A stretch of DNA of 64,000 nt from Flavobacterium indicum GPTSA100-9 = DSM 17447 (lineage in GTDB: Bacteria > Bacteroidota > Bacteroidia > Flavobacteriales > Flavobacteriaceae), in NCBI RefSeq assembly GCF_000455605.1, contig NC_017025.1, forward strand, positions 2,294,001 to 2,358,000, given 5' to 3'. The stretch's first letter is position 1. The number at the start of each line of letters is the position of its first letter. Position numbers and translations under genes: made by a program. The notes under the pieces were generated by a model, which worked only from the letters and a program-made list of their open reading frames with translations, ran no database searches and was not told the origin of the DNA. This document shows, piece after piece, positions 1 through 64,000 of this stretch.

Positions 1-174
1 TTCTTTTTCTTCTGGTGCATTATCAATTTGATCAAATGATTTTGCTTCAGATAAACCAGCATCAGCTAATACTTTAGTGATTGCAGCAGTTAACGTAGTT
101 TTCCCGTGGTCTACGTGTCCGATAGTACCAATATTTAAATGGGGCTTCGAACGATCAAATGTTTCTTTTGCCAT
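1..174 (-). CDS. tuf: Elongation factor Tu, N-terminal fragment
   Basis: This is the 5' end of tuf, cut by the window edge; 58 codons are visible. The protein begins [20 protein letters not shown] and continues into the P-loop [11 protein letters not shown] that binds GTP. EF-Tu delivers aminoacyl-tRNA to the ribosome. It follows three tRNA genes on the same strand, the usual Bacteroidetes arrangement, and is probably transcribed with them from the promoter upstream of tRNA-Thr(TGT). Identity is essentially certain; the rest of the gene lies outside the window. Confidence 0.97.
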
Positions 175-232
175 GATTTTAAAATTTTAATCTTAGTTAT
201 ATATTAGTGTTCAAAAAATTATTTCAAACTTG

Positions 233-304
233 AGCCAATGACGGGATTTGAACCCGTGACCTCTTCCTTACCAAGGAAGCACTCTACCCCTGAGCTACAC
301 CGGC
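233..304 (-). tRNA. tRNA-Thr (anticodon GGT)
   Basis: The minus strand folds as a full cloverleaf of 72 nt. The acceptor stem GCCGGTG pairs with CATTGGC using two G-T pairs. The anticodon stem CTTCC/GGAAG encloses loop TTGGTAA, and the T arm contains GGTTCAAATCC. The anticodon GGT reads threonine codons ACC and ACT. The 3' CCA is not encoded. It lies 58 bp upstream of tuf. Confidence 0.97.
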
Positions 305-375
305 TAGTGTAAATCAGAAGTTAGAATTCAAAATTCAGAAATCTCTAAATTTCTTTTTCTAAATTCTTAAAATTG

Positions 376-456
376 TGGGGAGAGCAGGATTCGAACCTGC
401 GAAGGTTTCCCAGCAGATTTACAGTCTGCCCTCGTTGGCCGCTTGAGTATCTCCCC
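376..456 (-). tRNA. tRNA-Tyr (anticodon GTA)
   Basis: An 81-nt class II tRNA with a long variable arm. The acceptor GGGGAGA pairs with TCTCCCC. The anticodon stem GCAGA/TCTGC carries loop CTGTAAA, giving anticodon GTA. The T loop contains GGTTCGAATCC. The 3' CCA is not encoded. It is the middle gene of the three-tRNA cluster before tuf. Confidence 0.97.
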
Positions 457-485
457 GCCTTAATTTTATTTTCAATATTTCAAAG

Positions 486-559
486 AGCCGATGGAGGGAC
501 TCGAACCCACGACCTGCTGATTACAAATCAGCTGCTCTAGCCAGCTGAGCTACACCGGC
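486..559 (-). tRNA. tRNA-Thr (anticodon TGT)
   Basis: A 74-nt cloverleaf on the minus strand. The acceptor GCCGGTG pairs with CATCGGC. The anticodon stem GCTGA/TCAGC carries loop TTTGTAA, giving anticodon TGT, which reads ACA and probably ACG. The T arm contains GGTTCGAGTCC. It is the first tRNA of the tRNA-tuf transcript and begins only six bases after the T-tract of the hpf terminator. Confidence 0.97.
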
Positions 560-564
560 AACTA

Positions 565-593
565 TAAAAAAAGTCCGCTATTTCTAACGGACT
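565..593 (-). terminator. Terminator of hpf, overlapping the tRNA-tuf promoter start region
   Basis: On the minus strand AGTCCG (593-588) pairs with CGGACT (577-572) across a 10-nt loop and is followed by seven T. It lies downstream of hpf. The -7 box of the tRNA promoter ends at 595, so transcripts starting there would begin inside the 5' arm and could not form the complete hairpin. Confidence 0.8.
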
Positions 594-594
594 G

Positions 595-623
595 CAAATG
601 TATGGATTTTATTTATTAATCAA
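595..623 (-). promoter_or_regulatory. Promoter of the tRNA-Thr/Tyr/Thr-tuf transcript
   Basis: On the minus strand TTG (623-621), an 18-nt spacer and TACATTTG (602-595) match the Flavobacteriaceae consensus TTG-N17-23-TAnnTTTG. The expected start is about four nucleotides downstream, inside the hpf terminator, and upstream of the first tRNA. Confidence 0.75.
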
Positions 624-647
624 AACTTTTTTAAACTTTTTTTTCAA

Positions 648-950
648 TTAACTATGTGCCCTAACTTTTTCTTTACGTTTTACCAACACTCTTTCTAATG
701 ATTCGGCAGCTAAATCAGTGGCTTCCTCAAATGATTTACCGATTTTTTTAACCATAAATTCATCACCAGGAACATTTATTTTTAATTCTACTATTTTATT
801 TTCTTTATCACTTGTGTTTTCTACTTTTAAAAACACATCCGACGCTACTACTTTATCATAAAATTTTTCCAATTTAGTTAATCTTTCTTCAATAAAACTC
901 ACTAATTTTTTGTCAACATTAAAATTAACAGCATGAACATTAACTTTCAT
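648..950 (-). CDS. hpf: Ribosome hibernation-promoting factor (short form)
   Basis: A 100-residue protein of the HPF/YfiA/RaiA family, starting MKVNVHAVNFNVDKKLVSFI and having the family's beta-alpha-beta-beta-beta-alpha layout with a basic C-terminus (RVLVKRKEKVRAHS). These proteins bind the 30S decoding site in stationary phase and block translation. The length fits the short form, without the C-terminal dimerisation domain of long HPF. It lies 31 bp after xerC on the same strand, so the two may be co-transcribed, and it ends in a clear terminator before the tRNA cluster. Family assignment is firm; whether it makes 100S dimers here is not shown. Confidence 0.92.
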   Translation of the reverse strand: MKVNVHAVNFNVDKKLVSFIEERLTKLEKFYDKVVASDVFLKVENTSDKENKIVELKINVPGDEFMVKKIGKSFEEATDLAAESLERVLVKRKEKVRAHS

Positions 951-981
951 ATTTTTTTAGGTTTTAAAAATTAAACAATCA

Positions 982-1875
982 CTACTTGCTTCTCGGATGG
1001 GCGTCTTGATATATTTTTTTTAATTCAGACAAGCTACTATGAGTATAAATCTGAGTTGACGACAAACTTGCGTGACCAAGTAGTTCTTTTACAGAATTTA
1101 AATCAGCACCATTATTCAACAAATGTGTTGCAAATGTATGCCTAAGAACGTGAGGGCTTTTTTTTACCTTTTCTGATACACTACTAAAGTAATCATTTAT
1201 CAAACGATAAACAAATGTTTCACTTATTTTATTTCCTTTTTTTGACAAAATTAACAAATCAACCTCTTTGACTTCCTCAAGTTTCTCTCTTTTAGACATA
1301 TACAACTTTAACAATTCAATAGTTGAAGTAAGCAACGGAACAATCCTTTCTTTATTTCTCTTTCCAAGCACTTTGATGGTTTTTGAAAAAAAATCAACGG
1401 AACTATTTTTAAGCAGAATTAATTCCGCTCTTCGTATACCAGTTGTGTAAAACAACTCAACAATCAATCGATTTCTGACCGATTCAAAATCATCATCCAA
1501 AAAATACACATCAAATAATTGGTCAATTTCATTTTCAGAAAAAGGAATTTGTATTTTTTTAGCCACTTTTAAAGATTTATGTTTTAAAAAAGGATTTTCA
1601 TGAATCTGTCTTGTTTTAAGCAAAAATTTATAAAACGATTTTAAAGAAGATATTTTTCTATTAATTGAAGTAGCCAATAAACCAGAATCAGACAAAAAAA
1701 CAATCCATGAACGAATTTGAGTATATTTTACTTTTTCAAGAGAACATTCAGAATCAAAATCATTCAAAAAAGATTCAAAAAGTAAAACATCATCACTATA
1801 TGCTTTTAATGTATGTTTAGAATATTTTTTTTCTTTTTCTAAATAATCACAATAGGCTTGAAAATTTGTACGCAT
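982..1875 (-). CDS. xerC: Tyrosine recombinase XerC-like
   Basis: A 297-residue tyrosine recombinase. An N-terminal SAM-like core-binding domain (about 1-85) starts with YCDYLEKEKKYSKHTLKAY. The catalytic domain carries the first Arg in TTGIRRAELILL, then HVLRHTFATHLL (His-x-x-Arg), LLGHASLSSTQIYTH with the second His and the nucleophilic Tyr. XerC/D enzymes resolve chromosome dimers at dif. The position between rpsU and hpf is the conserved Bacteroidetes location and argues for the housekeeping enzyme, not a mobile-element integrase. The ATG follows directly on the T-tract of the rpsU terminator, with no Shine-Dalgarno. XerC versus XerD cannot be settled by reading alone. Confidence 0.9.
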   Translation of the reverse strand: MRTNFQAYCDYLEKEKKYSKHTLKAYSDDVLLFESFLNDFDSECSLEKVKYTQIRSWIVFLSDSGLLATSINRKISSLKSFYKFLLKTRQIHENPFLKHKSLKVAKKIQIPFSENEIDQLFDVYFLDDDFESVRNRLIVELFYTTGIRRAELILLKNSSVDFFSKTIKVLGKRNKERIVPLLTSTIELLKLYMSKREKLEEVKEVDLLILSKKGNKISETFVYRLINDYFSSVSEKVKKSPHVLRHTFATHLLNNGADLNSVKELLGHASLSSTQIYTHSSLSELKKIYQDAHPRSK

Positions 1876-1922
1876 AAAAAAACCGTTAGAGACAAATTTA
1901 CAAAATGTCTACTAACGGTTTT
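1876..1922 (-). terminator. Terminator of rpsU, abutting the xerC start codon
   Basis: On the minus strand AAACCGTTAG pairs with CTAACGGTTT, with an inner AGACA/TGTCT stem, followed by seven T that run straight into the xerC ATG. The loop holds TAAATTTG, a match to the -7 box, but no TTG at a suitable distance was found. Confidence 0.82.
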
Positions 1923-1944
1923 ATATTTTATTCAAAAAAAAGAA

Positions 1945-2139
1945 CTATCCTTCGAAAGAATCTCTTAATTTTTGGATGTACTGTGCTTTTTGAATTTCAG
2001 CTCTTCTCGTAACTGACGGTTTAGTGAACGCTTGACGTGCTCTTAACTGACGAACAGTTCCAGTTTTGTCAAATTTTCTTTTATAGCGCTTTAATGCTCT
2101 ATCGATATTTTCTCCGTCTTTAATTGGTATAATTAACAT
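1945..2139 (-). CDS. rpsU: 30S ribosomal protein bS21
   Basis: A 64-residue basic protein starting MLIIPIKDGENIDRALKRYK, with FDKTGTVRQLRARQAFTKPS following; this is bS21. It binds the 30S platform near the 3' end of 16S rRNA. In Flavobacterium ribosomes it has been reported to help hide the anti-Shine-Dalgarno sequence. It is preceded by a full consensus promoter and by an exceptionally strong Shine-Dalgarno sequence, otherwise rare in this window. A terminator follows the gene, so it is expressed largely as its own unit. The start is fixed by the Shine-Dalgarno spacing of eight bases. Confidence 0.96.
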   Translation of the reverse strand: MLIIPIKDGENIDRALKRYKRKFDKTGTVRQLRARQAFTKPSVTRRAEIQKAQYIQKLRDSFEG

Positions 2140-2147
2140 AATCTAGA

Positions 2148-2155
2148 CACCTCCT
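2148..2155 (-). promoter_or_regulatory. Strong Shine-Dalgarno sequence of rpsU
   Basis: The minus strand reads AGGAGGTG, with GAG just before it, eight bases upstream of the rpsU ATG. It is a near-perfect complement of the 16S rRNA tail. It stands out because the other genes in the window have A/T-rich leaders without such a site. It fits the published idea that bS21 controls its own translation in Flavobacterium. Confidence 0.85.
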
Positions 2156-2169
2156 CTCTTTTACGGGTG

Positions 2170-2198
2170 CAAAAGTATGAATTATTTTTTACAATCAA
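2170..2198 (-). promoter_or_regulatory. Promoter of rpsU
   Basis: On the minus strand TTG (2198-2196), an 18-nt spacer and TACTTTTG (2177-2170) match TTG-N17-23-TAnnTTTG. The expected leader is about 27 nt and contains the strong Shine-Dalgarno. Confidence 0.78.
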
Positions 2199-2260
2199 AG
2201 TTTTTTTTATAATAAAAGACAATAATTTAAATTTACTTTTACTTTTTTCTTTTCCAAGAA

Positions 2261-3427
2261 TTACACAGCTGGTTTGTAGTCTTTATTATCAATAATCATT
2301 TTAGACAGAATTTCTTTTAAAATTTCTGATGTTCCACCTCCAATTGGCCCTAAGCGACTATCTCGTAATAAACGAGCCAATGGATATTCTTCCATATAAC
2401 CGTAGCCTCCTAACATTTGCAAACAATCATAAATAGCTTGATCGGCAACTTTTGTCGACTTCAATTTTGCCATAGTAGCCTCTTTAACTACATATTCCCC
2501 CTTATCTAAACGAGCCACAGCAGCATAATTAAATATTTTACAATGTTCAATTTCTGTAGCATGCTCTACCATTGTGTGTCTTAATGCTTGAAATTTATTG
2601 ATAGTCGTACCAAAAGCTTCACGTTGCGACATGTACTCTATTGTATAATCTAATGCATATTCTGCTCTTGCATGAGCATTAATTGCCATAATTAAACGTT
2701 CTAAAGCAAAATGTTGCATAATATAATGAAACCCTTTACCTTCCTCTCCCATTAAATTTTCAAGAGGTATTTCCACATTATCAAAAGAAATTTCAGCCGT
2801 ATCAGAAGCTCTCCAACCTAACTTATCTAATTTAGTTGCGGAAATTCCAGGTGTATTGGTATCTACTAAGAATATAGAAATTCCTTTATTACCTAACTCT
2901 GGAGCAGTTTTAGCCGCTACAACATAATAGTCTGCATAAACACCATTTGTAATGAATGTTTTAGAACCATTAATCACGTAATTATCCCCATTCTTAACTG
3001 CATTAGTTCGCATACCTGCCACATCACTTCCACCAAATGGTTCAGTAATACATAGAGCGCCAATTTTTTCTCCAGCTATACTTGGCGCTAAGTATTCCTG
3101 TTTAATTCTTTCATCACCTTCAGCATTTAAGTGTGTCATAGCTAAATAAGAATGTGCCCACATTGCCGCCGCAAAACCTGCCGATTTTATTTTTTGAAGT
3201 TCTTCTAAAAACACTACAGTATAAAACAAATCTAAATTCATTCCACCATAAGCCTCGGGATATCTGATACCAAAAAATCCCATCTCACCAAACTTCTTCC
3301 AAATAAAACGTTCAATGGTACCTGTTTTTTCCCATTTTTCAATATGTGGAACAACTTCTTTGTGCAAAAAATCTCTTAAGCTTTTTCTGAATAATTCATG
3401 TTCTTCAGTAAAATATAATGAACTCAT
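2261..3427 (-). CDS. Acyl-CoA dehydrogenase
   Basis: A 388-residue flavoenzyme with the normal length and order of the family: an N-terminal helical domain (1-120), a middle beta domain with ALCITEPFGGSDVAGMRT (about 133-150) and TFITNGVYADYYVVAAKT, and a C-terminal helical domain. The C-terminal signature is QMLGGYGYMEEYPLARLLRD followed by GPIGGGTSEILKEIL. Such enzymes oxidise acyl-CoA thioesters to trans-2-enoyl-CoA and pass electrons to ETF. The substrate chain length cannot be read here. A consensus promoter lies inside the 3' end of the upstream helix-hairpin-helix gene, so it is probably transcribed separately. No terminator was recognised downstream. Confidence 0.93.
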   Translation of the reverse strand: MSSLYFTEEHELFRKSLRDFLHKEVVPHIEKWEKTGTIERFIWKKFGEMGFFGIRYPEAYGGMNLDLFYTVVFLEELQKIKSAGFAAAMWAHSYLAMTHLNAEGDERIKQEYLAPSIAGEKIGALCITEPFGGSDVAGMRTNAVKNGDNYVINGSKTFITNGVYADYYVVAAKTAPELGNKGISIFLVDTNTPGISATKLDKLGWRASDTAEISFDNVEIPLENLMGEEGKGFHYIMQHFALERLIMAINAHARAEYALDYTIEYMSQREAFGTTINKFQALRHTMVEHATEIEHCKIFNYAAVARLDKGEYVVKEATMAKLKSTKVADQAIYDCLQMLGGYGYMEEYPLARLLRDSRLGPIGGGTSEILKEILSKMIIDNKDYKPAV

Positions 3428-3451
3428 AAAGTAATTTATTTGGTTATTTTT

Positions 3452-4342
3452 TTAGAATTCCAAATATAAGGCTATTATTTTTAATTTTTCAACGGGAAAT
3501 TGCTTAATTTTTGTTAAATCTTCAAAATTTTTAATTCCGTCATTCATACTTCTATAAGTCACAATATTCTTTGCTATAGTATAATTAAAATAGGGGAATT
3601 GAGCCAACTCTTTTATAGTACAATCATTGATTTTAATTTTTTTCAATCCAACATTAGATTTGACATAAAATTTTTTATTTAAGTCGGTAATTGCATCAGG
3701 AGAGATTCCCCAAATAAAGCCAATTTGTTCAATTGAAACAAAAGCACCAAATTTTTCTTTTTCATCGAGAATTTTTTGAGCCATTCTTTCACCTATCATG
3801 TAAACCGATTCCAAATCTTCTTTTGTTGCCAAATTAATATCTTTAACAACTATTTTCTTTTCTACAAAAGAAGGATTCGATTGATAATTTTTGTACAGGT
3901 TATTTTTTTTATTTTGTGTTACCCAATCAGGAAATTTAAAAAAAGGAGCATATTTTTTCATCCAGTAATTAGATACCCCCGTTAATTTCTGAAATTCTTC
4001 TGGAGAATTAACATACTTATTTTGAGCCCTAAATTTATGCAGTTTATCAATTTGACTTAAAGTTAATCCATATTTATAACCTTTATAATCTGAAATAAAA
4101 TTGGGATTAAACGGATAAATCTTCCCTTGTTCTTCTAATTGAACAATTTTTAAACTATCTATTTGTTTTTGTGTTTGCAACCATGCAATTTCTTCTTTAG
4201 AAATTGAAATTCCACTCTGTTGATTAATATTCTTAAAATAAAATAGTAATCCTTGTGCAAAAATTATTAAAACAATTAAGATTACTATTCCTAAGTGATG
4301 ACCTTTTGAAAATTTTATATAATTAAATATTTTTACAGACAT
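3452..4342 (-). CDS. Helix-hairpin-helix domain protein, membrane-anchored
   Basis: About 296 residues when started at MSVKIFNYIKFSKGHHLGI, one base after the PspC-like stop codon; an upstream ATG would add MICS and overlap that gene. An N-terminal transmembrane segment (about residues 15-35) is followed by three ComEA/T2SK-like helix-hairpin-helix segments: around LTLSQIDKLHKFRAQNKYVN, DINLATKEDLESVYMIGERM and INDCTIKELAQFPYFNYTIA. Such motifs bind DNA non-specifically. Related flavobacterial proteins are annotated only as helix-hairpin-helix proteins; a role in DNA uptake is possible but unproven. It is the last gene of the DUF2851-PspC-HHH operon. Confidence 0.8.
   Translation of the reverse strand: MSVKIFNYIKFSKGHHLGIVILIVLIIFAQGLLFYFKNINQQSGISISKEEIAWLQTQKQIDSLKIVQLEEQGKIYPFNPNFISDYKGYKYGLTLSQIDKLHKFRAQNKYVNSPEEFQKLTGVSNYWMKKYAPFFKFPDWVTQNKKNNLYKNYQSNPSFVEKKIVVKDINLATKEDLESVYMIGERMAQKILDEKEKFGAFVSIEQIGFIWGISPDAITDLNKKFYVKSNVGLKKIKINDCTIKELAQFPYFNYTIAKNIVTYRSMNDGIKNFEDLTKIKQFPVEKLKIIALYLEF
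3461..3492 (-). promoter_or_regulatory. Promoter of the acyl-CoA dehydrogenase gene
   Basis: On the minus strand TTG (3492-3490), a 21-nt spacer and TATATTTG (3468-3461) match the consensus. The site lies within the last codons of the helix-hairpin-helix gene, 34 bases before the dehydrogenase start. Confidence 0.7.
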
Positions 4343-4343
4343 A

Positions 4344-4562
4344 CTACAAATCAAATACAGAACTACGCTTAGTATAAACCATATCTTTCAATTTTAACAA
4401 AAATGCTAAAGTTAAATAAAGTCCAAAACCTAAGCCAACGGTTATAAAAGAGATATATACAAAAAACAAGCGTACTTGTGTTGCTCTCATTCCAAGACGA
4501 TCAGCTAAACGTGAAGCAACAAAAAATCCGTGTTTTTCAAAAAAATGTAAAATTTTATACAT
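4344..4562 (-). CDS. PspC-domain-like small membrane protein
   Basis: Seventy-two residues when started at MYKILHFFEKHGFFVASRLA. The open frame extends 24 codons further but would then overlap the DUF2851 stop. Features are an amphipathic N-terminal segment, then ADRLGMRATQVRLFFVYISF and a transmembrane helix (about 34-58, VYISFITVGLGFGLYLTLAF), the layout of PspC. PspC proteins relate to the envelope-stress phage-shock response. It sits between DUF2851 and the helix-hairpin-helix gene with gaps of 29 and 1 bases, clearly one operon. Whether it acts in a phage-shock response here is unknown. Confidence 0.75.
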   Translation of the reverse strand: MYKILHFFEKHGFFVASRLADRLGMRATQVRLFFVYISFITVGLGFGLYLTLAFLLKLKDMVYTKRSSVFDL

Positions 4563-4591
4563 GATTTTTCTTATATTTTTTATAAAGATAC

Positions 4592-5860
4592 TTACTTTTT
4601 TAAAATATGCAAGCCTATAGCACATTGCAAGCATTTATTTTGATTACAATATTCATTTTTTAATTGCAATACTGCCTGAGAATCATAACAGTTTGCTAGA
4701 TTTATATTAAAATATTGAAATTTATCTACTATTGAATTTTTTTCTAAATCCATTAGTTTTAGCCATTCTAACAATTCCTCAAAAGAAAAATTACCTCTTT
4801 CTTTTTCATAACAAAATCGAAATGGAATAATAGTATTTACAACTACTAAATTAGTAAAATTTGAAGATATTTTTTTAATTTTATGTGAATTAGATTTACA
4901 AAAATTATAATGCGAATTCCAATAAATTGAAGGAGCTATTTTAAATATATTTTGAATGTCCTCTAACTTTTTAAAAGTAATTATAGAATCAAAAACCGAA
5001 TTATTATAAAAAAGAAACTGGGCTAATTGTGCTAATCGTATTGTTGGAAAATTATCAGGCCTATGTTTAAAAAAAGAAACTTCAATTCCGTTTAACTCCG
5101 TTAATTGATATTTTAGCTTATAATATTCCCATTTATTTTTCAGATTACTAAAATAAAAATCATCACAATTGGATTGCAACAAATTCAAGCACCCAAAAAA
5201 TAATGCTTCAAGATTTTCAACTTCTCCCCTTTCTTTTCTTATTATAGTAAATCCAATATTTCTTGCCATGGACAGAAAAGCATTTCCATTAGTATTTAAA
5301 CCGAAATTTTTAGCTAAAAATTCAAAAAAAACTTGTTCCCAATCAAACGACGTCTCTTTTAACCGCACTAAAATTTCATTTGCTTTTCGTTCTAATCGTT
5401 CTAAAATTAATTTTTCTTTAAAATTGTCCCAAATAAAAGTATCAACTTCAGTGATTTGATTTTCACATTTTATCCAAGATTTGGGCTTTAAAAGATTTTT
5501 GTATTTAATTAACTCCTCTTGATTGATATAGTTATTTAATTCTAAAGTTGGAATTTCAGTATTATCTTTTCTAAAAACAGGCGTATCATGTTCCCATACA
5601 ACATGTAAAATAACATTATCGTATGCGTTATCTTTTTCATGATGGTGCAAATACCAATCAGATGATTTTACATGAATTTCGATATTTCCTGCCCAAATTT
5701 GTTGATCAATACGGATTTGTGCATTAAAAACATCTGGCCCAGCTAATTGTAGATATTGACCAAAATTTAGAATTTCTAAATTTTCTTTTTGATGAGTTTG
5801 TAATTGGGTAAATGGTAATTTCTTATTTACCCACAAATAGTGTAGATAATCTTCATTCAT
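4592..5860 (-). CDS. DUF2851 family protein
   Basis: A 422-residue protein beginning MNEDYLHYLWVNKKLPFTQL, recognised as DUF2851, a family widespread in Bacteroidetes with no established function. The N-terminal half carries FNAQIRIDQQIWAGNIEIHV and SSDWYLHHHEKDNAYDNVIL, reminiscent of nuclease-fold cores (Asp, Gln/Glu, His-rich loop), but a nuclease activity is only a guess. The C-terminus has a Cys cluster, with C-x3-C-x4-C-x2-C spacing around NCYDSQ and CNQNKCLQCAIG, that could bind a metal. It heads an operon with the PspC-like and helix-hairpin-helix genes. Confidence 0.8.
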   Translation of the reverse strand: MNEDYLHYLWVNKKLPFTQLQTHQKENLEILNFGQYLQLAGPDVFNAQIRIDQQIWAGNIEIHVKSSDWYLHHHEKDNAYDNVILHVVWEHDTPVFRKDNTEIPTLELNNYINQEELIKYKNLLKPKSWIKCENQITEVDTFIWDNFKEKLILERLERKANEILVRLKETSFDWEQVFFEFLAKNFGLNTNGNAFLSMARNIGFTIIRKERGEVENLEALFFGCLNLLQSNCDDFYFSNLKNKWEYYKLKYQLTELNGIEVSFFKHRPDNFPTIRLAQLAQFLFYNNSVFDSIITFKKLEDIQNIFKIAPSIYWNSHYNFCKSNSHKIKKISSNFTNLVVVNTIIPFRFCYEKERGNFSFEELLEWLKLMDLEKNSIVDKFQYFNINLANCYDSQAVLQLKNEYCNQNKCLQCAIGLHILKK

Positions 5861-5898
5861 GGCATGTAAATTTTTATTGGCTTATACTATATTATTTA

Positions 5899-5935
5899 CA
5901 AATATAAAAAAAGTTGGCAATCTAATGACTACCAA
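5899..5935 (-). promoter_or_regulatory. Likely promoter of the DUF2851 operon, fused to the preceding terminator
   Basis: On the minus strand TATATTTG (5906-5899) lies directly after the T-tract of the preceding terminator. A TTG is present at 5935-5933 inside that hairpin, but the 26-nt spacing is longer than usual. Confidence 0.5.
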
Positions 5936-5939
5936 CTTA
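5905..5939 (-). terminator. Terminator of the CBS-domain PLP enzyme gene
   Basis: On the minus strand AAGTTGG pairs with CCAACTT across a 14-nt loop and is followed by a T-tract. It lies 25 bases after the stop codon. Confidence 0.82.
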
Positions 5940-5963
5940 AATTTATTTAACGTAAAATCTTTA

Positions 5964-7325
5964 TTAATTAATAGAACTAATAATATCGTGTTTTGTAATG
6001 ATATGGAATTTACCATTTTCTAATTCTACTAGAACCGCTTGATTGTCTTTACTAATTAATTTAGAAACTTCTTCTATTGGGGCAGTAGCTTTCACAATAG
6101 GATATGGTTTACCCATTACTTCTTTTATAGGTAAATCAGCGATATCTTTATTTTCAAAATAACTTCTAAATAAATCAGATTCATCAACACTACCAACAAA
6201 TCCGGTGGTATCAATAACTGGAATTTGAGAAATTTTATATTTTTTTAATCGTTCTATAGCATGTGAAACTAATTCTTCTGTACGAACAATAACTAATGGT
6301 TTATCTTTATGATCTTTAATCAAATCTTCAGCTTTAGTGATTTCTTCATCTAAGAAACCTCGCTCACGCATCCAATCGTCATTAAACATTTTACCAACGT
6401 ATCTACTTCCTGAGTCATGGAATAAAACCACCACTACATCATCCGGTCCAAAATGTTCTTTTAATTGTAGCACACCTTTAATAGCAGCACCTGCAGAATT
6501 ACCAACAAATATACCTTCTTCCAATGCTAGTTTTCTTGTAAAAACAGCAGCATCTTTATCAGTTACTTTAGTAAAACCATCAATTAATGAAAAATCGACA
6601 TTTTTAGGTAAAATATCTTCGCCAATACCTTCTGTAATGTACGAGTAAATTTCATTTTCATCAAAAATTCCCGTTTCATGATATTTTTTAAAAACAGAAC
6701 CGTAAGTATCAATACCCCAACATTTTACATTTGGATTTTTTTCTTTTAAGTATTTTGCTACTCCAGAAATAGTACCACCTGTACCAACACCAACAACAAA
6801 ATGTGTAATTTTACCTTCCGTTTGTTCCCAAATTTCCGGACCTGTTTGCTCATAATGTGCTGTTGCATTACTTGGATTATCATACTGATTTACATACCAA
6901 GCATTTGGTGTTTCTTCAGCCAAACGCTTTGAAACAGAATAATAAGACCGTGGATCTGTTGGTTCAACATCCGTAGGACAAACCACTACTTTAGCTCCTA
7001 CAGCTCTTAAAATATCCATTTTTTCTTTAGACTGTTTATCTGAAATTACACAAATAAGTTTGTATCCTTTTACAATAGCTGCTAATGCTAAACCCATTCC
7101 AGTATTTCCAGAAGTTCCTTCAATAATAGTTCCTCCAGGTTTTAAACGACCATCTGCTTCAGCATCTTCTATCATTTTAACTGCCATTCTGTCTTTAACA
7201 GAATTTCCAGGATTAAAAGTTTCTACTTTTGCTAAAACAAGACAATCAAGTCCTTCAGTAATTTTATTTAATTTTACTAATGGAGTATTTCCAATAGTTT
7301 CTAAGATATTTTTTGCGTATTTCAT
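5964..7325 (-). CDS. Cystathionine beta-synthase-like PLP enzyme with CBS-domain pair
   Basis: A 453-residue two-part enzyme. Residues 1-320 are a fold type II PLP catalytic domain: NTPLVKLNKI, the PLP lysine in NPGNSVKDRMAV, the phosphate loop EGTSGNTGMGLAL, and the [17 protein letters not shown] glycine loop. Residues about 335-453 form a tandem CBS regulatory domain. The layout matches cystathionine beta-synthase or O-acetylserine sulfhydrylase with a regulatory tail; reading alone does not separate these activities. A paralogue without the CBS pair lies at 26138-27178. A -7 match TACCTTTG lies at 7372-7379 upstream, and the gene ends in its own terminator. Confidence 0.88.
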   Translation of the reverse strand: MKYAKNILETIGNTPLVKLNKITEGLDCLVLAKVETFNPGNSVKDRMAVKMIEDAEADGRLKPGGTIIEGTSGNTGMGLALAAIVKGYKLICVISDKQSKEKMDILRAVGAKVVVCPTDVEPTDPRSYYSVSKRLAEETPNAWYVNQYDNPSNATAHYEQTGPEIWEQTEGKITHFVVGVGTGGTISGVAKYLKEKNPNVKCWGIDTYGSVFKKYHETGIFDENEIYSYITEGIGEDILPKNVDFSLIDGFTKVTDKDAAVFTRKLALEEGIFVGNSAGAAIKGVLQLKEHFGPDDVVVVLFHDSGSRYVGKMFNDDWMRERGFLDEEITKAEDLIKDHKDKPLVIVRTEELVSHAIERLKKYKISQIPVIDTTGFVGSVDESDLFRSYFENKDIADLPIKEVMGKPYPIVKATAPIEEVSKLISKDNQAVLVELENGKFHIITKHDIISSIN

Positions 7326-7371
7326 TATTATCTAATTTAACAATAATTTTATTTTCATTTATAAAAGAAAA

Positions 7372-7379
7372 CAAAGGTA
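7372..7379 (-). promoter_or_regulatory. Possible -7 box of the CBS-domain PLP enzyme gene
   Basis: The minus strand reads TACCTTTG, a full match to TAnnTTTG, 46 bases before the start codon. No TTG was seen at the right distance. Confidence 0.4.
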
Positions 7380-7406
7380 AGTCGAATATATTATGTTTTT
7401 GTACTT

Positions 7407-9272
7407 CTATTTAAATAAATTCCATTCTAATCCAAATCTAACTTTAAAATCATGGTAGGGATAATTTGGTGTATTATAATAATTACGTTCACCAAACAAC
7501 GCATTAAAATGTTCTGCTTTCAAATAAATTCTAACTTGCCTTACACGTGCATTTACAAAGAAATCTAACATCGGAAAACCCCCAATTTTTGTTTGTTTTT
7601 GCACATAAAATTCACCTAAAACAGGATTATAATCATCTGCATAATAATTGGTAAAATAATTTAAAGTTACACCCGTTTGAAGCAACATAGCACTTTTAAA
7701 TACATGATCCATGTAGTAAAGGGAATTCCTAGTAATAATATAAGGCACATTAACAATTTTAGCATTTTGCTTTACGTCTTGAAATTTAATTCTATTATCA
7801 AAACCAAACTTTTTATATTTAAATTCCTTAGCAATTTCAATAGTATAATATTGAATACTTTTATCGAACTGTAAAGGCTTAACTACTAAACTATCGATTC
7901 GTTCTGCTAAATTATAGAAATACATTTTATCATTATAGAGACTGTATTGAGCAGCTAAAGAAAACCATTTTGTAGTAGCATTCACTTTTAAACTAGTTTC
8001 TTTTTCATTTTTAAAAGTATTCCTCCAGTTATAATTCTCATAAGAACTTTGAAAAAATAAATAACTATTATCTGGAATTTTACTTGTTTGTTGTGCTTTA
8101 ATTTCAATTGAATTTATGTTATCAAAATTGAATTTAGCGGAAGCTTCAAGGGTTGAATTTTGACGTTTAGAAATTGAATTTTGAGCTAAAACATTAAACC
8201 TCCATTTTGAATGAAAAAAATCATATTGTCCTCCAATTGTATTTATCCTATTGTGCAAATTTTTAGGCATATTCAACAAATCTGCATAAGAAGTATTACT
8301 ACCGTAAAATTGGTTATAAACATAATTATCAATAAAAAAATATAACTCCCCAAATTTTTTTGTTAAAAAGCTAACACCTGCCTTATTATAAAAAACATCG
8401 AAACGAGTTTTATTATTTAAATTCGAAGTAAATTCAGCATTTCCTAATCTGTTAGAAACGGTAGATTGTAAAAATTCATAAAACTTATACTCATAAAACG
8501 CCTGATGTTTAAATACCAAAGAATTACTCTCTTTTAATTTATAACTATGATCAATAAATAAACGATTACCTTTTAATTTTGAAGAAGCATTTTCAAAAAA
8601 AACATCTATACGTTCTCTTTGCTTAAATGAATCTTCATTTCCTTCAAATTGTGATACTTCTTTAAGTCCTCCATATTCTTGATTAAATATATCTTGTCCA
8701 ACAAAATGAGAATTCATGTAGTATTTTTTATTAGGGGAAAAATAACTAGAAATAAATCTAAAATGTCCTGAACTTGTAAGATTGTTATAATAATCACCAA
8801 TGGACCGTATTGCTTTATATGCTACGGTAAAATTTAAATTCTTTTGAGTATTTAAAGATAAAAGTGCATCTAAACTTTGACCTTGACGCATAACCGTCTT
8901 AAAATACAAATCAGTAAGTGGAGTGGGCACAGAATAATAACTTATATCAGTGTCACTTAAATAAGCAATATGCTTAGCATTAAAACCAAATTGCGGGAAT
9001 AAAGATATTTTCTTTTTAGAATAATCTAATTGCGTATATAAATATCCTTCATTAGCAAAAGACAATAATCCAAAATTATCTTTTCTTAGATAATTGTATT
9101 TATACTCATCTGTAATAGTTAAAGAGGTATCGATTACTATAGTATCTTTTTTTAAAGTATATAACTTATATAATTGAATATCTGCTTTAACTGATTTTAC
9201 AGTTGATGTATCTTTTGTTTGTGAAAAAGATATAAGTGGTAAAAGGAGCAAAAAGAAAAATAATTTTCCCAT
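7407..9272 (-). CDS. Putative porin (Porin_10-like outer-membrane protein)
   Basis: A 621-residue exported protein with signal peptide MGKLFFFLLLLPLISFSQ. The rest is rich in alternating aromatic/polar strands and ends in an amphipathic strand FKVRFGLEWNLFK with a terminal aromatic-basic pair, as expected for an outer-membrane beta-barrel. The N-terminal region YNYLRKDNFGLLSFANEGYL fits the family called 'putative porin' in Flavobacteriaceae. The solute is unknown. It follows SusD on the same strand but is separated by a terminator, and a -7 match TACATTTG (9290-9297) suggests its own promoter. Confidence 0.78.
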   Translation of the reverse strand: MGKLFFFLLLLPLISFSQTKDTSTVKSVKADIQLYKLYTLKKDTIVIDTSLTITDEYKYNYLRKDNFGLLSFANEGYLYTQLDYSKKKISLFPQFGFNAKHIAYLSDTDISYYSVPTPLTDLYFKTVMRQGQSLDALLSLNTQKNLNFTVAYKAIRSIGDYYNNLTSSGHFRFISSYFSPNKKYYMNSHFVGQDIFNQEYGGLKEVSQFEGNEDSFKQRERIDVFFENASSKLKGNRLFIDHSYKLKESNSLVFKHQAFYEYKFYEFLQSTVSNRLGNAEFTSNLNNKTRFDVFYNKAGVSFLTKKFGELYFFIDNYVYNQFYGSNTSYADLLNMPKNLHNRINTIGGQYDFFHSKWRFNVLAQNSISKRQNSTLEASAKFNFDNINSIEIKAQQTSKIPDNSYLFFQSSYENYNWRNTFKNEKETSLKVNATTKWFSLAAQYSLYNDKMYFYNLAERIDSLVVKPLQFDKSIQYYTIEIAKEFKYKKFGFDNRIKFQDVKQNAKIVNVPYIITRNSLYYMDHVFKSAMLLQTGVTLNYFTNYYADDYNPVLGEFYVQKQTKIGGFPMLDFFVNARVRQVRIYLKAEHFNALFGERNYYNTPNYPYHDFKVRFGLEWNLFK

Positions 9273-9289
9273 AAGAAATTTTTATGCAA

Positions 9290-9297
9290 CAAATGTA
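9290..9297 (-). promoter_or_regulatory. Possible -7 box of the putative porin gene
   Basis: The minus strand reads TACATTTG 17 bases before the porin start and about 20 bases after the SusD terminator. Only a weak T-rich -33 region is present. Confidence 0.4.
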
Positions 9298-9311
9298 ATG
9301 AGAAAAGATAA

Positions 9312-9342
9312 AATAAAAAAACCCCGACTGTGTCGGGGTTTT
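9312..9342 (-). terminator. Terminator of the SusC-SusD operon
   Basis: On the minus strand AACCCCGAC pairs with GTCGGGGTT around a short ACA loop, followed by seven T. It is 30 bases after the susD-like stop codon. Confidence 0.9.
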
Positions 9343-9373
9343 AAATATAATTTAATATATATATATATTTCAA

Positions 9374-11023
9374 TTATTGTCTCCAGAATGGAGTCATAGA
9401 GTTTATAACAAACACATCATTACTCGTCATTGGAGGTACATTAGCACTATTAGCTACATACTCAGAAACTGGATAGATTAATCTATAAGGTTTACGAGAT
9501 TGAATAGCAACAGATGATAATGGAGTTAAAGGATAACCAGTTCTAGTATAATCGATATACGATTCAATAGCATTGATACCCATTAAAGCAACCCATTTTT
9601 GGTACATAATTGCATGTAACTTTTGGCTATCAGTTCCAGTCCAACCGAAGTTAGGTCTTGAATTGATAGACGTAATATACGTACCTAAAGCAGCATTTCT
9701 AAATGCAAAGTTATCAGTAATACCTTCCTCAAACCAATATTGAGCATTTGAGAATAAAGCAGGGTATCTTAAAGCAGCTTCAGCTTGTAAGAAACATGCT
9801 TCAGAATATGTCATAACAAAACCATCTACTCCGAAGAAGTCTTTTGGATAACCTAAATTTACACCAGCAAAAATTTGAGCTTGATCATAAGGATTAACAT
9901 GACCTTGAGCCCCCAAACGACATGGAGGTCCAGGCAAAGGAGTACCAGGAGCAGCAACGTCAACTTGAGATGAACCTTGATTAACAGCTCTTCTTGGACC
10001 TGTAGTATTATTTTGAATACCACCTGTAAAGATTCTACCAGAACGTGGATCTGTTAAATTTGGATAATTAACACCTGAACCAGCAACAATTTCTTGAGAA
10101 CCAGCAGCAGGGTAATTAGTTGTAGCATAACTTTGTAATGATTTCCAAGCGTGACCAGTCATAGCAATGAATAATCTATTTGCTTGATTGTTTTCAGCAG
10201 CATCCCAGAAGAATGTATTTGCAATTGGATTTACATTTGCATCTGTTGAACCATCAAAACCAGGATTAATTGCAACATTATCACTTAAGAAAGAAGCAGA
10301 AGCTAAATCATTTAATTTAGCAGTTCTAAAAGCAACAACATTAGCATCTGTAGATTCAGACATTCTTAAACACATTCTTAATTGGATAGTGTTAGCGAAT
10401 TCAATCCACATATTTAAGTCACCATGTAACATGATGTCTTTTTGATCAATAAGCTCAGCAACAGCAGGATCAGCGTTATTGATTAAATCTCTAGCTTCTT
10501 CTAATTCAGTAACTAAAGCTTTGTAAATTTCAAAGTCATCATCATAAGAAGGTGTTACATTTGCATTACCTTTCCATGCTTCAGTATAAGGAGCATCTCC
10601 ATATAAATCAACGATGTACTGCATGTAATGTGCTTTACAAATTTTTGCTACCGCTTGATAATAATCGTATTTACCATTATCATTTGGATATTTCAAAATA
10701 CCATCAAAGTTTTTAAGTTGACGGTAAAGTCCATCCCAAATTCCATTATAAAATGAATTATCTACATTAAGTTGTAATTCTTTATCATAACCATTACCAT
10801 AAGAGTTAACGTTTCTAGTCCATGAATTCATGAACACGTTTCCTAACTGATTCATAGTAGTAGCTTGAACTCTATATGTAGATAACTGAGCACCAGGCAA
10901 TAATTGAGCCGGAGTTACTTTCTCATACAACAATTGATTTTCACTGTTGTTGATATCTAAATATTGGTCGCACGAGAATAGCGTTAAAGCTAAAACAGGT
11001 GCTAAAAATTTAATTTTTTTCAT
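9374..11023 (-). CDS. SusD/RagB-like nutrient-binding outer-membrane lipoprotein
   Basis: About 549 residues from the ATG at 11023, giving signal peptide MKKIKFLAPVLALTLFSCDQ with the lipobox Cys. An upstream TTG would add two residues. It resembles the SusD-like_2 branch: N-terminal YLDINNSENQ, helix-rich TPR-like repeats (DGLYRQLKNFDGILKYPND, KICKAHYMQYIVDLYGDAPY) and the C-terminal WVALMGINAIESYIDYTRTG. SusD proteins cap the SusC barrel and bind the substrate at the cell surface. It starts 10 bases after the SusC-like stop, a tight operon. No glycoside hydrolase or peptidase lies beside the pair, so the substrate cannot be inferred. Confidence 0.92.
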   Translation of the reverse strand: MKKIKFLAPVLALTLFSCDQYLDINNSENQLLYEKVTPAQLLPGAQLSTYRVQATTMNQLGNVFMNSWTRNVNSYGNGYDKELQLNVDNSFYNGIWDGLYRQLKNFDGILKYPNDNGKYDYYQAVAKICKAHYMQYIVDLYGDAPYTEAWKGNANVTPSYDDDFEIYKALVTELEEARDLINNADPAVAELIDQKDIMLHGDLNMWIEFANTIQLRMCLRMSESTDANVVAFRTAKLNDLASASFLSDNVAINPGFDGSTDANVNPIANTFFWDAAENNQANRLFIAMTGHAWKSLQSYATTNYPAAGSQEIVAGSGVNYPNLTDPRSGRIFTGGIQNNTTGPRRAVNQGSSQVDVAAPGTPLPGPPCRLGAQGHVNPYDQAQIFAGVNLGYPKDFFGVDGFVMTYSEACFLQAEAALRYPALFSNAQYWFEEGITDNFAFRNAALGTYITSINSRPNFGWTGTDSQKLHAIMYQKWVALMGINAIESYIDYTRTGYPLTPLSSVAIQSRKPYRLIYPVSEYVANSANVPPMTSNDVFVINSMTPFWRQ

Positions 11024-11033
11024 AAACAATTTT

Positions 11034-14000
11034 TTAGAATGTTAAATTAACATTGAATCCTAAAGTTCTAGTAGTTGGGTACTGTCCGATATTCATAATA
11101 CCTTGAGCATTTCCTGTTGTATTAGAAGCTTCTGGATCACCATAACTATTATTTGCTAAACCATTTTTAGGTTTAATTAAAGAACCATCAGCTAAGAATA
11201 CAAATGGATTTCTAGCTTGAACTCCAATTCTGAAAGTTTCTAAACCAGCTTTTTCAATTAATTTTTTAGGTAAAGAATAGCTTAAAGATAACTCTCTAAT
11301 TTTTAATGCAGCCGCATCAATTATGTTAGCTTCTCCAACCGCTCTGTGTGTAGTTGTAAAGTAATTTAATACACCAACAGTTCCAACAGTATTGAATGCA
11401 GGAGTAGTATTAACATCACCTGTTGGAGTTACACCAGGAACAACATATCCTTGAGTTCTATCAAATCCAGCAGTATCTAAATCACCACCTGTGAAGTATA
11501 GTAAGTTTTTAGCAAATGAATAAGCTGAAGCACCTGTACGGAAATCAGCTACTGCTGTTAATTTAAACCCTTTATATTCAAATGAATTTGTTAAACCAAT
11601 GATATAATCTGGCACACCTTTACCTAATTTTTGGAATGTTGAAGTTCTTCTTGGTAAACCATTACCATCTACAATAATATTACCGTTATCATCTCTAATA
11701 AATGCAGTACCTTTAATTAATGGGAACTCTTCACCTACTTCAGCAAAAATACCAATTTGCGTATTAGATTGTAAGTTTACACTGTTAACTCCATTTTGTA
11801 ATGCAGTAACTTTAGTTTTATAAGTTGTATAACTTGCTCTTAAGTCCCATTTAAAATCTTTAGTTTTAACAGGAGTTAAACCTAAATCAATTTCAAAACC
11901 TTTATTCTCTAAATCCCCAACATTTGTTAACAATGTAGCGTTACCTGAAGCAGAAGATGTAGTAGCATTAGTCATCAAATCTTTTGTATTTGTGATATAG
12001 TAAGATCCTTCTAAAGTAATTCTATCTTTGAAAAATCCTAACTGAGCACCAACCTCAAAAGTATTAGCGAATTCTGGTTTAATATTAGCATCTGTTTGAT
12101 TAGGATTATAACCATAAGCTGATAAATTACCAAATGGGAAACCTGAAGGTAATACAGATAAGTTAGTAATTCTATATGCTCCTACAGCAGAAGAGTTACC
12201 TACTGATGTATATGATGCATTAATTTTAGCATAATTTAAAACACTGTTGTCTTTTAAACTAGCAAAAGCTTTAGTAGGGATGAATGAAACCCCAACAGAT
12301 GGATAGAAATAAGCATCTTTAATAACAGATGATTTTTCTAATCTTCCAGTAGCATTTAAGAATAAATAATCTTCATAAGCTAAATCTAAGTTAGCAAAAC
12401 CAGCAACACTTCTTGTTCTTGTTTTAGCATTGTTTAACAATGAAGGATTTGTAGGGTTTAACACGTTTGTAATGTGATAAAAACCTAATACATCTAAATT
12501 AGTACCTCCTTGAGAAGTTATTCTAAATAATCTATCTTGAATGTTGTTACCAACATTAACTTTCATATTAATTTTGTCAGTTAACATATAATCAAAGTTA
12601 ACCATTAAATCTCCATAAAAGTTTCTTGAAGCAGATTGGTTAGCAAAATAAGAAGAAGTTGTTGCAGAACCTCCTAAGTTCTCGTAAGATTCGATAGTTG
12701 CACCATAATAATCATAAGGAGCAATACTAAATTCAGTAGAGATATTAGTAAACTCATCTCTATGAGATTGAGCCTCAGAACTGATTACTTGGATATTACC
12801 TCTATATGAAGCACTAATGTGTTTGTTGAAGTCATAACCTAAGCTAATGATACCATTCATGATATTTGATCTGTTATCAAAACGTGCTGCTTTAGAAATC
12901 CAATAAGGATTTTGTGCATATACAGTCCAGTGACCTTCATTACCAGAATTTTTAAATCTAGATACAGGAACGTTAATAGCCGTTTGAATTAAATCATCCA
13001 TCAAATCACTATCCGTTTGAGAAGTTCTTTGAGTAATGTAATTCACGTTACCATCAATACTGAATTTACCAACTTTTTTACCAGCTTTGAATAAGAATGA
13101 ATTTCTAACTAATTCATCACCATCAACTACGAAATCAGTAGTTTGTCTGTTTACCGATAAAAATGCATAAGAATCAGCACCTCCAACATTAAAGTTGAAA
13201 CCGTTTTGTAAAATTACACCCGTTTTAAAGAATTGTTTAATATTATCTTTAATTGGTTTCCATTCTGTAAATAAGAAGTTTCCGTCAGCTTGTGGCATAC
13301 CTACAGGAACAGTAGCTGGCATTCCAGCACCTTCAAATGCAGGACCCCATGAACCATTTTCCCAAGGCACAAAACCAGTACCAGCAGGTAAATCAGGACC
13401 AGCAAAACCAGGATCTGCAGCCCAACCTTGACCATATTGCATTTGTCTTTCAGGCACAAACGACACTGTTTCAAAATCTACTGAAGAGTTAAGACCAAAA
13501 GTAAACTTGTCTTTTTTTGTTCCACGTTTTGTAGTAACTAAAATAACACCATTAACCCCTTGCTCTCCATATAATGCAGAACCTTGAGCCCCTTTAATAA
13601 CATTTACATTTTCAATGATATCTGGAGGCAACTGAGCTAATACAGCAGCAGAAGAAATTGCGTTATCAATAACTACTAAAGCTTGGTTGTTACCAGTAAT
13701 TGATCTGTTACCACGGATCACAATTCTTGTATCAGCTGTAACACCATTACTTGTTGTGTTAATTTGTAAACCAGAAACCTTACCCGTTAAAGCTTGGATA
13801 GCATTAGGGTTTGCTGCTTGTGTCAATTCTTTGTTTCCAACTTGTTTTTGAGCAGACACTACCGCATCTTTAGTTCTTTTAATACCTAAAGCCCCTTCAA
13901 CTACAACAACATCAATTACTTGATCTGTACTAGCTAAAGTAAAATTAACAACATTTGAAGCACCTACAGTAGCAGATTGCTCAGGTTTACCAATAAAAGT

Positions 14001-14216
14001 AACAACTAATACGTCACCTTCTTTGGCTTTGATTGAATACTTACCTGCACTGTCTGTTGTAGTACCTTGAGAAGTACCTTTAATTACAACACTAGCCCCA
14101 GGCAAACCAGCACCGTCACTAATAACAGTACCAGTAACAGTTTTCTGTTGCGCGAAAGAAAACTGCATTGTAAACGCTACCAATAGCGTAAAAATCCATT
14201 TGAACTTCGATCTCAT
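11034..14216 (-). CDS. SusC/RagA-like TonB-dependent transporter
   Basis: A 1060-residue outer-membrane receptor. Signal peptide (about 1-22), then a CarboxypepD_reg-like domain (TVTGTVISDGAGLPGASVVI, about 25-95), a plug domain (about 115-235) with ALTGKVSGLQINTTSNG, VIRGNRSITGNNQALVVIDN and QGSALYGEQGVNGVILVTTK, and a barrel ending TTRTLGFNVNLTF with terminal Phe. These proteins import large substrates using TonB energy, together with the SusD lipoprotein encoded next. The classic TonB box is not obvious, as is common in this family. No consensus promoter was found in the 198-bp divergent region to rnhB. Confidence 0.94.
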   Translation of the reverse strand: MRSKFKWIFTLLVAFTMQFSFAQQKTVTGTVISDGAGLPGASVVIKGTSQGTTTDSAGKYSIKAKEGDVLVVTFIGKPEQSATVGASNVVNFTLASTDQVIDVVVVEGALGIKRTKDAVVSAQKQVGNKELTQAANPNAIQALTGKVSGLQINTTSNGVTADTRIVIRGNRSITGNNQALVVIDNAISSAAVLAQLPPDIIENVNVIKGAQGSALYGEQGVNGVILVTTKRGTKKDKFTFGLNSSVDFETVSFVPERQMQYGQGWAADPGFAGPDLPAGTGFVPWENGSWGPAFEGAGMPATVPVGMPQADGNFLFTEWKPIKDNIKQFFKTGVILQNGFNFNVGGADSYAFLSVNRQTTDFVVDGDELVRNSFLFKAGKKVGKFSIDGNVNYITQRTSQTDSDLMDDLIQTAINVPVSRFKNSGNEGHWTVYAQNPYWISKAARFDNRSNIMNGIISLGYDFNKHISASYRGNIQVISSEAQSHRDEFTNISTEFSIAPYDYYGATIESYENLGGSATTSSYFANQSASRNFYGDLMVNFDYMLTDKINMKVNVGNNIQDRLFRITSQGGTNLDVLGFYHITNVLNPTNPSLLNNAKTRTRSVAGFANLDLAYEDYLFLNATGRLEKSSVIKDAYFYPSVGVSFIPTKAFASLKDNSVLNYAKINASYTSVGNSSAVGAYRITNLSVLPSGFPFGNLSAYGYNPNQTDANIKPEFANTFEVGAQLGFFKDRITLEGSYYITNTKDLMTNATTSSASGNATLLTNVGDLENKGFEIDLGLTPVKTKDFKWDLRASYTTYKTKVTALQNGVNSVNLQSNTQIGIFAEVGEEFPLIKGTAFIRDDNGNIIVDGNGLPRRTSTFQKLGKGVPDYIIGLTNSFEYKGFKLTAVADFRTGASAYSFAKNLLYFTGGDLDTAGFDRTQGYVVPGVTPTGDVNTTPAFNTVGTVGVLNYFTTTHRAVGEANIIDAAALKIRELSLSYSLPKKLIEKAGLETFRIGVQARNPFVFLADGSLIKPKNGLANNSYGDPEASNTTGNAQGIMNIGQYPTTRTLGFNVNLTF

Positions 14217-14368
14217 ATTAAATTTATTTGAGTTAGTTATTCCGCAAACTTCTTAATAATTTCTTAAATAAACAAATAATACTTCGGAATATTATGAATT
14301 TATTTATGTTAAAATTTTCGGCCAAAAATTTTTGTTCGCTCAAATAACTATACAATAGATGCACAAAA

Positions 14369-14402
14369 TTGTTAAAGGTTGCGTGATAAAATTATATTTT
14401 TG
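14369..14402 (+). promoter_or_regulatory. Promoter of rnhB
   Basis: TTG (14369-14371), a 23-nt spacer and TATTTTTG (14395-14402) match the Flavobacteriaceae consensus. The ATG at 14415 gives a very short leader of under 10 nt. Confidence 0.6.
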
Positions 14403-14414
14403 TCAAAAAAAAGT

Positions 14415-15077
14415 ATGTTAAAAAAAAGTTACAGCAATTTAATTTATGAATGCGGAACTGATGAAGCTGGACGTGGTTGCCTAGCAGGTCCTGTAACAGC
14501 TGCTGCCGTCGTTTTACCTGCCGATTTTGAATTAGATTTACTCAATGATTCTAAAAAACTTTCAGAAAAAATTCGATTACAACTTAGACCTATTATTGAA
14601 GAACAAGCCATTTCATTTGGTTTCACTCATATTCACAACGAAGAAATTGATGAAATAAATATTTTAAATGCATCAATGAAAGGCATGCATGAAAGCATTT
14701 TACAATTAACCCTTGTTCCAGATTACATAATTGTGGACGGAAACAGGCCTTTGAACGCAAAACTAGGTTTAAAAAACAACGTTGGCAAAGTATTTTCACC
14801 AACCGAAATTGAACTATTAAAAAGTATCCCCAACAAAAGCATAATCAAAGGTGACGCTAAATTTTTAAGCATTGCAGCCGCCTCTGTTTTAGCAAAAACT
14901 TACAGAGACGACTTTATGAACAAGATTCATGAAGAATACCCAATGTATAATTGGAAGAAAAACAAAGGGTACCCAACAAAAGATCATCGTGAGGCAATAA
15001 TTAAATACGGCATTACAAAATACCATAGAAAAAGTTTTAGACTAATACCTGAACAATTAAGTTTGGATTTTATATAA
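14415..15077 (+). CDS. rnhB: Ribonuclease HII
   Basis: About 220 residues from the ATG at 14415; an upstream TTG in the same frame overlaps the promoter -7 box and is unlikely. The catalytic motif [20 protein letters not shown] gives the first Asp-Glu pair. Further conserved segments are [20 protein letters not shown] (third acid), and [21 protein letters not shown] (fourth acid). RNase HII removes RNA from RNA/DNA hybrids and starts ribonucleotide excision repair. Single gene with its own promoter, converging on lipB across a shared terminator. Confidence 0.95.
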
Positions 15078-15080
15078 AAC

Positions 15081-15109
15081 AAAAAAGAGAGTACCAAACT
15101 CTCTTTTTT
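15081..15109. terminator. Bidirectional terminator between rnhB and lipB
   Basis: AAAAGAGAGT and ACTCTCTTTT form the stem around a short loop, with A and T tracts on the two flanks. It can end rnhB on the plus strand and lipB on the minus strand. Confidence 0.88.
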
Positions 15110-15803
15110 ATTCCCATTCTGCTTCGAATAATTCTTTAAAATGTTTTAAAATTTTTTGTTTCACTTCATTTTCATCAATTTGTTTACCCAATTCAACATG
15201 CATGGAAGTTACTCCTTTTCCACGAATACCACATGGAATAATATTATCAAAAAAACCTAAGTCGGCGTTAACATTAAGCGCAAAACCGTGCATGGTAACC
15301 CAACGTGAAGCACGCACACCCATAGCACAAATTTTTCGAGCAAATGGAGTACCCACATCAAACCAAACACCTGTTTCCCCTGGACTTCGTTCGGTTTTCA
15401 AACCATATTCCGCTAATGTCAAAATAATCGCTTCTTCTAAATAGCGTAAATATTTATGAATATCCGTAAAAAAGTTTTCCAAATCTAAAATAGGATAGCC
15501 CACAATTTGACCTGGTCCATGATAGGTAATATCGCCTCCCCTATTTATTTTGTAAAACGTAGCTCCTTTTTCTTGAAGTTGTTTTTCTGATAATAATAAA
15601 TTGGAAAAATCGCCACTTTTACCTAAAGTATACACATGCGGATGTTCTACATACAAGAAATAATTATTTGTTTCAATATCGGGTTGATCGCGTTTTGCTA
15701 TCTTTTGATTCACAATTTCTGCAAATAATCCCTCCTGATAATCCCAAGTATCCTTATAATCTTTGGTTCCTAAATCCTGAAATTTAATTTTTTTATTCAT
15801 CAT
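15108..15803 (-). CDS. lipB: Octanoyltransferase LipB
   Basis: A 231-residue enzyme that transfers octanoyl from acyl carrier protein to lipoyl-domain lysines, the first step of lipoic acid synthesis. Conserved segments are EHPHVYTLGKSGDFSNLL, RGGDITYHGPGQIVGYPILD, ICAMGVRASRWVTMHGFALN and IIPCGIRGKGVTSM, with the catalytic Cys in PCGI and the partner Lys in the KICAMGVR segment. Length is normal. It starts three bases after the stop of the upstream lipoprotein gene, so the two form an operon. Confidence 0.96.
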   Translation of the reverse strand: MMNKKIKFQDLGTKDYKDTWDYQEGLFAEIVNQKIAKRDQPDIETNNYFLYVEHPHVYTLGKSGDFSNLLLSEKQLQEKGATFYKINRGGDITYHGPGQIVGYPILDLENFFTDIHKYLRYLEEAIILTLAEYGLKTERSPGETGVWFDVGTPFARKICAMGVRASRWVTMHGFALNVNADLGFFDNIIPCGIRGKGVTSMHVELGKQIDENEVKQKILKHFKELFEAEWE

Positions 15804-15806
15804 TCT

Positions 15807-16604
15807 CTATTCTAATTCTACCTCAAAATTCAAATTAGTGCTCTTCATGTAATCTTCCATAGAATAGGGAATAGTTACCGATTTTCCATCTTTACTAATT
15901 AGCGCATTTTTCACATTCACTTTTTTTATTTTTTGGGGAAAAGTAATGGTCGTTTCATAACTCGATTCTTGGTATAATTTTTCAAAAGTTTCCGTCATTT
16001 GTTGACTTAATTCATTTGTTTCGTTTATTTCTTCTTCAGAAGCGCCTTCGCTTTTTAATCTATTTTTTATTTCTTGATTTAATTCATCTTTAGGTTGCAC
16101 TTTCACAAATTTGGTGAATTTTTTACCATCAAAAGTATATTGTGTAACACCGTCATTCTTTGGTGTGTCTTTTGAACTTAAATTTGCATTTGTACCCGCT
16201 GGGTTTAAAGATGAAGCTGCATTAATAGGAGAAAACAATTCTTCTAATTCAGAAGGACTTTGAAAATCTGTATACATTTCATAAAGAAAAACACCTTTTT
16301 CTTCATTCATTACCAAATGTAAATTGAATTTTTCCATTTGTCTCAATTTATGTTGTTCTTCGAGTGGTAATTTGGCAATACTATCTTGCTTGTCTTTATA
16401 CAAATCTTTAAACGTAAAAGTAGAATCCACGACTTCTTTTCCTTTTTTACCTTTTGATTTTCCGCCACCCATTTGGGCTAATTTATTCAAATCAAAAGTA
16501 TATTTTAACTTACCTGATTTATCGGCATTGAAAACTAATGATTCTTTCACTACACAACTTGTCACACTAATTGCCAACAAGAATAATACTATAACTTTTT
16601 TCAT
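15807..16604 (-). CDS. Lipoprotein of unknown function
   Basis: A 265-residue protein with signal peptide MKKVIVLFLLAISVTSCVVK and a lipobox Cys at residue 17. A Gly/Lys-rich stretch (MGGGKSKGKKGKEV) follows near residues 46-60. The rest is mixed alpha/beta with many charged residues and no family I recognise. It precedes lipB with a three-base gap, but co-transcription does not by itself indicate a role in lipoylation. A -7 match TATCTTTG lies at 16624-16631, and a palindromic dispersed repeat lies just upstream of that. Confidence 0.75.
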   Translation of the reverse strand: MKKVIVLFLLAISVTSCVVKESLVFNADKSGKLKYTFDLNKLAQMGGGKSKGKKGKEVVDSTFTFKDLYKDKQDSIAKLPLEEQHKLRQMEKFNLHLVMNEEKGVFLYEMYTDFQSPSELEELFSPINAASSLNPAGTNANLSSKDTPKNDGVTQYTFDGKKFTKFVKVQPKDELNQEIKNRLKSEGASEEEINETNELSQQMTETFEKLYQESSYETTITFPQKIKKVNVKNALISKDGKSVTIPYSMEDYMKSTNLNFEVELE

Positions 16605-16645
16605 TTTATTTTTTTAGTTGTTACAAAGATACAAAACTAATTGAA

Positions 16646-16722
16646 TAGCCCTGATTGAAATGAAAATCCTCTTGATTCTTTTAAAAGTTACACTACAAAA
16701 GATTGCAATGGAAAGCAGGAGG
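16646..16722. repeat. Dispersed palindromic intergenic repeat, copy 1
   Basis: The left arm starts TAGCCCTGATTGAAATG and the right arm ends GCAATGGAAAGCAGGA. The two arms are imperfectly complementary (CCTG...ATC pairs with GAT...CAGG with internal mismatches). Both arms resemble those of the element at 29263-29398, including the shared GCAATGGAAAGC. It lies in the 245-bp gap between a lipoprotein gene and lysS. Confidence 0.6.
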
Positions 16723-16821
16723 TAAATCTCTTAGAAACGAATTGTTGTGCTCCAAAAAAATAAACACACCTTCTTAGTACTTTTTTGAACCTATAAACTT
16801 TTAAACTTTTAAACTTATACT

Positions 16822-16829
16822 TATCTTTG
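16822..16829 (+). promoter_or_regulatory. Likely -7 box of lysS
   Basis: TATCTTTG matches TAnnTTTG 20 bases before the lysS ATG. The region before it is a tandem run of AAACTTTT units and has no clear TTG at 17-23 bases. Confidence 0.45.
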
Positions 16830-16849
16830 CACGCTTAAAAAGAAATATT

Positions 16850-18541
16850 ATGCAATTGTCAGAACAAGAAATCATTAGAAGAGAAAAGCTTACTGCTTTA
16901 CGCCAATTGGGAATTAATCCCTATCCTGCAAATTTGTATCCAGTTAATCACACTTCTAAACAGGTGAAGGAACAGTTTGAAGAAGGCAAGAAGGTTATTG
17001 TAGCTGGACGTTTAATGAGTGTTCGTGACCAAGGTAAAGCTTCTTTTGCTGAACTTCAAGACAGCGAAGGCAGAATTCAATTGTATTTTAATAGAGATGT
17101 CATTTGTGAAGGTGAAGACAAAACACTATACAACCAAGTATTTAAAAAATTAACCGATTTAGGGGATTTTATTGGCGTTGAAGGTGAATTATTTACTACA
17201 CAAGTAGGAGCGAAATGTATACGTGTTACTCATTTTACATTTTTAAGTAAAACATTACGCCCCCTTCCTTTACCTAAAACCGATGAAGAAGGCAAAGTGT
17301 ATGATGCATTTAACGACCCTGAATTGAGATACAGAATGCGTTATGTTGATTTAGTGGTAAATCCACAAGTTAAAGACGTTTTTATTAAAAGAACAAAACT
17401 GTTCACTGCTATGAGAACTTTCTTTAACAAGGCTGGCTATATGGAAGTAGAAACTCCGGTTTTACAGTCTATTCCTGGAGGCGCTGCTGCGAGACCATTT
17501 ATTACGCATCATAACAGTTTAGACATTCCTCTTTACATGCGAATTGCAAACGAATTGTACTTAAAAAGACTGATTGTTGGTGGTTTTGACGGAGTTTATG
17601 AGTTTTCAAAAAATTTCCGAAATGAAGGAATGGACAGAACACACAATCCTGAATTTACAGCAATGGAAATATATGTTGCTTATAAAGATTATAATTGGAT
17701 GATGGAATTCACAGAAAACTTATTAGAATTCTGTGCTACTCAGGTTAACGGAACAACTGAAGCGACTTTTGGCGAACATAAAGTAAATTTTAAAGCGCCT
17801 TATGCTCGTGTTACTATGACCGATGCCATTAAACAATTTACAGGATTTGATATCACTGGAAAATCGGAAGATGAATTGCGTGAAGCTGCAAAAGCAATGG
17901 GAATTGAAGTGAATGACACTATGGGTAAAGGTAAATTGATTGATGAAATTTTTGGCGAAAAATGTGAAGGTAACTTCATTCAGCCTACATTCATTACAGA
18001 TTATCCTAAAGAAATGTCGCCTTTATGTAAATCTCATCGTGATAATCCTGAATTAACAGAGCGTTTTGAATTAATGGTTTGCGGAAAAGAAATTGCCAAT
18101 GCTTATTCTGAATTAAACGACCCTATTGACCAAAGAGAACGTTTTGTTGCACAAATGGAGTTGGCCCAAAAAGGCGATGATGAAGCAAATGGTATCATCG
18201 ATGAAGATTTCTTAAGAGCTTTAGAATATGGTATGCCTCCAACTTCTGGATTAGGAATTGGAATGGATCGATTAATTATGTTCCTAACCAATAATCCATC
18301 TATTCAAGAAGTTTTATTCTTCCCACAAATGCGTCCGGAGAAAAAAGGTCCTGAATTAACAGAAGATGAAAAATTAATTATAGGTCTGCTAAAAACGGAA
18401 AACAATCAACCTATTGCCAGCTTAAAAGAAAAAACAGGATTAAGCGGTAAAAAATGGGACGCAGCTATGAAAGGTTTAGCCAAACATGGCTTAACAAAAG
18501 TTGTGGTTGATGGAGATTTAAAAACTGTTGTTTTAAGTTAA
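16850..18541 (+). CDS. lysS: Lysine-tRNA ligase (class II)
   Basis: A 563-residue class II lysyl-tRNA synthetase. The N-terminal OB-fold anticodon-binding domain (about 50-170) includes VIVAGRLMSVRDQGKASFAE. The catalytic core shows motif 1 near FNKAGYMEVETPVLQ, motif 2 in FSKNFRNEGMDRTHNPEFTA and motif 3 in SGLGIGMDRLIMFL. It is about 60 residues longer than the E. coli enzyme. The extra C-terminal part (ENNQPIASLKEKTGLSGKKW onward) looks like a small winged-helix-type extension seen in related Bacteroidetes enzymes. Single gene, ending in a bidirectional terminator. Confidence 0.96.
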   Translation: MQLSEQEIIRREKLTALRQLGINPYPANLYPVNHTSKQVKEQFEEGKKVIVAGRLMSVRDQGKASFAELQDSEGRIQLYFNRDVICEGEDKTLYNQVFKKLTDLGDFIGVEGELFTTQVGAKCIRVTHFTFLSKTLRPLPLPKTDEEGKVYDAFNDPELRYRMRYVDLVVNPQVKDVFIKRTKLFTAMRTFFNKAGYMEVETPVLQSIPGGAAARPFITHHNSLDIPLYMRIANELYLKRLIVGGFDGVYEFSKNFRNEGMDRTHNPEFTAMEIYVAYKDYNWMMEFTENLLEFCATQVNGTTEATFGEHKVNFKAPYARVTMTDAIKQFTGFDITGKSEDELREAAKAMGIEVNDTMGKGKLIDEIFGEKCEGNFIQPTFITDYPKEMSPLCKSHRDNPELTERFELMVCGKEIANAYSELNDPIDQRERFVAQMELAQKGDDEANGIIDEDFLRALEYGMPPTSGLGIGMDRLIMFLTNNPSIQEVLFFPQMRPEKKGPELTEDEKLIIGLLKTENNQPIASLKEKTGLSGKKWDAAMKGLAKHGLTKVVVDGDLKTVVLS

Positions 18542-18562
18542 TAAAAACAAATTTTCAATACT

Positions 18563-18599
18563 AAAAAAACACCTGGTATTTTTTACCAGGTGTTTTTAT
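18563..18599. terminator. Bidirectional terminator between lysS and the DUF5686 gene
   Basis: AAACACCTGGTA pairs with TACCAGGTGTTT around a short T loop and is flanked by A and T tracts, serving lysS on the plus strand and the opposing gene on the minus strand. Confidence 0.9.
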
Positions 18600-18614
18600 T
18601 TTATATAAATTTAG

Positions 18615-21080
18615 TTAAAATCGCAATCCAATCATAATTCCATCACCTACAAAACCTCCTTGATAACTACGCACATAATCTACACGTAATAAGCGGTATT
18701 TTCCAAATCCAATTCGGTCTAAACCAACAGTAAATTCTTGGTAAGGTTTTGAATCAGGTAAGTTAATTTGATGAAATCCACCTAATAAATTTAAGCCTAA
18801 TTTATTAAACAAAGGCAGCTTATTCATAAAATAGCCATTATCATTATACACCACATGTGTTTCAATGAATTGATCATTAGTAGAATGAGTATAATAAGGT
18901 AATAAATTAAAGCTTGAACTGTAATTTCCATTTAAATTCACATGGGTTTGATTACCGTTAAAATGTTTAAAATCTACGAATGAAATTTGGTCTGCTCCAA
19001 AGAACTTTCCGCCTTTTACATTCCCCGATATTTGACCCATATTTCCTAATTGTTTGGAATAAGAAACTCGAGCTTCTAAGAAATCGTAATTATAGTTTTT
19101 TTCAGATGCCGCAAATCCTTTTTCATAGTTAATCGTTAACATCGGAAACTTTCCTTCATTAATATTTAATTTTCCGTCTGGACGTGAAATGTATTTTTGA
19201 CCAAAAACAAATCGTGCACCTAAATTAAACTTCATTATATGATGTTCTGAAATTGCGGCTATAGCATCACTGGTAGGGTTTAAAGGATTATTTGACGAAT
19301 ACAAATCGTCCGATTTTATAATTGAAAAATCGGTTGTATTATAAAGTGGTTTTCTATTTTCAAAGGCTAATTTTCCATTCATAAAAACACCATTTACGAC
19401 TTCTCTTCCACCCGCTATTTCAACAAATTCTTTTTCAAATAACTTCATAAAATTATTTCTAAAGAATAATGAACTAACCGAATTTACAATTCCAGAAATA
19501 GGCTCATTTCTATTGAATTGTGAAACAGCATTACCTCCTAAAATTCTAATATAAGCATCGTTTGTATTATTGAATTTATGATAAAAACTTGCGGTTGGCC
19601 TCACTCGTTCATCTGAAAAACCATATTCTAAATTCGCTTCAATCCGCGTTGATTTTTGTTTTTCTTCATTGTATTTTGAATATGAAAAACCCGTACCTAA
19701 ATGATACCCTTGAACCGTATTAAAATTAAATGAAGTTAAGTTCAGCAAACCTTGATAATTAAAATTCCACTTTTTAAAAGAATTTTTATAGGTATAACCC
19801 GTAATCAATTTAGTAAGCTTAAATTTATTTGATTTTAAATCAATAGAATCTAGATATACTTTTGAAGAACGAACCTTGAACACACTGTCTTTTTTAACAT
19901 AATTGGAATTTTCTTCTTCGGTCAAAGGAACCGGACGATTTTCAAGCCAATAGGCCTCTTCTTTTTTATTGGCTTTTTCAGCAAAAGTTACAATTTCATT
20001 TGAAAATGTTTTCTTCTCAAAGGCCTCTTTAAACACATAATTACTAAATACATGTGTAAATTTTCCATTAAACTTTATCCCGAAAAAACCCGCTTTAAAA
20101 TCGAACGATTGTAAATTTTTAGCCCAAATTTTAGTTTCTGGATTGAAATTATAGTTTTGAACCAATTTCATGGTTTCCAATATTTCTTGTTGGGCTCTAT
20201 ATCCTTTAATATCAAAATCTACGGCATAAATAGACCAAGCATCTTCAACTATGTAAATATAACCTTCAAACACTGGCTCTCTATCCCTTTTAGGCGTTAC
20301 TTTGATCTTATTTATAAAATTCCCATAAGAATCATAAAAAGTATCTTCTAACTTATATTTATAGTAATTAAATGCATTGGATGCAATGGGAGAAATCATA
20401 GGCACATTAAAATCAACTGTATTTTCATAAAAATTATAGTTGGTATTCATGGCTGTATTAAAACTAAATCCGTTATCATCCCCAGCAATTTTACTGGCAA
20501 TAATCTCTTCTTTGAGGTTGTTTGGCGCTTCAAATTTAATTTTTGAAACCGTTTCGGATTGATAAATTATTCCGTTCCCTGTTGAGTCCACATTACCATC
20601 CAAATCACCAATTTCGATACCCATTATTTTCTTAGGCAAATCTTTCACTCTAAAAATACCTCTAGAATAAAAATCTGCTTCAAATTTATCTGTTTTAGCC
20701 ACATTCTTTTTTCTAGACGCAATAGCTTTTTTAATAATGGCAATGGCAGGATTCTCCATATTATTAACCACCACTTCTTCAATTTGATGATCTTCGTCCT
20801 CTAACACAAAATTCAAGGTGTGAGGAAAGGTATAAAAATCTTCACTTTGTCTTTTTGATTTATAGCCCAATACCTGCGCTACAACGGTATATTTTCCGGA
20901 TTTTTTTAAATTTAATTCATATTCTCCATTTTCATTTGTAGAAGTCCCGATGTATGTTTTTTCAATAGAAACACTAACATAAGCCAATGGTTTACCATTC
21001 TTATCCGTTATTCTTCCTTTAATTTGCGCTACCACACAAATCGATATTAACAAAAAAAGTAGCGTTAATTTTTTTTTCAT
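18615..21080 (-). CDS. DUF5686 outer-membrane protein with CarboxypepD_reg-like domain
   Basis: An 821-residue exported protein. Signal peptide MKKKLTLLFLLISICVVAQ is followed by a carboxypeptidase-regulatory-like beta-sandwich (about 20-100: IKGRITDKNGKPLAYVSVSI) and a long DUF5686 region rich in barrel-type strands. The C-terminus DGIMIGLRF ends in Arg-Phe, as in outer-membrane barrels. The architecture resembles a TonB-dependent receptor but no plug domain was seen, so TonB-linked transport should not be assumed. Function of the family is not established. It is convergent with lysS and followed upstream by aroQ. Confidence 0.8.
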   Translation of the reverse strand: MKKKLTLLFLLISICVVAQIKGRITDKNGKPLAYVSVSIEKTYIGTSTNENGEYELNLKKSGKYTVVAQVLGYKSKRQSEDFYTFPHTLNFVLEDEDHQIEEVVVNNMENPAIAIIKKAIASRKKNVAKTDKFEADFYSRGIFRVKDLPKKIMGIEIGDLDGNVDSTGNGIIYQSETVSKIKFEAPNNLKEEIIASKIAGDDNGFSFNTAMNTNYNFYENTVDFNVPMISPIASNAFNYYKYKLEDTFYDSYGNFINKIKVTPKRDREPVFEGYIYIVEDAWSIYAVDFDIKGYRAQQEILETMKLVQNYNFNPETKIWAKNLQSFDFKAGFFGIKFNGKFTHVFSNYVFKEAFEKKTFSNEIVTFAEKANKKEEAYWLENRPVPLTEEENSNYVKKDSVFKVRSSKVYLDSIDLKSNKFKLTKLITGYTYKNSFKKWNFNYQGLLNLTSFNFNTVQGYHLGTGFSYSKYNEEKQKSTRIEANLEYGFSDERVRPTASFYHKFNNTNDAYIRILGGNAVSQFNRNEPISGIVNSVSSLFFRNNFMKLFEKEFVEIAGGREVVNGVFMNGKLAFENRKPLYNTTDFSIIKSDDLYSSNNPLNPTSDAIAAISEHHIMKFNLGARFVFGQKYISRPDGKLNINEGKFPMLTINYEKGFAASEKNYNYDFLEARVSYSKQLGNMGQISGNVKGGKFFGADQISFVDFKHFNGNQTHVNLNGNYSSSFNLLPYYTHSTNDQFIETHVVYNDNGYFMNKLPLFNKLGLNLLGGFHQINLPDSKPYQEFTVGLDRIGFGKYRLLRVDYVRSYQGGFVGDGIMIGLRF

Positions 21081-21139
21081 ATAAATTAAATTCTTTGGTA
21101 TAATTGTAAAGACGATTAATTTTTAAAAAAGGTTGTATG

Positions 21140-21553
21140 TTATAAAAAACTTTTAAGCGCTAAAGTATAACTATCTAAGCCAAACCCAATAATAACCCCT
21201 TTTGCATTTGGTGATATATAAGATTGATGTCTAAATGTTTCTCTAGAAAAAGTATTGGAGATATGCACTTCTACCACTGGAGTAGTAATAGCTTTAACTG
21301 CATCTCCTATAGCAACAGAGGTATGGGTATAAGCCCCAGCATTTAAGATAATTCCATCAAAAGAAAAACCAACTTCATGTAGTTTATTTATGATTTCTCC
21401 TTCTATGTTGGATTGAAAATAGTCTAATTGAAATTGCGGAAAATTCGATTTCAATTCCTCAAAAAAGGAACTGAAATCTTGGTTTCCATATATTGATGTT
21501 TCTCTTGTACCTAATAAATTTAAATTAGGACCATTTAAAATCAAAAACTTCAT
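21140..21553 (-). CDS. aroQ: 3-dehydroquinate dehydratase, type II
   Basis: A 137-residue enzyme of the shikimate pathway that dehydrates 3-dehydroquinate. The family motif LNGPNLNLLGTRETSIYG is near the N-terminus and carries the catalytic Tyr. FDGIILNAGAYTHTSVAIGD, VVEVHISNTFSRETFRHQS and GVIIGFGLDSY follow, including the active-site His. Length is typical of the dodecameric type II class. The start codon overlaps the last base of the M28 peptidase stop, so they are co-transcribed. Confidence 0.95.
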   Translation of the reverse strand: MKFLILNGPNLNLLGTRETSIYGNQDFSSFFEELKSNFPQFQLDYFQSNIEGEIINKLHEVGFSFDGIILNAGAYTHTSVAIGDAVKAITTPVVEVHISNTFSRETFRHQSYISPNAKGVIIGFGLDSYTLALKSFL

Positions 21554-22587
21554 TATTTACCGTCTTTATCGACAACAATTTTATTTTCTCTATTTGCAAT
21601 CTCCCATGCTACAGAAAAAGCCAATTTGGTACGCATAGCTAATAAATCGTATTCAATTTTATCAGGTGTATCATTAGCACCGTGGTAATCTTCATGTGTT
21701 CCATTAAAATAGAAAATAGCAGGAACTCCTTTTTTAGCAAAATTATAATGGTCTGAACGGAAATAAATACGCTCTGGATCTTTTCTGTCGTTGTATTTAT
21801 AATCCAGATTTAAACCTACATATTTTTGGTTCATCTCTTCGTTAATAGTATGTAATTCTGAACTTAAACGATCAGAACCTATTACATATACATATTTACC
21901 ATTTTCTTTGTGACCATTGATAGAATCTCTTCTACCAATCATGTCAATATTAATATCAACTACGGTATTTGACAATGGGAATAATGGATTTTCAGAATAA
22001 TATCTAGAACCGTGTAAACCATGCTCCTCCCCTGTTACATGTAAAAACAAAATCGATCTTTTTGGAGGAAATCCTTCTTTTTTTGCTTGTTGGAAAGCTT
22101 TCGCAATTTCCATTACAGCAACTGTACCCGATCCATCATCATCAGCGCCGTTGTAAACCTCCCCATTTTTCATACCAATATGATCATAGTGTGCAGAGAT
22201 AACCACAATTTCTTCTGGCTTTTCAGCCCCAGGAATAAAAGCCCATATATTTTCAGAATCATTTAATTTAGGAGCAAAGCCTTTTTTCATAAATTCAGAA
22301 GGTACTTTTTGGTAATAATCAACTGAACCTGGAGGATTTAAAATACCTAATTCTTTGTATCGGTCAATTATATATTGCCCCGCTTTTTTTTGACCTGGTT
22401 CACCGGTATTTCTACCCTCCATTTCATCAGAAGCAATAACATATAAATTTTTAGATAAATTAGTTTCACTGATGCTGTTCACATATTTTGAAACATCGGC
22501 TGTTTTTTTTGCAGTTTGTTTAGTTTTAGTAGCAGAACAACTCACTAAAAAAGAACCCACTACAAACAAGAGTACTACTTTTTTCAT
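21553..22587 (-). CDS. M28 family metallopeptidase, lipoprotein
   Basis: A 344-residue zinc aminopeptidase. MKKVVLLFVVGSFLVSCSAT is a lipoprotein signal with Cys at about 17. The two-zinc site is intact: ISAHYDHIGM (His), YNGADDDGSGT (bridging Asp), HVTGEEHGLHGSRY (catalytic Glu-Glu), INIDMIGRRD (Asp) and GTHEDYHGANDT (His). M28 enzymes remove N-terminal amino acids from peptides; an envelope location is inferred from the lipobox. Its stop codon overlaps the aroQ ATG by one base. A -7 match TAGTTTTG lies at 22609-22616. Confidence 0.92.
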   Translation of the reverse strand: MKKVVLLFVVGSFLVSCSATKTKQTAKKTADVSKYVNSISETNLSKNLYVIASDEMEGRNTGEPGQKKAGQYIIDRYKELGILNPPGSVDYYQKVPSEFMKKGFAPKLNDSENIWAFIPGAEKPEEIVVISAHYDHIGMKNGEVYNGADDDGSGTVAVMEIAKAFQQAKKEGFPPKRSILFLHVTGEEHGLHGSRYYSENPLFPLSNTVVDINIDMIGRRDSINGHKENGKYVYVIGSDRLSSELHTINEEMNQKYVGLNLDYKYNDRKDPERIYFRSDHYNFAKKGVPAIFYFNGTHEDYHGANDTPDKIEYDLLAMRTKLAFSVAWEIANRENKIVVDKDGK

Positions 22588-22676
22588 TTTTGATTGCGTT
22601 TAGTAACACAAAACTAACCAAAAAACTGAAATTGCGATAAACTTTATAAGATTTTTAAGAAATAGGAGGAAATAAA

Positions 22677-22775
22677 AAATGGCAAGCGACCTACATCGCA
22701 CCGCTACAACCGCATACCTTTGCTGCGTTCCCACCCTGGAGGATTTTGCAGGAGCTGGTCGTGTAGGACTTGCCG
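22677..22775 (-). ncRNA. ffs: Signal recognition particle RNA (small bacterial type)
   Basis: On the minus strand the RNA starts near GGCAAGTCC and ends GGTCGCTTGCC, and these ends pair. The apical domain contains AATCCTCCAGGGTGGGAACG followed by CAGCAAAGGTA, the conserved symmetric and asymmetric loops bound by Ffh. Length is about 98 nt, and a T-rich run follows the 3' end. A full consensus promoter sits immediately upstream. The exact ends are estimated from the terminal helix. Confidence 0.93.
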
Positions 22776-22778
22776 GTG

Positions 22779-22808
22779 CAAATATACAATCTTTTATTAT
22801 TTTTACAA
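22779..22808 (-). promoter_or_regulatory. Promoter of the SRP RNA gene
   Basis: On the minus strand TTG (22808-22806), a 19-nt spacer and TATATTTG (22786-22779) match the consensus exactly, placing the start about five bases before the terminal helix of the RNA. Confidence 0.82.
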
Positions 22809-22863
22809 ATCAAAAATTAGTTTAAAATAAATTGTAATATTGTATTTAGAAACATACATGCAA

Positions 22864-23901
22864 ATGAAAAAATATAAAATTCTAGCAATCACAATCTTAA
22901 CTGCAATTACTTGGAATTGTAAAGAACAAAAAGATTTATTTTCTATCGATTCAAATGGATTAAAACAAGTATACAAACCCAATGAAAGCATCAATTTAAG
23001 TATTTTAAACGAGAATGATGTGCCAATTGACTCTGTTGTATATTTTTCTAACGAATCCAAATTAGGTACTGCAGTAAAAAACGCAAAAACGACTTTTAAA
23101 CTAGACCAATTACCTTTTGGCACCCAAGATATCAAAGCTTTAGTGTATTATGAAGGTAAAAATGTAGAATGTTTTACATCTTTTGAAATTGTTTCGAATA
23201 TCACTCCTAAAATTCTTGAATATACCATTTTAAACACCTACAACCACGACTTAGAAGCCTATACACAAGGTTTGGAATTTCACAATGGTGTATTGTATGA
23301 AGGTACAGGACAAAGAGGCGAATCAACCCTTAGAAAAACAGATTACAAAACGGGCAATGTGAGTAAAAAAATAGGGCTTGAACCACAATATTTTGGTGAA
23401 GGAATTACTTTTTTCAATGGAAAAATTTACCAATTAACTTGGCAAGAAAAAGTTGGTTTTATCTACAATGCTGAAACATTGGAAAAAGAAAAAACTTTTG
23501 ATTATTTTAAAGACATTGAAGGTTGGGGATTAACGCATAATGACAAGTATTTAATAATGAGTGATGGCTCTAATACCATCTACTTTTTAGACCCCAATAC
23601 ACAAAAATTAGTCAAATCGATTAACGTGTATACCGATACTTCAAAAATTGAACAATTAAATGAATTGGAATGGATTGACGGAAAAATTTGGGCAAATGTA
23701 TACCAAAAAGACGCTATAGCTATAATCAATCCGGAGAATGGAGCTGTAGAAGCCGTTTTAAATTTAGCCGAATTAAAATCAAAAGTTAAACAACACCCAG
23801 AAGTAGATGTTTTAAATGGTATCGCTTATAATCCGGCAACAAAAACAATATTTGTAACCGGTAAAAATTGGGACAAAATGTTTGAAATTAAAATTAAATA
23901 A
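22864..23901 (+). CDS. Glutaminyl-peptide cyclotransferase (plant/bacterial type)
   Basis: About 345 residues from the ATG at 22864, which gives signal sequence MKKYKILAITILTAITWNCK with a possible lipobox Cys; ATGs at 22840 and 22858 are alternatives. A short N-terminal Ig-like part (about 30-110) precedes a five-bladed propeller with the family segments YTQGLEFHNGVLYEGTGQRG, YFGEGITFFNGKIYQLTWQE, EGWGLTHNDKYLIMSDGSNT and NELEWIDGKIWANVYQKD. Enzymes of this family form N-terminal pyroglutamate on proteins or peptides. It is followed 37 bases later by an exported S9 peptidase. That neighbour may simply share a location. Confidence 0.88.
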   Translation: MKKYKILAITILTAITWNCKEQKDLFSIDSNGLKQVYKPNESINLSILNENDVPIDSVVYFSNESKLGTAVKNAKTTFKLDQLPFGTQDIKALVYYEGKNVECFTSFEIVSNITPKILEYTILNTYNHDLEAYTQGLEFHNGVLYEGTGQRGESTLRKTDYKTGNVSKKIGLEPQYFGEGITFFNGKIYQLTWQEKVGFIYNAETLEKEKTFDYFKDIEGWGLTHNDKYLIMSDGSNTIYFLDPNTQKLVKSINVYTDTSKIEQLNELEWIDGKIWANVYQKDAIAIINPENGAVEAVLNLAELKSKVKQHPEVDVLNGIAYNPATKTIFVTGKNWDKMFEIKIK

Positions 23902-23938
23902 ATAAAAAAAGAAATATAACTTATTAAAAATTAATAGC

Positions 23939-26068
23939 ATGAAGCATTATCTATCAGCAATTATAGTCCTAATATCTACAACAATTCATGCTCAAAAAAT
24001 GAAAAGTAAAATGAATGAAATAAAACCTCCAGTAGCTAAAATTGTCCCTAAAAAATTAGAAAAACATGGACATGTTCGTGTTGATAATTACTATTGGTTA
24101 AATGAAAGAGAAAATCCAGAAGTAATTGACTACTTAAATAAGGAAAACGAATACTATCAAAAATCTACTGCTCATACCAAACAATTTCAAGAAGAATTGT
24201 TTTTAGAAATGAAAGGCAGAATTAAGGAAGACGACACTTCAGTTCCTTATTTTTACAACGGCTATTGGTATATTACACGTTTTGAAACAGGTAAAGACTA
24301 TCCTATTCATACCAGAAAAAAAGGAAGTTTAGAGGCAAAAGAGGAAATCTTATTTGATTGCAACGAAATGGCTAAAGGTCAGTCTTATTTTAATCTATCA
24401 GGAATTAATATCAGTGAAGACAACAAATGGGCTGCTTTTGGTGTAGATTTAGTTTCAAGAAGACAATACACGATTCAGATTAAAAACTTAGAAACCGGTG
24501 AAATTTTACCTGTAAAAATTGAAAATACCACAGGTGGCTCTACTTGGGCAAGTGATAATAAAACCTTATTTTACACTAGAAAAGATGCTCAAACACTACG
24601 TTCTGATAAAATTTACAAGCATAAAGTTGGAACCAATCCGGAAAATGACCAGTTAATTTTTCATGAAAAAGACGATACTTTTTACACTTTTGTTTACAAA
24701 GAAAAATCAAAAAAATATTTAGTAATTGGTTCTACAAGCACTTTAACTTCTGAATACCAAATTTTAGAAGCTAATAATCCAGATGGACAATTCAGAATTT
24801 TTCAACCTAGAGTACGTGGTGTTGAATATTCCATTTCTCATTATGGCGATAGCTTTTATATTGTTACTAATAAAGATAAAGCTACCAATTTTAAGTTGAT
24901 GAAAACACCTGAAACAGCTACTTCTTCGGATCAATGGACAGATTTAATTCCGCACAGAAAGGATGTTTTACTAGAAGGTATTGAGATTTTTAAAGAGTAT
25001 TTGGTAATTGAAGAACGTACCAATGGTTTACATAAAATTCAAATAAGACCTTGGAACGGCAAAGGCGATTACTATTTACCATTTGATATTGAAACCTATA
25101 CCGCTTACACGACAACCAATGTAGATTTTGACACCGAAATTTTACGTTATGCGTATCAATCTATGGCAACACCATCATCGGTTATTGATTTTAATATGCG
25201 TACCAAAGAAAAAACGGTATTAAAAGAACAAGCGGTTTTAGGCGGTAAATTTGATAAAAATAATTATGCTGAAGAACGTATTTGGGCAACTGCTCAAGAC
25301 GGCACTAAAGTACCGATTTCTATAGTTTACAAGAAAGGAATGAAAAAAGATGGTAAAAACCCATTTTTATTGTATGCTTATGGTTCTTATGGTTCTTCAA
25401 TGGATCCCTATTTTTCAAGTACTCGATTAAGTTTATTAGATCGAGGCTTCATTTATGGAATTGCACATATTCGAGGTGGTGAAGATTTAGGAAGAGATTG
25501 GTATGAAAACGGAAAATTGTTAAAAAAGAAAAACACTTTTACTGATTTCATTGATTGTTCAAAATTTGTAATTGCAGAGAAATATACTTCTGCTGCACAC
25601 TTATACGCAGAAGGTGGTTCGGCTGGAGGATTATTAATGGGAGCTATTGTTAACATGGCGCCAGAATTATATCATGGCGTAATTGCACAAGTACCTTTTG
25701 TGGATGTAGTTACAACCATGTTAGACGATACTATCCCTTTAACAACTGGGGAATATGACGAATGGGGAAATCCAAACGACAAAAAATATTATGAATATAT
25801 GTTGTCTTATTCACCTTACGATCAAGTAACGGAACAAGTGTACCCAAATATGTATGTTTCAACAGGTTTACATGATTCGCAAGTGCAATATTGGGAGCCT
25901 GCAAAATGGGTTGCGAAATTACGTGTTTTGAAAAAAGGGAACAATCAATTGTTTTTAGATACCAATATGGATGCCGGTCATGGCGGAGCATCAGGAAGAT
26001 TTGAAGCCCTTAAAGAATTAGCAAAAGAATTCACCTTCTTGTTTGATTTAGAAAAAATTACTAAGTAA
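23939..26068 (+). CDS. S9 family oligopeptidase (oligopeptidase B-like), exported
   Basis: A 709-residue serine peptidase. Signal peptide about 1-18 (MKHYLSAIIVLISTTIHAQK). The N-terminal propeller contains HVRVDNYYWLNERENPEVID and the catalytic alpha/beta-hydrolase domain starts near 430. The nucleophile Ser is in AEGGSAGGLLMGAIVN, the Asp is probably in STGLHDSQVQYWEP, and the His is in NMDAGHGGASGRFEALKE. The YGSYGSSMDPYFS and RGGEDLGRDWYENGK motifs are typical of oligopeptidase B/prolyl oligopeptidase. Secretion signal suggests a periplasmic enzyme that cuts short peptides. OpB versus POP specificity is not resolved. Confidence 0.92.
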   Translation: MKHYLSAIIVLISTTIHAQKMKSKMNEIKPPVAKIVPKKLEKHGHVRVDNYYWLNERENPEVIDYLNKENEYYQKSTAHTKQFQEELFLEMKGRIKEDDTSVPYFYNGYWYITRFETGKDYPIHTRKKGSLEAKEEILFDCNEMAKGQSYFNLSGINISEDNKWAAFGVDLVSRRQYTIQIKNLETGEILPVKIENTTGGSTWASDNKTLFYTRKDAQTLRSDKIYKHKVGTNPENDQLIFHEKDDTFYTFVYKEKSKKYLVIGSTSTLTSEYQILEANNPDGQFRIFQPRVRGVEYSISHYGDSFYIVTNKDKATNFKLMKTPETATSSDQWTDLIPHRKDVLLEGIEIFKEYLVIEERTNGLHKIQIRPWNGKGDYYLPFDIETYTAYTTTNVDFDTEILRYAYQSMATPSSVIDFNMRTKEKTVLKEQAVLGGKFDKNNYAEERIWATAQDGTKVPISIVYKKGMKKDGKNPFLLYAYGSYGSSMDPYFSSTRLSLLDRGFIYGIAHIRGGEDLGRDWYENGKLLKKKNTFTDFIDCSKFVIAEKYTSAAHLYAEGGSAGGLLMGAIVNMAPELYHGVIAQVPFVDVVTTMLDDTIPLTTGEYDEWGNPNDKKYYEYMLSYSPYDQVTEQVYPNMYVSTGLHDSQVQYWEPAKWVAKLRVLKKGNNQLFLDTNMDAGHGGASGRFEALKELAKEFTFLFDLEKITK

Positions 26069-26083
26069 TTTAATAATTTTTTA

Positions 26084-26091
26084 TACCTTTG
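26084..26091 (+). promoter_or_regulatory. Likely -7 box of the second PLP enzyme gene
   Basis: TACCTTTG matches TAnnTTTG, and the remaining leader of about 45 bases contains a small ACATC/GATGT hairpin. No TTG lies at the right distance. Confidence 0.4.
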
Positions 26092-26137
26092 CAAGGTTTG
26101 ACACATCGCATTAAGATGTAAACATAAGTAACAATTT

Positions 26138-27178
26138 ATGGCAAAAGAAATTCAAGCATACAACAATATTTTAGAATTAATAGGCAATACACCGCTTATT
26201 AAATTAAACAAAGTTACCGAAGAATTTGAAGGTAATTTTTATGCTAAAGTCGAGGCTTTTAATCCAGGGCATTCATCTAAAGATAGAATTGCACTTTACA
26301 TTATTGAGGAAGCTGAAAGGAAAGGAATTTTAAAACCCGGCGATACCATCATTGAAACTACATCTGGAAATACTGGTTTTAGTTTAGCAATGGTAAGCAT
26401 CATTAAAGGTTATGATTGTATTTTAGCTGTAAGTTCAAAATCATCAAAAGACAAAATTGATATGTTACGCACTATGGGAGCTAAAGTTTATGTTTGCCCA
26501 GCCCACGTATCTGCAGATGATGAAAGAAGTTACTATAATGTTGCTAAAAGATTACACGAAGAAACAAAAGGTTCGGTTTATATTAACCAATACTTTAATG
26601 ATTTAAATATTGATGCACATTACAATACTACTGGTCCAGAAATTTGGGAACAAACTGGCGGACAAATTACACACTTAGTAGCATGTAGTGGAACAGGAGG
26701 AACAATTTCTGGAACTGCAAAATTCTTGAAAGAGATGAATCCAAACATTAAAATCCTTGGAGTTGATGCTTATGGTTCAGTTTTAAAAAAATACCACGAA
26801 ACCAAAGAATTTGATAACGAAGAAATTTACCCTTACAGAATTGAAGGTTTAGGTAAAAATTTAATTCCAACAGCTACTGATTTTGATGTAATTGACAAAT
26901 TTATGAAAGTTACAGACGAAGAAAGTGCACATACTGCTAGAGAAATTGCTAAAAAAGAAGGAATTTTTGCTGGATACACTTCAGGAGCTGCTTTACAAGC
27001 TGTAAAACAATTTGCTGAAGAAGGTGAATTTGACGCCAACAGTAAAGTGGTTATTATTTTCCCTGATCACGGTTCTCGATACATGAGTAAAATTTACAGC
27101 GACGACTGGATGAGTGAACAAGGTTTTTTTGACAGTGTAAACAACGAAGAAACACAAAAAATCGAAATCATAAAATAA
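26138..27178 (+). CDS. PLP-dependent cysteine synthase family enzyme (no CBS domains)
   Basis: A 346-residue fold type II PLP enzyme. [16 protein letters not shown] leads to the PLP lysine in [14 protein letters not shown], the phosphate loop [13 protein letters not shown], and [20 protein letters not shown]. It resembles the catalytic half of the enzyme at 5964-7325 (shared [10 protein letters not shown] and [21 protein letters not shown] segments) but ends without CBS domains. A cysteine synthase or cystathionine beta-synthase activity is plausible; the pair could divide sulfur-assimilation and transsulfuration roles. It ends in a bidirectional terminator. Confidence 0.88.
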
Positions 27179-27182
27179 ATAC

Positions 27183-27213
27183 AAAAAACCTCGTCAAGTA
27201 ACGAGGTTTTTTT
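27183..27213. terminator. Bidirectional terminator between the PLP enzyme gene and the copper-cluster barrel gene
   Basis: AAAACCTCGT pairs with ACGAGGTTTT around a short loop, with A and T tracts on the two sides. It separates two converging genes. Confidence 0.88.
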
Positions 27214-27214
27214 A

Positions 27215-28201
27215 TTATAACTTATAATTAATATTCAATGTCCAACGGGATTTCGCTTCAACAAGCCCCGACATTAAATTTTGATTGATGGGTTTAAAAT
27301 AAGTAGCTCCCAATGAAAATTTATTCCAGCCAATTTCTACACCAATTTTACCGAAAAGCACATCTCCTGTAGTATTGCGGACTTTTTCCCCATATTGATA
27401 ATTACTGGCATATACTTCACCTGCAACACCCAATTGAGGAGCAATAGCCATTTGATTTTTTTCAAATAAATAATACAACGTTGAGCCATAATTAAATTGA
27501 TTCCCAAATCGGTATTCTTTTTTATTTTCTGTTTTTACAACATAATTTAAAAGATTATTAATTCCCATTTTTTTGAACCTTAACACATATTCAGATGAAA
27601 ACAAATAATCCCAACTGCCCGTTCCTACTTGAAAACTTGGATTTACACTTCCTGCACTTGTTTCTTTATATTCTCCTGTAGGTGCTTTAATTCCAACTCC
27701 CACTTGCCAATTATGTTTAAAAACGGTACTATCTTTATGTGTTTGATAGACCGTTACCAATCCAACCACAGTAACATCTCCCATTCCGCTGATCTCTTGG
27801 CTTCCTGTTTTGGTATTTAGACTATGAAAATGATAAGGTAGTAACGTTGAAATTTGAACACCTTTAACAATTGGAATTCGCGCCCAAACTTGTAGAGTAT
27901 TGTAATTTTCATTTAACCAAGGTGAATTGGAATACAAACCATCATTTGAACGGTAATGTTGATTAAAATAACGTACCCCAACAAAATTAGAATTTAGCAT
28001 TGAAGCAAATCCCATACTCCCACCACTGGCAGAACAACCACAAGCATCGCAATCGTCAAAATAAGTCGTCTTTATATTTCTATTACCAAAATATGATGGA
28101 TTATTATATTCCATTTTATTGGCATTTTGAGTATTGAATTTAGGTTTTTCGTGCGCTTGCATTACTAAAACAAACAGTAATGCACTAATTATTTTTTTCA
28201 T
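27215..28201 (-). CDS. Outer-membrane barrel protein with N-terminal Cys cluster, MbnP/MbnH-linked
   Basis: A 328-residue exported protein: signal peptide about 1-16, then a loop with FDDCDACGCSASGGSMGFAS (about 50-70), followed by repeating amphipathic strands (IPIVKGVQISTLLPYHFHSL, WQVGVGIKAPTGEYKET, NQMAIAPQLGVAGEVYASN) ending RWTLNINYKL. This is the layout of small 'transporter' barrel proteins (MetA-pathway/phenol type). The Cys-x2-Cys-x-Cys cluster close to the mature N-terminus could bind metal. It is the last gene of the cluster, ten bases after the di-heme peroxidase, so a role in metal passage across the outer membrane is inferred, not shown. Confidence 0.72.
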   Translation of the reverse strand: MKKIISALLFVLVMQAHEKPKFNTQNANKMEYNNPSYFGNRNIKTTYFDDCDACGCSASGGSMGFASMLNSNFVGVRYFNQHYRSNDGLYSNSPWLNENYNTLQVWARIPIVKGVQISTLLPYHFHSLNTKTGSQEISGMGDVTVVGLVTVYQTHKDSTVFKHNWQVGVGIKAPTGEYKETSAGSVNPSFQVGTGSWDYLFSSEYVLRFKKMGINNLLNYVVKTENKKEYRFGNQFNYGSTLYYLFEKNQMAIAPQLGVAGEVYASNYQYGEKVRNTTGDVLFGKIGVEIGWNKFSLGATYFKPINQNLMSGLVEAKSRWTLNINYKL

Positions 28202-28211
28202 TTTTATTTAA

Positions 28212-29249
28212 TTAAAATTCTGCAAACCTTGGATCCGTTAAAAATTGGTGATCGGTTAAGGTTTTTAAAAAGGCTATGATTTTTGTTTTTTCAGTAGTAG
28301 TTAAAGGTATTCCTAAATTTCCATTCGTAGTTAAAGAGGCATCTAAATTAGGGGTATTTTGCACTCCGTTTGAATAATGATTTAAAACCGCTTCTAAGGT
28401 ATAAAAACGACCATCATGCATGTAGGGTGCCGTTTTCTCAATATTACGCAAACTAGGTACTTTAAACTTGTATTTATATTGTTGCAATTCTGTAACTCGA
28501 TAATAACCCATATCGTTTATTTGTGGATTAATACTCAATCCATTATTTCTGAAGCTATTATCCGTAAAAAGATCCGTTGCATGGCATGAAGCACATTTTT
28601 GATTAAAGATAGCATACCCCTCTACTTCGTCCTGAGTTAAAGTACCTCCTGCTTCATTTCTACGATATTTATCGAAGCGCGAATTAGAAGAAACTGTTAA
28701 CACCATGAACTGTCCTAATGCTTTTAGCATATTTTCTGAATTAATTTGTCCGTCTGGAAAAGCTTGTTTAAACAATTTTACATATACCGGATCTGCTTTC
28801 ATCATGGCAACAATTTGGGTAAAGTTACCATTCATCTCAATAGGACTTGTCAAAGGAATTATAGGTTGCAAATCGAGATGAGTCGTAGCCCCGTCCCACA
28901 TAAAGGCCGTTTGAAAAGCTAAATTTTGAATAGGTGGTGTATTTCTTGTTCCAATATTATCCCCTACTCCATGACTAAAGGTATGTCCGTGATGCGTAAA
29001 TGCATCGGCTTGAATATGGCAAAATCCACACGAAACCACGCCATCGGAAGATAAACGTCCGTCGTAAAACAATTTTTTTCCCAGTTCAAAACCTTTTTCA
29101 GTTAATGGGTTATTACTTAAATCATAAGCTATATCAGGAAAGTTAGCAGGTTTTTGAAAATTAATGGGTAAATTTTGGTATTCTTCGTTCTCTTCTTTAG
29201 AACAACTCAACACCATAAAAGCAAGAATTCCTAAAATTATCTGTTTCAT
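28212..29249 (-). CDS. Di-heme cytochrome c peroxidase, MbnH/MauG-like lipoprotein
   Basis: A 345-residue protein with lipoprotein signal MKQIILGILAFMVLSCSKEE (Cys 16). Two heme c motifs are present: SCGFCHIQADAF (CxxCH at 74-78) and KCASCHATDLF (CxxCH at 219-223). The conserved RNTPPIQNLAFQTAFMWDG and KVPSLRNIEKTAPYMHDGRF segments identify the bacterial CcpA/MauG superfamily. In methanobactin systems, the MbnH member oxidises a tryptophan of MbnP to kynurenine. The neighbour here encodes an MbnP-like protein, so that role is favoured over plain peroxide removal. The exact high-spin/low-spin ligands cannot be assigned by reading. Confidence 0.85.
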   Translation of the reverse strand: MKQIILGILAFMVLSCSKEENEEYQNLPINFQKPANFPDIAYDLSNNPLTEKGFELGKKLFYDGRLSSDGVVSCGFCHIQADAFTHHGHTFSHGVGDNIGTRNTPPIQNLAFQTAFMWDGATTHLDLQPIIPLTSPIEMNGNFTQIVAMMKADPVYVKLFKQAFPDGQINSENMLKALGQFMVLTVSSNSRFDKYRRNEAGGTLTQDEVEGYAIFNQKCASCHATDLFTDNSFRNNGLSINPQINDMGYYRVTELQQYKYKFKVPSLRNIEKTAPYMHDGRFYTLEAVLNHYSNGVQNTPNLDASLTTNGNLGIPLTTTEKTKIIAFLKTLTDHQFLTDPRFAEF

Positions 29250-29262
29250 TTTATCTAGGTTT

Positions 29263-29398
29263 TAGCCCTGACAGCAATGGAAAGCCCACAAGGCGTATAG
29301 TTTCTTTTTCTTCACAATACAAAGCGACCAAAGAAGCTTTAGTAGGGTGATTAGAAAAAAGAACTATACGACTGAGGACTTGCAATGAATGGCAGGAA
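29263..29398. repeat. Dispersed palindromic intergenic repeat, copy 2
   Basis: Located between the MbnP-like and di-heme peroxidase genes. The outer arms begin TAGCCCTGACAGCAATGG and end TTGCAATGAATGGCAGGA and pair imperfectly. An inner stem pairs CGTATAGTTTCTTTTTCT with AGAAAAAAGAACTATACG. The outer arms resemble those of the element at 16646-16722. It contains no open frame. If transcribed it would form a long hairpin inside the operon. Confidence 0.65.
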
Positions 29399-29411
29399 TG
29401 AGCTTCTTTAA

Positions 29412-30197
29412 TTAATCATTATGTACATGGTGTACCTCAAACATATTCGCCAAATTTGCAGTTACCAAAGCTAATTTAGCTCCTCCCATAACCATAGCTT
29501 GCTCGGACAAATTAATTTTATTTGTACCGTCCAATACTTGTTTTAAATCGGCCATAATATGCACTTGTGGCGTAATGGTAGTACGTACTAAAGCTTTATC
29601 AGGAAAATTTAAAGTAATTTCTGCGTAATTATAATCGGTTCCTGTTTTTCCGGTATGTACCATATACATAGCACCTGTAGATTGCGTTGAAGAAGTAAAC
29701 ATACCTTCAAGAGCTAAAAATTTATACCCGGCACTCCACGACCACATCATACCGGCATCTTGTGCTGTAGCTAAAAAATCCCCTTGACCAGTAGCGCCTT
29801 GATTAAATTGCTCTTGATCCACTCCTATTCCGAATTTAATTTTGGTATAATTACCCGCTGGAATATTAGGTAAATTTAGTAAGGTTGAAGATTCGGTAAA
29901 TTCATCAATAATGAAATAGCTTTGGCTTTTTGGAACTGTATAAGTAGAACCGTCTTCTTTAGTTAGTACAATATTACTAACAATATATTTAGCCTTAGAA
30001 ATAGAAACTTCTTCCCCATTGGAATTGGTGTAAACTGCTCCTTGAATAAAATCGGCATCGCCATAAGTTTGATCAAACTCAACTTTTAAGCTACCCGTAC
30101 CTGTTAGTTGTTCAGAAGCATTATCATCATTAGAACATGAAAATGCGAAAAATGCTGCTGTTAAAACAGCGAAAAATTTGATATAGTGTAATTTCAT
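29412..30197 (-). CDS. MbnP-like copper-associated lipoprotein
   Basis: A 261-residue lipoprotein (signal to FAFSCSNDD, Cys 21) of the MbnP family. Features are GTGSLKVEFDQTYGD at the mature start, NLPNIPAGNYTKIKFGIGVD in the middle, and the hallmark DAGMMWSWSAGYKFLALEG with Trp 152 and Trp 154. The C-terminus ends with several His (FEVHHVHND). In studied relatives, MbnH oxidises a Trp in such a motif to kynurenine, and MbnP then binds copper. The W-x-W sequence, the C-terminal His cluster and the adjacent di-heme enzyme all fit. Copper binding by this protein itself is an inference. Confidence 0.85.
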   Translation of the reverse strand: MKLHYIKFFAVLTAAFFAFSCSNDDNASEQLTGTGSLKVEFDQTYGDADFIQGAVYTNSNGEEVSISKAKYIVSNIVLTKEDGSTYTVPKSQSYFIIDEFTESSTLLNLPNIPAGNYTKIKFGIGVDQEQFNQGATGQGDFLATAQDAGMMWSWSAGYKFLALEGMFTSSTQSTGAMYMVHTGKTGTDYNYAEITLNFPDKALVRTTITPQVHIMADLKQVLDGTNKINLSEQAMVMGGAKLALVTANLANMFEVHHVHND

Positions 30198-30212
30198 AAT
30201 AATCTATTTTAA

Positions 30213-30229
30213 GTGTATAGTGTATAGTG
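30213..30229. repeat. Short tandem repeat upstream of the MbnP-like gene
   Basis: The plus strand reads two and a half GTGTATA units (GTGTATAGTGTATAGTG), 16 bases before the MbnP-like start on the other strand. It could be an operator or chance repetition. Confidence 0.4.
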
Positions 30230-30251
30230 CCCAATGGCAAAAAAATGTAGT

Positions 30252-30276
30252 CTATGCTGATTGCAAAACCGCATAG
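30252..30276. other. Small hairpin upstream of the MbnP-like gene
   Basis: CTATGC (30252-30257) pairs perfectly with GCATAG (30271-30276) around 13 bases. It lies 55-80 bases upstream of the MbnP-like start. No function is assigned. Confidence 0.4.
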
Positions 30277-30360
30277 AAAATGGCCTTCTGTGTAAATCAT
30301 ACAAGAAGAATAGTATTTATACTTTAAAAAGTAAAATAAAAATGTAAATTTGAATGAATG

Positions 30361-30468
30361 AATTGAATTTTGAAACGCTCGAAAGTACCTGCGCATTCAT
30401 TGACTGGTATGCACAGGGCGTTTCTTTTACCTGTTTTTGAGATAAAAGCCAACGTAATAAATTCAATT
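30361..30468. other. Nested inverted-repeat element between the CDGKC protein and MbnP-like genes
   Basis: Four nested paired segments can be read. AATTGAATTT (30361-30370) pairs with AAATTCAATT (30459-30468). GAAACGC (30372-30378) pairs with GCGTTTC (30418-30424). CCTGCGCAT (30388-30396) pairs with ATGCACAGG (30409-30417) with one mismatch, closing a 12-nt loop. A nine-base bulge joins the two inner stems. No T-tract follows, so it is not a simple terminator. The strand cannot be settled; it would be in the leader or spacer RNA of the minus-strand cluster. Confidence 0.6.
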
Positions 30469-30481
30469 AAAAAGTTAAATA

Positions 30482-30853
30482 CTAGACACTAGGAGGGTGA
30501 AAAATGGTATGCGTAGACAAATACGCATATAAATTCTGATACTTATTTTTAACCTTTAAGGAAGTAAAGAAAAGAATGGGTTTAGAAATTAAAGTTGTCT
30601 TACTTTCAAAAAACAGCACTTCTGATTCTTGTTTTGAAGTAGCTTTTTTATCGGAAGAAATGGGTTTTTCCTCTTCTGAGGCTTTTGCCAACTCCTTTTT
30701 TAAATGACATTTTCCGTCACAATGCATTTCGGGTTTGGCTTTATTTTCACATAATTCTTTAGCTATATACTCATAGTTGACCCAATAATCTACCATAGGT
30801 AAAATAGGTTTTGACAAGATTAATAAAGCGACTATGAATCCGAAATATTTCAC
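30482..30853 (-). CDS. Small CxGKC-motif protein at the head of the MbnP/MbnH cluster
   Basis: A 123-residue protein with GTG start. An N-terminal hydrophobic segment (MKYFGFIVALLILSKPILPM) is followed by NYEYIAKELCENKAKPEMHC and DGKCHLKKELAKASEEEKPI, giving Cys, Cys, Cys and His in a compact group, and a conserved end HTIFHPPSV. I recognise this as a conserved small Bacteroidetes protein of unknown function. The Cys/His group and position ahead of MbnP suggest metal handling or anchoring. A -7 match TATATTTG ends only about five bases before the GTG, so the message may be nearly leaderless. Confidence 0.7.
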   Translation of the reverse strand: MKYFGFIVALLILSKPILPMVDYWVNYEYIAKELCENKAKPEMHCDGKCHLKKELAKASEEEKPISSDKKATSKQESEVLFFESKTTLISKPILFFTSLKVKNKYQNLYAYLSTHTIFHPPSV

Positions 30854-30857
30854 AGTA

Positions 30858-30865
30858 CAAATATA
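30858..30865 (-). promoter_or_regulatory. Likely -7 box of the MbnP/MbnH cluster
   Basis: The minus strand reads TATATTTG a few bases before the GTG of the first gene. No TTG at the right distance was seen, so the -33 element is weak or an activator is needed. Confidence 0.45.
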
Positions 30866-30960
30866 TTAATCATAAAATGAATTTACTTGATTTTTATCAT
30901 ATAAATTAAACCTTTTTATTTTTTTAAAGTCCAATTGGTAAACATTAAAAATTATATAAT

Positions 30961-31365
30961 ATGAAAAAGTATGTATTTATTATTGCATTAGTAGTATCGG
31001 GATTATCGTTTGCTCAAGAAAAAGGAAAATTTAAGAATGCAACAGCAGAAGAAAGAGCAGAAATGCAAACTAAAAAAATGACAAAAGATTTAACTTTAAC
31101 TAAAGAACAAGAAGAAAAAGTAACTGCCATTTTAAAAGAACATCATTCTAGTTTAGAAGCAAAAAAAGAAGAAATTAAAAATGAACAAATTGAAGCTAAA
31201 AAAGAACGACGCCAAAAAGCAATGAAAGAAATGAAAGAAAGTCGTTCGGAGTTAAAAGAAAAATTAAAAGGTGTTTTAACAGAAGAGCAATATAAAAAAT
31301 GGGAATCGCTTCAAAATGAACGCATTGAAAAAGTTAAAAATCACAAAATAAGTCCTAAAGAATAG
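30961..31365 (+). CDS. Small exported helical protein (DUF4890/Spy-like)
   Basis: A 134-residue protein with signal peptide MKKYVFIIALVVSGLSFAQ. The mature part is almost wholly charged amphipathic helix with LTKEQEEKVTAILKEHH and LKGVLTEEQYKKWESLQNER, resembling the L-T-x-x-Q motifs of Spy/CpxP chaperones. Spy-like proteins are periplasmic chaperones induced by envelope or metal stress. It is divergent from the copper-related cluster across a 107-bp gap, which may or may not be meaningful. A second small exported protein follows 73 bases later. Confidence 0.72.
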   Translation: MKKYVFIIALVVSGLSFAQEKGKFKNATAEERAEMQTKKMTKDLTLTKEQEEKVTAILKEHHSSLEAKKEEIKNEQIEAKKERRQKAMKEMKESRSELKEKLKGVLTEEQYKKWESLQNERIEKVKNHKISPKE

Positions 31366-31438
31366 TTTTTTCACACTTAAAATTTTGTTAGTATAAAAAA
31401 AAAGGTTAGTTTTGGAGAAACTATTAACAATTAAGAAA

Positions 31439-31771
31439 ATGAAAAAAATACTAGGCGCTTTTATTCTATTTTTAGCATTCACTTTTAATGCTAATGCTCA
31501 AGATAAAGCATTTAAAAAAGTTGACGTTGCTGTAGAAGCTAAAAAAAATGCTTCTGAAATGGCTGACTATTTAAAATTGAATAGTACAGAAGTAGAAAAT
31601 TTCTTCCATCTATTTGAATACAAATTCAATGTTTTAAACGAAAATTTATCTGAAGAAAGAAAAGCAGAATTAGCTAGAATTATAGATTTAAAAATAAGAG
31701 CTACATTATCTCCAGCTCAAATGGAAAAGCTTGAAAAAAATACTGAGTTATTAAAGAAATTAACTCATTAA
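31439..31771 (+). CDS. Small exported helical protein, unknown function
   Basis: About 110 residues from the ATG at 31439; the frame could begin 27 bases earlier but that ATG has no signal peptide directly after it. MKKILGAFILFLAFTFNANA is a clear signal peptide. The mature protein is helical, with MADYLKLNSTEVENFFHLFE and the C-terminal TLSPAQMEKLEKN, loosely like the preceding gene. It ends in a strong terminator. No family is recognised with confidence. Confidence 0.65.
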   Translation: MKKILGAFILFLAFTFNANAQDKAFKKVDVAVEAKKNASEMADYLKLNSTEVENFFHLFEYKFNVLNENLSEERKAELARIIDLKIRATLSPAQMEKLEKNTELLKKLTH

Positions 31772-31772
31772 T

Positions 31773-31803
31773 AAAAAAATCCCGATTGTATCGGGATTTT
31801 TTA
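31773..31803. terminator. Bidirectional terminator between the small exported protein and hemL
   Basis: AAAATCCCGATT and TATCGGGATTTT form the stem, with an A-tract before and a T-tract after, serving genes on both strands. Confidence 0.88.
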
Positions 31804-31805
31804 TT

Positions 31806-33092
31806 TTATAAATTTTGACTTACTTCATCAACACATTGTATCGTATAATCTAAATCTTCATACGATAAAGCATCAGTGATAAACCACGTTTCGTAAGCAG
31901 ATGGTGCAATATAAATTCCTTTTTTCAATAATTCGTGGAAGAATTTCTTAAAGGTATCATTATCTCCATTTTTAGCAGTATTAAAATCATAAACAGGGTC
32001 TTTATCAAAATGAACAGATATCATTGAACCTACTCTATTGATTGTAAATGCAACTCCGTTATTAGATAATACTTCATGCATTCCTTTTTCTAAATAAGCT
32101 GTTTTTTCATCAAGTCTTTTAAATAATTCTGGATCGTTATTTAATTCCGTCAACATTTGAAGCCCTGCAGCCATTGCCAAAGGATTTCCAGACAAAGTTC
32201 CTGCTTGATATACTGGACCTAGTGGCGATAAATAATTCATAATTTCGTCTCTTCCGGCAAAAGCGCCAACTGGAAGTCCGCCTCCAATAACTTTCCCAAA
32301 ACAAATAATATCGGCTTGAATGCCAAACAATTCTTGTGCACCACCTTTAGCCAATCTAAAGCCTGTCATTACTTCATCAAAAATCAATAATGTTCCATTT
32401 TGTGAACACAACGAACGTAATTGGTTTAAAAAATCTGCTTTAGGCGGAATACAACCCATATTACCAGCTACTGGTTCGATGATTACTGCTGCAATTTCAT
32501 CTTTATTAGCTTCAAATAAAGCTTTTACATTTTCAATATCATTATAATTGGCTAACAAAGTATCTTTTGCGGTACCTTCAGTTACACCTGGACTATTAGG
32601 AATACCAAAAGTACTTAATCCACTTCCAGCAGCAATTAAAAACGAGTCGGAGTGACCATGATAACATCCTGAAAATTTAATTATTTTATCTCTCTTGGTA
32701 TAACCTCTTGCTAAACGAATAGCGCTCATACAAGCTTCAGTACCAGAATTTACAAAACGGATTTTATCAATATTAGGCACCATTGCAACTGCTAATTCAG
32801 CAATTTTTGTTTCTAAAGCAGTTGGTGTTCCAAAAGAAGTTCCCAATTTTGCACGTTCTATAACTGCATTTACAACAGCCTCGTGAGCATGTCCTAAAAT
32901 CATTGGTCCCCAAGAATTGATATAATCGATATATTTATTTCCATCTTCATCAAATAAATAAGCTCCTTTAGCTTCTTTAACAAAAATAGGTGTTCCTCCC
33001 ACTGCTTTAAATGCTCTTACAGGCGAATTAACACCTCCTGGAATAACTTTACTAGCTTCAACAAAAAGCTGGCTACTTCTTTGATATAACAT
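31806..33092 (-). CDS. hemL: Glutamate-1-semialdehyde 2,1-aminomutase
   Basis: A 428-residue PLP enzyme that makes 5-aminolevulinate for heme from glutamate semialdehyde. Family segments: [39 protein letters not shown], the [11 protein letters not shown] loop, [20 protein letters not shown], and the PLP lysine in [18 protein letters not shown]. Length is normal. Its ATG overlaps the stop codon of the glucosaminidase gene by one base (TAATG), so the two are translationally linked. Heme supply is relevant to the nearby di-heme enzyme, but the operon arrangement is not with that cluster. Confidence 0.96.
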
Positions 33093-33931
33093 TATTTTTT
33101 AGTTTTAATTTTTTGACCCACAGCAATGGCCGTATCTGAAATATTATTTAATTGTTTTAATTCTTCCACTGAAAGATTGAATTTTTTTGATAATGAATAT
33201 AAAGTATCTCCTTTTTGAATTACGTATTCCCCCTCATTTAAAACAATTTCTTGTTTTGGAGTAGGAATAAAATTTCTACCTAAAACTTCATTATCTAATT
33301 TATACAACTCATATCGTTCTATTATTCCAACTAACTTAGAAGGGTACAATGTATCTGTTGCATAACCCGCTTGTTTTAAACCATTTGCCCATGCCTGATA
33401 ATCTCCTTTATCTAATTTAAACAACGATTCATATCTTTTTCTTGACGTTAAAAATAGAGCATGATCACGGTAAGATTCAGCAGGATCTTTATATTTTCTA
33501 AAACATTCTTGCAAAGCATCATCGTCATGTGTAACTGTTTCACCAGTCCAACCAGTATGACATTTAATTCCAAAATGATTATTAGCTTCTTTACATAAAC
33601 GACCGAAACCTGCTCCTGATTCTAATATTCCTTGCGCCATTATTATACTCGCTGGAATTCCGTATTGTTTCATGTTGGATTTAGCCGTTTCTTTAAAATC
33701 CTCTATATATTTTTTTACATCTTCTGTAGTTGCTTTAACTTTTGAAGTTGCAACTAAAATTTCACCCGTTGCATTCGTGTTTTTAGGTTTAGAAGTAGTG
33801 GGTTTTGAAGTAGTAGTTGTATTTTTACTCGGATAAGTAGTTTTTGATACTGTCTTACTTGTTCTTACTTTAGAACTTCCACAACTTATTACCAAAATGG
33901 TAAAGAAGAAGAATACTATCTTTTTAATCAT
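33092..33931 (-). CDS. Glucosaminidase domain protein with LysM, lipoprotein
   Basis: A 279-residue cell-wall hydrolase. [20 protein letters not shown] is a lipoprotein signal. A Thr/Ser/Lys-rich linker (about 20-60) leads to a glucosaminidase domain (about 65-215): [20 protein letters not shown] with the catalytic Glu, [14 protein letters not shown], and a [18 protein letters not shown] segment. A C-terminal LysM domain (about 230-275, [20 protein letters not shown]) should bind peptidoglycan. These enzymes cut the glycan chain at N-acetylglucosamine. It overlaps the upstream ACC deaminase-like gene by four bases (ATGA) and hemL by one. Confidence 0.9.
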
Positions 33932-34824
33932 ACAATTATTTGTGCTTTATTTTTAATTTTCAATTTTTCATTCATTCCAACAATCCCTTGTAAACCGCCA
34001 GTATGAATAGCTAATATTTTACTTTCTTCAGGAAAATATTTTTTTTTGATTAAATCAAAAATTCCATACATCATTTTACCAGTATATATAGGATCTAATG
34101 GAATTCCCGTTTTTAAATAAAAATCATTAATAAATTGTATTAATTCATCGGTAACATTTCCATATCCTCCAAAATGATACTCACAAATTATATTCCAATT
34201 TGATTTGTTTACAAATTTACTAATATCATTTTTTAAAAAATCACCTTTTAACGAAGAAAAACCAATTATTTTTTGAATTTCATTTGATGAATTGATTAAA
34301 CCAGAAATTGTACCACCTGTTCCTACTGAAGTACAGATATAATTAAAATCACTAGTTTCATCAGATAGTATTTCTTCACAACCTTTTATTGCTAATTCAT
34401 TAGTTCCTCCTTCTGGAATTAAATAGAAATCGTTAAATTCATTATTTAATAGTTCAATAAAATGTGATGCTGTTTTTGTCCTGTACGTTGTCCTATCTAT
34501 AAATTTAAAAGTCATCCCTAACGCTTGCGCCATTTTCAAAGTTGGATTCGCATCAATTTTATCTTTTAATTCCTCACCTCTTATAACACCAACCGTTTGG
34601 AATCCATATTCTTTTCCTGCTCCAGCAACAGCAACTATATGATTTGAATAAGCTCCTCCAAAAGTCAACAAGCTAGCTTTATTTTGTTTCTTAGCTTCAA
34701 CAATATTGTATTTCAATTTCCTGAATTTATTGCCTGAAATAATGGGATGCAGTAAATCTTCTCTTTTAATATAGAGTTGAATAGACGTTTGAAATGGTAA
34801 CGTTATTTTGAAAATATCAGACAT
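33928..34824 (-). CDS. ACC deaminase / D-cysteine desulfhydrase family enzyme
   Basis: About 298 residues from the ATG at 34824. A TTG 18 bases upstream would lie inside the preceding terminator. It belongs to fold type II PLP enzymes: IKREDLLHPIISGNKFRKLK with the PLP lysine, FGGAYSNHIVAVAGAGKEYG, IPEGGTNELAIKG, and [18 protein letters not shown]. Members open 1-aminocyclopropane-1-carboxylate or desulfurate D-cysteine; related bacterial proteins are usually D-cysteine desulfhydrases, but activity cannot be settled. It heads the operon with the glucosaminidase and hemL, and its ATG directly follows the T-tract of the neighbouring terminator. Confidence 0.83.
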   Translation of the reverse strand: MSDIFKITLPFQTSIQLYIKREDLLHPIISGNKFRKLKYNIVEAKKQNKASLLTFGGAYSNHIVAVAGAGKEYGFQTVGVIRGEELKDKIDANPTLKMAQALGMTFKFIDRTTYRTKTASHFIELLNNEFNDFYLIPEGGTNELAIKGCEEILSDETSDFNYICTSVGTGGTISGLINSSNEIQKIIGFSSLKGDFLKNDISKFVNKSNWNIICEYHFGGYGNVTDELIQFINDFYLKTGIPLDPIYTGKMMYGIFDLIKKKYFPEESKILAIHTGGLQGIVGMNEKLKIKNKAQIIV

Positions 34825-34851
34825 AAAAAAATCCCGAGTCAATCGGGATTA
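34825..34851 (-). terminator. Terminator of the T9SS gene, abutting the ACC deaminase-like start codon
   Basis: On the minus strand AATCCCGA pairs with TCGGGATT around TTGAC, then seven T run directly into the ATG at 34824. It lies 18 bases after the stop codon of the T9SS protein. Confidence 0.87.
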
Positions 34852-34869
34852 AAATTATAAATTAATTTA

Positions 34870-36711
34870 TTATTTTTTTGCTATGATTATTTTTTTATCA
34901 ACTGATCCACTTTCTTTAGTATCTAGCTTAACAATGTAAACTCCGTCGCTTAATCCAGAAGTAGACACTTCAATCGTATCATTTTTACCTAAATTCTTTT
35001 TAGCAATTACCAACTTTCCTGTTACATCGAATAATTGACAAGAAACTACATCTTTATTCATTGTATTTACAATGGTTAAAGTACCTGCAGCATTGTTTTG
35101 ATATACATCAAAATTATCAGCTAAATTTGCATTTTCATTAGATAATGAGAAATTTTTAAATGTAATTTCAAATCTCGTTTTATTATTACCCGCAGGCAAC
35201 GTCATATCGAAAGTTCCATTTTTGATATCGTAATAAACACCAGTTTCTTTATCGTGAAGATAAATCTCTTGGTTAGCATTAAAATTACCACCTAAACCAG
35301 CTACCTTAATTTTAAAATTAGTTTGTTGAGCACAACGTAAACCTACTGGAATTTTCTTTTCCACATCAAACTTAACAGCTGTAGCTACATATTCATTATC
35401 AGTACCATTTACTATATAATAGAACTCAGCTGCTTCTGACGAAGGTGACCTACCGTCAAATCCATAATCAAAACCATCTGTAGCATTATCATCAAAGGCA
35501 ATTGTTGTTGGTCTTACACCACCATTATTATACATCGCATGAATTCTAATGTAAGGTGACGTACCTTTTTTAATTTTTGTATAATCTATTCCCGCAACAT
35601 TTGGAATCTCAGGGAAAAATTCTGAATTACCAGCATAAACATCTGCAGTTTGATTTTGAGCAGCTGCACTTCCCATTCTAGCAAATTCCGATTGATTAAC
35701 AGCACCTTCTCTAACAAAAACTCTGTAACTATTTTTCATTGTAACAGAACCTGCAGCAGTACCCATAACCATAAACCCTTGACCTATAGGAGAAAATCTT
35801 CTTTGAAAAACAGTTCCAGAACCTAAAGCAGTTTCTTGACCACCCGCTCCATTATAATTCCAAAACGCAGCAGGAGTATAAACACCAGTTCCTGGATTAT
35901 ACACACCATAACCACCACTGTAAGCATCAATATAGTGTGAATTAACCACTACTTGTTCCCAGAAATAAGCTTGACCATTAGTAACTGCAGCATTAGCAGG
36001 GTCTAACAAAAACTGATTTAAATCAATTGCACTTGGATAAGGATTTCCTACTAATGTAAAATTACCTGCAGAAACAGGTACGCTAATATTACCATCATTT
36101 GGTTTTCCTCTAAAATCATATCGTTGTTTGCTTCCTGTATTATTTTGAACTCCATCTGCATCTACAACAGTTGCATCTGTACCCGAAGTTCCTTTCATAG
36201 TAAAACCTTCACCAGGATTAATACTTGTAGCTGAACCTACATGCACCCATTGTGCATAAGCATTTGAAGTAACAAACTTCCAAATCCAATAGGTTGCAAT
36301 TCCAAGTGGACTAGAAGTACCGTCGTAAGACGACAACATAGTTGCAGGTACAGAAGTGATTAAACCTGTAGGTCTATTTAGCAAGGAAATACTAAATTGT
36401 TCGTTCCCTGAAACACCAGAAGCAGCACCTACAGGAGAACACCAATAATTATATTGATAATTATTCACAGTACCTTCTTGAAAAACTGATAATTTCCCCG
36501 CACCAAAGTTTGTTGAAGAACCTGTAGTCCCTTGTAATAATTGAGCTGTATTACGCATGTAAAAATTTGATGTATTCTGTAAATTCACATCTTGTTTCAC
36601 ATACATAAATTGATTCGTCATAAAAACGTAAGCTCCAGGATTCACATAAAGCTGAGCATTTGCAAAATTTGCAAGCGCAAGCAACACAGAAGATAGTATT
36701 ATTTTTCTCAT
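34870..36711 (-). CDS. T9SS type A sorting-domain surface protein
   Basis: A 613-residue secreted protein. Signal peptide MRKIILSSVLLALANFANAQ; no known catalytic motif. The body is beta-rich (QYNYWCSPVGAASGVSGNEQ, NFTLVGNPYPSAIDLNQFLL), and the C-terminal about 80 residues are a T9SS sorting domain (NFDVYQNNAAGTLTIVNTMN, CQLFDVTGKLVIAKKNLGKN, GLSDGVYIVKLDTKESGSVD, KKIIIAKK). The middle and C-terminal parts resemble those of the giant proteins at 39184 and 45612 (the GNPYPS and YWCSP/YWSSP segments). The export route is by analogy with characterised T9SS cargo. A full consensus promoter lies upstream. Confidence 0.85.
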   Translation of the reverse strand: MRKIILSSVLLALANFANAQLYVNPGAYVFMTNQFMYVKQDVNLQNTSNFYMRNTAQLLQGTTGSSTNFGAGKLSVFQEGTVNNYQYNYWCSPVGAASGVSGNEQFSISLLNRPTGLITSVPATMLSSYDGTSSPLGIATYWIWKFVTSNAYAQWVHVGSATSINPGEGFTMKGTSGTDATVVDADGVQNNTGSKQRYDFRGKPNDGNISVPVSAGNFTLVGNPYPSAIDLNQFLLDPANAAVTNGQAYFWEQVVVNSHYIDAYSGGYGVYNPGTGVYTPAAFWNYNGAGGQETALGSGTVFQRRFSPIGQGFMVMGTAAGSVTMKNSYRVFVREGAVNQSEFARMGSAAAQNQTADVYAGNSEFFPEIPNVAGIDYTKIKKGTSPYIRIHAMYNNGGVRPTTIAFDDNATDGFDYGFDGRSPSSEAAEFYYIVNGTDNEYVATAVKFDVEKKIPVGLRCAQQTNFKIKVAGLGGNFNANQEIYLHDKETGVYYDIKNGTFDMTLPAGNNKTRFEITFKNFSLSNENANLADNFDVYQNNAAGTLTIVNTMNKDVVSCQLFDVTGKLVIAKKNLGKNDTIEVSTSGLSDGVYIVKLDTKESGSVDKKIIIAKK

Positions 36712-36737
36712 AAGCTACTGATTTAGCATTTAATAGA

Positions 36738-36768
36738 CAAATGTACTACAACTACGTAAATTAGACAA
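36738..36768 (-). promoter_or_regulatory. Promoter of the T9SS gene at 34870-36711
   Basis: On the minus strand TTG (36768-36766), a 20-nt spacer and TACATTTG (36745-36738) match the consensus, 26 bases before the start codon. Confidence 0.75.
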
Positions 36769-36922
36769 ATAAAATCGACTAAAAACAAAAAAATATTTTT
36801 TTTACAACTGAAAACCACCATAAAACTAATCTTTCGCTTTAGGATTACAAAAAAAATCAAAATTTTTTTTTTTAATTCATACATCAAAAAAAAGTTAATT
36901 TATTGTTTTTCATCGTATTTTT

Positions 36923-36952
36923 TTGCATGTAATCGATATTTTGATATATTTG
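36923..36952 (+). promoter_or_regulatory. Promoter of the fibre-like exported protein gene
   Basis: TTG (36923-36925), a 19-nt spacer and TATATTTG (36945-36952) match the consensus. The leader of about 28 bases is A-rich with no Shine-Dalgarno. Confidence 0.77.
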
Positions 36953-36983
36953 CATTTGCAAAAAAAAATCAACTTAACAAGTC

Positions 36984-38924
36984 ATGAATAAAAAATTACT
37001 TTTAACAACATTAATTTGTACTTCAATTAATTTCTTCAGTCAAGCACAAGTTGGTGTAGGTACTACCACTCCTAATGGAGCGCTTGATGTTACATCAACA
37101 ACAAACGGTTTTGTACCACCAAGGGTTGCCTTAACCGCAACTAACGTTGGCGCACCAATTGTAAATCCTAATGGAGGTGGAAACCCAATAGCAGGTACAG
37201 TTGTTTACAATACCGCTACTGCTGGGACATCACCAAACAACGTGGCTCCAGGCTTATATTATTGGAATGGAACAAGATGGGTAGCTTTTGCTGGTTCTCC
37301 AGGAGGATTGGATTGGTCATTGACTGGAAATACAGGAACTTCAATCGCAAGTAATTTCTTAGGAACAAGTGATAATGTAGATTTTGCAATTAGAACTAAC
37401 AATACTGAGCGAATGAGAGTACTTACTACTGGAAGAATTGCAGTAAATACTACCAACGTTTCACAAGCTGACAATCAATTTGAAGTTACTTCAACTATCG
37501 TTGGCGATGATGCCATTACGGGTAATTCAGTAGGAACAGGTGGTAGAGGCGTTCAGGGTAACAGCACACTTGACGGGACAGGAGTATTTGGTTATAATGA
37601 CGGAACAGGTATTGGAATAGTTGGAACTAATGTAAACACAACAACAACTGCAGCTATTGGAGTATTAGGTAATTTAAGTACAACAACAACAACTGCCCCA
37701 ACTTCGAATTTAGTAGCCGTTCAAGGACAAGTGAGCTCAATTAGCGCAACTGCAGTTAATGCTCTAAATTTTGGAGGTGGTATGGGACTTTATGCACAAA
37801 CAACTGGCCCTACTCCAACTACAGCTGGTTCAAATGCAGCAGTTTACGCCTCTCTAGACCAACCTACTGCCGGAAATCAAGACGTTGCAGCCATAATAGG
37901 TTCTCAAAGCAATATTAACCAAGGTACTGGAGGCTATGCAGGTCCGTTAGCCGCTTCTTCAAACTCTTCACTAGGTGGAGTTGCTGGAACATTGGCTTCT
38001 AAAGTTATAAATGCAAATACTGATTCCTATTTATTTGGAGTGATTGGAGATGTTTTAAGAGACTCTAGTGTTGGTTCTTCCACAATTCCAGATAGAACTG
38101 GTGGAGTTATGGGCTATAATGGTTCAAATGCTTGGGGAGTTTTAGGCTACAGAGCTTCTAATGGTAATACCTATGGCGGTTATTTCAGCACAGGTGGTAC
38201 AGCAGCTACACAAAATGGAACTGGAAGAGTTAGTAGTTCAACGAATGAAAACAATGGTATTGGAATTGGAGTAAATGGAAGTTTTATGGGTGGTTATGTT
38301 AAAGGTGACCAATACGGTTTAATGACCAAAGGTGATGAATTTGGTATGTACGTTGCTGGAAACACTTTAACCAACAAACCAATTGTTCAGTTAACAGAAG
38401 GTACATCTAAAAGAATTGCTACTTATGCAACTACATCAACATCAGTAGATGTTACAACAAGAGGTAAAGGAAAATTAAACAATGGAGAAACATTTGTAGC
38501 CTTCGATACTAACTTTTCTCAAACTGCAACAATATCTGAAGATGAGTTAAACATCACTATCACTCCAATGGGAGCCACAAATGGTGTATATGTAAGCAAA
38601 ATTACTTCAACTGGATTTTTTGTTAAAGAAAATTTAAATGGTAAAAGTAATGCAAATTTCAGCTGGACAGCAATTAGCACACAAAAAGGATATAAAAATG
38701 GCGTTAAAATATCGAATGAAATTTTAGCTAATGATTATGACAAAAACATGAATGAAGTAATGTTTAATGAAGCAGATACTAAAAACGAGGCTAAACCAAT
38801 TATGTTTGACGGTACTAAAATTAAATTCGAAAGATATAACGAACCAATTGAAAATCAAAAGAAATCAATTCCGGTTAACAAAAGAGAACGTGTTGTTCTT
38901 GAAAATGAAAAACCTAAACAATAA
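36984..38924 (+). CDS. Exported fibre-like protein, unknown function
   Basis: A 646-residue protein with signal peptide MNKKLLLTTLICTSINFFSQ (to about 22). The mature start VGVGTTTPNGALDVTSTTNG and the segment NVDFAIRTNNTERMRVLTTG are typical of a flavobacterial family related to phage-tail/fibre-like heads. The middle 150-430 is low-complexity G/T/N/A-rich repeat sequence (VGTNVNTTTTAAIGVLGNLS and similar), predicted to form beta-helix-type structure. No T9SS sorting domain was found, so the route of surface display is unclear. Charged C-terminal 150 residues may trimerise. Has its own promoter and terminator. Confidence 0.7.
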   Translation: MNKKLLLTTLICTSINFFSQAQVGVGTTTPNGALDVTSTTNGFVPPRVALTATNVGAPIVNPNGGGNPIAGTVVYNTATAGTSPNNVAPGLYYWNGTRWVAFAGSPGGLDWSLTGNTGTSIASNFLGTSDNVDFAIRTNNTERMRVLTTGRIAVNTTNVSQADNQFEVTSTIVGDDAITGNSVGTGGRGVQGNSTLDGTGVFGYNDGTGIGIVGTNVNTTTTAAIGVLGNLSTTTTTAPTSNLVAVQGQVSSISATAVNALNFGGGMGLYAQTTGPTPTTAGSNAAVYASLDQPTAGNQDVAAIIGSQSNINQGTGGYAGPLAASSNSSLGGVAGTLASKVINANTDSYLFGVIGDVLRDSSVGSSTIPDRTGGVMGYNGSNAWGVLGYRASNGNTYGGYFSTGGTAATQNGTGRVSSSTNENNGIGIGVNGSFMGGYVKGDQYGLMTKGDEFGMYVAGNTLTNKPIVQLTEGTSKRIATYATTSTSVDVTTRGKGKLNNGETFVAFDTNFSQTATISEDELNITITPMGATNGVYVSKITSTGFFVKENLNGKSNANFSWTAISTQKGYKNGVKISNEILANDYDKNMNEVMFNEADTKNEAKPIMFDGTKIKFERYNEPIENQKKSIPVNKRERVVLENEKPKQ

Positions 38925-38943
38925 ATAATTTCTTTTTCATATT

Positions 38944-38978
38944 TTAAAAAAGCCACATCGTTGATGTGGCTTTTTTTA
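38944..38978 (+). terminator. Terminator of the fibre-like protein gene
   Basis: AAAAAGCCACATC pairs with GATGTGGCTTTTT around a GTT-like loop, followed by a T-tract, 20 bases after the stop codon. Confidence 0.9.
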
Positions 38979-39135
38979 TTTCTTGTTGTTAATAACTTTT
39001 TACACAATACAAAAAAACGCCAATTACCCAAAAACAACGACACACTACCCCCTACTTAACTTTAACAATTATTAACAATCGTTCAAAATTTAAACATCAT
39101 TTTTAAGATTTATTAGTTTTTTTAATAAAAAAAAT

Positions 39136-39143
39136 TATATTTG
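39136..39143 (+). promoter_or_regulatory. Likely -7 box of the 1890-residue T9SS protein gene
   Basis: TATATTTG matches TAnnTTTG 40 bases before the ATG. The -33 region is only T-rich, so this is a moderate call. Confidence 0.45.
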
Positions 39144-39183
39144 CTTTCTAAACAACAAAAAAAACAAAAAAATCTACTCTAAA

Positions 39184-42100
39184 ATGAAAACTAAACAAAA
39201 TGATTTTGTTTGGACTGAAAGGTCTGTTGACAAAATTTTTAAATTCTTTTTTACACTACTATGTGCTTTAAATTTTGGGAATATCAATTCTCAAACTGTC
39301 GAAACCTTCAATACTGCCGGAACTGGTTCTTGGGTTTGCCCAGCAGGTGTAACTTCAATTAAAGTTGAAGCATGGGGCGGCGGCGGCGGCGGCGGTTATG
39401 CTAGATCAACTAACAGAGGTGCTGGCGGCGGCGGCGGCGGCGGTGCATATACAGTTTCAAATACAATCGCTGTAGTTCCAGGAACCACTTACTATTATAG
39501 AGTTGGAAGTGGTGGAACTGGCGGAACTGCAGCTGGAACCGCTGCTACACCTGGGCAATCGAGTTGTTTTTCTACCGCTACAAATTGTGGAGGAACTATT
39601 TTAGCTTCTGCAAATGGTGGTGGTGCTGGTGGTTCTGTTACCACGAATGCCCCTGGAACAGCTGGAGCTGGAGGAAGTGGTGGAACATTTACTTCTGGAA
39701 GTTTTAATGGAGGAAATGGTGCTGCTGGATCAAATGGAAATGGAGGAGGTAATGGCGGCGGCGGCGGCGGCGGCGGCGCTGGAACAACAGCAAATGGCGG
39801 AAACGCATCCGTATTAACTGGCGGAACAGGTGCAACTTTATATGGTGGAAATGGAGGAAATGGTGTCAATAGCAGTTCAGGAAATTCTGGATTAACTGTT
39901 GGTGGCGGAGGCGCTGGAGGACACCGTATGGGTGGAATTGATGCAGCTGGAGGAAATGGTGCCAATGGACAAATCATCATCTCCTATGCTGGATATTGTA
40001 CTTTAGCAACTACATCTAGTACCTATTGGATAAGTAATTTTACCACAACTTTAGGATTAACAAACATAAATAATACTTCTACCTATTCAGCTGGTGGCTA
40101 TGGAAATTACACAGCACAAAGCGTTAGTCAAATTGCCACAGGAAGTTTTAATTTTAGTGTAACATTGAATTCTGGAACCCATGGCGTTAATATATGGGTA
40201 GATTGGAATAACGATTTAGATTTCAACGATGCTGGTGAGAAAGTTTATGCATCAGGAGGATACGTTTCATCAGCTTCAGGAACAATAACAATTCCTGGAG
40301 GGACACCTGTTGGAAACTACAGAATGCGCGTTGTTGCAGACTATTTAAACACAGACCCGACAGCATGTGGAACAACAACATATACTGAAGGTGAAGATTA
40401 TACTCTACAAGTAGCAACACCACCTACGTGTTATACACCAACAAGTCTAAGTGCTTCAGCTACTTCAACAACAACAGGAACAGCATCTTGGACAGCACCA
40501 ACTTTAGGCACAACACCTATTGGATATCAATATGTAATTTCAACTTCGAATACTACACCTGGAGGTGCAGGAACAGCTGTTGCAACAACATCTGTTAACT
40601 TCACAGGGCTATTACCAAATACTACGTATTATGTTTTTGTAAGAACCAATTGTGGTTCAGGTGACTTTAGTTCTTGGGTAAGCACATCTTTTTATACTGG
40701 GTATTGCAGCTCAACTTCTACGACTTCAACTTATTTTATAAATAATTTCTCTACTACAGGAGGAACTTTAAATATAACAAATAACGGTTCTGGATATTCA
40801 GCAACTGGTTATGGAAATTTTTCAGCTCAAGTAGTAAGCCAACAACCTTTCGGTTCAGTGAACTTTTCAATTGCATTAAACAGTACTTATACTTTTGGTG
40901 TAAATATTTGGATTGATTGGAATGGCGATTTAGATTTTAATGATGCCGGTGAAAAAGTTTATGCATCAGGTTCTTATGTTAATACAGCAACGGGAGTTAT
41001 TACTGTTCCTGGCACGGCTGTTGCTGGCAATTATAGAATGCGTGTTGTTGCTAATTACAGTTCAACTGACCCGCTTTCTTGTGGTTCAATTTCAAATGGC
41101 GAAACTGAAGATTATACCTTTACTGTTTTACCATCAGCTTGTCCGGGAATACCAACTGCTGTAGTAGTTGGCCCTGTTACAACAACGACTGCAACTGTTA
41201 ACTGGACAGCTTCTTCACCAGCACCAGCAAGTGGTTACCAATATTATTTAACGACTTCAGCTACATTACCAACAGGAGCAACAGTTCCAACAGGAAGTAC
41301 AGCTGCTGGAGTTACCACTGTTAACTTAACAGGCTTAACACCTAATACTACTTACTATGTTTATATAAGAAACAATTGTGGAAGCGGAAATGTTAGTCCG
41401 TGGACGTCTCAAGTTTCTTTCTATACTGGTTATTGTGTATCCAATTCATCAAGTAGTACCTATTTTATAAATAATTTTTCTACTACTTCAGGAACAACAA
41501 ATATTACTAATAATGGCTCTGGTTATTCAGCAGGTGGTTATGGAAATTTCACCGCTCAAACAGTAACTCAAGCACCAAGTGGATCGGTTAATTTTTCAAT
41601 TGCATTAAATAGCACTAATACATTTGGCGTAAATATTTGGGTGGATTGGAATAACGATATGGATTTTAATGACTCTGGAGAATTAGTGTATGCTTCTGGT
41701 GCATATGTAAATACAGCCACAGGTATCATTACAGTGCCAGCAACTGCAATTGCAGGAAATTACAGAATGAGAATTGTAGCTAATTATTCATCTTCAAATC
41801 CAAGTTCATGTGGAACTATTACGAGTGGTGAAACAGAAGACTATACCTTTAATGTTACAACGTTACCTTGTAATACCTATCCAATAGCAATTACAACAAC
41901 ACCAACGTCAATGACATCAACTACTATTTCATGGTCAGCACCTACTCCTGCTCCAGCTAGTGGTTACCAATATTACATTTCAACAAGTTCAACAGTACCT
42001 ACTGCTGGAACAGCACCTACAGGAACTGTTGGCGCAGGTGTAACTTCTGTAAACGTTACTGGATTAGTTTCTAATACAACTTACTATGTTTATGTAAGAA

Positions 42101-44856
42101 CAAATTGTGGTGGTTCACAAGGTGTTTGGTCAGGACCTTCAATTTTTACACAACCCAACTGTATGCCAGGTGGAGGTACAGGAACATCTACATTAGGTTG
42201 TCCTTCAGTTGTATCAGGAGGATTAGGTCTAAGTGGTACAGATCCCGCTCCTATAAGTTGTGGTTCATCAGGCTGTGTTGATTTAGAAGCTACTTATTTG
42301 CATTTAGGACAAACAACAAGTTATACAGTTCAATCTATTGGTTATGCACCACCTTATCAATTTGATTGTTTGGCCAACCAAGTGAGTGTGAATGTGGACG
42401 ATACCTGGTCGCCAATTATAAACTTACCATTTAATTTCTGTTTTTACGGCACAAATTATAATCAATGCTTGATGGGTTCCAATGGATTAATCACATTTGA
42501 CACCACAAACAATACCCCTGGTGGCTACTGTAGTTACTCATTTGCAGACAATATTCCAATTGCTGGACATTCAGCCTTAGTAGAAAATGCAATTTTTGGA
42601 GTTTTCCATGATATTGACCCTTCAAAAGGTGGAAAAGTTGCATGGGAATTGATTACATTAAACACAGGCTGTAGAGCCTTAGTAGCTTCTTGGCATGATA
42701 TACCAATGTTCTCAGCTTCTTGTAATTCAATTCTTTACACAGGTATGATTGTTTTATATGAAAATACAAATGTTATAGAAGTTTACATAGAGAATAAGCA
42801 ATTATGTCCTACATGGAATGATGGAAATGCAGTAGTAGGTATTCAAGATCCTACTGGAACTTTAGCTTCAGTTGCACCAAACAGAAACGGATTAAGTGCA
42901 GATTGGACCACAACTAACGAAGCTTGGCGATTTGTTCCTTCTGGCGCATCAATTACATCATTAAAATGGCATGAAGGTTCTGGTACATCTGGACCTGTTG
43001 TTGGGACAACAGATGTTATAAATGTTTGTCCTGCTGGAACAACAACTTATACTGCTGAAGTAACATACACTTTATGTAATGGAACAACTTTAGTGGAGAC
43101 TGACGAAGTAGTTGTTACAGTAAGCTCTGGAAAAACATGGAATGGTTCAGTAAGTACAAACTGGAATGTTGCAAATAACTGGACACCAGTAGGCGTACCA
43201 ACTAGTGCTGATTGTGTATTAATTCCAAACGTAACTAACAAACCAATTATTTCTGGTACAAATTATAGTGGATTGGCTAGAACTGTGACTGTTCAAAACG
43301 GTGCAACATTAACAATAACCGCTACAAATGCTTTAACTGTAACGGATGTGATTAATGTGAGCGCTGGTGGTCAAATTTTAGTAAATAACAACGGAAGCAT
43401 TGTTCAAATTAACAATGTAACCAATGTTGGAAATATTACTTACGAAAGAACGGCTAACATTAGAAAACAAGATTATGTATATTGGTCTTCTCCAGTTAAT
43501 AATTTCCCTGTAACTTCAGTATCTCCTGGAACAAACGCAGGTTTTATATATAAATGGCAACCAACTACAACAACTGCTTATGCAAGTAACTTTGGTAATT
43601 GGGTAAATGCAAATGAAAATATGGTTATTGGTAAGGGTTATATCGTAAGAGGACCTGATTCTTTTACTACTACTTTACAAAATTACACGGCTACTTTTAC
43701 AGGTGTACCAAATAATGGAAATATTACAGTACCTATCAGTAGAAGTACTTATAATGGAGCTAATTATACAGGACCAACAAGTACATTAGTAACTAAAGAT
43801 GATGATAATTGGAATTTAATTGGAAACCCATACCCATCATCTATACATGCAATTAATTTCTTAACATTAAATACTAATATTGCTGGATTTATTAAAGTAT
43901 GGACTCATGGTACTTTACCAAGTAGCGCAATTGCAGATCCATTCTACAGTGATTTTGTATACAATTATACTCCTGGAGATTATATTACCTATAACTCAAC
44001 AGGAACATCATCAGGACCAGGTGTATTTAATGGATATATTGCAGGTGGCCAAGGATTCTTTGTATTAATGAATCATACCTCAGCAGGAACTTCTGAAACA
44101 GTTAGTTTTAATAATACATTAAGAAGTAATACTTATAGTAATAGCCAGTTTTTTAGAACTAATAATGCGCAACAAGTAAATGCTGATTTAGAAAGACATA
44201 GAATTTGGTTAGATTTAATTTCTTCAAATGGAAATTCAATTAGAACTTTAGTTGGATACATACAAGGTGCAACTAATTCAGAAGATAGATTAAACGATGC
44301 ATTTACAGATGAGAAATTAAACTTTAATTTATATTCATTAATTGAAGATAAGATGATGACAATTCAAGGTAGAACTTTACCGTTTGACAATAACGACCAA
44401 GTGCCATTAGGACTTAAAGTTAATCAGGCTGGAATGTATACTATTGGAGTTGGAGTAGTAGATGGTTTATTTACAAATGCTAATCAAAAAATATATCTTG
44501 AGGATAAATTATTAAATATCATCTACGACATCAAACAGTCTGCTTATACTTTTATTTCAGAAGCTGGAACTTTTAATAATAGATTTGTTTTAAGATATAC
44601 TACTAAATCTGATGCACAATTAAGTTCAGATAATTCAATTAGTGTATTTACAAACAACAGTATTGCTATTAATTCTAACAAACTTAAAATTAAAGATGTT
44701 CAAGTTTATGATGTATTAGGTAAATTAATTTTAAACAAATCGAACATTAATAAAGTTAATATAGAATTAACTGAAATTATGAAAGCAAATGGAGTTTTAC
44801 TTGTTAAGATTACTCTTGAAGACAATACCGTTTACACGAAAAAAATTATTTACTAA
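39184..44856 (+). CDS. Giant T9SS surface protein with glycine-rich, GEVED and FN3-like domains
   Basis: A 1890-residue secreted protein. A long N-region signal (to about residue 37, NFGNINSQ) is followed by a glycine-rich domain (about 45-275) with three poly-Gly runs. Then come three GEVED domains (about 280-410, 508-645, 752-895; INIWVDWNNDLDFND-type calcium-like motifs with GEDYT ends), alternating with three FN3-like domains. A nidogen-like part (about 1000-1260), a module starting NGSVSTNWNVANNWTP (about 1316) and a long C-terminal module (1420-1800) lead to a T9SS sorting domain (VQVYDVLGKLILNKSNINKV to the end, KKIIY). Adhesion is the likely role; ligand unknown. Confidence 0.88.
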   Translation: MKTKQNDFVWTERSVDKIFKFFFTLLCALNFGNINSQTVETFNTAGTGSWVCPAGVTSIKVEAWGGGGGGGYARSTNRGAGGGGGGGAYTVSNTIAVVPGTTYYYRVGSGGTGGTAAGTAATPGQSSCFSTATNCGGTILASANGGGAGGSVTTNAPGTAGAGGSGGTFTSGSFNGGNGAAGSNGNGGGNGGGGGGGGAGTTANGGNASVLTGGTGATLYGGNGGNGVNSSSGNSGLTVGGGGAGGHRMGGIDAAGGNGANGQIIISYAGYCTLATTSSTYWISNFTTTLGLTNINNTSTYSAGGYGNYTAQSVSQIATGSFNFSVTLNSGTHGVNIWVDWNNDLDFNDAGEKVYASGGYVSSASGTITIPGGTPVGNYRMRVVADYLNTDPTACGTTTYTEGEDYTLQVATPPTCYTPTSLSASATSTTTGTASWTAPTLGTTPIGYQYVISTSNTTPGGAGTAVATTSVNFTGLLPNTTYYVFVRTNCGSGDFSSWVSTSFYTGYCSSTSTTSTYFINNFSTTGGTLNITNNGSGYSATGYGNFSAQVVSQQPFGSVNFSIALNSTYTFGVNIWIDWNGDLDFNDAGEKVYASGSYVNTATGVITVPGTAVAGNYRMRVVANYSSTDPLSCGSISNGETEDYTFTVLPSACPGIPTAVVVGPVTTTTATVNWTASSPAPASGYQYYLTTSATLPTGATVPTGSTAAGVTTVNLTGLTPNTTYYVYIRNNCGSGNVSPWTSQVSFYTGYCVSNSSSSTYFINNFSTTSGTTNITNNGSGYSAGGYGNFTAQTVTQAPSGSVNFSIALNSTNTFGVNIWVDWNNDMDFNDSGELVYASGAYVNTATGIITVPATAIAGNYRMRIVANYSSSNPSSCGTITSGETEDYTFNVTTLPCNTYPIAITTTPTSMTSTTISWSAPTPAPASGYQYYISTSSTVPTAGTAPTGTVGAGVTSVNVTGLVSNTTYYVYVRTNCGGSQGVWSGPSIFTQPNCMPGGGTGTSTLGCPSVVSGGLGLSGTDPAPISCGSSGCVDLEATYLHLGQTTSYTVQSIGYAPPYQFDCLANQVSVNVDDTWSPIINLPFNFCFYGTNYNQCLMGSNGLITFDTTNNTPGGYCSYSFADNIPIAGHSALVENAIFGVFHDIDPSKGGKVAWELITLNTGCRALVASWHDIPMFSASCNSILYTGMIVLYENTNVIEVYIENKQLCPTWNDGNAVVGIQDPTGTLASVAPNRNGLSADWTTTNEAWRFVPSGASITSLKWHEGSGTSGPVVGTTDVINVCPAGTTTYTAEVTYTLCNGTTLVETDEVVVTVSSGKTWNGSVSTNWNVANNWTPVGVPTSADCVLIPNVTNKPIISGTNYSGLARTVTVQNGATLTITATNALTVTDVINVSAGGQILVNNNGSIVQINNVTNVGNITYERTANIRKQDYVYWSSPVNNFPVTSVSPGTNAGFIYKWQPTTTTAYASNFGNWVNANENMVIGKGYIVRGPDSFTTTLQNYTATFTGVPNNGNITVPISRSTYNGANYTGPTSTLVTKDDDNWNLIGNPYPSSIHAINFLTLNTNIAGFIKVWTHGTLPSSAIADPFYSDFVYNYTPGDYITYNSTGTSSGPGVFNGYIAGGQGFFVLMNHTSAGTSETVSFNNTLRSNTYSNSQFFRTNNAQQVNADLERHRIWLDLISSNGNSIRTLVGYIQGATNSEDRLNDAFTDEKLNFNLYSLIEDKMMTIQGRTLPFDNNDQVPLGLKVNQAGMYTIGVGVVDGLFTNANQKIYLEDKLLNIIYDIKQSAYTFISEAGTFNNRFVLRYTTKSDAQLSSDNSISVFTNNSIAINSNKLKIKDVQVYDVLGKLILNKSNINKVNIELTEIMKANGVLLVKITLEDNTVYTKKIIY
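39376..39777. repeat. (GGC)n microsatellite runs in the 1890-residue T9SS gene
   Basis: Three in-frame GGC runs encode poly-Gly: six units at 39376-39393 (then GGT), six at 39424-39441 (then GGT), and eight at 39754-39777. Elsewhere Gly codons are mainly GGA and GGT, so these runs stand out in an AT-rich gene. Changes by whole units would alter only poly-Gly length. Confidence 0.85.
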
Positions 44857-44876
44857 TTAAATAATTTAACTTATCT

Positions 44877-44912
44877 AAAAAAAGGGACTTTTAAATTAAA
44901 AGTCCCTTTTTT
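44877..44912 (+). terminator. Terminator of the 1890-residue T9SS gene
   Basis: AAAAAGGGACTTTTAA pairs with TTAAAAGTCCCTTTTT and is followed by T-rich sequence, 20 bases after the stop codon. Confidence 0.88.
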
Positions 44913-45072
44913 ATTTAAGGCATTTTTAAAAACTATTGTGTGAGGTTTCGTTTAAATTATTGTATTCTTTTCAAAAAAAATTAATACAATTATACAAGTT
45001 ACTAAAATATTGCTTCCAAAAACAAATAGTCTATATTAAAAAAAGAGAGCTTAAAATAAAACTAAAAAGCAA

Positions 45073-45399
45073 TCAAAAATAATTTAAAAAACTCCAAAAA
45101 GTTCTTTTCTTCAAATAGTTAAGATCTTTTTCATGTTTATACGCTTCTTTTTCAAAACTTATATTAAGATAAGCCTTTTGCCAATTTTTAAACTTTATTG
45201 ACAAAAAAACAAATTCAAAAAAATACCAGATATAAAAAGGCACAATTAACAACTCTATTTGTTGCCTGATGTGTATTTTTTCATGATTGATGAGCACAAC
45301 ATCCCCCCTATCCTTTTTATCAGATAAAATAATAAAAGGGAAGATGGAAATTCCCCTCACCCATTTAGGTGTCAAGTATTTAAAAATTAATATTATCAA
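45073..45399 (-). CDS. Small HExxH-motif membrane-associated protein
   Basis: A 108-residue protein lying alone between the two giant T9SS genes and transcribed the other way. Segments are MIILIFKYLTPKWVRGISIF, then VVLINHEKIHIRQQIELLIV with an HExxH metal-binding motif inside a helix, a hydrophobic stretch FYIWYFFEFVFLSI, and SFEKEAYKHEKDLNYLKKRT. The arrangement resembles a reduced gluzincin-type core, with a later Glu (EKEAY) as possible third ligand. I recall similar small flavobacterial proteins annotated as hypothetical. Protease activity is speculative. Confidence that it is a real gene is fair, from conservation of this pattern. Confidence 0.62.
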   Translation of the reverse strand: MIILIFKYLTPKWVRGISIFPFIILSDKKDRGDVVLINHEKIHIRQQIELLIVPFYIWYFFEFVFLSIKFKNWQKAYLNISFEKEAYKHEKDLNYLKKRTFWSFLNYF

Positions 45400-45611
45400 T
45401 TTAAATATTTTTTATAAAAATAGAAAACTTTAGTGCTCAAACCAAGCCAGCAAAGGAATTTCGCGAAAAAACACATTGTTTTTAATTAAACAAAAACATT
45501 AAAATATTAACAATTTTAAACTAATATATGATTTTTTATAAACATTTTTCTGTATTAAAACATTTTTTTTGTACATTTACTATTCACAATAAAACCTAAA
45601 ATAACTAGCCT

Positions 45612-48600
45612 ATGCACAACAATTACTCTTCTTCGGATAATTGTAGAAAATTGACAATTCAAAATAGTTCTACTATTCTTAAAGCGTTAACTGTTTTTAT
45701 TGCTTTTATTTTTTCAAATTTAATTTTTTCTCAATCTCCATTTGTTGATAACACACCAAATGGAAACGAAACGTTTATAGTTCCAACTGGAGTTACCTCA
45801 ATAACAGTATCCGTTTGGGGTGCCGGAGGCGGCGGTGGTGGATCTAGTGTAAGCGGAGACGGAGGTTCCGGCGGTGGTGGTGGTGGTGCAGCTACTAGAA
45901 CTATTGCTGTTACTCCCGGAGACACGTTCACTTACAATGTAGGTAGCGGAGGTGCTGGAGGTTTAGCCAATGCTACTTTAGCAGGAAGCGGAGGAAATAC
46001 GACATTTATTAATGGCGGATTAGGCATTAATATGATTGGAAATGGAGGTTCAGGCGGTGCGAGAAACAGAGGTGCCGCAGGTACAGGAGGAACTGCTTCG
46101 GGAGGAACTATCAATATGCCAGGCCAAAATGGAACTATTGGAGATGCTTCAGGTCAAGCTGGAGGTAACTCTGGGGCTGTAGTAGGAATTTTTGGTGCTG
46201 GAGGAGCTGCTGTAACAAATGCCACAGGTAACAATGGACTTATCCCTGGTGGTGGTGGTGGTGGTGCCGAAAGACCTGGGGGAGGAACACGTAATGGTGG
46301 AAATGGCGCCAATGGTGAAATCAGAATAACTTTTACTTGTCCAACAGTAACAGTAAATGCTGGCGTAGATCAAACTTTAGCTGCATGTGCCACTACAACT
46401 ACATTAACTGGTTCAGCAATTCCAGTTGGAATGACAGGAACTTGGACTGTTGTATCAGGTCCAGGATCAATTACATCTCCAAATACAGCTTCAACAGGAA
46501 TTACAGGTTTAGTTCCTGGAACCAATACAACTTTTAGATGGACAATTTCAAATGGCACATGTGGAACATTTTCAGATGATATTTTAATCACAACTGTTGT
46601 TGGTGGAGGCTGTACACCTTATTGCGTAAATACTTATACAACTTCAGTACATCCAATTACTAATGTTACCTTTTCAAATATAGTTAATAGTACATCAAAT
46701 GTAATTAATGGCACGCCTCAACATGAGTTTTTTTATACACCTGTTGGACAAGTTGAAAGAGGCGAACTTTACCAATTATCTGTATCAGGAAATACGGGTG
46801 GAGCTACAGCACATGGTATAAGAGCCTTTTTTGATTGGAATGCAGACGGTGATTTTGCTGATGCTGGTGAAAGTATAAATGTTGGAGTTATTGATAACGT
46901 AACGATTCAAGCTGGATTATATGTTCAAATTCCATTGACTGCAACAGTAGGACAAACTAGAATGAGAATAACACTTTTAAGTGGAGCTTATGCAACTTCT
47001 TGTAGAACTGGTGCTGGAAGCGGACAATCTGAAGATTACATTATAAACATAACAACTCAAACTTGTAATAGTCCAACGGCCGGTTTTTCGTTTACGGGTA
47101 TAACAGGAACAACAGCAACTATTAACTGGACAAATGTAGCACCAGCTCCTGCAGGTGGGTACGACATCTACATATCCCCTATCAATTTAGCTCCAAATAC
47201 AATTGCTCCAAATGTTACAGCACCTACTGCTAATGATACTGGAACACCTTATAATGCTACCGGATTAACTCCTGGTGTAACTTATTATGTTTGGATTAGA
47301 AGTAATTGTACAGGAGGCGATTATGGGGTTTGGAATTCAATGGGAAACTTTACAACAACTTTAACTAATGAGAACTGCGCAGGAGCAATTACTATTCCAG
47401 TAAATGCAGGAACTGATTGCGAAGTTGCTGTTGAGGGTGATTTAACAAGTTCTGCTGGAACTTCTACCATTTGTGGAACTAACTTCAGTTATGACGTTTG
47501 GTATAGATTTACTGCAACTGCTACTTCTCACAGAGTTACAGTTGTTCCACAACCAATAATAAATTATGTTTCAATGACTTATACAGCTGTTAATTTAAAC
47601 TTTCAAGTATTAACAGGTGCATGCCCTGGAACATCTTTAACGTGTATCAACAATAATACATCAAATACTGAAACTACTTTATTAACAGGATTAACAATTG
47701 GAACAACTTATTTAATTAGAGTTCACGGCACTGCTGCAAGTAGAACTAAATTCACTATATGTGTAACAACAGGTAATGCCACACACAGTAGCAACTCAGC
47801 TTTACCTGCCTCATATACTATTCATCCAAATGCAGGATTTAGTGATCGCTATATTGAAGATTACGACACAACAGGTACACTTACTAATACAGTTAATATG
47901 GGAACAGGAAGAAGTGTAACTGGATATAAAAACTATACTGCATTAACTGCCGCTCAAGGTGTTGCTGGTGGTGGTATTAATGTAGATATTGCCTTAAGAA
48001 GATCTAGACAAGTAGTAAAAGCATGGGTAGATTGGAACAATGATGGTTTATTTAATGATGCAACAGAAACAGTATATGATTCAAATGGTATTTTATCTAT
48101 TGCAACATCATTTGGATTTGTAATTCCTGGAGCTACTCCAGTTGGAAATTATAGATTAAGAGTTAGAGCATCCAATTTTGATTTAACATACAATTCATAT
48201 ACTGGAAATGGAACTACCGCATCTTTATTACCTTATGGATATACTTTAGATGGAGAAACAGAAGACTATATGATAAATGTTGTTCAGGATTGTACACATC
48301 AAATAAATACCTTAACAGATGGTAGCCGCTGTGATGTAGGAACTGTAAATTTATCAGTAACTACTACAGGATCACCTACACATATTAGATGGTACGACGC
48401 AGAAGTAGGAGGTACATTAATTGGTACTTCAACTGTTACAGCCAATGCATCAACTTGGACTACACCATCATTATCAGCTACAACAACTTATTGGGCAACA
48501 GCTTACAACACAGTTGGTGGTTGTGAAACATTGTACAGAAAAAAAGTTATCGCAACAATTAATCCTATTGCCAATATGTTCATTACTCCATCAACACCTG

Positions 48601-51125
48601 AAATTTGTGGAGAAAACAATATTATCTCTATCACTGCAGCTGGAGATACCATAATTGATAATTTAATTGATGAAAATTTCAATTCAAGTTTAGGCGCTTT
48701 AACACCAGTTATTATAGGTGGTGCAGGAGATGCTTTAACTACATGGCAAAGAGAAGTAAGTCCGTTTGTACCACCAGGAAGTGTTTGGAAACCGGCTATT
48801 ATTTCAAGAAGCGCTGGTGACGGATTTGCAATGGCCACATCAGATTATAATTTAGATGTAAATGTGGCATTAGAATCGGCAATATTAGATTCATCACCTT
48901 ATACTGATTTAACTTTAACTTTCAGACATTATTATTCTTATTATGGTGTGCCGTACGACATTGGTTATGTTGAAGTTTCAACAGATGGAGGTACAACTTA
49001 TACAGATGTAATGCGAATTACTTCAGATCAAGGTCAGGCAGGAAATTTTAACTTTGTATCTATCAATATGAATGCTTATATTAACCAAACTAACTTAAAA
49101 GTTAGATTCAGATACAATGCAAAATTCTGTGACGGTTGGGCAATTGACGACGTACGATTATTCGGAACAAAACCTTTAAGTACTTCATTTACTTGGAGTG
49201 GCGCACCTGTTGATGTATTTATTGACCCAGCATGTACAATTCCTTATGTTGCACAATTAGTTCCAACTGTATATGTTAGACCTTCTGCAATGCAAATTGC
49301 TTCTTCAAGCTGGTCATTTACAGCAACAGCAACTTTAAATAATGGTTGTTCCGTTTCTATACCAATTACAATTGATAACAAGTCTAAATTATGGAAAGGA
49401 ACTGTTAGTACAGATTGGAATAATCCAAATAACTGGTCACCAATTGGAGTACCTGATGCAAATACATGTGTTATTATTTATGATGGTCCTAATGATGCTA
49501 GAATTATAGGAGCGTTTTATAATGCATTTGCAAAATATGTGATTGTTAGACCAAATGGTGATTTATTAGTAAATCCAAACAACACTTTAACAATAACAGA
49601 TAATTTAACTGTTGAACCATTAGGTGTTGCAACATTTGAGAATGCTTCAAGTTTAATACAAGTAAACGGCACTGCAAATGTTGGAAACATTACAATGAAA
49701 AGAGATGTAAATATTAGAAAACTTGATTATGTTTATTGGGGTTCACCAGTAGCAAACTTTTCTTCTAGCGCAATCTCTCCTGGAACAAATCCGTATTATA
49801 TTTTCAAATGGAACCCTACTATAGGAGCAAATGTTAATGGCTTTGGAAATTGGATTGCAGGTAACGAATCAATGGTTACTGGCAAAGGATATATCGTAAG
49901 AGGCCCTGATGCTTATACTAGCACGTTACAAAATTATACAGCTAGTTTTGTAGGAGTACCAAACAATGGTGATATCTCTACTCCTATTTCAAGAGGAACG
50001 TACGATGGCGCTAATTATGCGACAGGAGTTTCAACCACGCAAGGAACAAAAGATGATGATAACTGGAATCTAATTAGTAATCCTTATCCTTCTGCTTTAA
50101 ATGCCAATATATTCTTAGCAACCAATACCAATATTGCTGGTTTTATTAAAAGATGGACGCACGGTACATTACCTTCGGCAGTAATTTCAGATCCATTCTA
50201 TGCAGATTATGGAGCAAATTATACAGTAGCAGATTATGTAACTTATAATGCAACTGGAGCAAATCCACCAATTGGAGATGGAAATATAGCTGCAGGACAA
50301 GGCTTCTTTGTACTCATGAATCATACAAGTGCAGCAACAACTGAAAATGTAATCTTCAATAATTCAATGAGAAGAAATGATTACAGAAATGATATGTTCT
50401 ACAGAACTTCAAATAATGCGGCATCTAATAATAATCTAGGCAATGAAGAAACAAAACATAGAATTTGGATTAATTTAATTAATCAAACAAACAACAATGC
50501 GAGTACAACATTAGTAGGCTATATTTCAAACGCTACAAATGAATTAGATCGCCTTTATGATGCTCAAGCTTTAGATGTGAAAACTAATTTTGAAATTTTC
50601 TCTTTAAGCGGAACTGATAAATTAACTATTCAAGGTCGTGCTTTACCTTTTGATGATAATGATAAAATTCCTTTAGGAATCACTATCCCTCAAAACGGAT
50701 TATACACGATAGGAATTAATAGTCTAGATGGATTATTTAGTAATAACACACAAAATATCTATTTAGAAGATACATTATTAGATGTTGTTTACGATTTAAG
50801 AAATGCACCTTATACCTTTATGGCTCAGGCTGGAAGTTCTATCAATAGATTTATTTTACGCTTTATTCCAAAAGAAAAATCGGTAAGTGATAACACATCA
50901 AACGATTTAATTGTTTCAACCAATGATTATATCAATATTACTAGTTACGGATTAAAAATAAAAGATGTAAAAGTGTATGATTTATTAGGCAAACTTATCT
51001 TAAATAATAACGAAATTCATAAAAATGAAACTTCATTGACAGGATTAAGAAAAACAAATTCAGTTGTAATAGTTAATATTACACTTGAAGATAACACTGA
51101 AGTTTCTAAGAAAGTTACTTTTTAA
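45612..51125 (+). CDS. Giant T9SS surface protein with glycine-rich, GEVED, PPC-like and jelly-roll modules
   Basis: An 1837-residue secreted protein with a signal after a polar lead (to about residue 41, NLIFSQ). A glycine-rich domain (about 58-240) is followed by an Ig-like part (to 335), GEVED 1 (about 340-485, FDWNADGDFADAGES), FN3-like (490-585), a pre-peptidase-like module (ENCAGAITIPVNAGTDCEVA, 588-720), GEVED 2 (725-895), Ig-like (895-985) and a jelly-roll module (about 1010-1195, VEVSTDGGTTYTDVMRITSD). A module KGTVSTDWNNPNNWSPIGVP (about 1258) and the C-terminal module and sorting domain align with the protein at 39184-44856. An adhesin role is inferred. Confidence 0.87.
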   Translation: MHNNYSSSDNCRKLTIQNSSTILKALTVFIAFIFSNLIFSQSPFVDNTPNGNETFIVPTGVTSITVSVWGAGGGGGGSSVSGDGGSGGGGGGAATRTIAVTPGDTFTYNVGSGGAGGLANATLAGSGGNTTFINGGLGINMIGNGGSGGARNRGAAGTGGTASGGTINMPGQNGTIGDASGQAGGNSGAVVGIFGAGGAAVTNATGNNGLIPGGGGGGAERPGGGTRNGGNGANGEIRITFTCPTVTVNAGVDQTLAACATTTTLTGSAIPVGMTGTWTVVSGPGSITSPNTASTGITGLVPGTNTTFRWTISNGTCGTFSDDILITTVVGGGCTPYCVNTYTTSVHPITNVTFSNIVNSTSNVINGTPQHEFFYTPVGQVERGELYQLSVSGNTGGATAHGIRAFFDWNADGDFADAGESINVGVIDNVTIQAGLYVQIPLTATVGQTRMRITLLSGAYATSCRTGAGSGQSEDYIINITTQTCNSPTAGFSFTGITGTTATINWTNVAPAPAGGYDIYISPINLAPNTIAPNVTAPTANDTGTPYNATGLTPGVTYYVWIRSNCTGGDYGVWNSMGNFTTTLTNENCAGAITIPVNAGTDCEVAVEGDLTSSAGTSTICGTNFSYDVWYRFTATATSHRVTVVPQPIINYVSMTYTAVNLNFQVLTGACPGTSLTCINNNTSNTETTLLTGLTIGTTYLIRVHGTAASRTKFTICVTTGNATHSSNSALPASYTIHPNAGFSDRYIEDYDTTGTLTNTVNMGTGRSVTGYKNYTALTAAQGVAGGGINVDIALRRSRQVVKAWVDWNNDGLFNDATETVYDSNGILSIATSFGFVIPGATPVGNYRLRVRASNFDLTYNSYTGNGTTASLLPYGYTLDGETEDYMINVVQDCTHQINTLTDGSRCDVGTVNLSVTTTGSPTHIRWYDAEVGGTLIGTSTVTANASTWTTPSLSATTTYWATAYNTVGGCETLYRKKVIATINPIANMFITPSTPEICGENNIISITAAGDTIIDNLIDENFNSSLGALTPVIIGGAGDALTTWQREVSPFVPPGSVWKPAIISRSAGDGFAMATSDYNLDVNVALESAILDSSPYTDLTLTFRHYYSYYGVPYDIGYVEVSTDGGTTYTDVMRITSDQGQAGNFNFVSINMNAYINQTNLKVRFRYNAKFCDGWAIDDVRLFGTKPLSTSFTWSGAPVDVFIDPACTIPYVAQLVPTVYVRPSAMQIASSSWSFTATATLNNGCSVSIPITIDNKSKLWKGTVSTDWNNPNNWSPIGVPDANTCVIIYDGPNDARIIGAFYNAFAKYVIVRPNGDLLVNPNNTLTITDNLTVEPLGVATFENASSLIQVNGTANVGNITMKRDVNIRKLDYVYWGSPVANFSSSAISPGTNPYYIFKWNPTIGANVNGFGNWIAGNESMVTGKGYIVRGPDAYTSTLQNYTASFVGVPNNGDISTPISRGTYDGANYATGVSTTQGTKDDDNWNLISNPYPSALNANIFLATNTNIAGFIKRWTHGTLPSAVISDPFYADYGANYTVADYVTYNATGANPPIGDGNIAAGQGFFVLMNHTSAATTENVIFNNSMRRNDYRNDMFYRTSNNAASNNNLGNEETKHRIWINLINQTNNNASTTLVGYISNATNELDRLYDAQALDVKTNFEIFSLSGTDKLTIQGRALPFDDNDKIPLGITIPQNGLYTIGINSLDGLFSNNTQNIYLEDTLLDVVYDLRNAPYTFMAQAGSSINRFILRFIPKEKSVSDNTSNDLIVSTNDYINITSYGLKIKDVKVYDLLGKLILNNNEIHKNETSLTGLRKTNSVVIVNITLEDNTEVSKKVTF

Positions 51126-51146
51126 TTCTAATAAATAATTTACCCC

Positions 51147-51180
51147 AAAGCCTCTATATCACTAGAGGCTTTTTTTATTT
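51147..51180 (+). terminator. Terminator of the 1837-residue T9SS gene
   Basis: AAAGCCTCTA pairs with TAGAGGCTTT around TATCAC, followed by a T-tract, about 20 bases after the stop. Confidence 0.88.
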
Positions 51181-51249
51181 ATACATAACTCAAACAATAA
51201 ATATCAAATCTATCCATAGAAATAAAACAAATATTTTAAATTTGTAGCT

Positions 51250-51438
51250 ATGAATGAACAAATAAATCCAAATAATTTAAAAGAGGGGGAGGATTTCTAC
51301 TACACCCCTGAAGGATATAAATGTTTTACAGAAAAATACCATCTTAAAAGAGGTTACTGTTGTAAAAGTGGATGCAGACACTGCCCTTATGGTTTTGATA
51401 AAAAAACTGGAACAACAAAAAAAAATAAAAATGGATAG
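51250..51438 (+). CDS. DUF5522 small Cys-rich protein
   Basis: A 62-residue protein: GEDFYYTPEGYKCFTEKYHL followed by KRGYCCKSGCRHCPYGFDKK. The C-C-x3-C-x2-C-P-Y-G pattern is the DUF5522 signature and looks like a metal or iron-sulfur site. Function is not established. A -7 match TAAATTTG lies only six bases before the ATG. The closely following hutU gene is over 120 bases downstream, so co-transcription is uncertain. Confidence 0.8.
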   Translation: MNEQINPNNLKEGEDFYYTPEGYKCFTEKYHLKRGYCCKSGCRHCPYGFDKKTGTTKKNKNG

Positions 51439-51562
51439 TGAATTAGTTAAATATAGAATAAAAATATACAAATCCTATCATAGGTCTGATATTCGTTATC
51501 CTTAGTTTCTTTCTACTATGAAAACTAGAAATTATTAATAACGAAAAATGCAATAATAAAAC

Positions 51563-53548
51563 ATGACTTTCCAAGAACAAATTTTAGAAGGTATACCCTC
51601 AGTTTTACCTCAACCTAAAACTTACGAAACAGCAATAAACCATGCGCCAAAACGCAAAGAAATACTTTCTGCTGAAGAAAAAAAATTGGCTTTAAAAAAT
51701 GCCTTACGCTATTTTGATGCAAAACATCATGCTGAATTAATTCCTGAATTCAAAGAAGAATTGGAAAAATACGGTCGTATATACATGTACCGTTTACGTC
51801 CTGATTACAGAATGTATGCCCGACCTATTTCAGATTATCCTGGAAAGAGTGAACAAGCAAAAGCAATCATGTTAATGATTCAAAATAATTTGGATTATGC
51901 AGTGGCACAACATCCCCATGAATTAATAACCTATGGTGGTAACGGAGCTGTATTTCAAAATTGGGCACAATACCGCCTCACTATGAAATATTTAGCCGAA
52001 ATGACTGACGAACAAACTTTGGTTATGTATTCTGGCCATCCTATGGGATTATTCCCTTCACATAAAGAAGCCCCAAGAGTTGTTGTTACCAATGGAATGG
52101 TTATCCCTAACTATTCAAAACCAGATGATTGGGAAAAAATGAACGCTTTAGGAGTTTCGCAATACGGACAAATGACAGCAGGAAGTTACATGTACATTGG
52201 CCCTCAAGGTATTGTTCATGGCACAACAATTACGGTGCTAAATGGCTTTAGAAAAATTAAAAAATCTCCAACAGGTGGATTATTTGTAACTTCAGGTCTT
52301 GGAGGTATGTCTGGCGCTCAACCTAAAGCAGGAACAATAGCCGGTTGTGTGACTGTTTGTGCAGAAGTAAATCCGAAAATCACAAAAATCAGACATGAAC
52401 AAGGATGGATTCATGAAATCATTGAAGATATCAACAAATTAGTAGATAGAGTTCAAACAGCATTAGCAAACAAAGAAGTAGTTTCCATTGCTTATTTAGG
52501 AAATGTAGTAGATGTTTGGGAAAAATTTGATGAGGCAAATATACCTATCGACCTAGGTTCAGATCAAACATCCTTACACAATCCTTGGGCAGGTGGCTAC
52601 TACCCTATTGGCTATACTTTTGAAGAATCAAACGAAATGATGGCTACTGATCCTGAAAAATTTAAGGAAGCCGTTCAAAGTACTTTACGCCGTCATGCAG
52701 CAGCTATAAATAAACACACTGCAAAAGGCACTTATTTCTTTGATTATGGTAATGCCTTTTTACTTGAATCATCGCGTGCAGGTGCCAATGTAATGAACGA
52801 ACTTCCTACTTTAGGTAGAGAATTTAAATACCAATCTTACGTACAAGACATTATGGGGCCCATGTGTTTTGACTATGGATTTGGACCTTTTCGTTGGGTT
52901 TGTGCGTCAGGAAAACCGGAAGATTTAGCTAAAACCGATGCTATAGCTTGCCGTGTTTTAGAAGAAATGATGCAATCAGCGCCAGAAGAAATTCAACAAC
53001 AAATGGCAGATAATATTCAATGGATAAAAGGTGCTCAAGAAAATAAATTAGTTGTTGGTTCACAAGCTCGTATTTTATATGCTGATGCTGAAGGTAGAAT
53101 TAAAATTGCACAAGCTTTCAATGAAGCAATTGCTAAAGGCGAAATTGGCTATATCATTTTAGGCCGTGATCACCACGACGTATCTGGTACTGATTCTCCA
53201 TACAGAGAAACATCTAACATTTATGACGGTTCACGTTTTACTGCGGATATGGCCATTCACAATGTAATTGGCGACAGTTTCCGTGGTGCTACTTGGGTAT
53301 CTATTCACAATGGCGGTGGTGTTGGCTGGGGAGAAGTAATTAATGGTGGTTTTGGTATGGTTCTTGATGGAACAAAAGAAGCTTCAAGACGTTTAGAATC
53401 AATGCTCTTTTGGGATGTCAACAATGGAATTTCAAGAAGAAGTTGGGCTAAAAATGAAGGAGCAATTTTCGCTATCAAAAGAGCAATGGAATCACAACCT
53501 TTATTAAAAGTGACGCTTCCAAATTTTGTAGACGAAAATTTATTATAA
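51563..53548 (+). CDS. hutU: Urocanate hydratase
   Basis: A 661-residue enzyme of histidine breakdown converting urocanate to imidazolonepropionate with bound NAD+. Family segments include ITYGGNGAVFQNWAQYRLTM, LFVTSGLGGMSGAQPKAGTI, DQTSLHNPWAGGYYPIGYTF, and FDYGFGPFRWVCASG with the active-site Cys. GGVGWGEVINGGFGMVLDG lies near the C-terminus. It is about 100 residues longer than the Pseudomonas enzyme, as I recall for Bacteroidetes members. The other hut genes are not in this window. No terminator was seen after it. Confidence 0.95.
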   Translation: MTFQEQILEGIPSVLPQPKTYETAINHAPKRKEILSAEEKKLALKNALRYFDAKHHAELIPEFKEELEKYGRIYMYRLRPDYRMYARPISDYPGKSEQAKAIMLMIQNNLDYAVAQHPHELITYGGNGAVFQNWAQYRLTMKYLAEMTDEQTLVMYSGHPMGLFPSHKEAPRVVVTNGMVIPNYSKPDDWEKMNALGVSQYGQMTAGSYMYIGPQGIVHGTTITVLNGFRKIKKSPTGGLFVTSGLGGMSGAQPKAGTIAGCVTVCAEVNPKITKIRHEQGWIHEIIEDINKLVDRVQTALANKEVVSIAYLGNVVDVWEKFDEANIPIDLGSDQTSLHNPWAGGYYPIGYTFEESNEMMATDPEKFKEAVQSTLRRHAAAINKHTAKGTYFFDYGNAFLLESSRAGANVMNELPTLGREFKYQSYVQDIMGPMCFDYGFGPFRWVCASGKPEDLAKTDAIACRVLEEMMQSAPEEIQQQMADNIQWIKGAQENKLVVGSQARILYADAEGRIKIAQAFNEAIAKGEIGYIILGRDHHDVSGTDSPYRETSNIYDGSRFTADMAIHNVIGDSFRGATWVSIHNGGGVGWGEVINGGFGMVLDGTKEASRRLESMLFWDVNNGISRRSWAKNEGAIFAIKRAMESQPLLKVTLPNFVDENLL

Positions 53549-53589
53549 TTTAAAAATTATATTTAATTTTAGTAAATAATAAATTGACT

Positions 53590-54108
53590 ATGAAAACTTT
53601 AAAATTATTATCAGTAGTAGGTATTTTTTTTCTAATATCTTGTTCATCTGTAAGAGTAAATGCAGATTATGACAAAAAAGCTAATTTTAGTGCTTATAAA
53701 TCTTATGCTTATTTTAAAAGCGGAATAGATAAAGCTGAAATTTCTGATTTAGACAAAAAAAGAATTTTGTATGCAATTGATGATGCAATGGCTACTAAAG
53801 GATTTACAAAATCAGAATCACCAGATGTATTAATTAGTATATTTACTAAAGAAAGAGAAGTAATTGATGTTTATCAAAATTACGGCTGGGGCTGGGGCTG
53901 GGGTCCATGGGGCTTAGGTTACAACCGAACAATATCAACTCCAGAAGGAACTCTTTTTATTGATATTTTTGATGCAAAAACTAAAGAACTTGTTTGGCAA
54001 GGCCAAGGAACAGGATATTTAACAACCAATACAGACAAAAAAGAAGAACGAATAAAAGAATTCGTTTCAAGAATTTTAGAGCAATACCCTCCTTCAATAA
54101 AACAATAA
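53590..54108 (+). CDS. DUF4136 domain lipoprotein
   Basis: About 172 residues from the ATG at 53590; an in-frame TTG six bases earlier is unlikely. MKTLKLLSVVGIFFLISCSS is a lipoprotein signal. The DUF4136 segment follows: VNADYDKKANFSAYKSYAYF, DAMATKGFTKSESPDVLISI, a Trp/Gly run GWGWGWGPWGLGYN, and TLFIDIFDAKTKELVWQGQG. Function is not established. It ends in a strong hairpin terminator and is preceded by hutU with a 41-base gap. Confidence 0.85.
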   Translation: MKTLKLLSVVGIFFLISCSSVRVNADYDKKANFSAYKSYAYFKSGIDKAEISDLDKKRILYAIDDAMATKGFTKSESPDVLISIFTKEREVIDVYQNYGWGWGWGPWGLGYNRTISTPEGTLFIDIFDAKTKELVWQGQGTGYLTTNTDKKEERIKEFVSRILEQYPPSIKQ

Positions 54109-54121
54109 GCAAATCTAATAT

Positions 54122-54151
54122 AATGCGTTACAACTGTAACGCATTTTTTTT
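54122..54151 (+). terminator. Terminator of the DUF4136 gene
   Basis: AATGCGTTACA pairs with TGTAACGCATT around a very short loop, followed by eight T. Confidence 0.9.
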
Positions 54152-54191
54152 CCTTTTTTTTGCCTATATTTAACTAACCAAACATTGTTTT

Positions 54192-55238
54192 ATGAAACTA
54201 AAAATTACCATTTCAATAGCAACTCTTTTTATATTATTTTTTGCTTCATGTAGTTCAACAAATGGTTTAACCATGGATGCAAAACAACCCGCGCCAGTCT
54301 ATTTAAGCAAAAATGTAACACGTATTGGAATTATTAACAGAAGTATTCCAGATAAGAAATATGAAGCTTTTGATGTTATAGATAAAATTTTAACTGCAGA
54401 AGGTAAAGAATTAGACAAAAAAGGTAGCATTACTGCAATTGAAAATTTAAAATCAGAATTAGAAAAAACTGCCCGAATGAATAAAGTGATGCTTATTGAT
54501 AGTGTCGATTTTAAAAAATACGGAATTGATCAATTTTCAGCTGAACTTTCTTGGGATAAAATAAATGAAATTTGCCAAAAAAATCAACTTGATGCCATTT
54601 ATGAATTATCGTATTTTGATACAGATTCAAAAATTAATTATAGAACAATTTCTTCTCAAGTAAATAATAATTTAGGAATAAAAATTCCAATTATTGAACA
54701 TGAAGCCACAATTAATACTTTAATAAAATCGGGATGGCGAATTTATGACAATACTGAAAAACAATTAAAAGATGTTTATTCAACAACAAATACAATTACA
54801 TTGAGTGGCAGAGGAGTAAATCCATTAAAAGCATTTGAAGCAATATTAACTAGAAAAGATGCGGTATTGGCAGTTAGTAAAAATATTGGTATCGATTACA
54901 CGTATAGAATTTTCCCTTACACTATTAGAGTTTCAAGAGATTATTATGTAAAAGGCACCAAAAATTTTGAAATTGGAAAAAGACGAGCACAAGCGGGAAA
55001 ATGGGATAGCGCTGCTGAATTATGGCTAAAAGAAACTAACAATAACGACTCGAAAATTGCAGGAAGAGCCTGTTATAATATGGCTATAATTAATGAAATT
55101 AATGGTGATTTAGACAAAGCAATTGAATGGGCTTCAAAATCTTACACCGATTATGGCGACAAGTTAGCACTTCGTTATTTAAACCTATTAAAAAACAGAA
55201 AAAACAAAGAGATTCAAATAGCAAACGAAAACAATTAA
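54192..55238 (+). CDS. DUF6340 family lipoprotein with TPR-like C-terminus
   Basis: A 348-residue lipoprotein with signal ending FILFFASCSSTNG. After the signal the segment PAPVYLSKNVTRIGIINRSI is the start of the DUF6340 domain. The C-terminal third (about 255-335) has paired helices (ARAQAGKWDSAAELWLKETN, ARACYNMAIINEINGDLDKA) like tetratricopeptide repeats. It has no known function. It lies 83 bases after the DUF4136 gene across that gene's terminator, so it probably has its own promoter. Confidence 0.8.
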   Translation: MKLKITISIATLFILFFASCSSTNGLTMDAKQPAPVYLSKNVTRIGIINRSIPDKKYEAFDVIDKILTAEGKELDKKGSITAIENLKSELEKTARMNKVMLIDSVDFKKYGIDQFSAELSWDKINEICQKNQLDAIYELSYFDTDSKINYRTISSQVNNNLGIKIPIIEHEATINTLIKSGWRIYDNTEKQLKDVYSTTNTITLSGRGVNPLKAFEAILTRKDAVLAVSKNIGIDYTYRIFPYTIRVSRDYYVKGTKNFEIGKRRAQAGKWDSAAELWLKETNNNDSKIAGRACYNMAIINEINGDLDKAIEWASKSYTDYGDKLALRYLNLLKNRKNKEIQIANENN

Positions 55239-55351
55239 TGCTTTAATTTTAAAATTATTCTAATTTAGAAACATTATTTTATCATTTCCATAAAAACTTT
55301 AGTTATTTCTGAAAATTTCGTAATTTTACTGCAAGCAACCCGATTAAAGTT

Positions 55352-57106
55352 ATGGAAACACATTTTGAAAGCAATCCGTTGATAGACAGATTACCTACTC
55401 ATTTAAAACAATTCATCAAACCTCAAAATTACGAGGACTACACACCTATTAACCAAGCAGTTTGGAGATATGTTATGCGTAAAAATGTAGACTATCTAGG
55501 TAAAGTAGCACATGAATCTTATCTTGAAGGGCTTCATCAAACAGGAATTGACATTGAAAATATTCCAAACATGTACGGCATGAATCGAATTCTTAAAGAA
55601 ATTGGTTGGGCCGCTGTGGCGGTTGATGGCTTTATTCCACCAAATGCTTTTATGGAATTTCAAGCGTACAATGTATTAGTTATTGCTTGTGACATTCGTC
55701 AATTAGAACATATTGAATATACTCCAGCTCCAGATATTATCCACGAAGGTGCCGGCCACGCTCCTATTATAGCCAATCCTGAATATGCTGAATATTTAAG
55801 ACGATTTGGTGAAATAGGATGCAAAGCAATATCTTCTGCTCGTGATTATGAATTATATGAAGCTATTCGATTGTTATCTATATTAAAAGAAGCCGAAAAT
55901 ACGCCACAAGAAGAAATTGAAAAAGCGGAAGCACAGGTTGATTTTCTACAAAAAAATATGGGTGAGTTATCTGAAATGTCAAGAATTAGAAATTTACATT
56001 GGTGGACGGTAGAATATGGCTTAATTGGAACGGTTGAAAATCCTAAAATATATGGCGCTGGTTTGTTGTCATCAATTGGAGAAAGTGCTTGGTGTATGAC
56101 CGACAATGTTAAAAAAATACCTTATGACATTAAAGCAGCAGATGTAAGCTTTGATATTACAAAACCGCAACCTCAATTATTTGTCACATCCGATTTTGCA
56201 CACTTAAACATGGTGCTTGAGGAGTTTGCAAATAAAATGGCGTTACGAACAGGTGGTTTATCAGGAATAAAAAAATTAATTTCTTCTAAAGCACTTGGAA
56301 CCATAGAATTAAGTACAGGCTTACAAATATCGGGTATCTTTACAAATGTTATTGAGCACGAAGGCAAACCTGTATATATTCAAACAACAGGAAAAACAGC
56401 ATTATCTTATAGAGAAAAAGAATTAGTAGGACATGGAACAGAATACCATGCCGAGGGTTACGGCTCTCCAATTGGCAAATTAAAAGGCATTAATTTAGCT
56501 ATTGAAGATATGAGTCCGCGTGATTTAAGCGCTTACGACATTTATGAAGGCGAACAAGTTACGTTAGAGTTTGAAGGTGGAATAAAAGTTTCGGGAGAAA
56601 TTATAACCGGTACAAGAAATATTCAAGGAAAAATTTTATTGATTAAATTTAAAAATTGTACAGTTACTCATGAGGATACTATTTTATTCCAACCAGAATG
56701 GGGAATTTACGATATGGCTGTTGGTAAAGATGTTATCTCTGCTTTTTCTGGGCCTGCTGATGTAAATAGCTTTGATATGATTAACCATGTTCCATCCAGT
56801 CAAACTATTAAACAAAAAAAATCAATTGAAAGAGAAGAATTAGAACATTTATATAAAAACGTTAGAAACATTAGAGAAAACAAAGCTGCTGAAATAACAT
56901 TAAAAGAAGCGTTTGGTGCTGTTTCTTCAAATCACCCTAATGATTGGTTACTAAGTGTTGAAATTTTAGAAATTGCACATAAAGAAAACAATAGTGATTT
57001 AGTTGAAAAAGTTCAAAATCATTTAGAAAAATTAAAAATTAAAAGACCAGAAGTTGCTCATTTAATCAACAATGGCATTGAACTAATTTTCCCTATTATG
57101 GCTTAA
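55352..57106 (+). CDS. Aromatic amino acid (phenylalanine) 4-monooxygenase, long form
   Basis: A 584-residue hydroxylase. The catalytic part is N-terminal: the PDIIHEGAGHAPIIANPEYA segment gives the iron ligands His 131 and His 136, and HWWTVEYGLIG gives Glu 221, the third ligand. These enzymes use tetrahydropterin and oxygen to make tyrosine from phenylalanine. Here the second His and Glu are 85 residues apart, against about 40 in classical bacterial enzymes, because of a charged helical insert around 165-210. About 300 C-terminal residues form an extra domain. The ACT regulatory domain is absent. Phe rather than Trp or Tyr as substrate is inferred. Confidence 0.88.
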   Translation: METHFESNPLIDRLPTHLKQFIKPQNYEDYTPINQAVWRYVMRKNVDYLGKVAHESYLEGLHQTGIDIENIPNMYGMNRILKEIGWAAVAVDGFIPPNAFMEFQAYNVLVIACDIRQLEHIEYTPAPDIIHEGAGHAPIIANPEYAEYLRRFGEIGCKAISSARDYELYEAIRLLSILKEAENTPQEEIEKAEAQVDFLQKNMGELSEMSRIRNLHWWTVEYGLIGTVENPKIYGAGLLSSIGESAWCMTDNVKKIPYDIKAADVSFDITKPQPQLFVTSDFAHLNMVLEEFANKMALRTGGLSGIKKLISSKALGTIELSTGLQISGIFTNVIEHEGKPVYIQTTGKTALSYREKELVGHGTEYHAEGYGSPIGKLKGINLAIEDMSPRDLSAYDIYEGEQVTLEFEGGIKVSGEIITGTRNIQGKILLIKFKNCTVTHEDTILFQPEWGIYDMAVGKDVISAFSGPADVNSFDMINHVPSSQTIKQKKSIEREELEHLYKNVRNIRENKAAEITLKEAFGAVSSNHPNDWLLSVEILEIAHKENNSDLVEKVQNHLEKLKIKRPEVAHLINNGIELIFPIMA

Positions 57107-57115
57107 TTGTAACGT

Positions 57116-57152
57116 TTGTTACAACAGAATATACGACATCAAACTATATTTG
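57116..57152 (+). promoter_or_regulatory. Likely promoter of the rhodanese gene
   Basis: TTG (57116-57118), a 26-nt spacer and TATATTTG (57145-57152); the -7 box fits fully but the spacing is longer than usual. The ATG is at 57170. Confidence 0.45.
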
Positions 57153-57169
57153 TCAAAAAAAAAGTAAAA

Positions 57170-57478
57170 ATGGGAATATTAGATAAATTAGGTTTTGGAA
57201 ACAAAACCAACGAAATTGCTGAATACACTCAAAAAGGTGCAGTAATTATAGACGTAAGAACATACGAAGAATTTGCAAGTGGACACATTAAAGGTTCAAA
57301 AAACATTCCTCTACAAGTTATTGCTTCTAAAATAAATGATATTAAAAAATTAAACAAACCTGTCATTGCTTGTTGTCGTTCAGGAATGCGAAGCGCGCAA
57401 GCTACTTCAATTTTGAAACAAAACGGAATTGACTGTATTAATGGTGGCGGTTGGCAAAGTTTAGAAAGTAAATTATAA
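57170..57478 (+). CDS. Rhodanese-like sulfurtransferase
   Basis: About 102 residues from the ATG at 57170; the frame extends 54 bases upstream but that part overlaps the promoter. Segments are YTQKGAVIIDVRTYEEFASG, HIKGSKNIPLQVIASKINDI, and the active-site loop IACCRSGMRSAQATSILKQN, where the second Cys in CCRSGMR is the catalytic residue. Single-domain rhodaneses move sulfane sulfur. It begins 63 bases after the hydroxylase gene and ends in a strong terminator, so it is probably a separate unit. Confidence 0.9.
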   Translation: MGILDKLGFGNKTNEIAEYTQKGAVIIDVRTYEEFASGHIKGSKNIPLQVIASKINDIKKLNKPVIACCRSGMRSAQATSILKQNGIDCINGGGWQSLESKL

Positions 57479-57508
57479 TAAAAAGTCCCGAATTCGGGAC
57501 TTTTTAAT
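57479..57508. terminator. Bidirectional terminator after the rhodanese gene
   Basis: A perfect palindrome AAAAAGTCCCGAATTCGGGA plus CTTTTT, with flanking A and T runs. It can end the rhodanese on the plus strand and the opposing gene on the minus strand. Confidence 0.9.
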
Positions 57509-58301
57509 TTGTTTTAAAATCCGAATAAGTATTTTTTATAACTATTTCGGAATTTACATAAGGATTTCCTGCGTTTGAAATGGTAATTTTTATTGGATTA
57601 CCTTGAACATCGTATTCATATTTGTATACTGTTGGTTCTTCCTCATCTATTTGTTCAAAAATTAAATTTCGCATTTTATCATGCTTATAAAGCACTTTAT
57701 TTTTTAAATCAAATATTTGATACACTCCCTTTTCAATTAAATCATCTTTATAGTTTTCTACTTGTATTTCAACCATTTTCTTCCCTTCAAAAGACTTTGA
57801 AGTTTTAGTGTAATGATTCGCATCAGAATAATTAAACGTTACAATTTCGAAAGTATTAAAACCTTTCTCTTTAGTTACAATTTCAAACAATTTATTGTTC
57901 GTATCATAGGAATAAACTGCTTCCTTAAATTCCCTACCTTGCACATATTCTTTTGTCTTTAATAACCTTAACGAACGATCATAAAAAAATTCTTTTTTAT
58001 CTTCTGTTTCACTTGTAACATTTTTAGTCACAATTGCTTTTAAACAATTATCAATAGTGTAATTGTAAGTAATAATTTCTTTGGAGTTTTTACTTTCAAC
58101 TACTATTGAATCTAAATATGTATTATAAAAATAATAGGTTTTGGTTTGTTCCCATTTCTTCGTTCCCTCTTGAATGGAATAAACTACTTGTTCTGAAATA
58201 TGTGTTTTTTCATGTAGATTAAAATCAGACGTCCTGTATTTTTCCTGTCCGATTAACATTACCTGTACAAATAATGTACAAACAATCAATAATTGTTTCA
58301 T
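57504..58301 (-). CDS. Exported YD-like repeat protein, smaller copy
   Basis: A 265-residue protein with signal peptide MKQLLIVCTLFVQVMLIGQ. The mature protein starts YRTSDFNLHEKTHISEQVVY, and the remainder consists of short strands like YSYDTNNKLFEIVTKEKGFN and YEYDVQGNPIKITISNAGNP, typical of RHS/YD-like repeats. It closely resembles the protein encoded immediately upstream at 58304-59626 (shared R-T-T/S-D-F start and YD segments). The two genes are two bases apart, so they are one operon. Function unknown. Confidence 0.68.
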   Translation of the reverse strand: MKQLLIVCTLFVQVMLIGQEKYRTSDFNLHEKTHISEQVVYSIQEGTKKWEQTKTYYFYNTYLDSIVVESKNSKEIITYNYTIDNCLKAIVTKNVTSETEDKKEFFYDRSLRLLKTKEYVQGREFKEAVYSYDTNNKLFEIVTKEKGFNTFEIVTFNYSDANHYTKTSKSFEGKKMVEIQVENYKDDLIEKGVYQIFDLKNKVLYKHDKMRNLIFEQIDEEEPTVYKYEYDVQGNPIKITISNAGNPYVNSEIVIKNTYSDFKTN

Positions 58302-58303
58302 TT

Positions 58304-59626
58304 TTATTTTTTTAATAATGGATACAAAACATTAGCTTGAGATTGATTAATGTTTTTCATTATAAAAACTTCCCCATCAGTTGTTTTAACCAAAAGATCA
58401 CTTGGATTTCTATCTTCTTCAATGGTAAATCTAGAACTGTCGAGATAAACCCCATTTTGATAAAATGAAATTAAATTATTTTTATCTAGAATCCAATAAA
58501 TACTTGTTGGTGATTCAACTTGAAGAGCATCTTGCCACTCATTCTTAGGAAAATCTTCAAAATAAAAATCTTTAACAAAGTATACTTTATTAGTAACTTC
58601 ATTAAAAATTAGTAACCCGGTATGGTTTGGAGATGGATTCAAAAGTACAACTTTTTCATAATTATTATCATACGAATCCTGAATTTCTATTTCATTATTT
58701 TCACCTTTCAATACACTTAAATTATTTTTATGGGAATACTTAATTTTTTTATACGCGGTTAGTAAAGAATCTCGCATTCTCCAATTCAAGTCGTACTTTT
58801 TTATAAAATCAAAATCCATCTGGTTCGACCCACTTACCGTTCCGTCTTGAAAAGTAATTTTAATAAATGTAAAAGAATTATCTTCAAGGAAAGCCGGACT
58901 AATTTTTGCAATTTTAGTAGGGTTGTTTTTCTTGTCGTATTCATAACCGTACTCAATTGTAGAACCATCATCATATATCTGCTTACTGATATTTCTGTTT
59001 GAATCATAGCTATACTCAACCGAAAATGTAGTATCTTCATTCTTGGTTTCACTTTTTATTTTTAAACCCTTCTCATAATATTCTTTTGTAAAATCACCAG
59101 TTGAACCATCGCCCTCTTGTATTACTTTCTCATACGTATCATTGGCTACATTTCTTTTATAAACAGTTGTCTTTACTAGTTCATTTTGAATATCCTTTTG
59201 GATTTCTTTTTCTAAATTACCTTTGGAATCATAAAAGTAAAACGTATTTGAAATCCCTTGTATTTGCATTTTTTCTAACTTTGAATTGGCATATTTAAAA
59301 ATGAATTGCAAGGGAAAGGCAAATTGATTAGTTGAAGGTTTGTAATTTATTTCTTTTAAAGTTGAATCTGGATTATAGAAATAGTTGTATTCTGCTACCA
59401 ATTTATTTTGTTCTACATACGATTCTATTATTTGTTTTTGAAAATAGGTGTCTTGCACATCTGTAACAGAAATACTTTCTAAAACAAACTTGTTCTCATA
59501 TTTATTAAATTTATACAAGGATTCTTCAACTTTTTTTACATCAGAAGAATAGCCAAAGTCTGTTGTTCTAAATTGTTGTTGTGAAAAAGCAACAATGGAA
59601 TAGAAAATTAAAAAATAGTGTTTCAT
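58304..59626 (-). CDS. Exported YD-like repeat protein, larger copy
   Basis: About 440 residues from the ATG at 59626, where signal peptide MKHYFLIFYSIVAFSQQQ begins; an upstream ATG at 59668 would place 14 residues before it, inside a terminator-like hairpin. Body segments are FRTTDFGYSSDVKKVEESLY, YSYDSNRNISKQIYDDGSTI and YEYDKKNNPTKIAKISPAFL, like RHS/YD repeats. The C-terminal third (about 300-440) lacks YD repeats. It probably arose with the following gene by duplication. No toxin domain was recognised, so a polymorphic-toxin role is not supported. Confidence 0.66.
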   Translation of the reverse strand: MKHYFLIFYSIVAFSQQQFRTTDFGYSSDVKKVEESLYKFNKYENKFVLESISVTDVQDTYFQKQIIESYVEQNKLVAEYNYFYNPDSTLKEINYKPSTNQFAFPLQFIFKYANSKLEKMQIQGISNTFYFYDSKGNLEKEIQKDIQNELVKTTVYKRNVANDTYEKVIQEGDGSTGDFTKEYYEKGLKIKSETKNEDTTFSVEYSYDSNRNISKQIYDDGSTIEYGYEYDKKNNPTKIAKISPAFLEDNSFTFIKITFQDGTVSGSNQMDFDFIKKYDLNWRMRDSLLTAYKKIKYSHKNNLSVLKGENNEIEIQDSYDNNYEKVVLLNPSPNHTGLLIFNEVTNKVYFVKDFYFEDFPKNEWQDALQVESPTSIYWILDKNNLISFYQNGVYLDSSRFTIEEDRNPSDLLVKTTDGEVFIMKNINQSQANVLYPLLKK

Positions 59627-59666
59627 TAAAATATATTTTGTATAAAAGTAAAATCTTACTAAAAAC

Positions 59667-59695
59667 AAAAAAATACGTATTTCTACGTATTTTTA
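59667..59695 (-). terminator. Terminator of the OmpA-family gene
   Basis: On the minus strand AAATACGTA pairs with TACGTATTT around GAAA, followed by a T-tract, 24 bases after the OmpA-family stop. Confidence 0.82.
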
Positions 59696-59718
59696 AGACA
59701 TAATTACTAATAAAAAAA

Positions 59719-61791
59719 CTATAATTCTACTATTACAAACTCTACTCTTCTATTTTTTTGTTTTCCTTTTTCAGTATCATTAGGTGCAATAAACTTCGTT
59801 TCTCCATAACCTTTTGCTGTTAGACGATTACCATTTACTCCTTTTTTTAATAAATATTGCATAACGGCATTTGCTCTGTTATTAGATAAATTCATATTGT
59901 CAACATCCGATCCTACTGCATCTGTATGTCCCGAAATTTCTATTTTCATTTTCGAATTATTCATTAAAATATTATATAATTTATCCAATTCAGCATAAGA
60001 ATCCGGTAATAAATCATACTTCCCTGAATCAAAGAATATATTATTTAAACGAATTACTTCTCCTTTTTCTATTGGACTTAAATACAAATCCACTTCCATT
60101 TCTTGATATTCTTTTAAATTTGTTAAATCAATATTTTCAGTTACAGCATAATACCCTTCTTTATTACCCATGAAACTGTATTTTTGTCCATAGGGTAATA
60201 CAATTGAATAACTTCCATCTTTAGGATTTGATATTGCTGTACCTGCATTTTTATTGGTTTTCAAATTATTGTATTCAATTTTGGCGCTTAAAATTTGCTT
60301 GGTTTTATTATCGTATACTTTTCCTTTAATTAACACTACCGGATCTTGTTTCACTTTATTATCTAACACATAAATATCTCCTCCTCTTGAAATATAGGCT
60401 TTATCACCTTTTGCAGATACATAATACGCTAAATCACTTGATGGGGAATTTATGATATCCCCTAAGTTTTTGGGTTTTGACCAATTAGTCCATGAATCAT
60501 CTAATCTTTTCGACACAAATAAATCATATCCTCCATAACCACCATGTCCTCTTGAAGAAAAGTACAATGTTTTACCATCTGCTGCTAAAAAAGGATTCGT
60601 TTCTTCTTCAAAAGTATTAATTGTACTTCCCAAATTTAATGGTGCAGACCAAGTTCCATCCTCTTGAATAAAACTAACAAATACATCTTTAAATCCAAAA
60701 CCAGAATCTCTTTCAACTGTCATTAAAAGAACTTTATTATCACTTGATTGAAAATACCCTACAAATTGATTTTTGTTTTGATAATCTTTAATCACAATCT
60801 CTTTGGGCACTTCCCAACCATTACTTGTTCTGTTTGAAACCGACAAACCTGAACCTTTTGAAGAACCATCTGCATTATAAGTATTTGCTAACACCATTGT
60901 ATTATGATCTGGTGAAACTGAAATCACAAAATTGTAACTACTGTTGTTTAAAGGTTTACCTATGTTTTTTAAAGCAGACCAATTTCCTTTAGCATCTTTT
61001 GTAGCATACCATATATCATCATCATTAACTCCTCCTAAATTATCTGGAGATGCTTTTTTGGCAACATATATAGTATTTCCATCTGCAGCAACAACTGGAT
61101 TTACTTCATCATATTCTTTTGAAGAAATAGATTCAATTTTTTCTATAACTAAATTAGGATCGTACCCTTCAATTACATCAATATGTTTTGGATATTCAAC
61201 CACTTTTAATTCGTCAATTTCAATAGTCATTCCTGCATCTAAAATGAACCCCGACTTTGATCCTCCATACGCATAATCACCCGTTTTAACTACTAATTTA
61301 TCATTAATAAAAATCTCTAAAATGTTAGCGCGTTTTTTTACAAATATTTTATTATACTTGTTTTTTCCATTTATATAAGAAGCTTCTTCCCACTTTTTAG
61401 TATAATAAAATTCTTTCCCAGAATACTGATAAACTTGCACCTGTTTGTTTGGGGTCATATTAACCACTCGATAATCGGAGTAATCATTATAGCAAGACCA
61501 AACTAAACCATAAGCAGCATTTTCCGCAAGAGATTGTGTTACTCTAATTGATGCTTCAACATCATAATCAACCTCATCTGGATTAGTAATTACAGTTAAC
61601 AATTCCCATTTTGCATTTTGAGAATCATTATTTTTCATAACTAAAACTCCTTTCTCAACATTGGTAACTAAATTGTTACTATTAAGTGCCCATTGATTCT
61701 TATCCGAATCGAAAGTATCATGGAAAAGCACTTTTTGTCCAAATAAATTAATTGACGTGAAAGTGAATACTAAAAATAAAAGTTTTTTCAT
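59719..61791 (-). CDS. OmpA-family protein with jelly-roll and PD40-like domains
   Basis: A 690-residue envelope protein. Signal peptide MKKLLFLVFTFTSINLFGQ; a jelly-roll LamG-like domain (about 20-205, VLFHDTFDSDKNQWALNSNN); a WD40-like beta-propeller (about 220-490) with repeats such as EVNPVVAADGNTIYVAKKAS and ETNPFLAADGKTLYFSSRGH; a CNA-B-like part (495-575); and a C-terminal OmpA domain (about 580-690, NIFFDSGKYDLLPDSYAELD, IEISGHTDAVGSDVDNMNLS, NRRVEFVIVEL) that should bind peptidoglycan. OmpA-type proteins often accompany T9SS type B cargo and PorP/SprF proteins. No PorP/SprF gene is adjacent here. It lies 66 bases after the T9SS type B gene. Confidence 0.87.
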   Translation of the reverse strand: MKKLLFLVFTFTSINLFGQKVLFHDTFDSDKNQWALNSNNLVTNVEKGVLVMKNNDSQNAKWELLTVITNPDEVDYDVEASIRVTQSLAENAAYGLVWSCYNDYSDYRVVNMTPNKQVQVYQYSGKEFYYTKKWEEASYINGKNKYNKIFVKKRANILEIFINDKLVVKTGDYAYGGSKSGFILDAGMTIEIDELKVVEYPKHIDVIEGYDPNLVIEKIESISSKEYDEVNPVVAADGNTIYVAKKASPDNLGGVNDDDIWYATKDAKGNWSALKNIGKPLNNSSYNFVISVSPDHNTMVLANTYNADGSSKGSGLSVSNRTSNGWEVPKEIVIKDYQNKNQFVGYFQSSDNKVLLMTVERDSGFGFKDVFVSFIQEDGTWSAPLNLGSTINTFEEETNPFLAADGKTLYFSSRGHGGYGGYDLFVSKRLDDSWTNWSKPKNLGDIINSPSSDLAYYVSAKGDKAYISRGGDIYVLDNKVKQDPVVLIKGKVYDNKTKQILSAKIEYNNLKTNKNAGTAISNPKDGSYSIVLPYGQKYSFMGNKEGYYAVTENIDLTNLKEYQEMEVDLYLSPIEKGEVIRLNNIFFDSGKYDLLPDSYAELDKLYNILMNNSKMKIEISGHTDAVGSDVDNMNLSNNRANAVMQYLLKKGVNGNRLTAKGYGETKFIAPNDTEKGKQKNRRVEFVIVEL

Positions 61792-61833
61792 AAAAATTGA
61801 ATTTTATCAAAGAAAACAAAATTTCATAGAAAT

Positions 61834-61857
61834 AAAAATACGTAAAAGTTCGTATTC
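61834..61857 (-). terminator. Probable terminator of the T9SS type B gene
   Basis: On the minus strand AATACG pairs with CGTATT around AACTTTTA, followed by TTTTATTT. It touches the stop codon, and the stem is only six base pairs, so the call is moderate. Confidence 0.6.
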
Positions 61858-64000
61858 TTACCTTTTAAGGGTAAAATGTCCTTTAAACTGTTTTATTTCT
61901 TGATTTTTATTATAATCAATTGTAAACCAATAATCCGTTGAAGGCAATTCGTTGCCGATATAGGTACCATCCCAACCCAATTCTGAAGACAAAAATTGCT
62001 TAATCAACTTGCCATACCGATCAAAAATGGTGATTTTTGCATTAACAATATCATTACAATTTATATTCCAGTACTCATTATATCCATCTCCATTGGGTGT
62101 AAAATAAGGTGGGTATCCAAAAATAAACAATTCCATCTCCACGTCTGATTTTGAACATCCATTTAAATCTTGAATCTTTAATTGATGTGTACATGAACTA
62201 ATGTTTTTAAACACATTTGATTGTTGTACAATTTCATCATCTAAAATAAACAGATAGTTTCCTGGTGGATGTACCACTACCTCTAAATCCTGATTTAAAT
62301 TAAAATCTGAATGTTGAATAATTTGAACTTGTAATTCCACAAATGTTTTGACTTCAATTGTTAAATTTTGACTCGTAGCACATTGACCTACATCGGGTGT
62401 AAACGTATAGGTTGTTGTTTGTTGATTATTTAGTGCCGGACTCCAAACGCCTGTGATTCCATTTAAAGAAACTGTTGGCAAAGCAGGAATAATTTCATCA
62501 ATACAAACAGGTGCTATTGGAACAAATTGTGGAACTATAGAATTCACTTGAATGGTCATCGTTTGCTGTGTAGCACACTCCCCTGAATTTGGTGTAAATG
62601 TATACAAAGTCGTTTGTTGATTGTTCAAAGCCGGACTCCAAGTTCCTGTAATTCCATTTAACGAAGTTGATGGTAAAGGCGTTAAAACATCTCCAATACA
62701 AATAGGATTAACCAGATTAAAAACAGGTACTGTAGGTGGTATAATTTGTATTGTTAAACTCTGACTCGTAGCACATTGCCCAGCAGTGGGCGTAAAAGTA
62801 TAGGTTGTTGTTTGTTGATTATTTAACGCAGGACTCCAACTCCCTGAAATTCCATTAAGTGATACTGTAGGCAAAGGCGCTAAGACAGTACCAGAACAAA
62901 CAGGACTAATACTTTGAAATTGAGGAGTAATAGAATTTGTCACTACAATTGTAAGTGTTTGAATAGTGGCACATTGTCCGGGATTTGGTGTAAATGTATA
63001 GAGTGTGGTCGCTTGATTATTTAATGCGGGTGACCAATTTCCGGTAATACCATTTAAAGAAGTAGTTGGCAATGAGGCTATTGTTGCTCCTTGACAAACT
63101 GGATTAACCGGATTAAAATTAGGCACTGTAGGCTGATTTACCACAATTGTCATTGTTACAAGAGGTGCACAATAGCCCGGATTGGGTGTAAACGTGTATG
63201 TAGTTGTTAGTAAATTATTTAAGGCTGGACTCCAACTTCCTGGAATTCCATTTATTGAAGTAGTTGGTAATGATTGTAGTGTTTCACCTGCACAAATTGG
63301 ACTTACTGAATTAAACAAAGGGGTAACAGCATTTACTGTTATTGTTAGCGTTTGTGTTGTAGCACAAAAACCCGAATTAGGTGTAAATGTATAAGTTGTT
63401 GTTTGTTGATTATTTAAAGCTGGACTCCAAGTTCCTGTAATTCCGTTTAAGGATGTTGTTGGAAGTGCCGCTAAACTATCTCCCGCACAAATGGGCGCGA
63501 TGGAATTAAATTGCGGAACAACACTTGGCACAACTGTAATGTTTAAAGTATAAATGGTACCGCATTGGCCTGCATTAGGGGTAAAAACATAGGTTCCTGA
63601 AGTTGTATTTGAAATGGAACTAGGCGTCCATGTTCCTACTATTCCATTTGAAGATGTTGTTGGCAATAACGGCGGTGTAGTTCCAGAACAAACGGATGAA
63701 AAAGAGGGAAAAACAGTTGTAACAATAGGTAAAACCGTAACAGATAAACTGGTGGTCTGTGTTACACACTGACCCGCATTTGGTGTAAAAACATAGGTTC
63801 CTGAAGTTGTAGTATCTACAACACTCGGATTCCAAGTTCCTATAACACCATTTAATGAAGTCGTTGGCAATATAGGAGGTGTACTTCCATAACAGATTGG
63901 TGCGATAGAATTAAATTGTGGTCCGCCTACAGTATCCTGATTTAACTTTTGTACAAAAACATCTTCTTGTCCATTAGACGTTAAATTCATTACAGATTCA
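61858..64000 (-). CDS. T9SS type B surface protein with eight tandem repeats, 5' truncated
   Basis: The gene runs off the window; no start is visible because codons continue past 63990 (E-S-V-M-N-L-T...). The first visible residues NGQEDVFVQKLN look like an SBBP-type propeller repeat, so more repeats probably lie upstream. Then come eight tandem units of about 65 residues (62338-63921), each with a PICxG-type start, LPTTSLNGITGTWSP and YTFTPNxGQCAT, and ending in a beta strand. A charged linker (about 160 residues from the end) precedes the C-terminal type B sorting domain: PPYFTPNGDGYNEYWNINC, IFDRYGKLIKQ and GWDGTYIGNELPSTDYWFTI. Such proteins are surface-anchored or secreted. Confidence 0.87.
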   Translation of the reverse strand, partial: ESVMNLTSNGQEDVFVQKLNQDTVGGPQFNSIAPICYGSTPPILPTTSLNGVIGTWNPSVVDTTTSGTYVFTPNAGQCVTQTTSLSVTVLPIVTTVFPSFSSVCSGTTPPLLPTTSSNGIVGTWTPSSISNTTSGTYVFTPNAGQCGTIYTLNITVVPSVVPQFNSIAPICAGDSLAALPTTSLNGITGTWSPALNNQQTTTYTFTPNSGFCATTQTLTITVNAVTPLFNSVSPICAGETLQSLPTTSINGIPGSWSPALNNLLTTTYTFTPNPGYCAPLVTMTIVVNQPTVPNFNPVNPVCQGATIASLPTTSLNGITGNWSPALNNQATTLYTFTPNPGQCATIQTLTIVVTNSITPQFQSISPVCSGTVLAPLPTVSLNGISGSWSPALNNQQTTTYTFTPTAGQCATSQSLTIQIIPPTVPVFNLVNPICIGDVLTPLPSTSLNGITGTWSPALNNQQTTLYTFTPNSGECATQQTMTIQVNSIVPQFVPIAPVCIDEIIPALPTVSLNGITGVWSPALNNQQTTTYTFTPDVGQCATSQNLTIEVKTFVELQVQIIQHSDFNLNQDLEVVVHPPGNYLFILDDEIVQQSNVFKNISSCTHQLKIQDLNGCSKSDVEMELFIFGYPPYFTPNGDGYNEYWNINCNDIVNAKITIFDRYGKLIKQFLSSELGWDGTYIGNELPSTDYWFTIDYNKNQEIKQFKGHFTLKR
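62338..63921 (-). repeat. Eight tandem repeats in the T9SS type B gene
   Basis: Eight in-frame units of about 195-205 bp encode the segments described for the gene. Units 3 to 8 share SPALNNQQTT or close variants almost exactly, whereas units 1 and 2 differ (SGTYVFTPNAGQC). High similarity among units suggests recent amplification or recombination. Confidence 0.9.

Follow-up and report, generated by a model that had tools for sequence, protein, structure and literature searches.

The window analysed here is a 64,000-nucleotide stretch of the Flavobacterium indicum GPTSA100-9 genome. Four minus-strand ORFs, present where the earlier note had placed them, form a copper cassette in it. The genes and their features are listed below in the direction of transcription.

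30482..30853, minus: CDGKC protein, 123 amino acids, GTG start; by architecture, a candidate for the CutF/CruR class of copper-responsive leader ORFs
30707..30751, minus: Cys motif C35-x9-C45-D-G-K-C49; putative Cu(I) site
30491..30502, minus: F118-H-P-P121; putative arrest motif, followed by the last two residues
30198..30481, minus: gap between CDGKC and MbnP, 284 nucleotides, predicted structured (z −4.4)
29412..30197, minus: MbnP-family lipoprotein, 261 amino acids, C21 within a lipobox-like stretch
29736..29750, minus: M150-M-W152-S-W154; putative MbnH-dependent site, W152 being the expected kynurenine
29655..29657, minus: H181; putative copper ligand of the W152 site
29559..29561, minus: H213; belongs to the second His set
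29421..29429, minus: H257-V-H259; C-terminal HxH of MbnP, second His set
28212..29249, minus: MbnH/MauG-type di-heme lipoprotein, 345 amino acids, C16 lipobox, PF03150 at 3.5e-51
29016..29030, minus: heme motif 1, CGFCH (residues 74-78); Cys, Cys, and His in 137 of 137 cassette MbnHs
28581..28595, minus: heme motif 2, CASCH (residues 219-223); Cys, Cys, and His in 137 of 137 cassette MbnHs
28374..28376, minus: Y292; aligns with a Tyr of 6e1c, Tyr in 137 of 137 cassette MbnHs
27215..28201, minus: outer-membrane beta-barrel, channel type by predicted model and fold matches, 328 amino acids
28034..28051, minus: CDACGC tag (residues 51-56), preceding the barrel

A survey of 100 relatives, which includes the window's own genome and scores MbnH among the matches listed, gave a barrel match in 25. 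Nineteen of these 25 have all four genes, arranged as in the window when scored by eye, so the grouping is not due to chance. The co-occurrence check proposed in the earlier note thus came out positive; the four-gene cassette in Flavobacterium is real and is widely kept together. MbnP, the barrel, and the CDGKC protein are under purifying selection (dN/dS 0.05-0.18 in the pairs tested). The absence of methanobactin genes was likewise borne out, as a PF05114 (MbnB) profile search of the genome returned no match. Next to the cassette lies a divergent gene, weakly Spy/LTXXQ-like by profile. It was considered as a cassette member and is taken as synteny instead, being kept at one chromosomal site. 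Loci fetched for comparison were chosen by barrel, MbnP, and CDGKC matches.

The MbnP and MbnH-type proteins

The 261-amino-acid protein belongs to the MbnP family. It matches PF20243 with an E value of 4.8e-47 and 160.7 bits, against a curated cut-off of 27, and has the MbnP fold; the stricter NCBIfam model TIGR04052 gives 46 bits, missing its cut-off of 140. The numbering of W152 and W154 is correct. In MbnP of Methylosinus trichosporium, the first Trp of the WxW motif is converted to kynurenine, and a His and a Met lie near the copper.

The di-heme protein is an MbnH/MauG-type partner, as had been proposed, with two CxxCH motifs, PF03150, and a best PDB match to 6e1c (labelled "Di-heme enzyme", 2.2e-42), which we take to be the MbnH of the M. 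trichosporium pair. Y292 presumably occupies the MauG-type axial (sixth) heme-ligand position. The label "MbnH-type" is used because the TIGR04039 cut-off of 362.85 is missed by the window protein (231 bits) and reached by 0 of 100 relatives among the matches listed. The MauG model TIGR03791 gives 194 bits, under its cut-off.

The window pair differs from that of M. trichosporium (PDB 7l6g and 6e1c) in lying in a genome with no MbnB match, in having a lipobox on both proteins, in the additional C-terminal HxH of MbnP, and in being adjoined by the barrel and the CDGKC leader. The Trp of WDG in the M. trichosporium MbnH is Tyr in 87 of the 137 cassette MbnHs. The CorA/CorB and MopE/SACCP systems of methanotrophs are alike in their kynurenine copper site, two His, and co-transcribed di-heme partner (PMC3912023), the corresponding site of the cassette being predicted. 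They are reported not to be markedly similar in sequence to MbnP (PMC3621798) and have Kyn62/His64 (WxH), whereas MbnP has WxW.

Flavobacterium MbnPs were compared at 150 places, among the matches listed, with G373, G236, G232, and G197 left out. MbnH is in pieces in genome G188, which was therefore counted with MbnH, and the places without a listed MbnH were reduced from eight to seven. Among the matches listed, W152 is present in 139 of 139 MbnPs beside MbnH and in 2 of 7 without it, and H181 in 139 of 139 and 3 of 7, respectively. Four of the five MbnPs that have lost W152 have also lost H181. W154 is retained by every MbnP in this comparison, with or without MbnH. The association of MbnH with W152 has a Fisher p of 4e-8 among these matches, ignoring phylogeny. 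Trees show several losses, few of them independent, and a phylogenetic sign test over 4 supported pairs gives a median p of 0.125.

Genomes G026 and G409 keep W152 without an adjacent MbnH and have an MbnH match elsewhere. The distant match in G026 has no MbnP beside it, and the G409 genome is 67% complete. Genomes G324 and G128 have lost W152 despite an MbnH match elsewhere in each. At locus L074, one tandem MbnP lacks WxW although it is beside MbnH. Since W152 retention differs with MbnH and W154 is always kept, the comparison favours W152 over W154 as the probable target of MbnH.

The barrel and the second His set

The suggestion that the last gene encodes a barrel is supported by structure modelling. 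The model (pLDDT 70.4, middling confidence) has long beta strands and a disordered stretch at residues 15-69, and its best fold matches are FapF (1.0e-9) and the COG4313 channel 4rl8 (1.9e-8). By this model, the protein is a channel-type barrel with a fold closest to these two. It differs from them in having no sequence match in the PDB and in carrying its own Cys-rich disordered tag. The window barrel had no family match in the profile search, PF13557 included; PF13557 is present as a precomputed domain in some of the listed barrel homologues. The earlier note had put CDACGC near the mature N-terminus. The motif is present, but the model places it farther inside, within the disordered stretch. 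Of 109 barrel rows, in which one place figures twice, 108 have CDxCGC; the MbnH-less loci that retain the barrel have it as well.

H213, H257, and H259 are present in 147 of 147 MbnP rows (146 places) among the matches listed, MbnH-less ones included. HxH and the barrel co-occur in both the 100-relative survey and the locus comparison. In the latter, HxH is missing from the MbnPs of barrel-less loci. Locus L225 is an exception to this pattern, with HxH retained and the barrel absent. The second His set (H213 and H257-x-H259) survives the decay of MbnH and W152 and mostly accompanies the barrel. Two barrel loci without MbnP encode a small lipoprotein ending in HVHM or HCHPM.

The candidate CDGKC leader and its payloads

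The CDGKC protein had been proposed as a new component of a copper relay. Conservation of its Cys and PP motifs is better read as that of a cis-acting copper-responsive leader than as that of a relay part. The protein has no Pfam or NCBIfam family match in profile searches, and its N-terminus is hydrophobic by eye. All 143 copies counted across the cassette loci carry the Cys motif, as do all 120 database homologues among the matches listed. Of 144 copies in these loci, 143 have PP inside the last 15 residues, and 136 of the 143 PP-bearing copies have F[HRK]PP (FHPP, FRPP, or FKPP). In the fetched loci, 59 of 60 homologues combine CxGxC with PP inside the last 15 residues, at a spacing of 63-72 amino acids (median 68), and 59 of 60 have a downstream gene on the same strand. 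Among the 728 remaining gene-like ORFs of these loci, 6 have a terminal PP. C35, C45, G47, C49, P120, and P121 are the sole invariant residues of 37 aligned homologues, and all six sit in the Cys motif or the terminal PP. Judged from these motifs, the protein looks like a sensor-like copper leader rather than a relay component.

CutF carries CxxxC, a proline-rich motif at its C-terminus, and a cleavable signal; the CutF-like class, for which PP was required among the 15 C-terminal residues, includes Bacteroidota (PMC9973294). The CDGKC protein falls within the published filters of the class on length, PP position, and the next gene, with 123 amino acids (<150), PP at 120-121, and a same-strand gene 284 nucleotides away (<1000). 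Like the CutF/CruR leaders, it is small, has a hydrophobic N-terminus that may direct export, has a Cys motif and a C-terminal PP, and is encoded by a first gene with a gap before the next. It differs from them in its CxGxC with a third Cys upstream, and membership in DUF2946 was ruled out, as 0 of 37 members match that profile at E ≤ 1. The RAPP arrest motif of CruR is not in the window protein, which has FHPP; the family has F[HRK]PP at a median spacing of 68, against 45 in CruR. Two points count against arrest: FHPP differs from the RAPP/RGPP motif with which arrest was tested (PMC12992588), and LepB fusions with CutF's own C-terminus gave no stalling (PMC9973294). Reports from 2013 (PMC3621798) and 2022 (PMC9426467) had described, respectively, MbnP/MbnH pairs well outside the set of methanobactin producers and operons in which a CruR-type leader precedes MbnPH-like genes. 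MbnP/MbnH outside methanobactin operons and a leader class with Bacteroidota members are, then, already in print. No title or abstract on the cassette, or on the joint loss of MbnH and W152, was found in a literature search outside which most subscription journals lay.

The gap between CDGKC and MbnP has a mean folding z of −2.88 across 133 cassettes, compared with −0.23 for coding sequence and −1.74 for other same-strand gaps of the same loci. Values below −2 are found in 68-73% of the gaps behind CDGKC leaders and in 44% of other same-strand gaps. The structure of this gap is moderately above that of other same-strand gaps and is taken as supporting evidence, because ordinary gaps are structured too; a strong claim for a structured regulatory RNA was rejected on the same grounds. 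RNAalifold by itself finds one short stem in the leader gaps. A three-hairpin structure over 11 leaders covaries, with 81.4% of cells paired versus 72.1% in shuffles, and 23 double changes versus 9.7, in rows preselected by the middle-stem pattern (12 of 140, with L279 omitted and L197 trimmed for the alignment) and with outer stems fitted by a best-pairing scan on the same rows. Rfam at gathering score over the loci gave nothing but 5S rRNA, in 5 loci.

The same leader heads either MbnP-MbnH-barrel or a YtkA lipoprotein with an OprC-like TonB receptor. At the hemL/Spy-like site in 13 fetched loci, the payload is MbnP-MbnH-barrel in 8, a YtkA lipoprotein in 4 (3 with a visible TonB receptor), and a different TonB receptor in 1; these numbers are not frequencies, because the loci were picked by barrel, MbnP, or CDGKC matches. 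Two receptors behind the leader match TIGR01778 (1.4e-78 and 6.3e-42), both under the curated cut-off, and one matches OprC in the PDB. A third (L098) fits siderophore and heme models and not TIGR01778. OprC-type copper receptors are thus an alternative payload behind the same leader and lie outside the window's cassette.

Interpretation of the cassette

The best explanation, which we consider somewhat probable, is a copper-acquisition cassette controlled by a cis-acting copper-responsive leader gene. We infer copper binding, arrest, and transport for it. Cu(I) at C35/C45/C49 during translation and export of CDGKC would alter passage of the ribosome across the F-H-P-P end, and this passage would set expression of the downstream genes, most likely under copper shortage. 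MbnH, acting in the MauG manner, would oxidise W152 of MbnP to kynurenine, a target residue supported by the natural co-loss, and the kynurenine, H181, and probably M150 would then make up a copper site. Independently of MbnH, MbnP may pass copper through H213 and H257-x-H259 to the barrel or work with it, the CDxCGC-tagged barrel being its putative outer-membrane channel partner. Exchange of the payload for a YtkA lipoprotein and OprC-like receptor suggests copper uptake as the common job, and the preference for uptake over efflux rests there.

CDGKC could instead function as a copper chaperone, either periplasmic or anchored in the membrane, and as the first component of a relay, with PP serving stability or degradation. 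Its hydrophobic N-terminus and Cys motif would suit this role, and its dN/dS of 0.10-0.16 in the pairs tested indicates selection on the protein itself. We find it doubtful, since nothing beyond the Cys motif and terminal PP is invariant, the spacing between them is near-fixed, the protein heads unrelated payloads, and it fits the testable CutF-like criteria.

Copper detoxification, in which MbnP and the barrel export copper and the leader turns the system on in copper excess, as CutF does with CutO, is unlikely. The four genes include no inner-membrane pump, the alternative payload is OprC-like, and CorA is copper-repressed (PMC3912023). These points are set against the increase of CutO production by CutF with copper and the outer-membrane efflux proteins that are the commonest CutF-like neighbours (PMC9973294), the weakly Spy/LTXXQ-like gene next to the cassette, and FapF, the best fold match, which is a secretion channel.

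A role of MbnP-MbnH and the barrel in maturing envelope cuproenzymes (heme-copper oxidase or similar), and not in nutrient uptake, seems improbable. In loci L067-L069, the gene run also holds genes for YHS, SCO1, and superoxide dismutase, and L225 adjoins genes that look by eye like those of cytochrome oxidase subunits, but such neighbours occur in few loci and the barrel implies outer-membrane transport. Drift in decaying operons as the cause of the MbnH/W152 co-loss draws on the few independent events and on the MbnH matches elsewhere in G324 and G128, but is very improbable given the dN/dS values of MbnP, the barrel, and CDGKC and the fact that, among the matches listed, W154, H213, H257, and H259 stay intact where W152 and H181 disappear.

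The copper-acquisition reading has a broader form, offered tentatively and at less than even confidence. Nascent-peptide copper sensors of Bacteroidota (C-x9-C-x-G-x-C ... F[HRK]PP) would form a distinct family and head exchangeable outer-membrane payloads for copper acquisition. MbnP would have two sites, the MbnH-built W152 site being repeatedly discarded with MbnH and the second His site serving the channel, and the core of the cassette would be the CDxCGC channel, not the kynurenine pair.

What MbnP/MbnH do outside methanobactin operons can readily be tested by genetics in related species that have MbnH or lack it, as the MbnH-less loci tend to have lost the expected target Trp in step and kept the rest of MbnP. 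Because the same leader heads different uptake modules, leader and payload are separable for study, and the cassette loci may serve to model nascent-chain copper sensing in Bacteroidota.

Occurrence of the cassette and its candidate leader

The four-gene cassette (27215..30853, minus strand) is a genuine finding, in part already known. The sequences show its gene set, motifs, and gene order, the swapping of payloads (the genes behind the leader), and the co-loss of MbnH and W152. Among 100 genomes (own plus relatives), matches to the lipoprotein MbnP are present in 58, to the predicted outer-membrane barrel in 25, and to the candidate leader CDGKC in 63. TIGR04039 is matched in 76 at E ≤ 1e-40, a threshold that also picks up di-heme proteins other than MbnH. 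The earlier note treated the four genes as one unit, and this co-occurrence holds in relatives. The complete ordered set is present in 19 of the 25 barrel-match genomes, scored by eye as are the six that follow. MbnH is absent beside the barrel in two (G011 and G026), two have CDGKC and barrel with no other cassette gene (G063 and G083, the latter a weak match to a PF13557 protein that lacks the Cys tag), one (G098) has divergent MbnP/MbnH approximately 3.5 kb from CDGKC and barrel, and one (G093) has an isolated weak barrel match. The order CDGKC-MbnP-MbnH-barrel is found exactly in 64 of 80 named loci, which were selected on MbnP similarity; the other 16 are variant or cut short.

Sixty CDGKC homologues were identified among the ORFs of 60 fetched loci. 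A CxGxC motif and a Pro-Pro within the last 15 residues, separated by 63-72 residues, are present in 59, while terminal PP occurs in 6 of 728 other gene-like ORFs of the same loci. Only C35, C45, G47, C49, P120, and P121 are invariant in the 37 homologues aligned (identity down to 19%). Both motifs are found in 119 of the best 120 of 378 database homologues. CDGKC copies of cassette loci contain PP in the last 15 residues in 143 of 144 cases, and F[HRK]PP in 136. No Pfam or NCBIfam model reaches more than 2 of the 37 members.

CDGKC shares its architecture, a Cys motif and a C-terminal proline motif, with CutF (CxxxC, a proline-rich C-terminal motif, and a signal sequence; PMC9973294) and CruR (CXXC and RAPP; PMC9426467). 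The leader class is considered already known because the CutF-like proteins published there include Bacteroidota members (PMC9973294). 'MbnP' does not occur in the main text of the CutF paper (PMC9973294), and MbnPH-like genes are named within CruR operons in the other (PMC9426467). In Bacteroidota, secDF is also known to be preceded by leader peptides that carry a C-terminal proline (PMC10987492). The leader class and the MbnP/MbnH pair outside methanobactin operons are already published. The literature searched yielded nothing on leader-payload swapping, repeated MbnH/W152 co-loss, or a barrel-linked HxH site.

Payloads behind the leader

In 59 of 60 cases, CDGKC and the gene after it lie on one strand. 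Across the distinct gaps of 40-400 nt behind the leader, the gene that follows is MbnP (22), a YtkA-like lipoprotein (22), an AraC regulator (2), a barrel (2), a TonB receptor (1), or another gene (5). At a single chromosomal site, marked by a divergent Spy-like gene and then hemL (named by eye), 13 loci were fetched. Eight carry the MbnP-MbnH-barrel payload, four the YtkA-like lipoprotein (one of these ends before any receptor), and one another TonB receptor. The receptors of loci L110 and L104 match TIGR01778, the TonB-dependent copper receptor (1.4e-78 and 6.3e-42, both below the curated cut-off), and the L104 receptor finds OprC in PDB. For the receptor behind the leader in L098, the matches are to siderophore and heme models rather than TIGR01778.

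The divergent Spy/LTXXQ-like gene of the window lies at 30961-31365 (plus strand) and has weak matches; relatives are found near the leader in 15 other fetched loci. Loci L067-L069 (genomes G088, G064, and G077) form a single gene run of an extra CDGKC copy, YHS, SCO1, Fe/Mn superoxide dismutase, and then CDGKC-MbnP-MbnH-barrel.

Loss of MbnH and W152

MbnP matches are present in 224 of 398 Flavobacterium genomes and MbnH matches (E ≤ 1e-70) in 243. Among the matches listed, MbnH lies within 2.5 kb of 142 of 150 MbnP places. Residues were scored at 146 of these, with one place that appears twice counted once. W152, W154, and H181 are all kept in 139 of 139 MbnPs adjoining MbnH, including that of G188, whose MbnH and MbnP are in pieces. 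Each of the two occupies two frames there (L145/L226), and either the genes are broken or the assembly is faulty.

Seven MbnPs have no adjacent MbnH, and all seven keep W154, H213, H257, and H259. W152 is lost in five (G011, G253, G108, G324, and G128), being Gly, Leu, Ser, or Pro, or replaced inside an altered T-G-S-W stretch, and H181 is also gone in all of these except G011. No MbnH match at E ≤ 1e-70 was found in the genomes of G011, G253, and G108 (the last 76% complete); G011 has a weaker TIGR04039 match in a 599-residue frame. G324 and G128 have one MbnH match each elsewhere. W152 is kept in G026 and G409 (the latter 67% complete). Each of these genomes likewise holds an MbnH match elsewhere, which in G026 adjoins no MbnP. 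Named locus L174 is a further MbnH-less case, with both W152 and H181 gone.

The association of MbnH with W152 has a Fisher p of 4e-8 over rows that are related. Reconstructed by parsimony, MbnH changes 6 times and W152 5 times on one tree, and 7 and 6 times on another. Four independent pairs are well supported and none is contrary (median sign-test p 0.125). MbnP, barrel, and CDGKC are not dead genes, because dN/dS is 0.05 to 0.18 in the pairs tested, where some synonymous values are close to saturation and two could not be computed.

W118 of MbnH (window 28896-28898) is the WDG tryptophan, which in MauG and in bacterial peroxidases lies between the hemes. Among 137 cassette MbnHs, this position holds Trp in 46, Tyr in 87, and Phe in 4. 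The MbnP-MbnH gap (window 29250-29411, 162 nt) contains an inverted repeat, imperfect and identified by eye, around GTATAGTT/AACTATAC, which may be an inserted repeat element.

The HxH site, the barrel, and proposed working

H213 and the C-terminal H257-x-H259 are kept in 147 of 147 MbnP rows. In the wider set of MbnP matches from L002-L110, MbnPs ending in HxH come from loci or genomes with a barrel, and those of barrel-less loci, many of them short, have no HxH. HxH may form one clade, its link to the barrel reflecting shared descent. The barrel loci without MbnP in G063 and G098 have in its place a small lipoprotein ending HVHM or HCHPM, with a DUF4625 match that is above cut-off (34.5 bits) or weak. 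Two observations stand against a strict link. MbnH is lost and HxH kept in L225 (G128), with no barrel within the 13-kb locus, and the second MbnPs of L179 and L189 lack HxH although a barrel adjoins. The CDxCGC tag is present in 108 of 109 barrel rows. The model of the barrel has a pLDDT of 70.4, a middling confidence, and its best folds are FapF and a COG4313 channel.

Three arrangements were also observed. L225 is a hybrid (3668-9853) of cytochrome oxidase-like subunit genes (by eye), CDGKC, MbnP without the W152 site, YtkA-like lipoprotein, and TonB receptor. L179 and L189 (about 6000-10670) have two tandem MbnP-MbnH pairs in one cassette, with WMW in the second MbnP. In L074 (G063, 6459-8763), three tandem MbnPs adjoin MbnH, and the middle copy lacks WxW.

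In M. trichosporium, kynurenine is formed from the first Trp of WxW. In the cassette, copper would be sensed by the CDGKC nascent chain, W152 of MbnP would be oxidised to kynurenine, and copper would be bound at W152/H181. The related CorA system uses kynurenine plus two His (PMC3912023). Copper may then be handed over at the HxH of MbnP and transported via the barrel, the direction likewise being presumed. The cassette is read as copper acquisition mainly because its leader is common to the OprC-like alternative payload.
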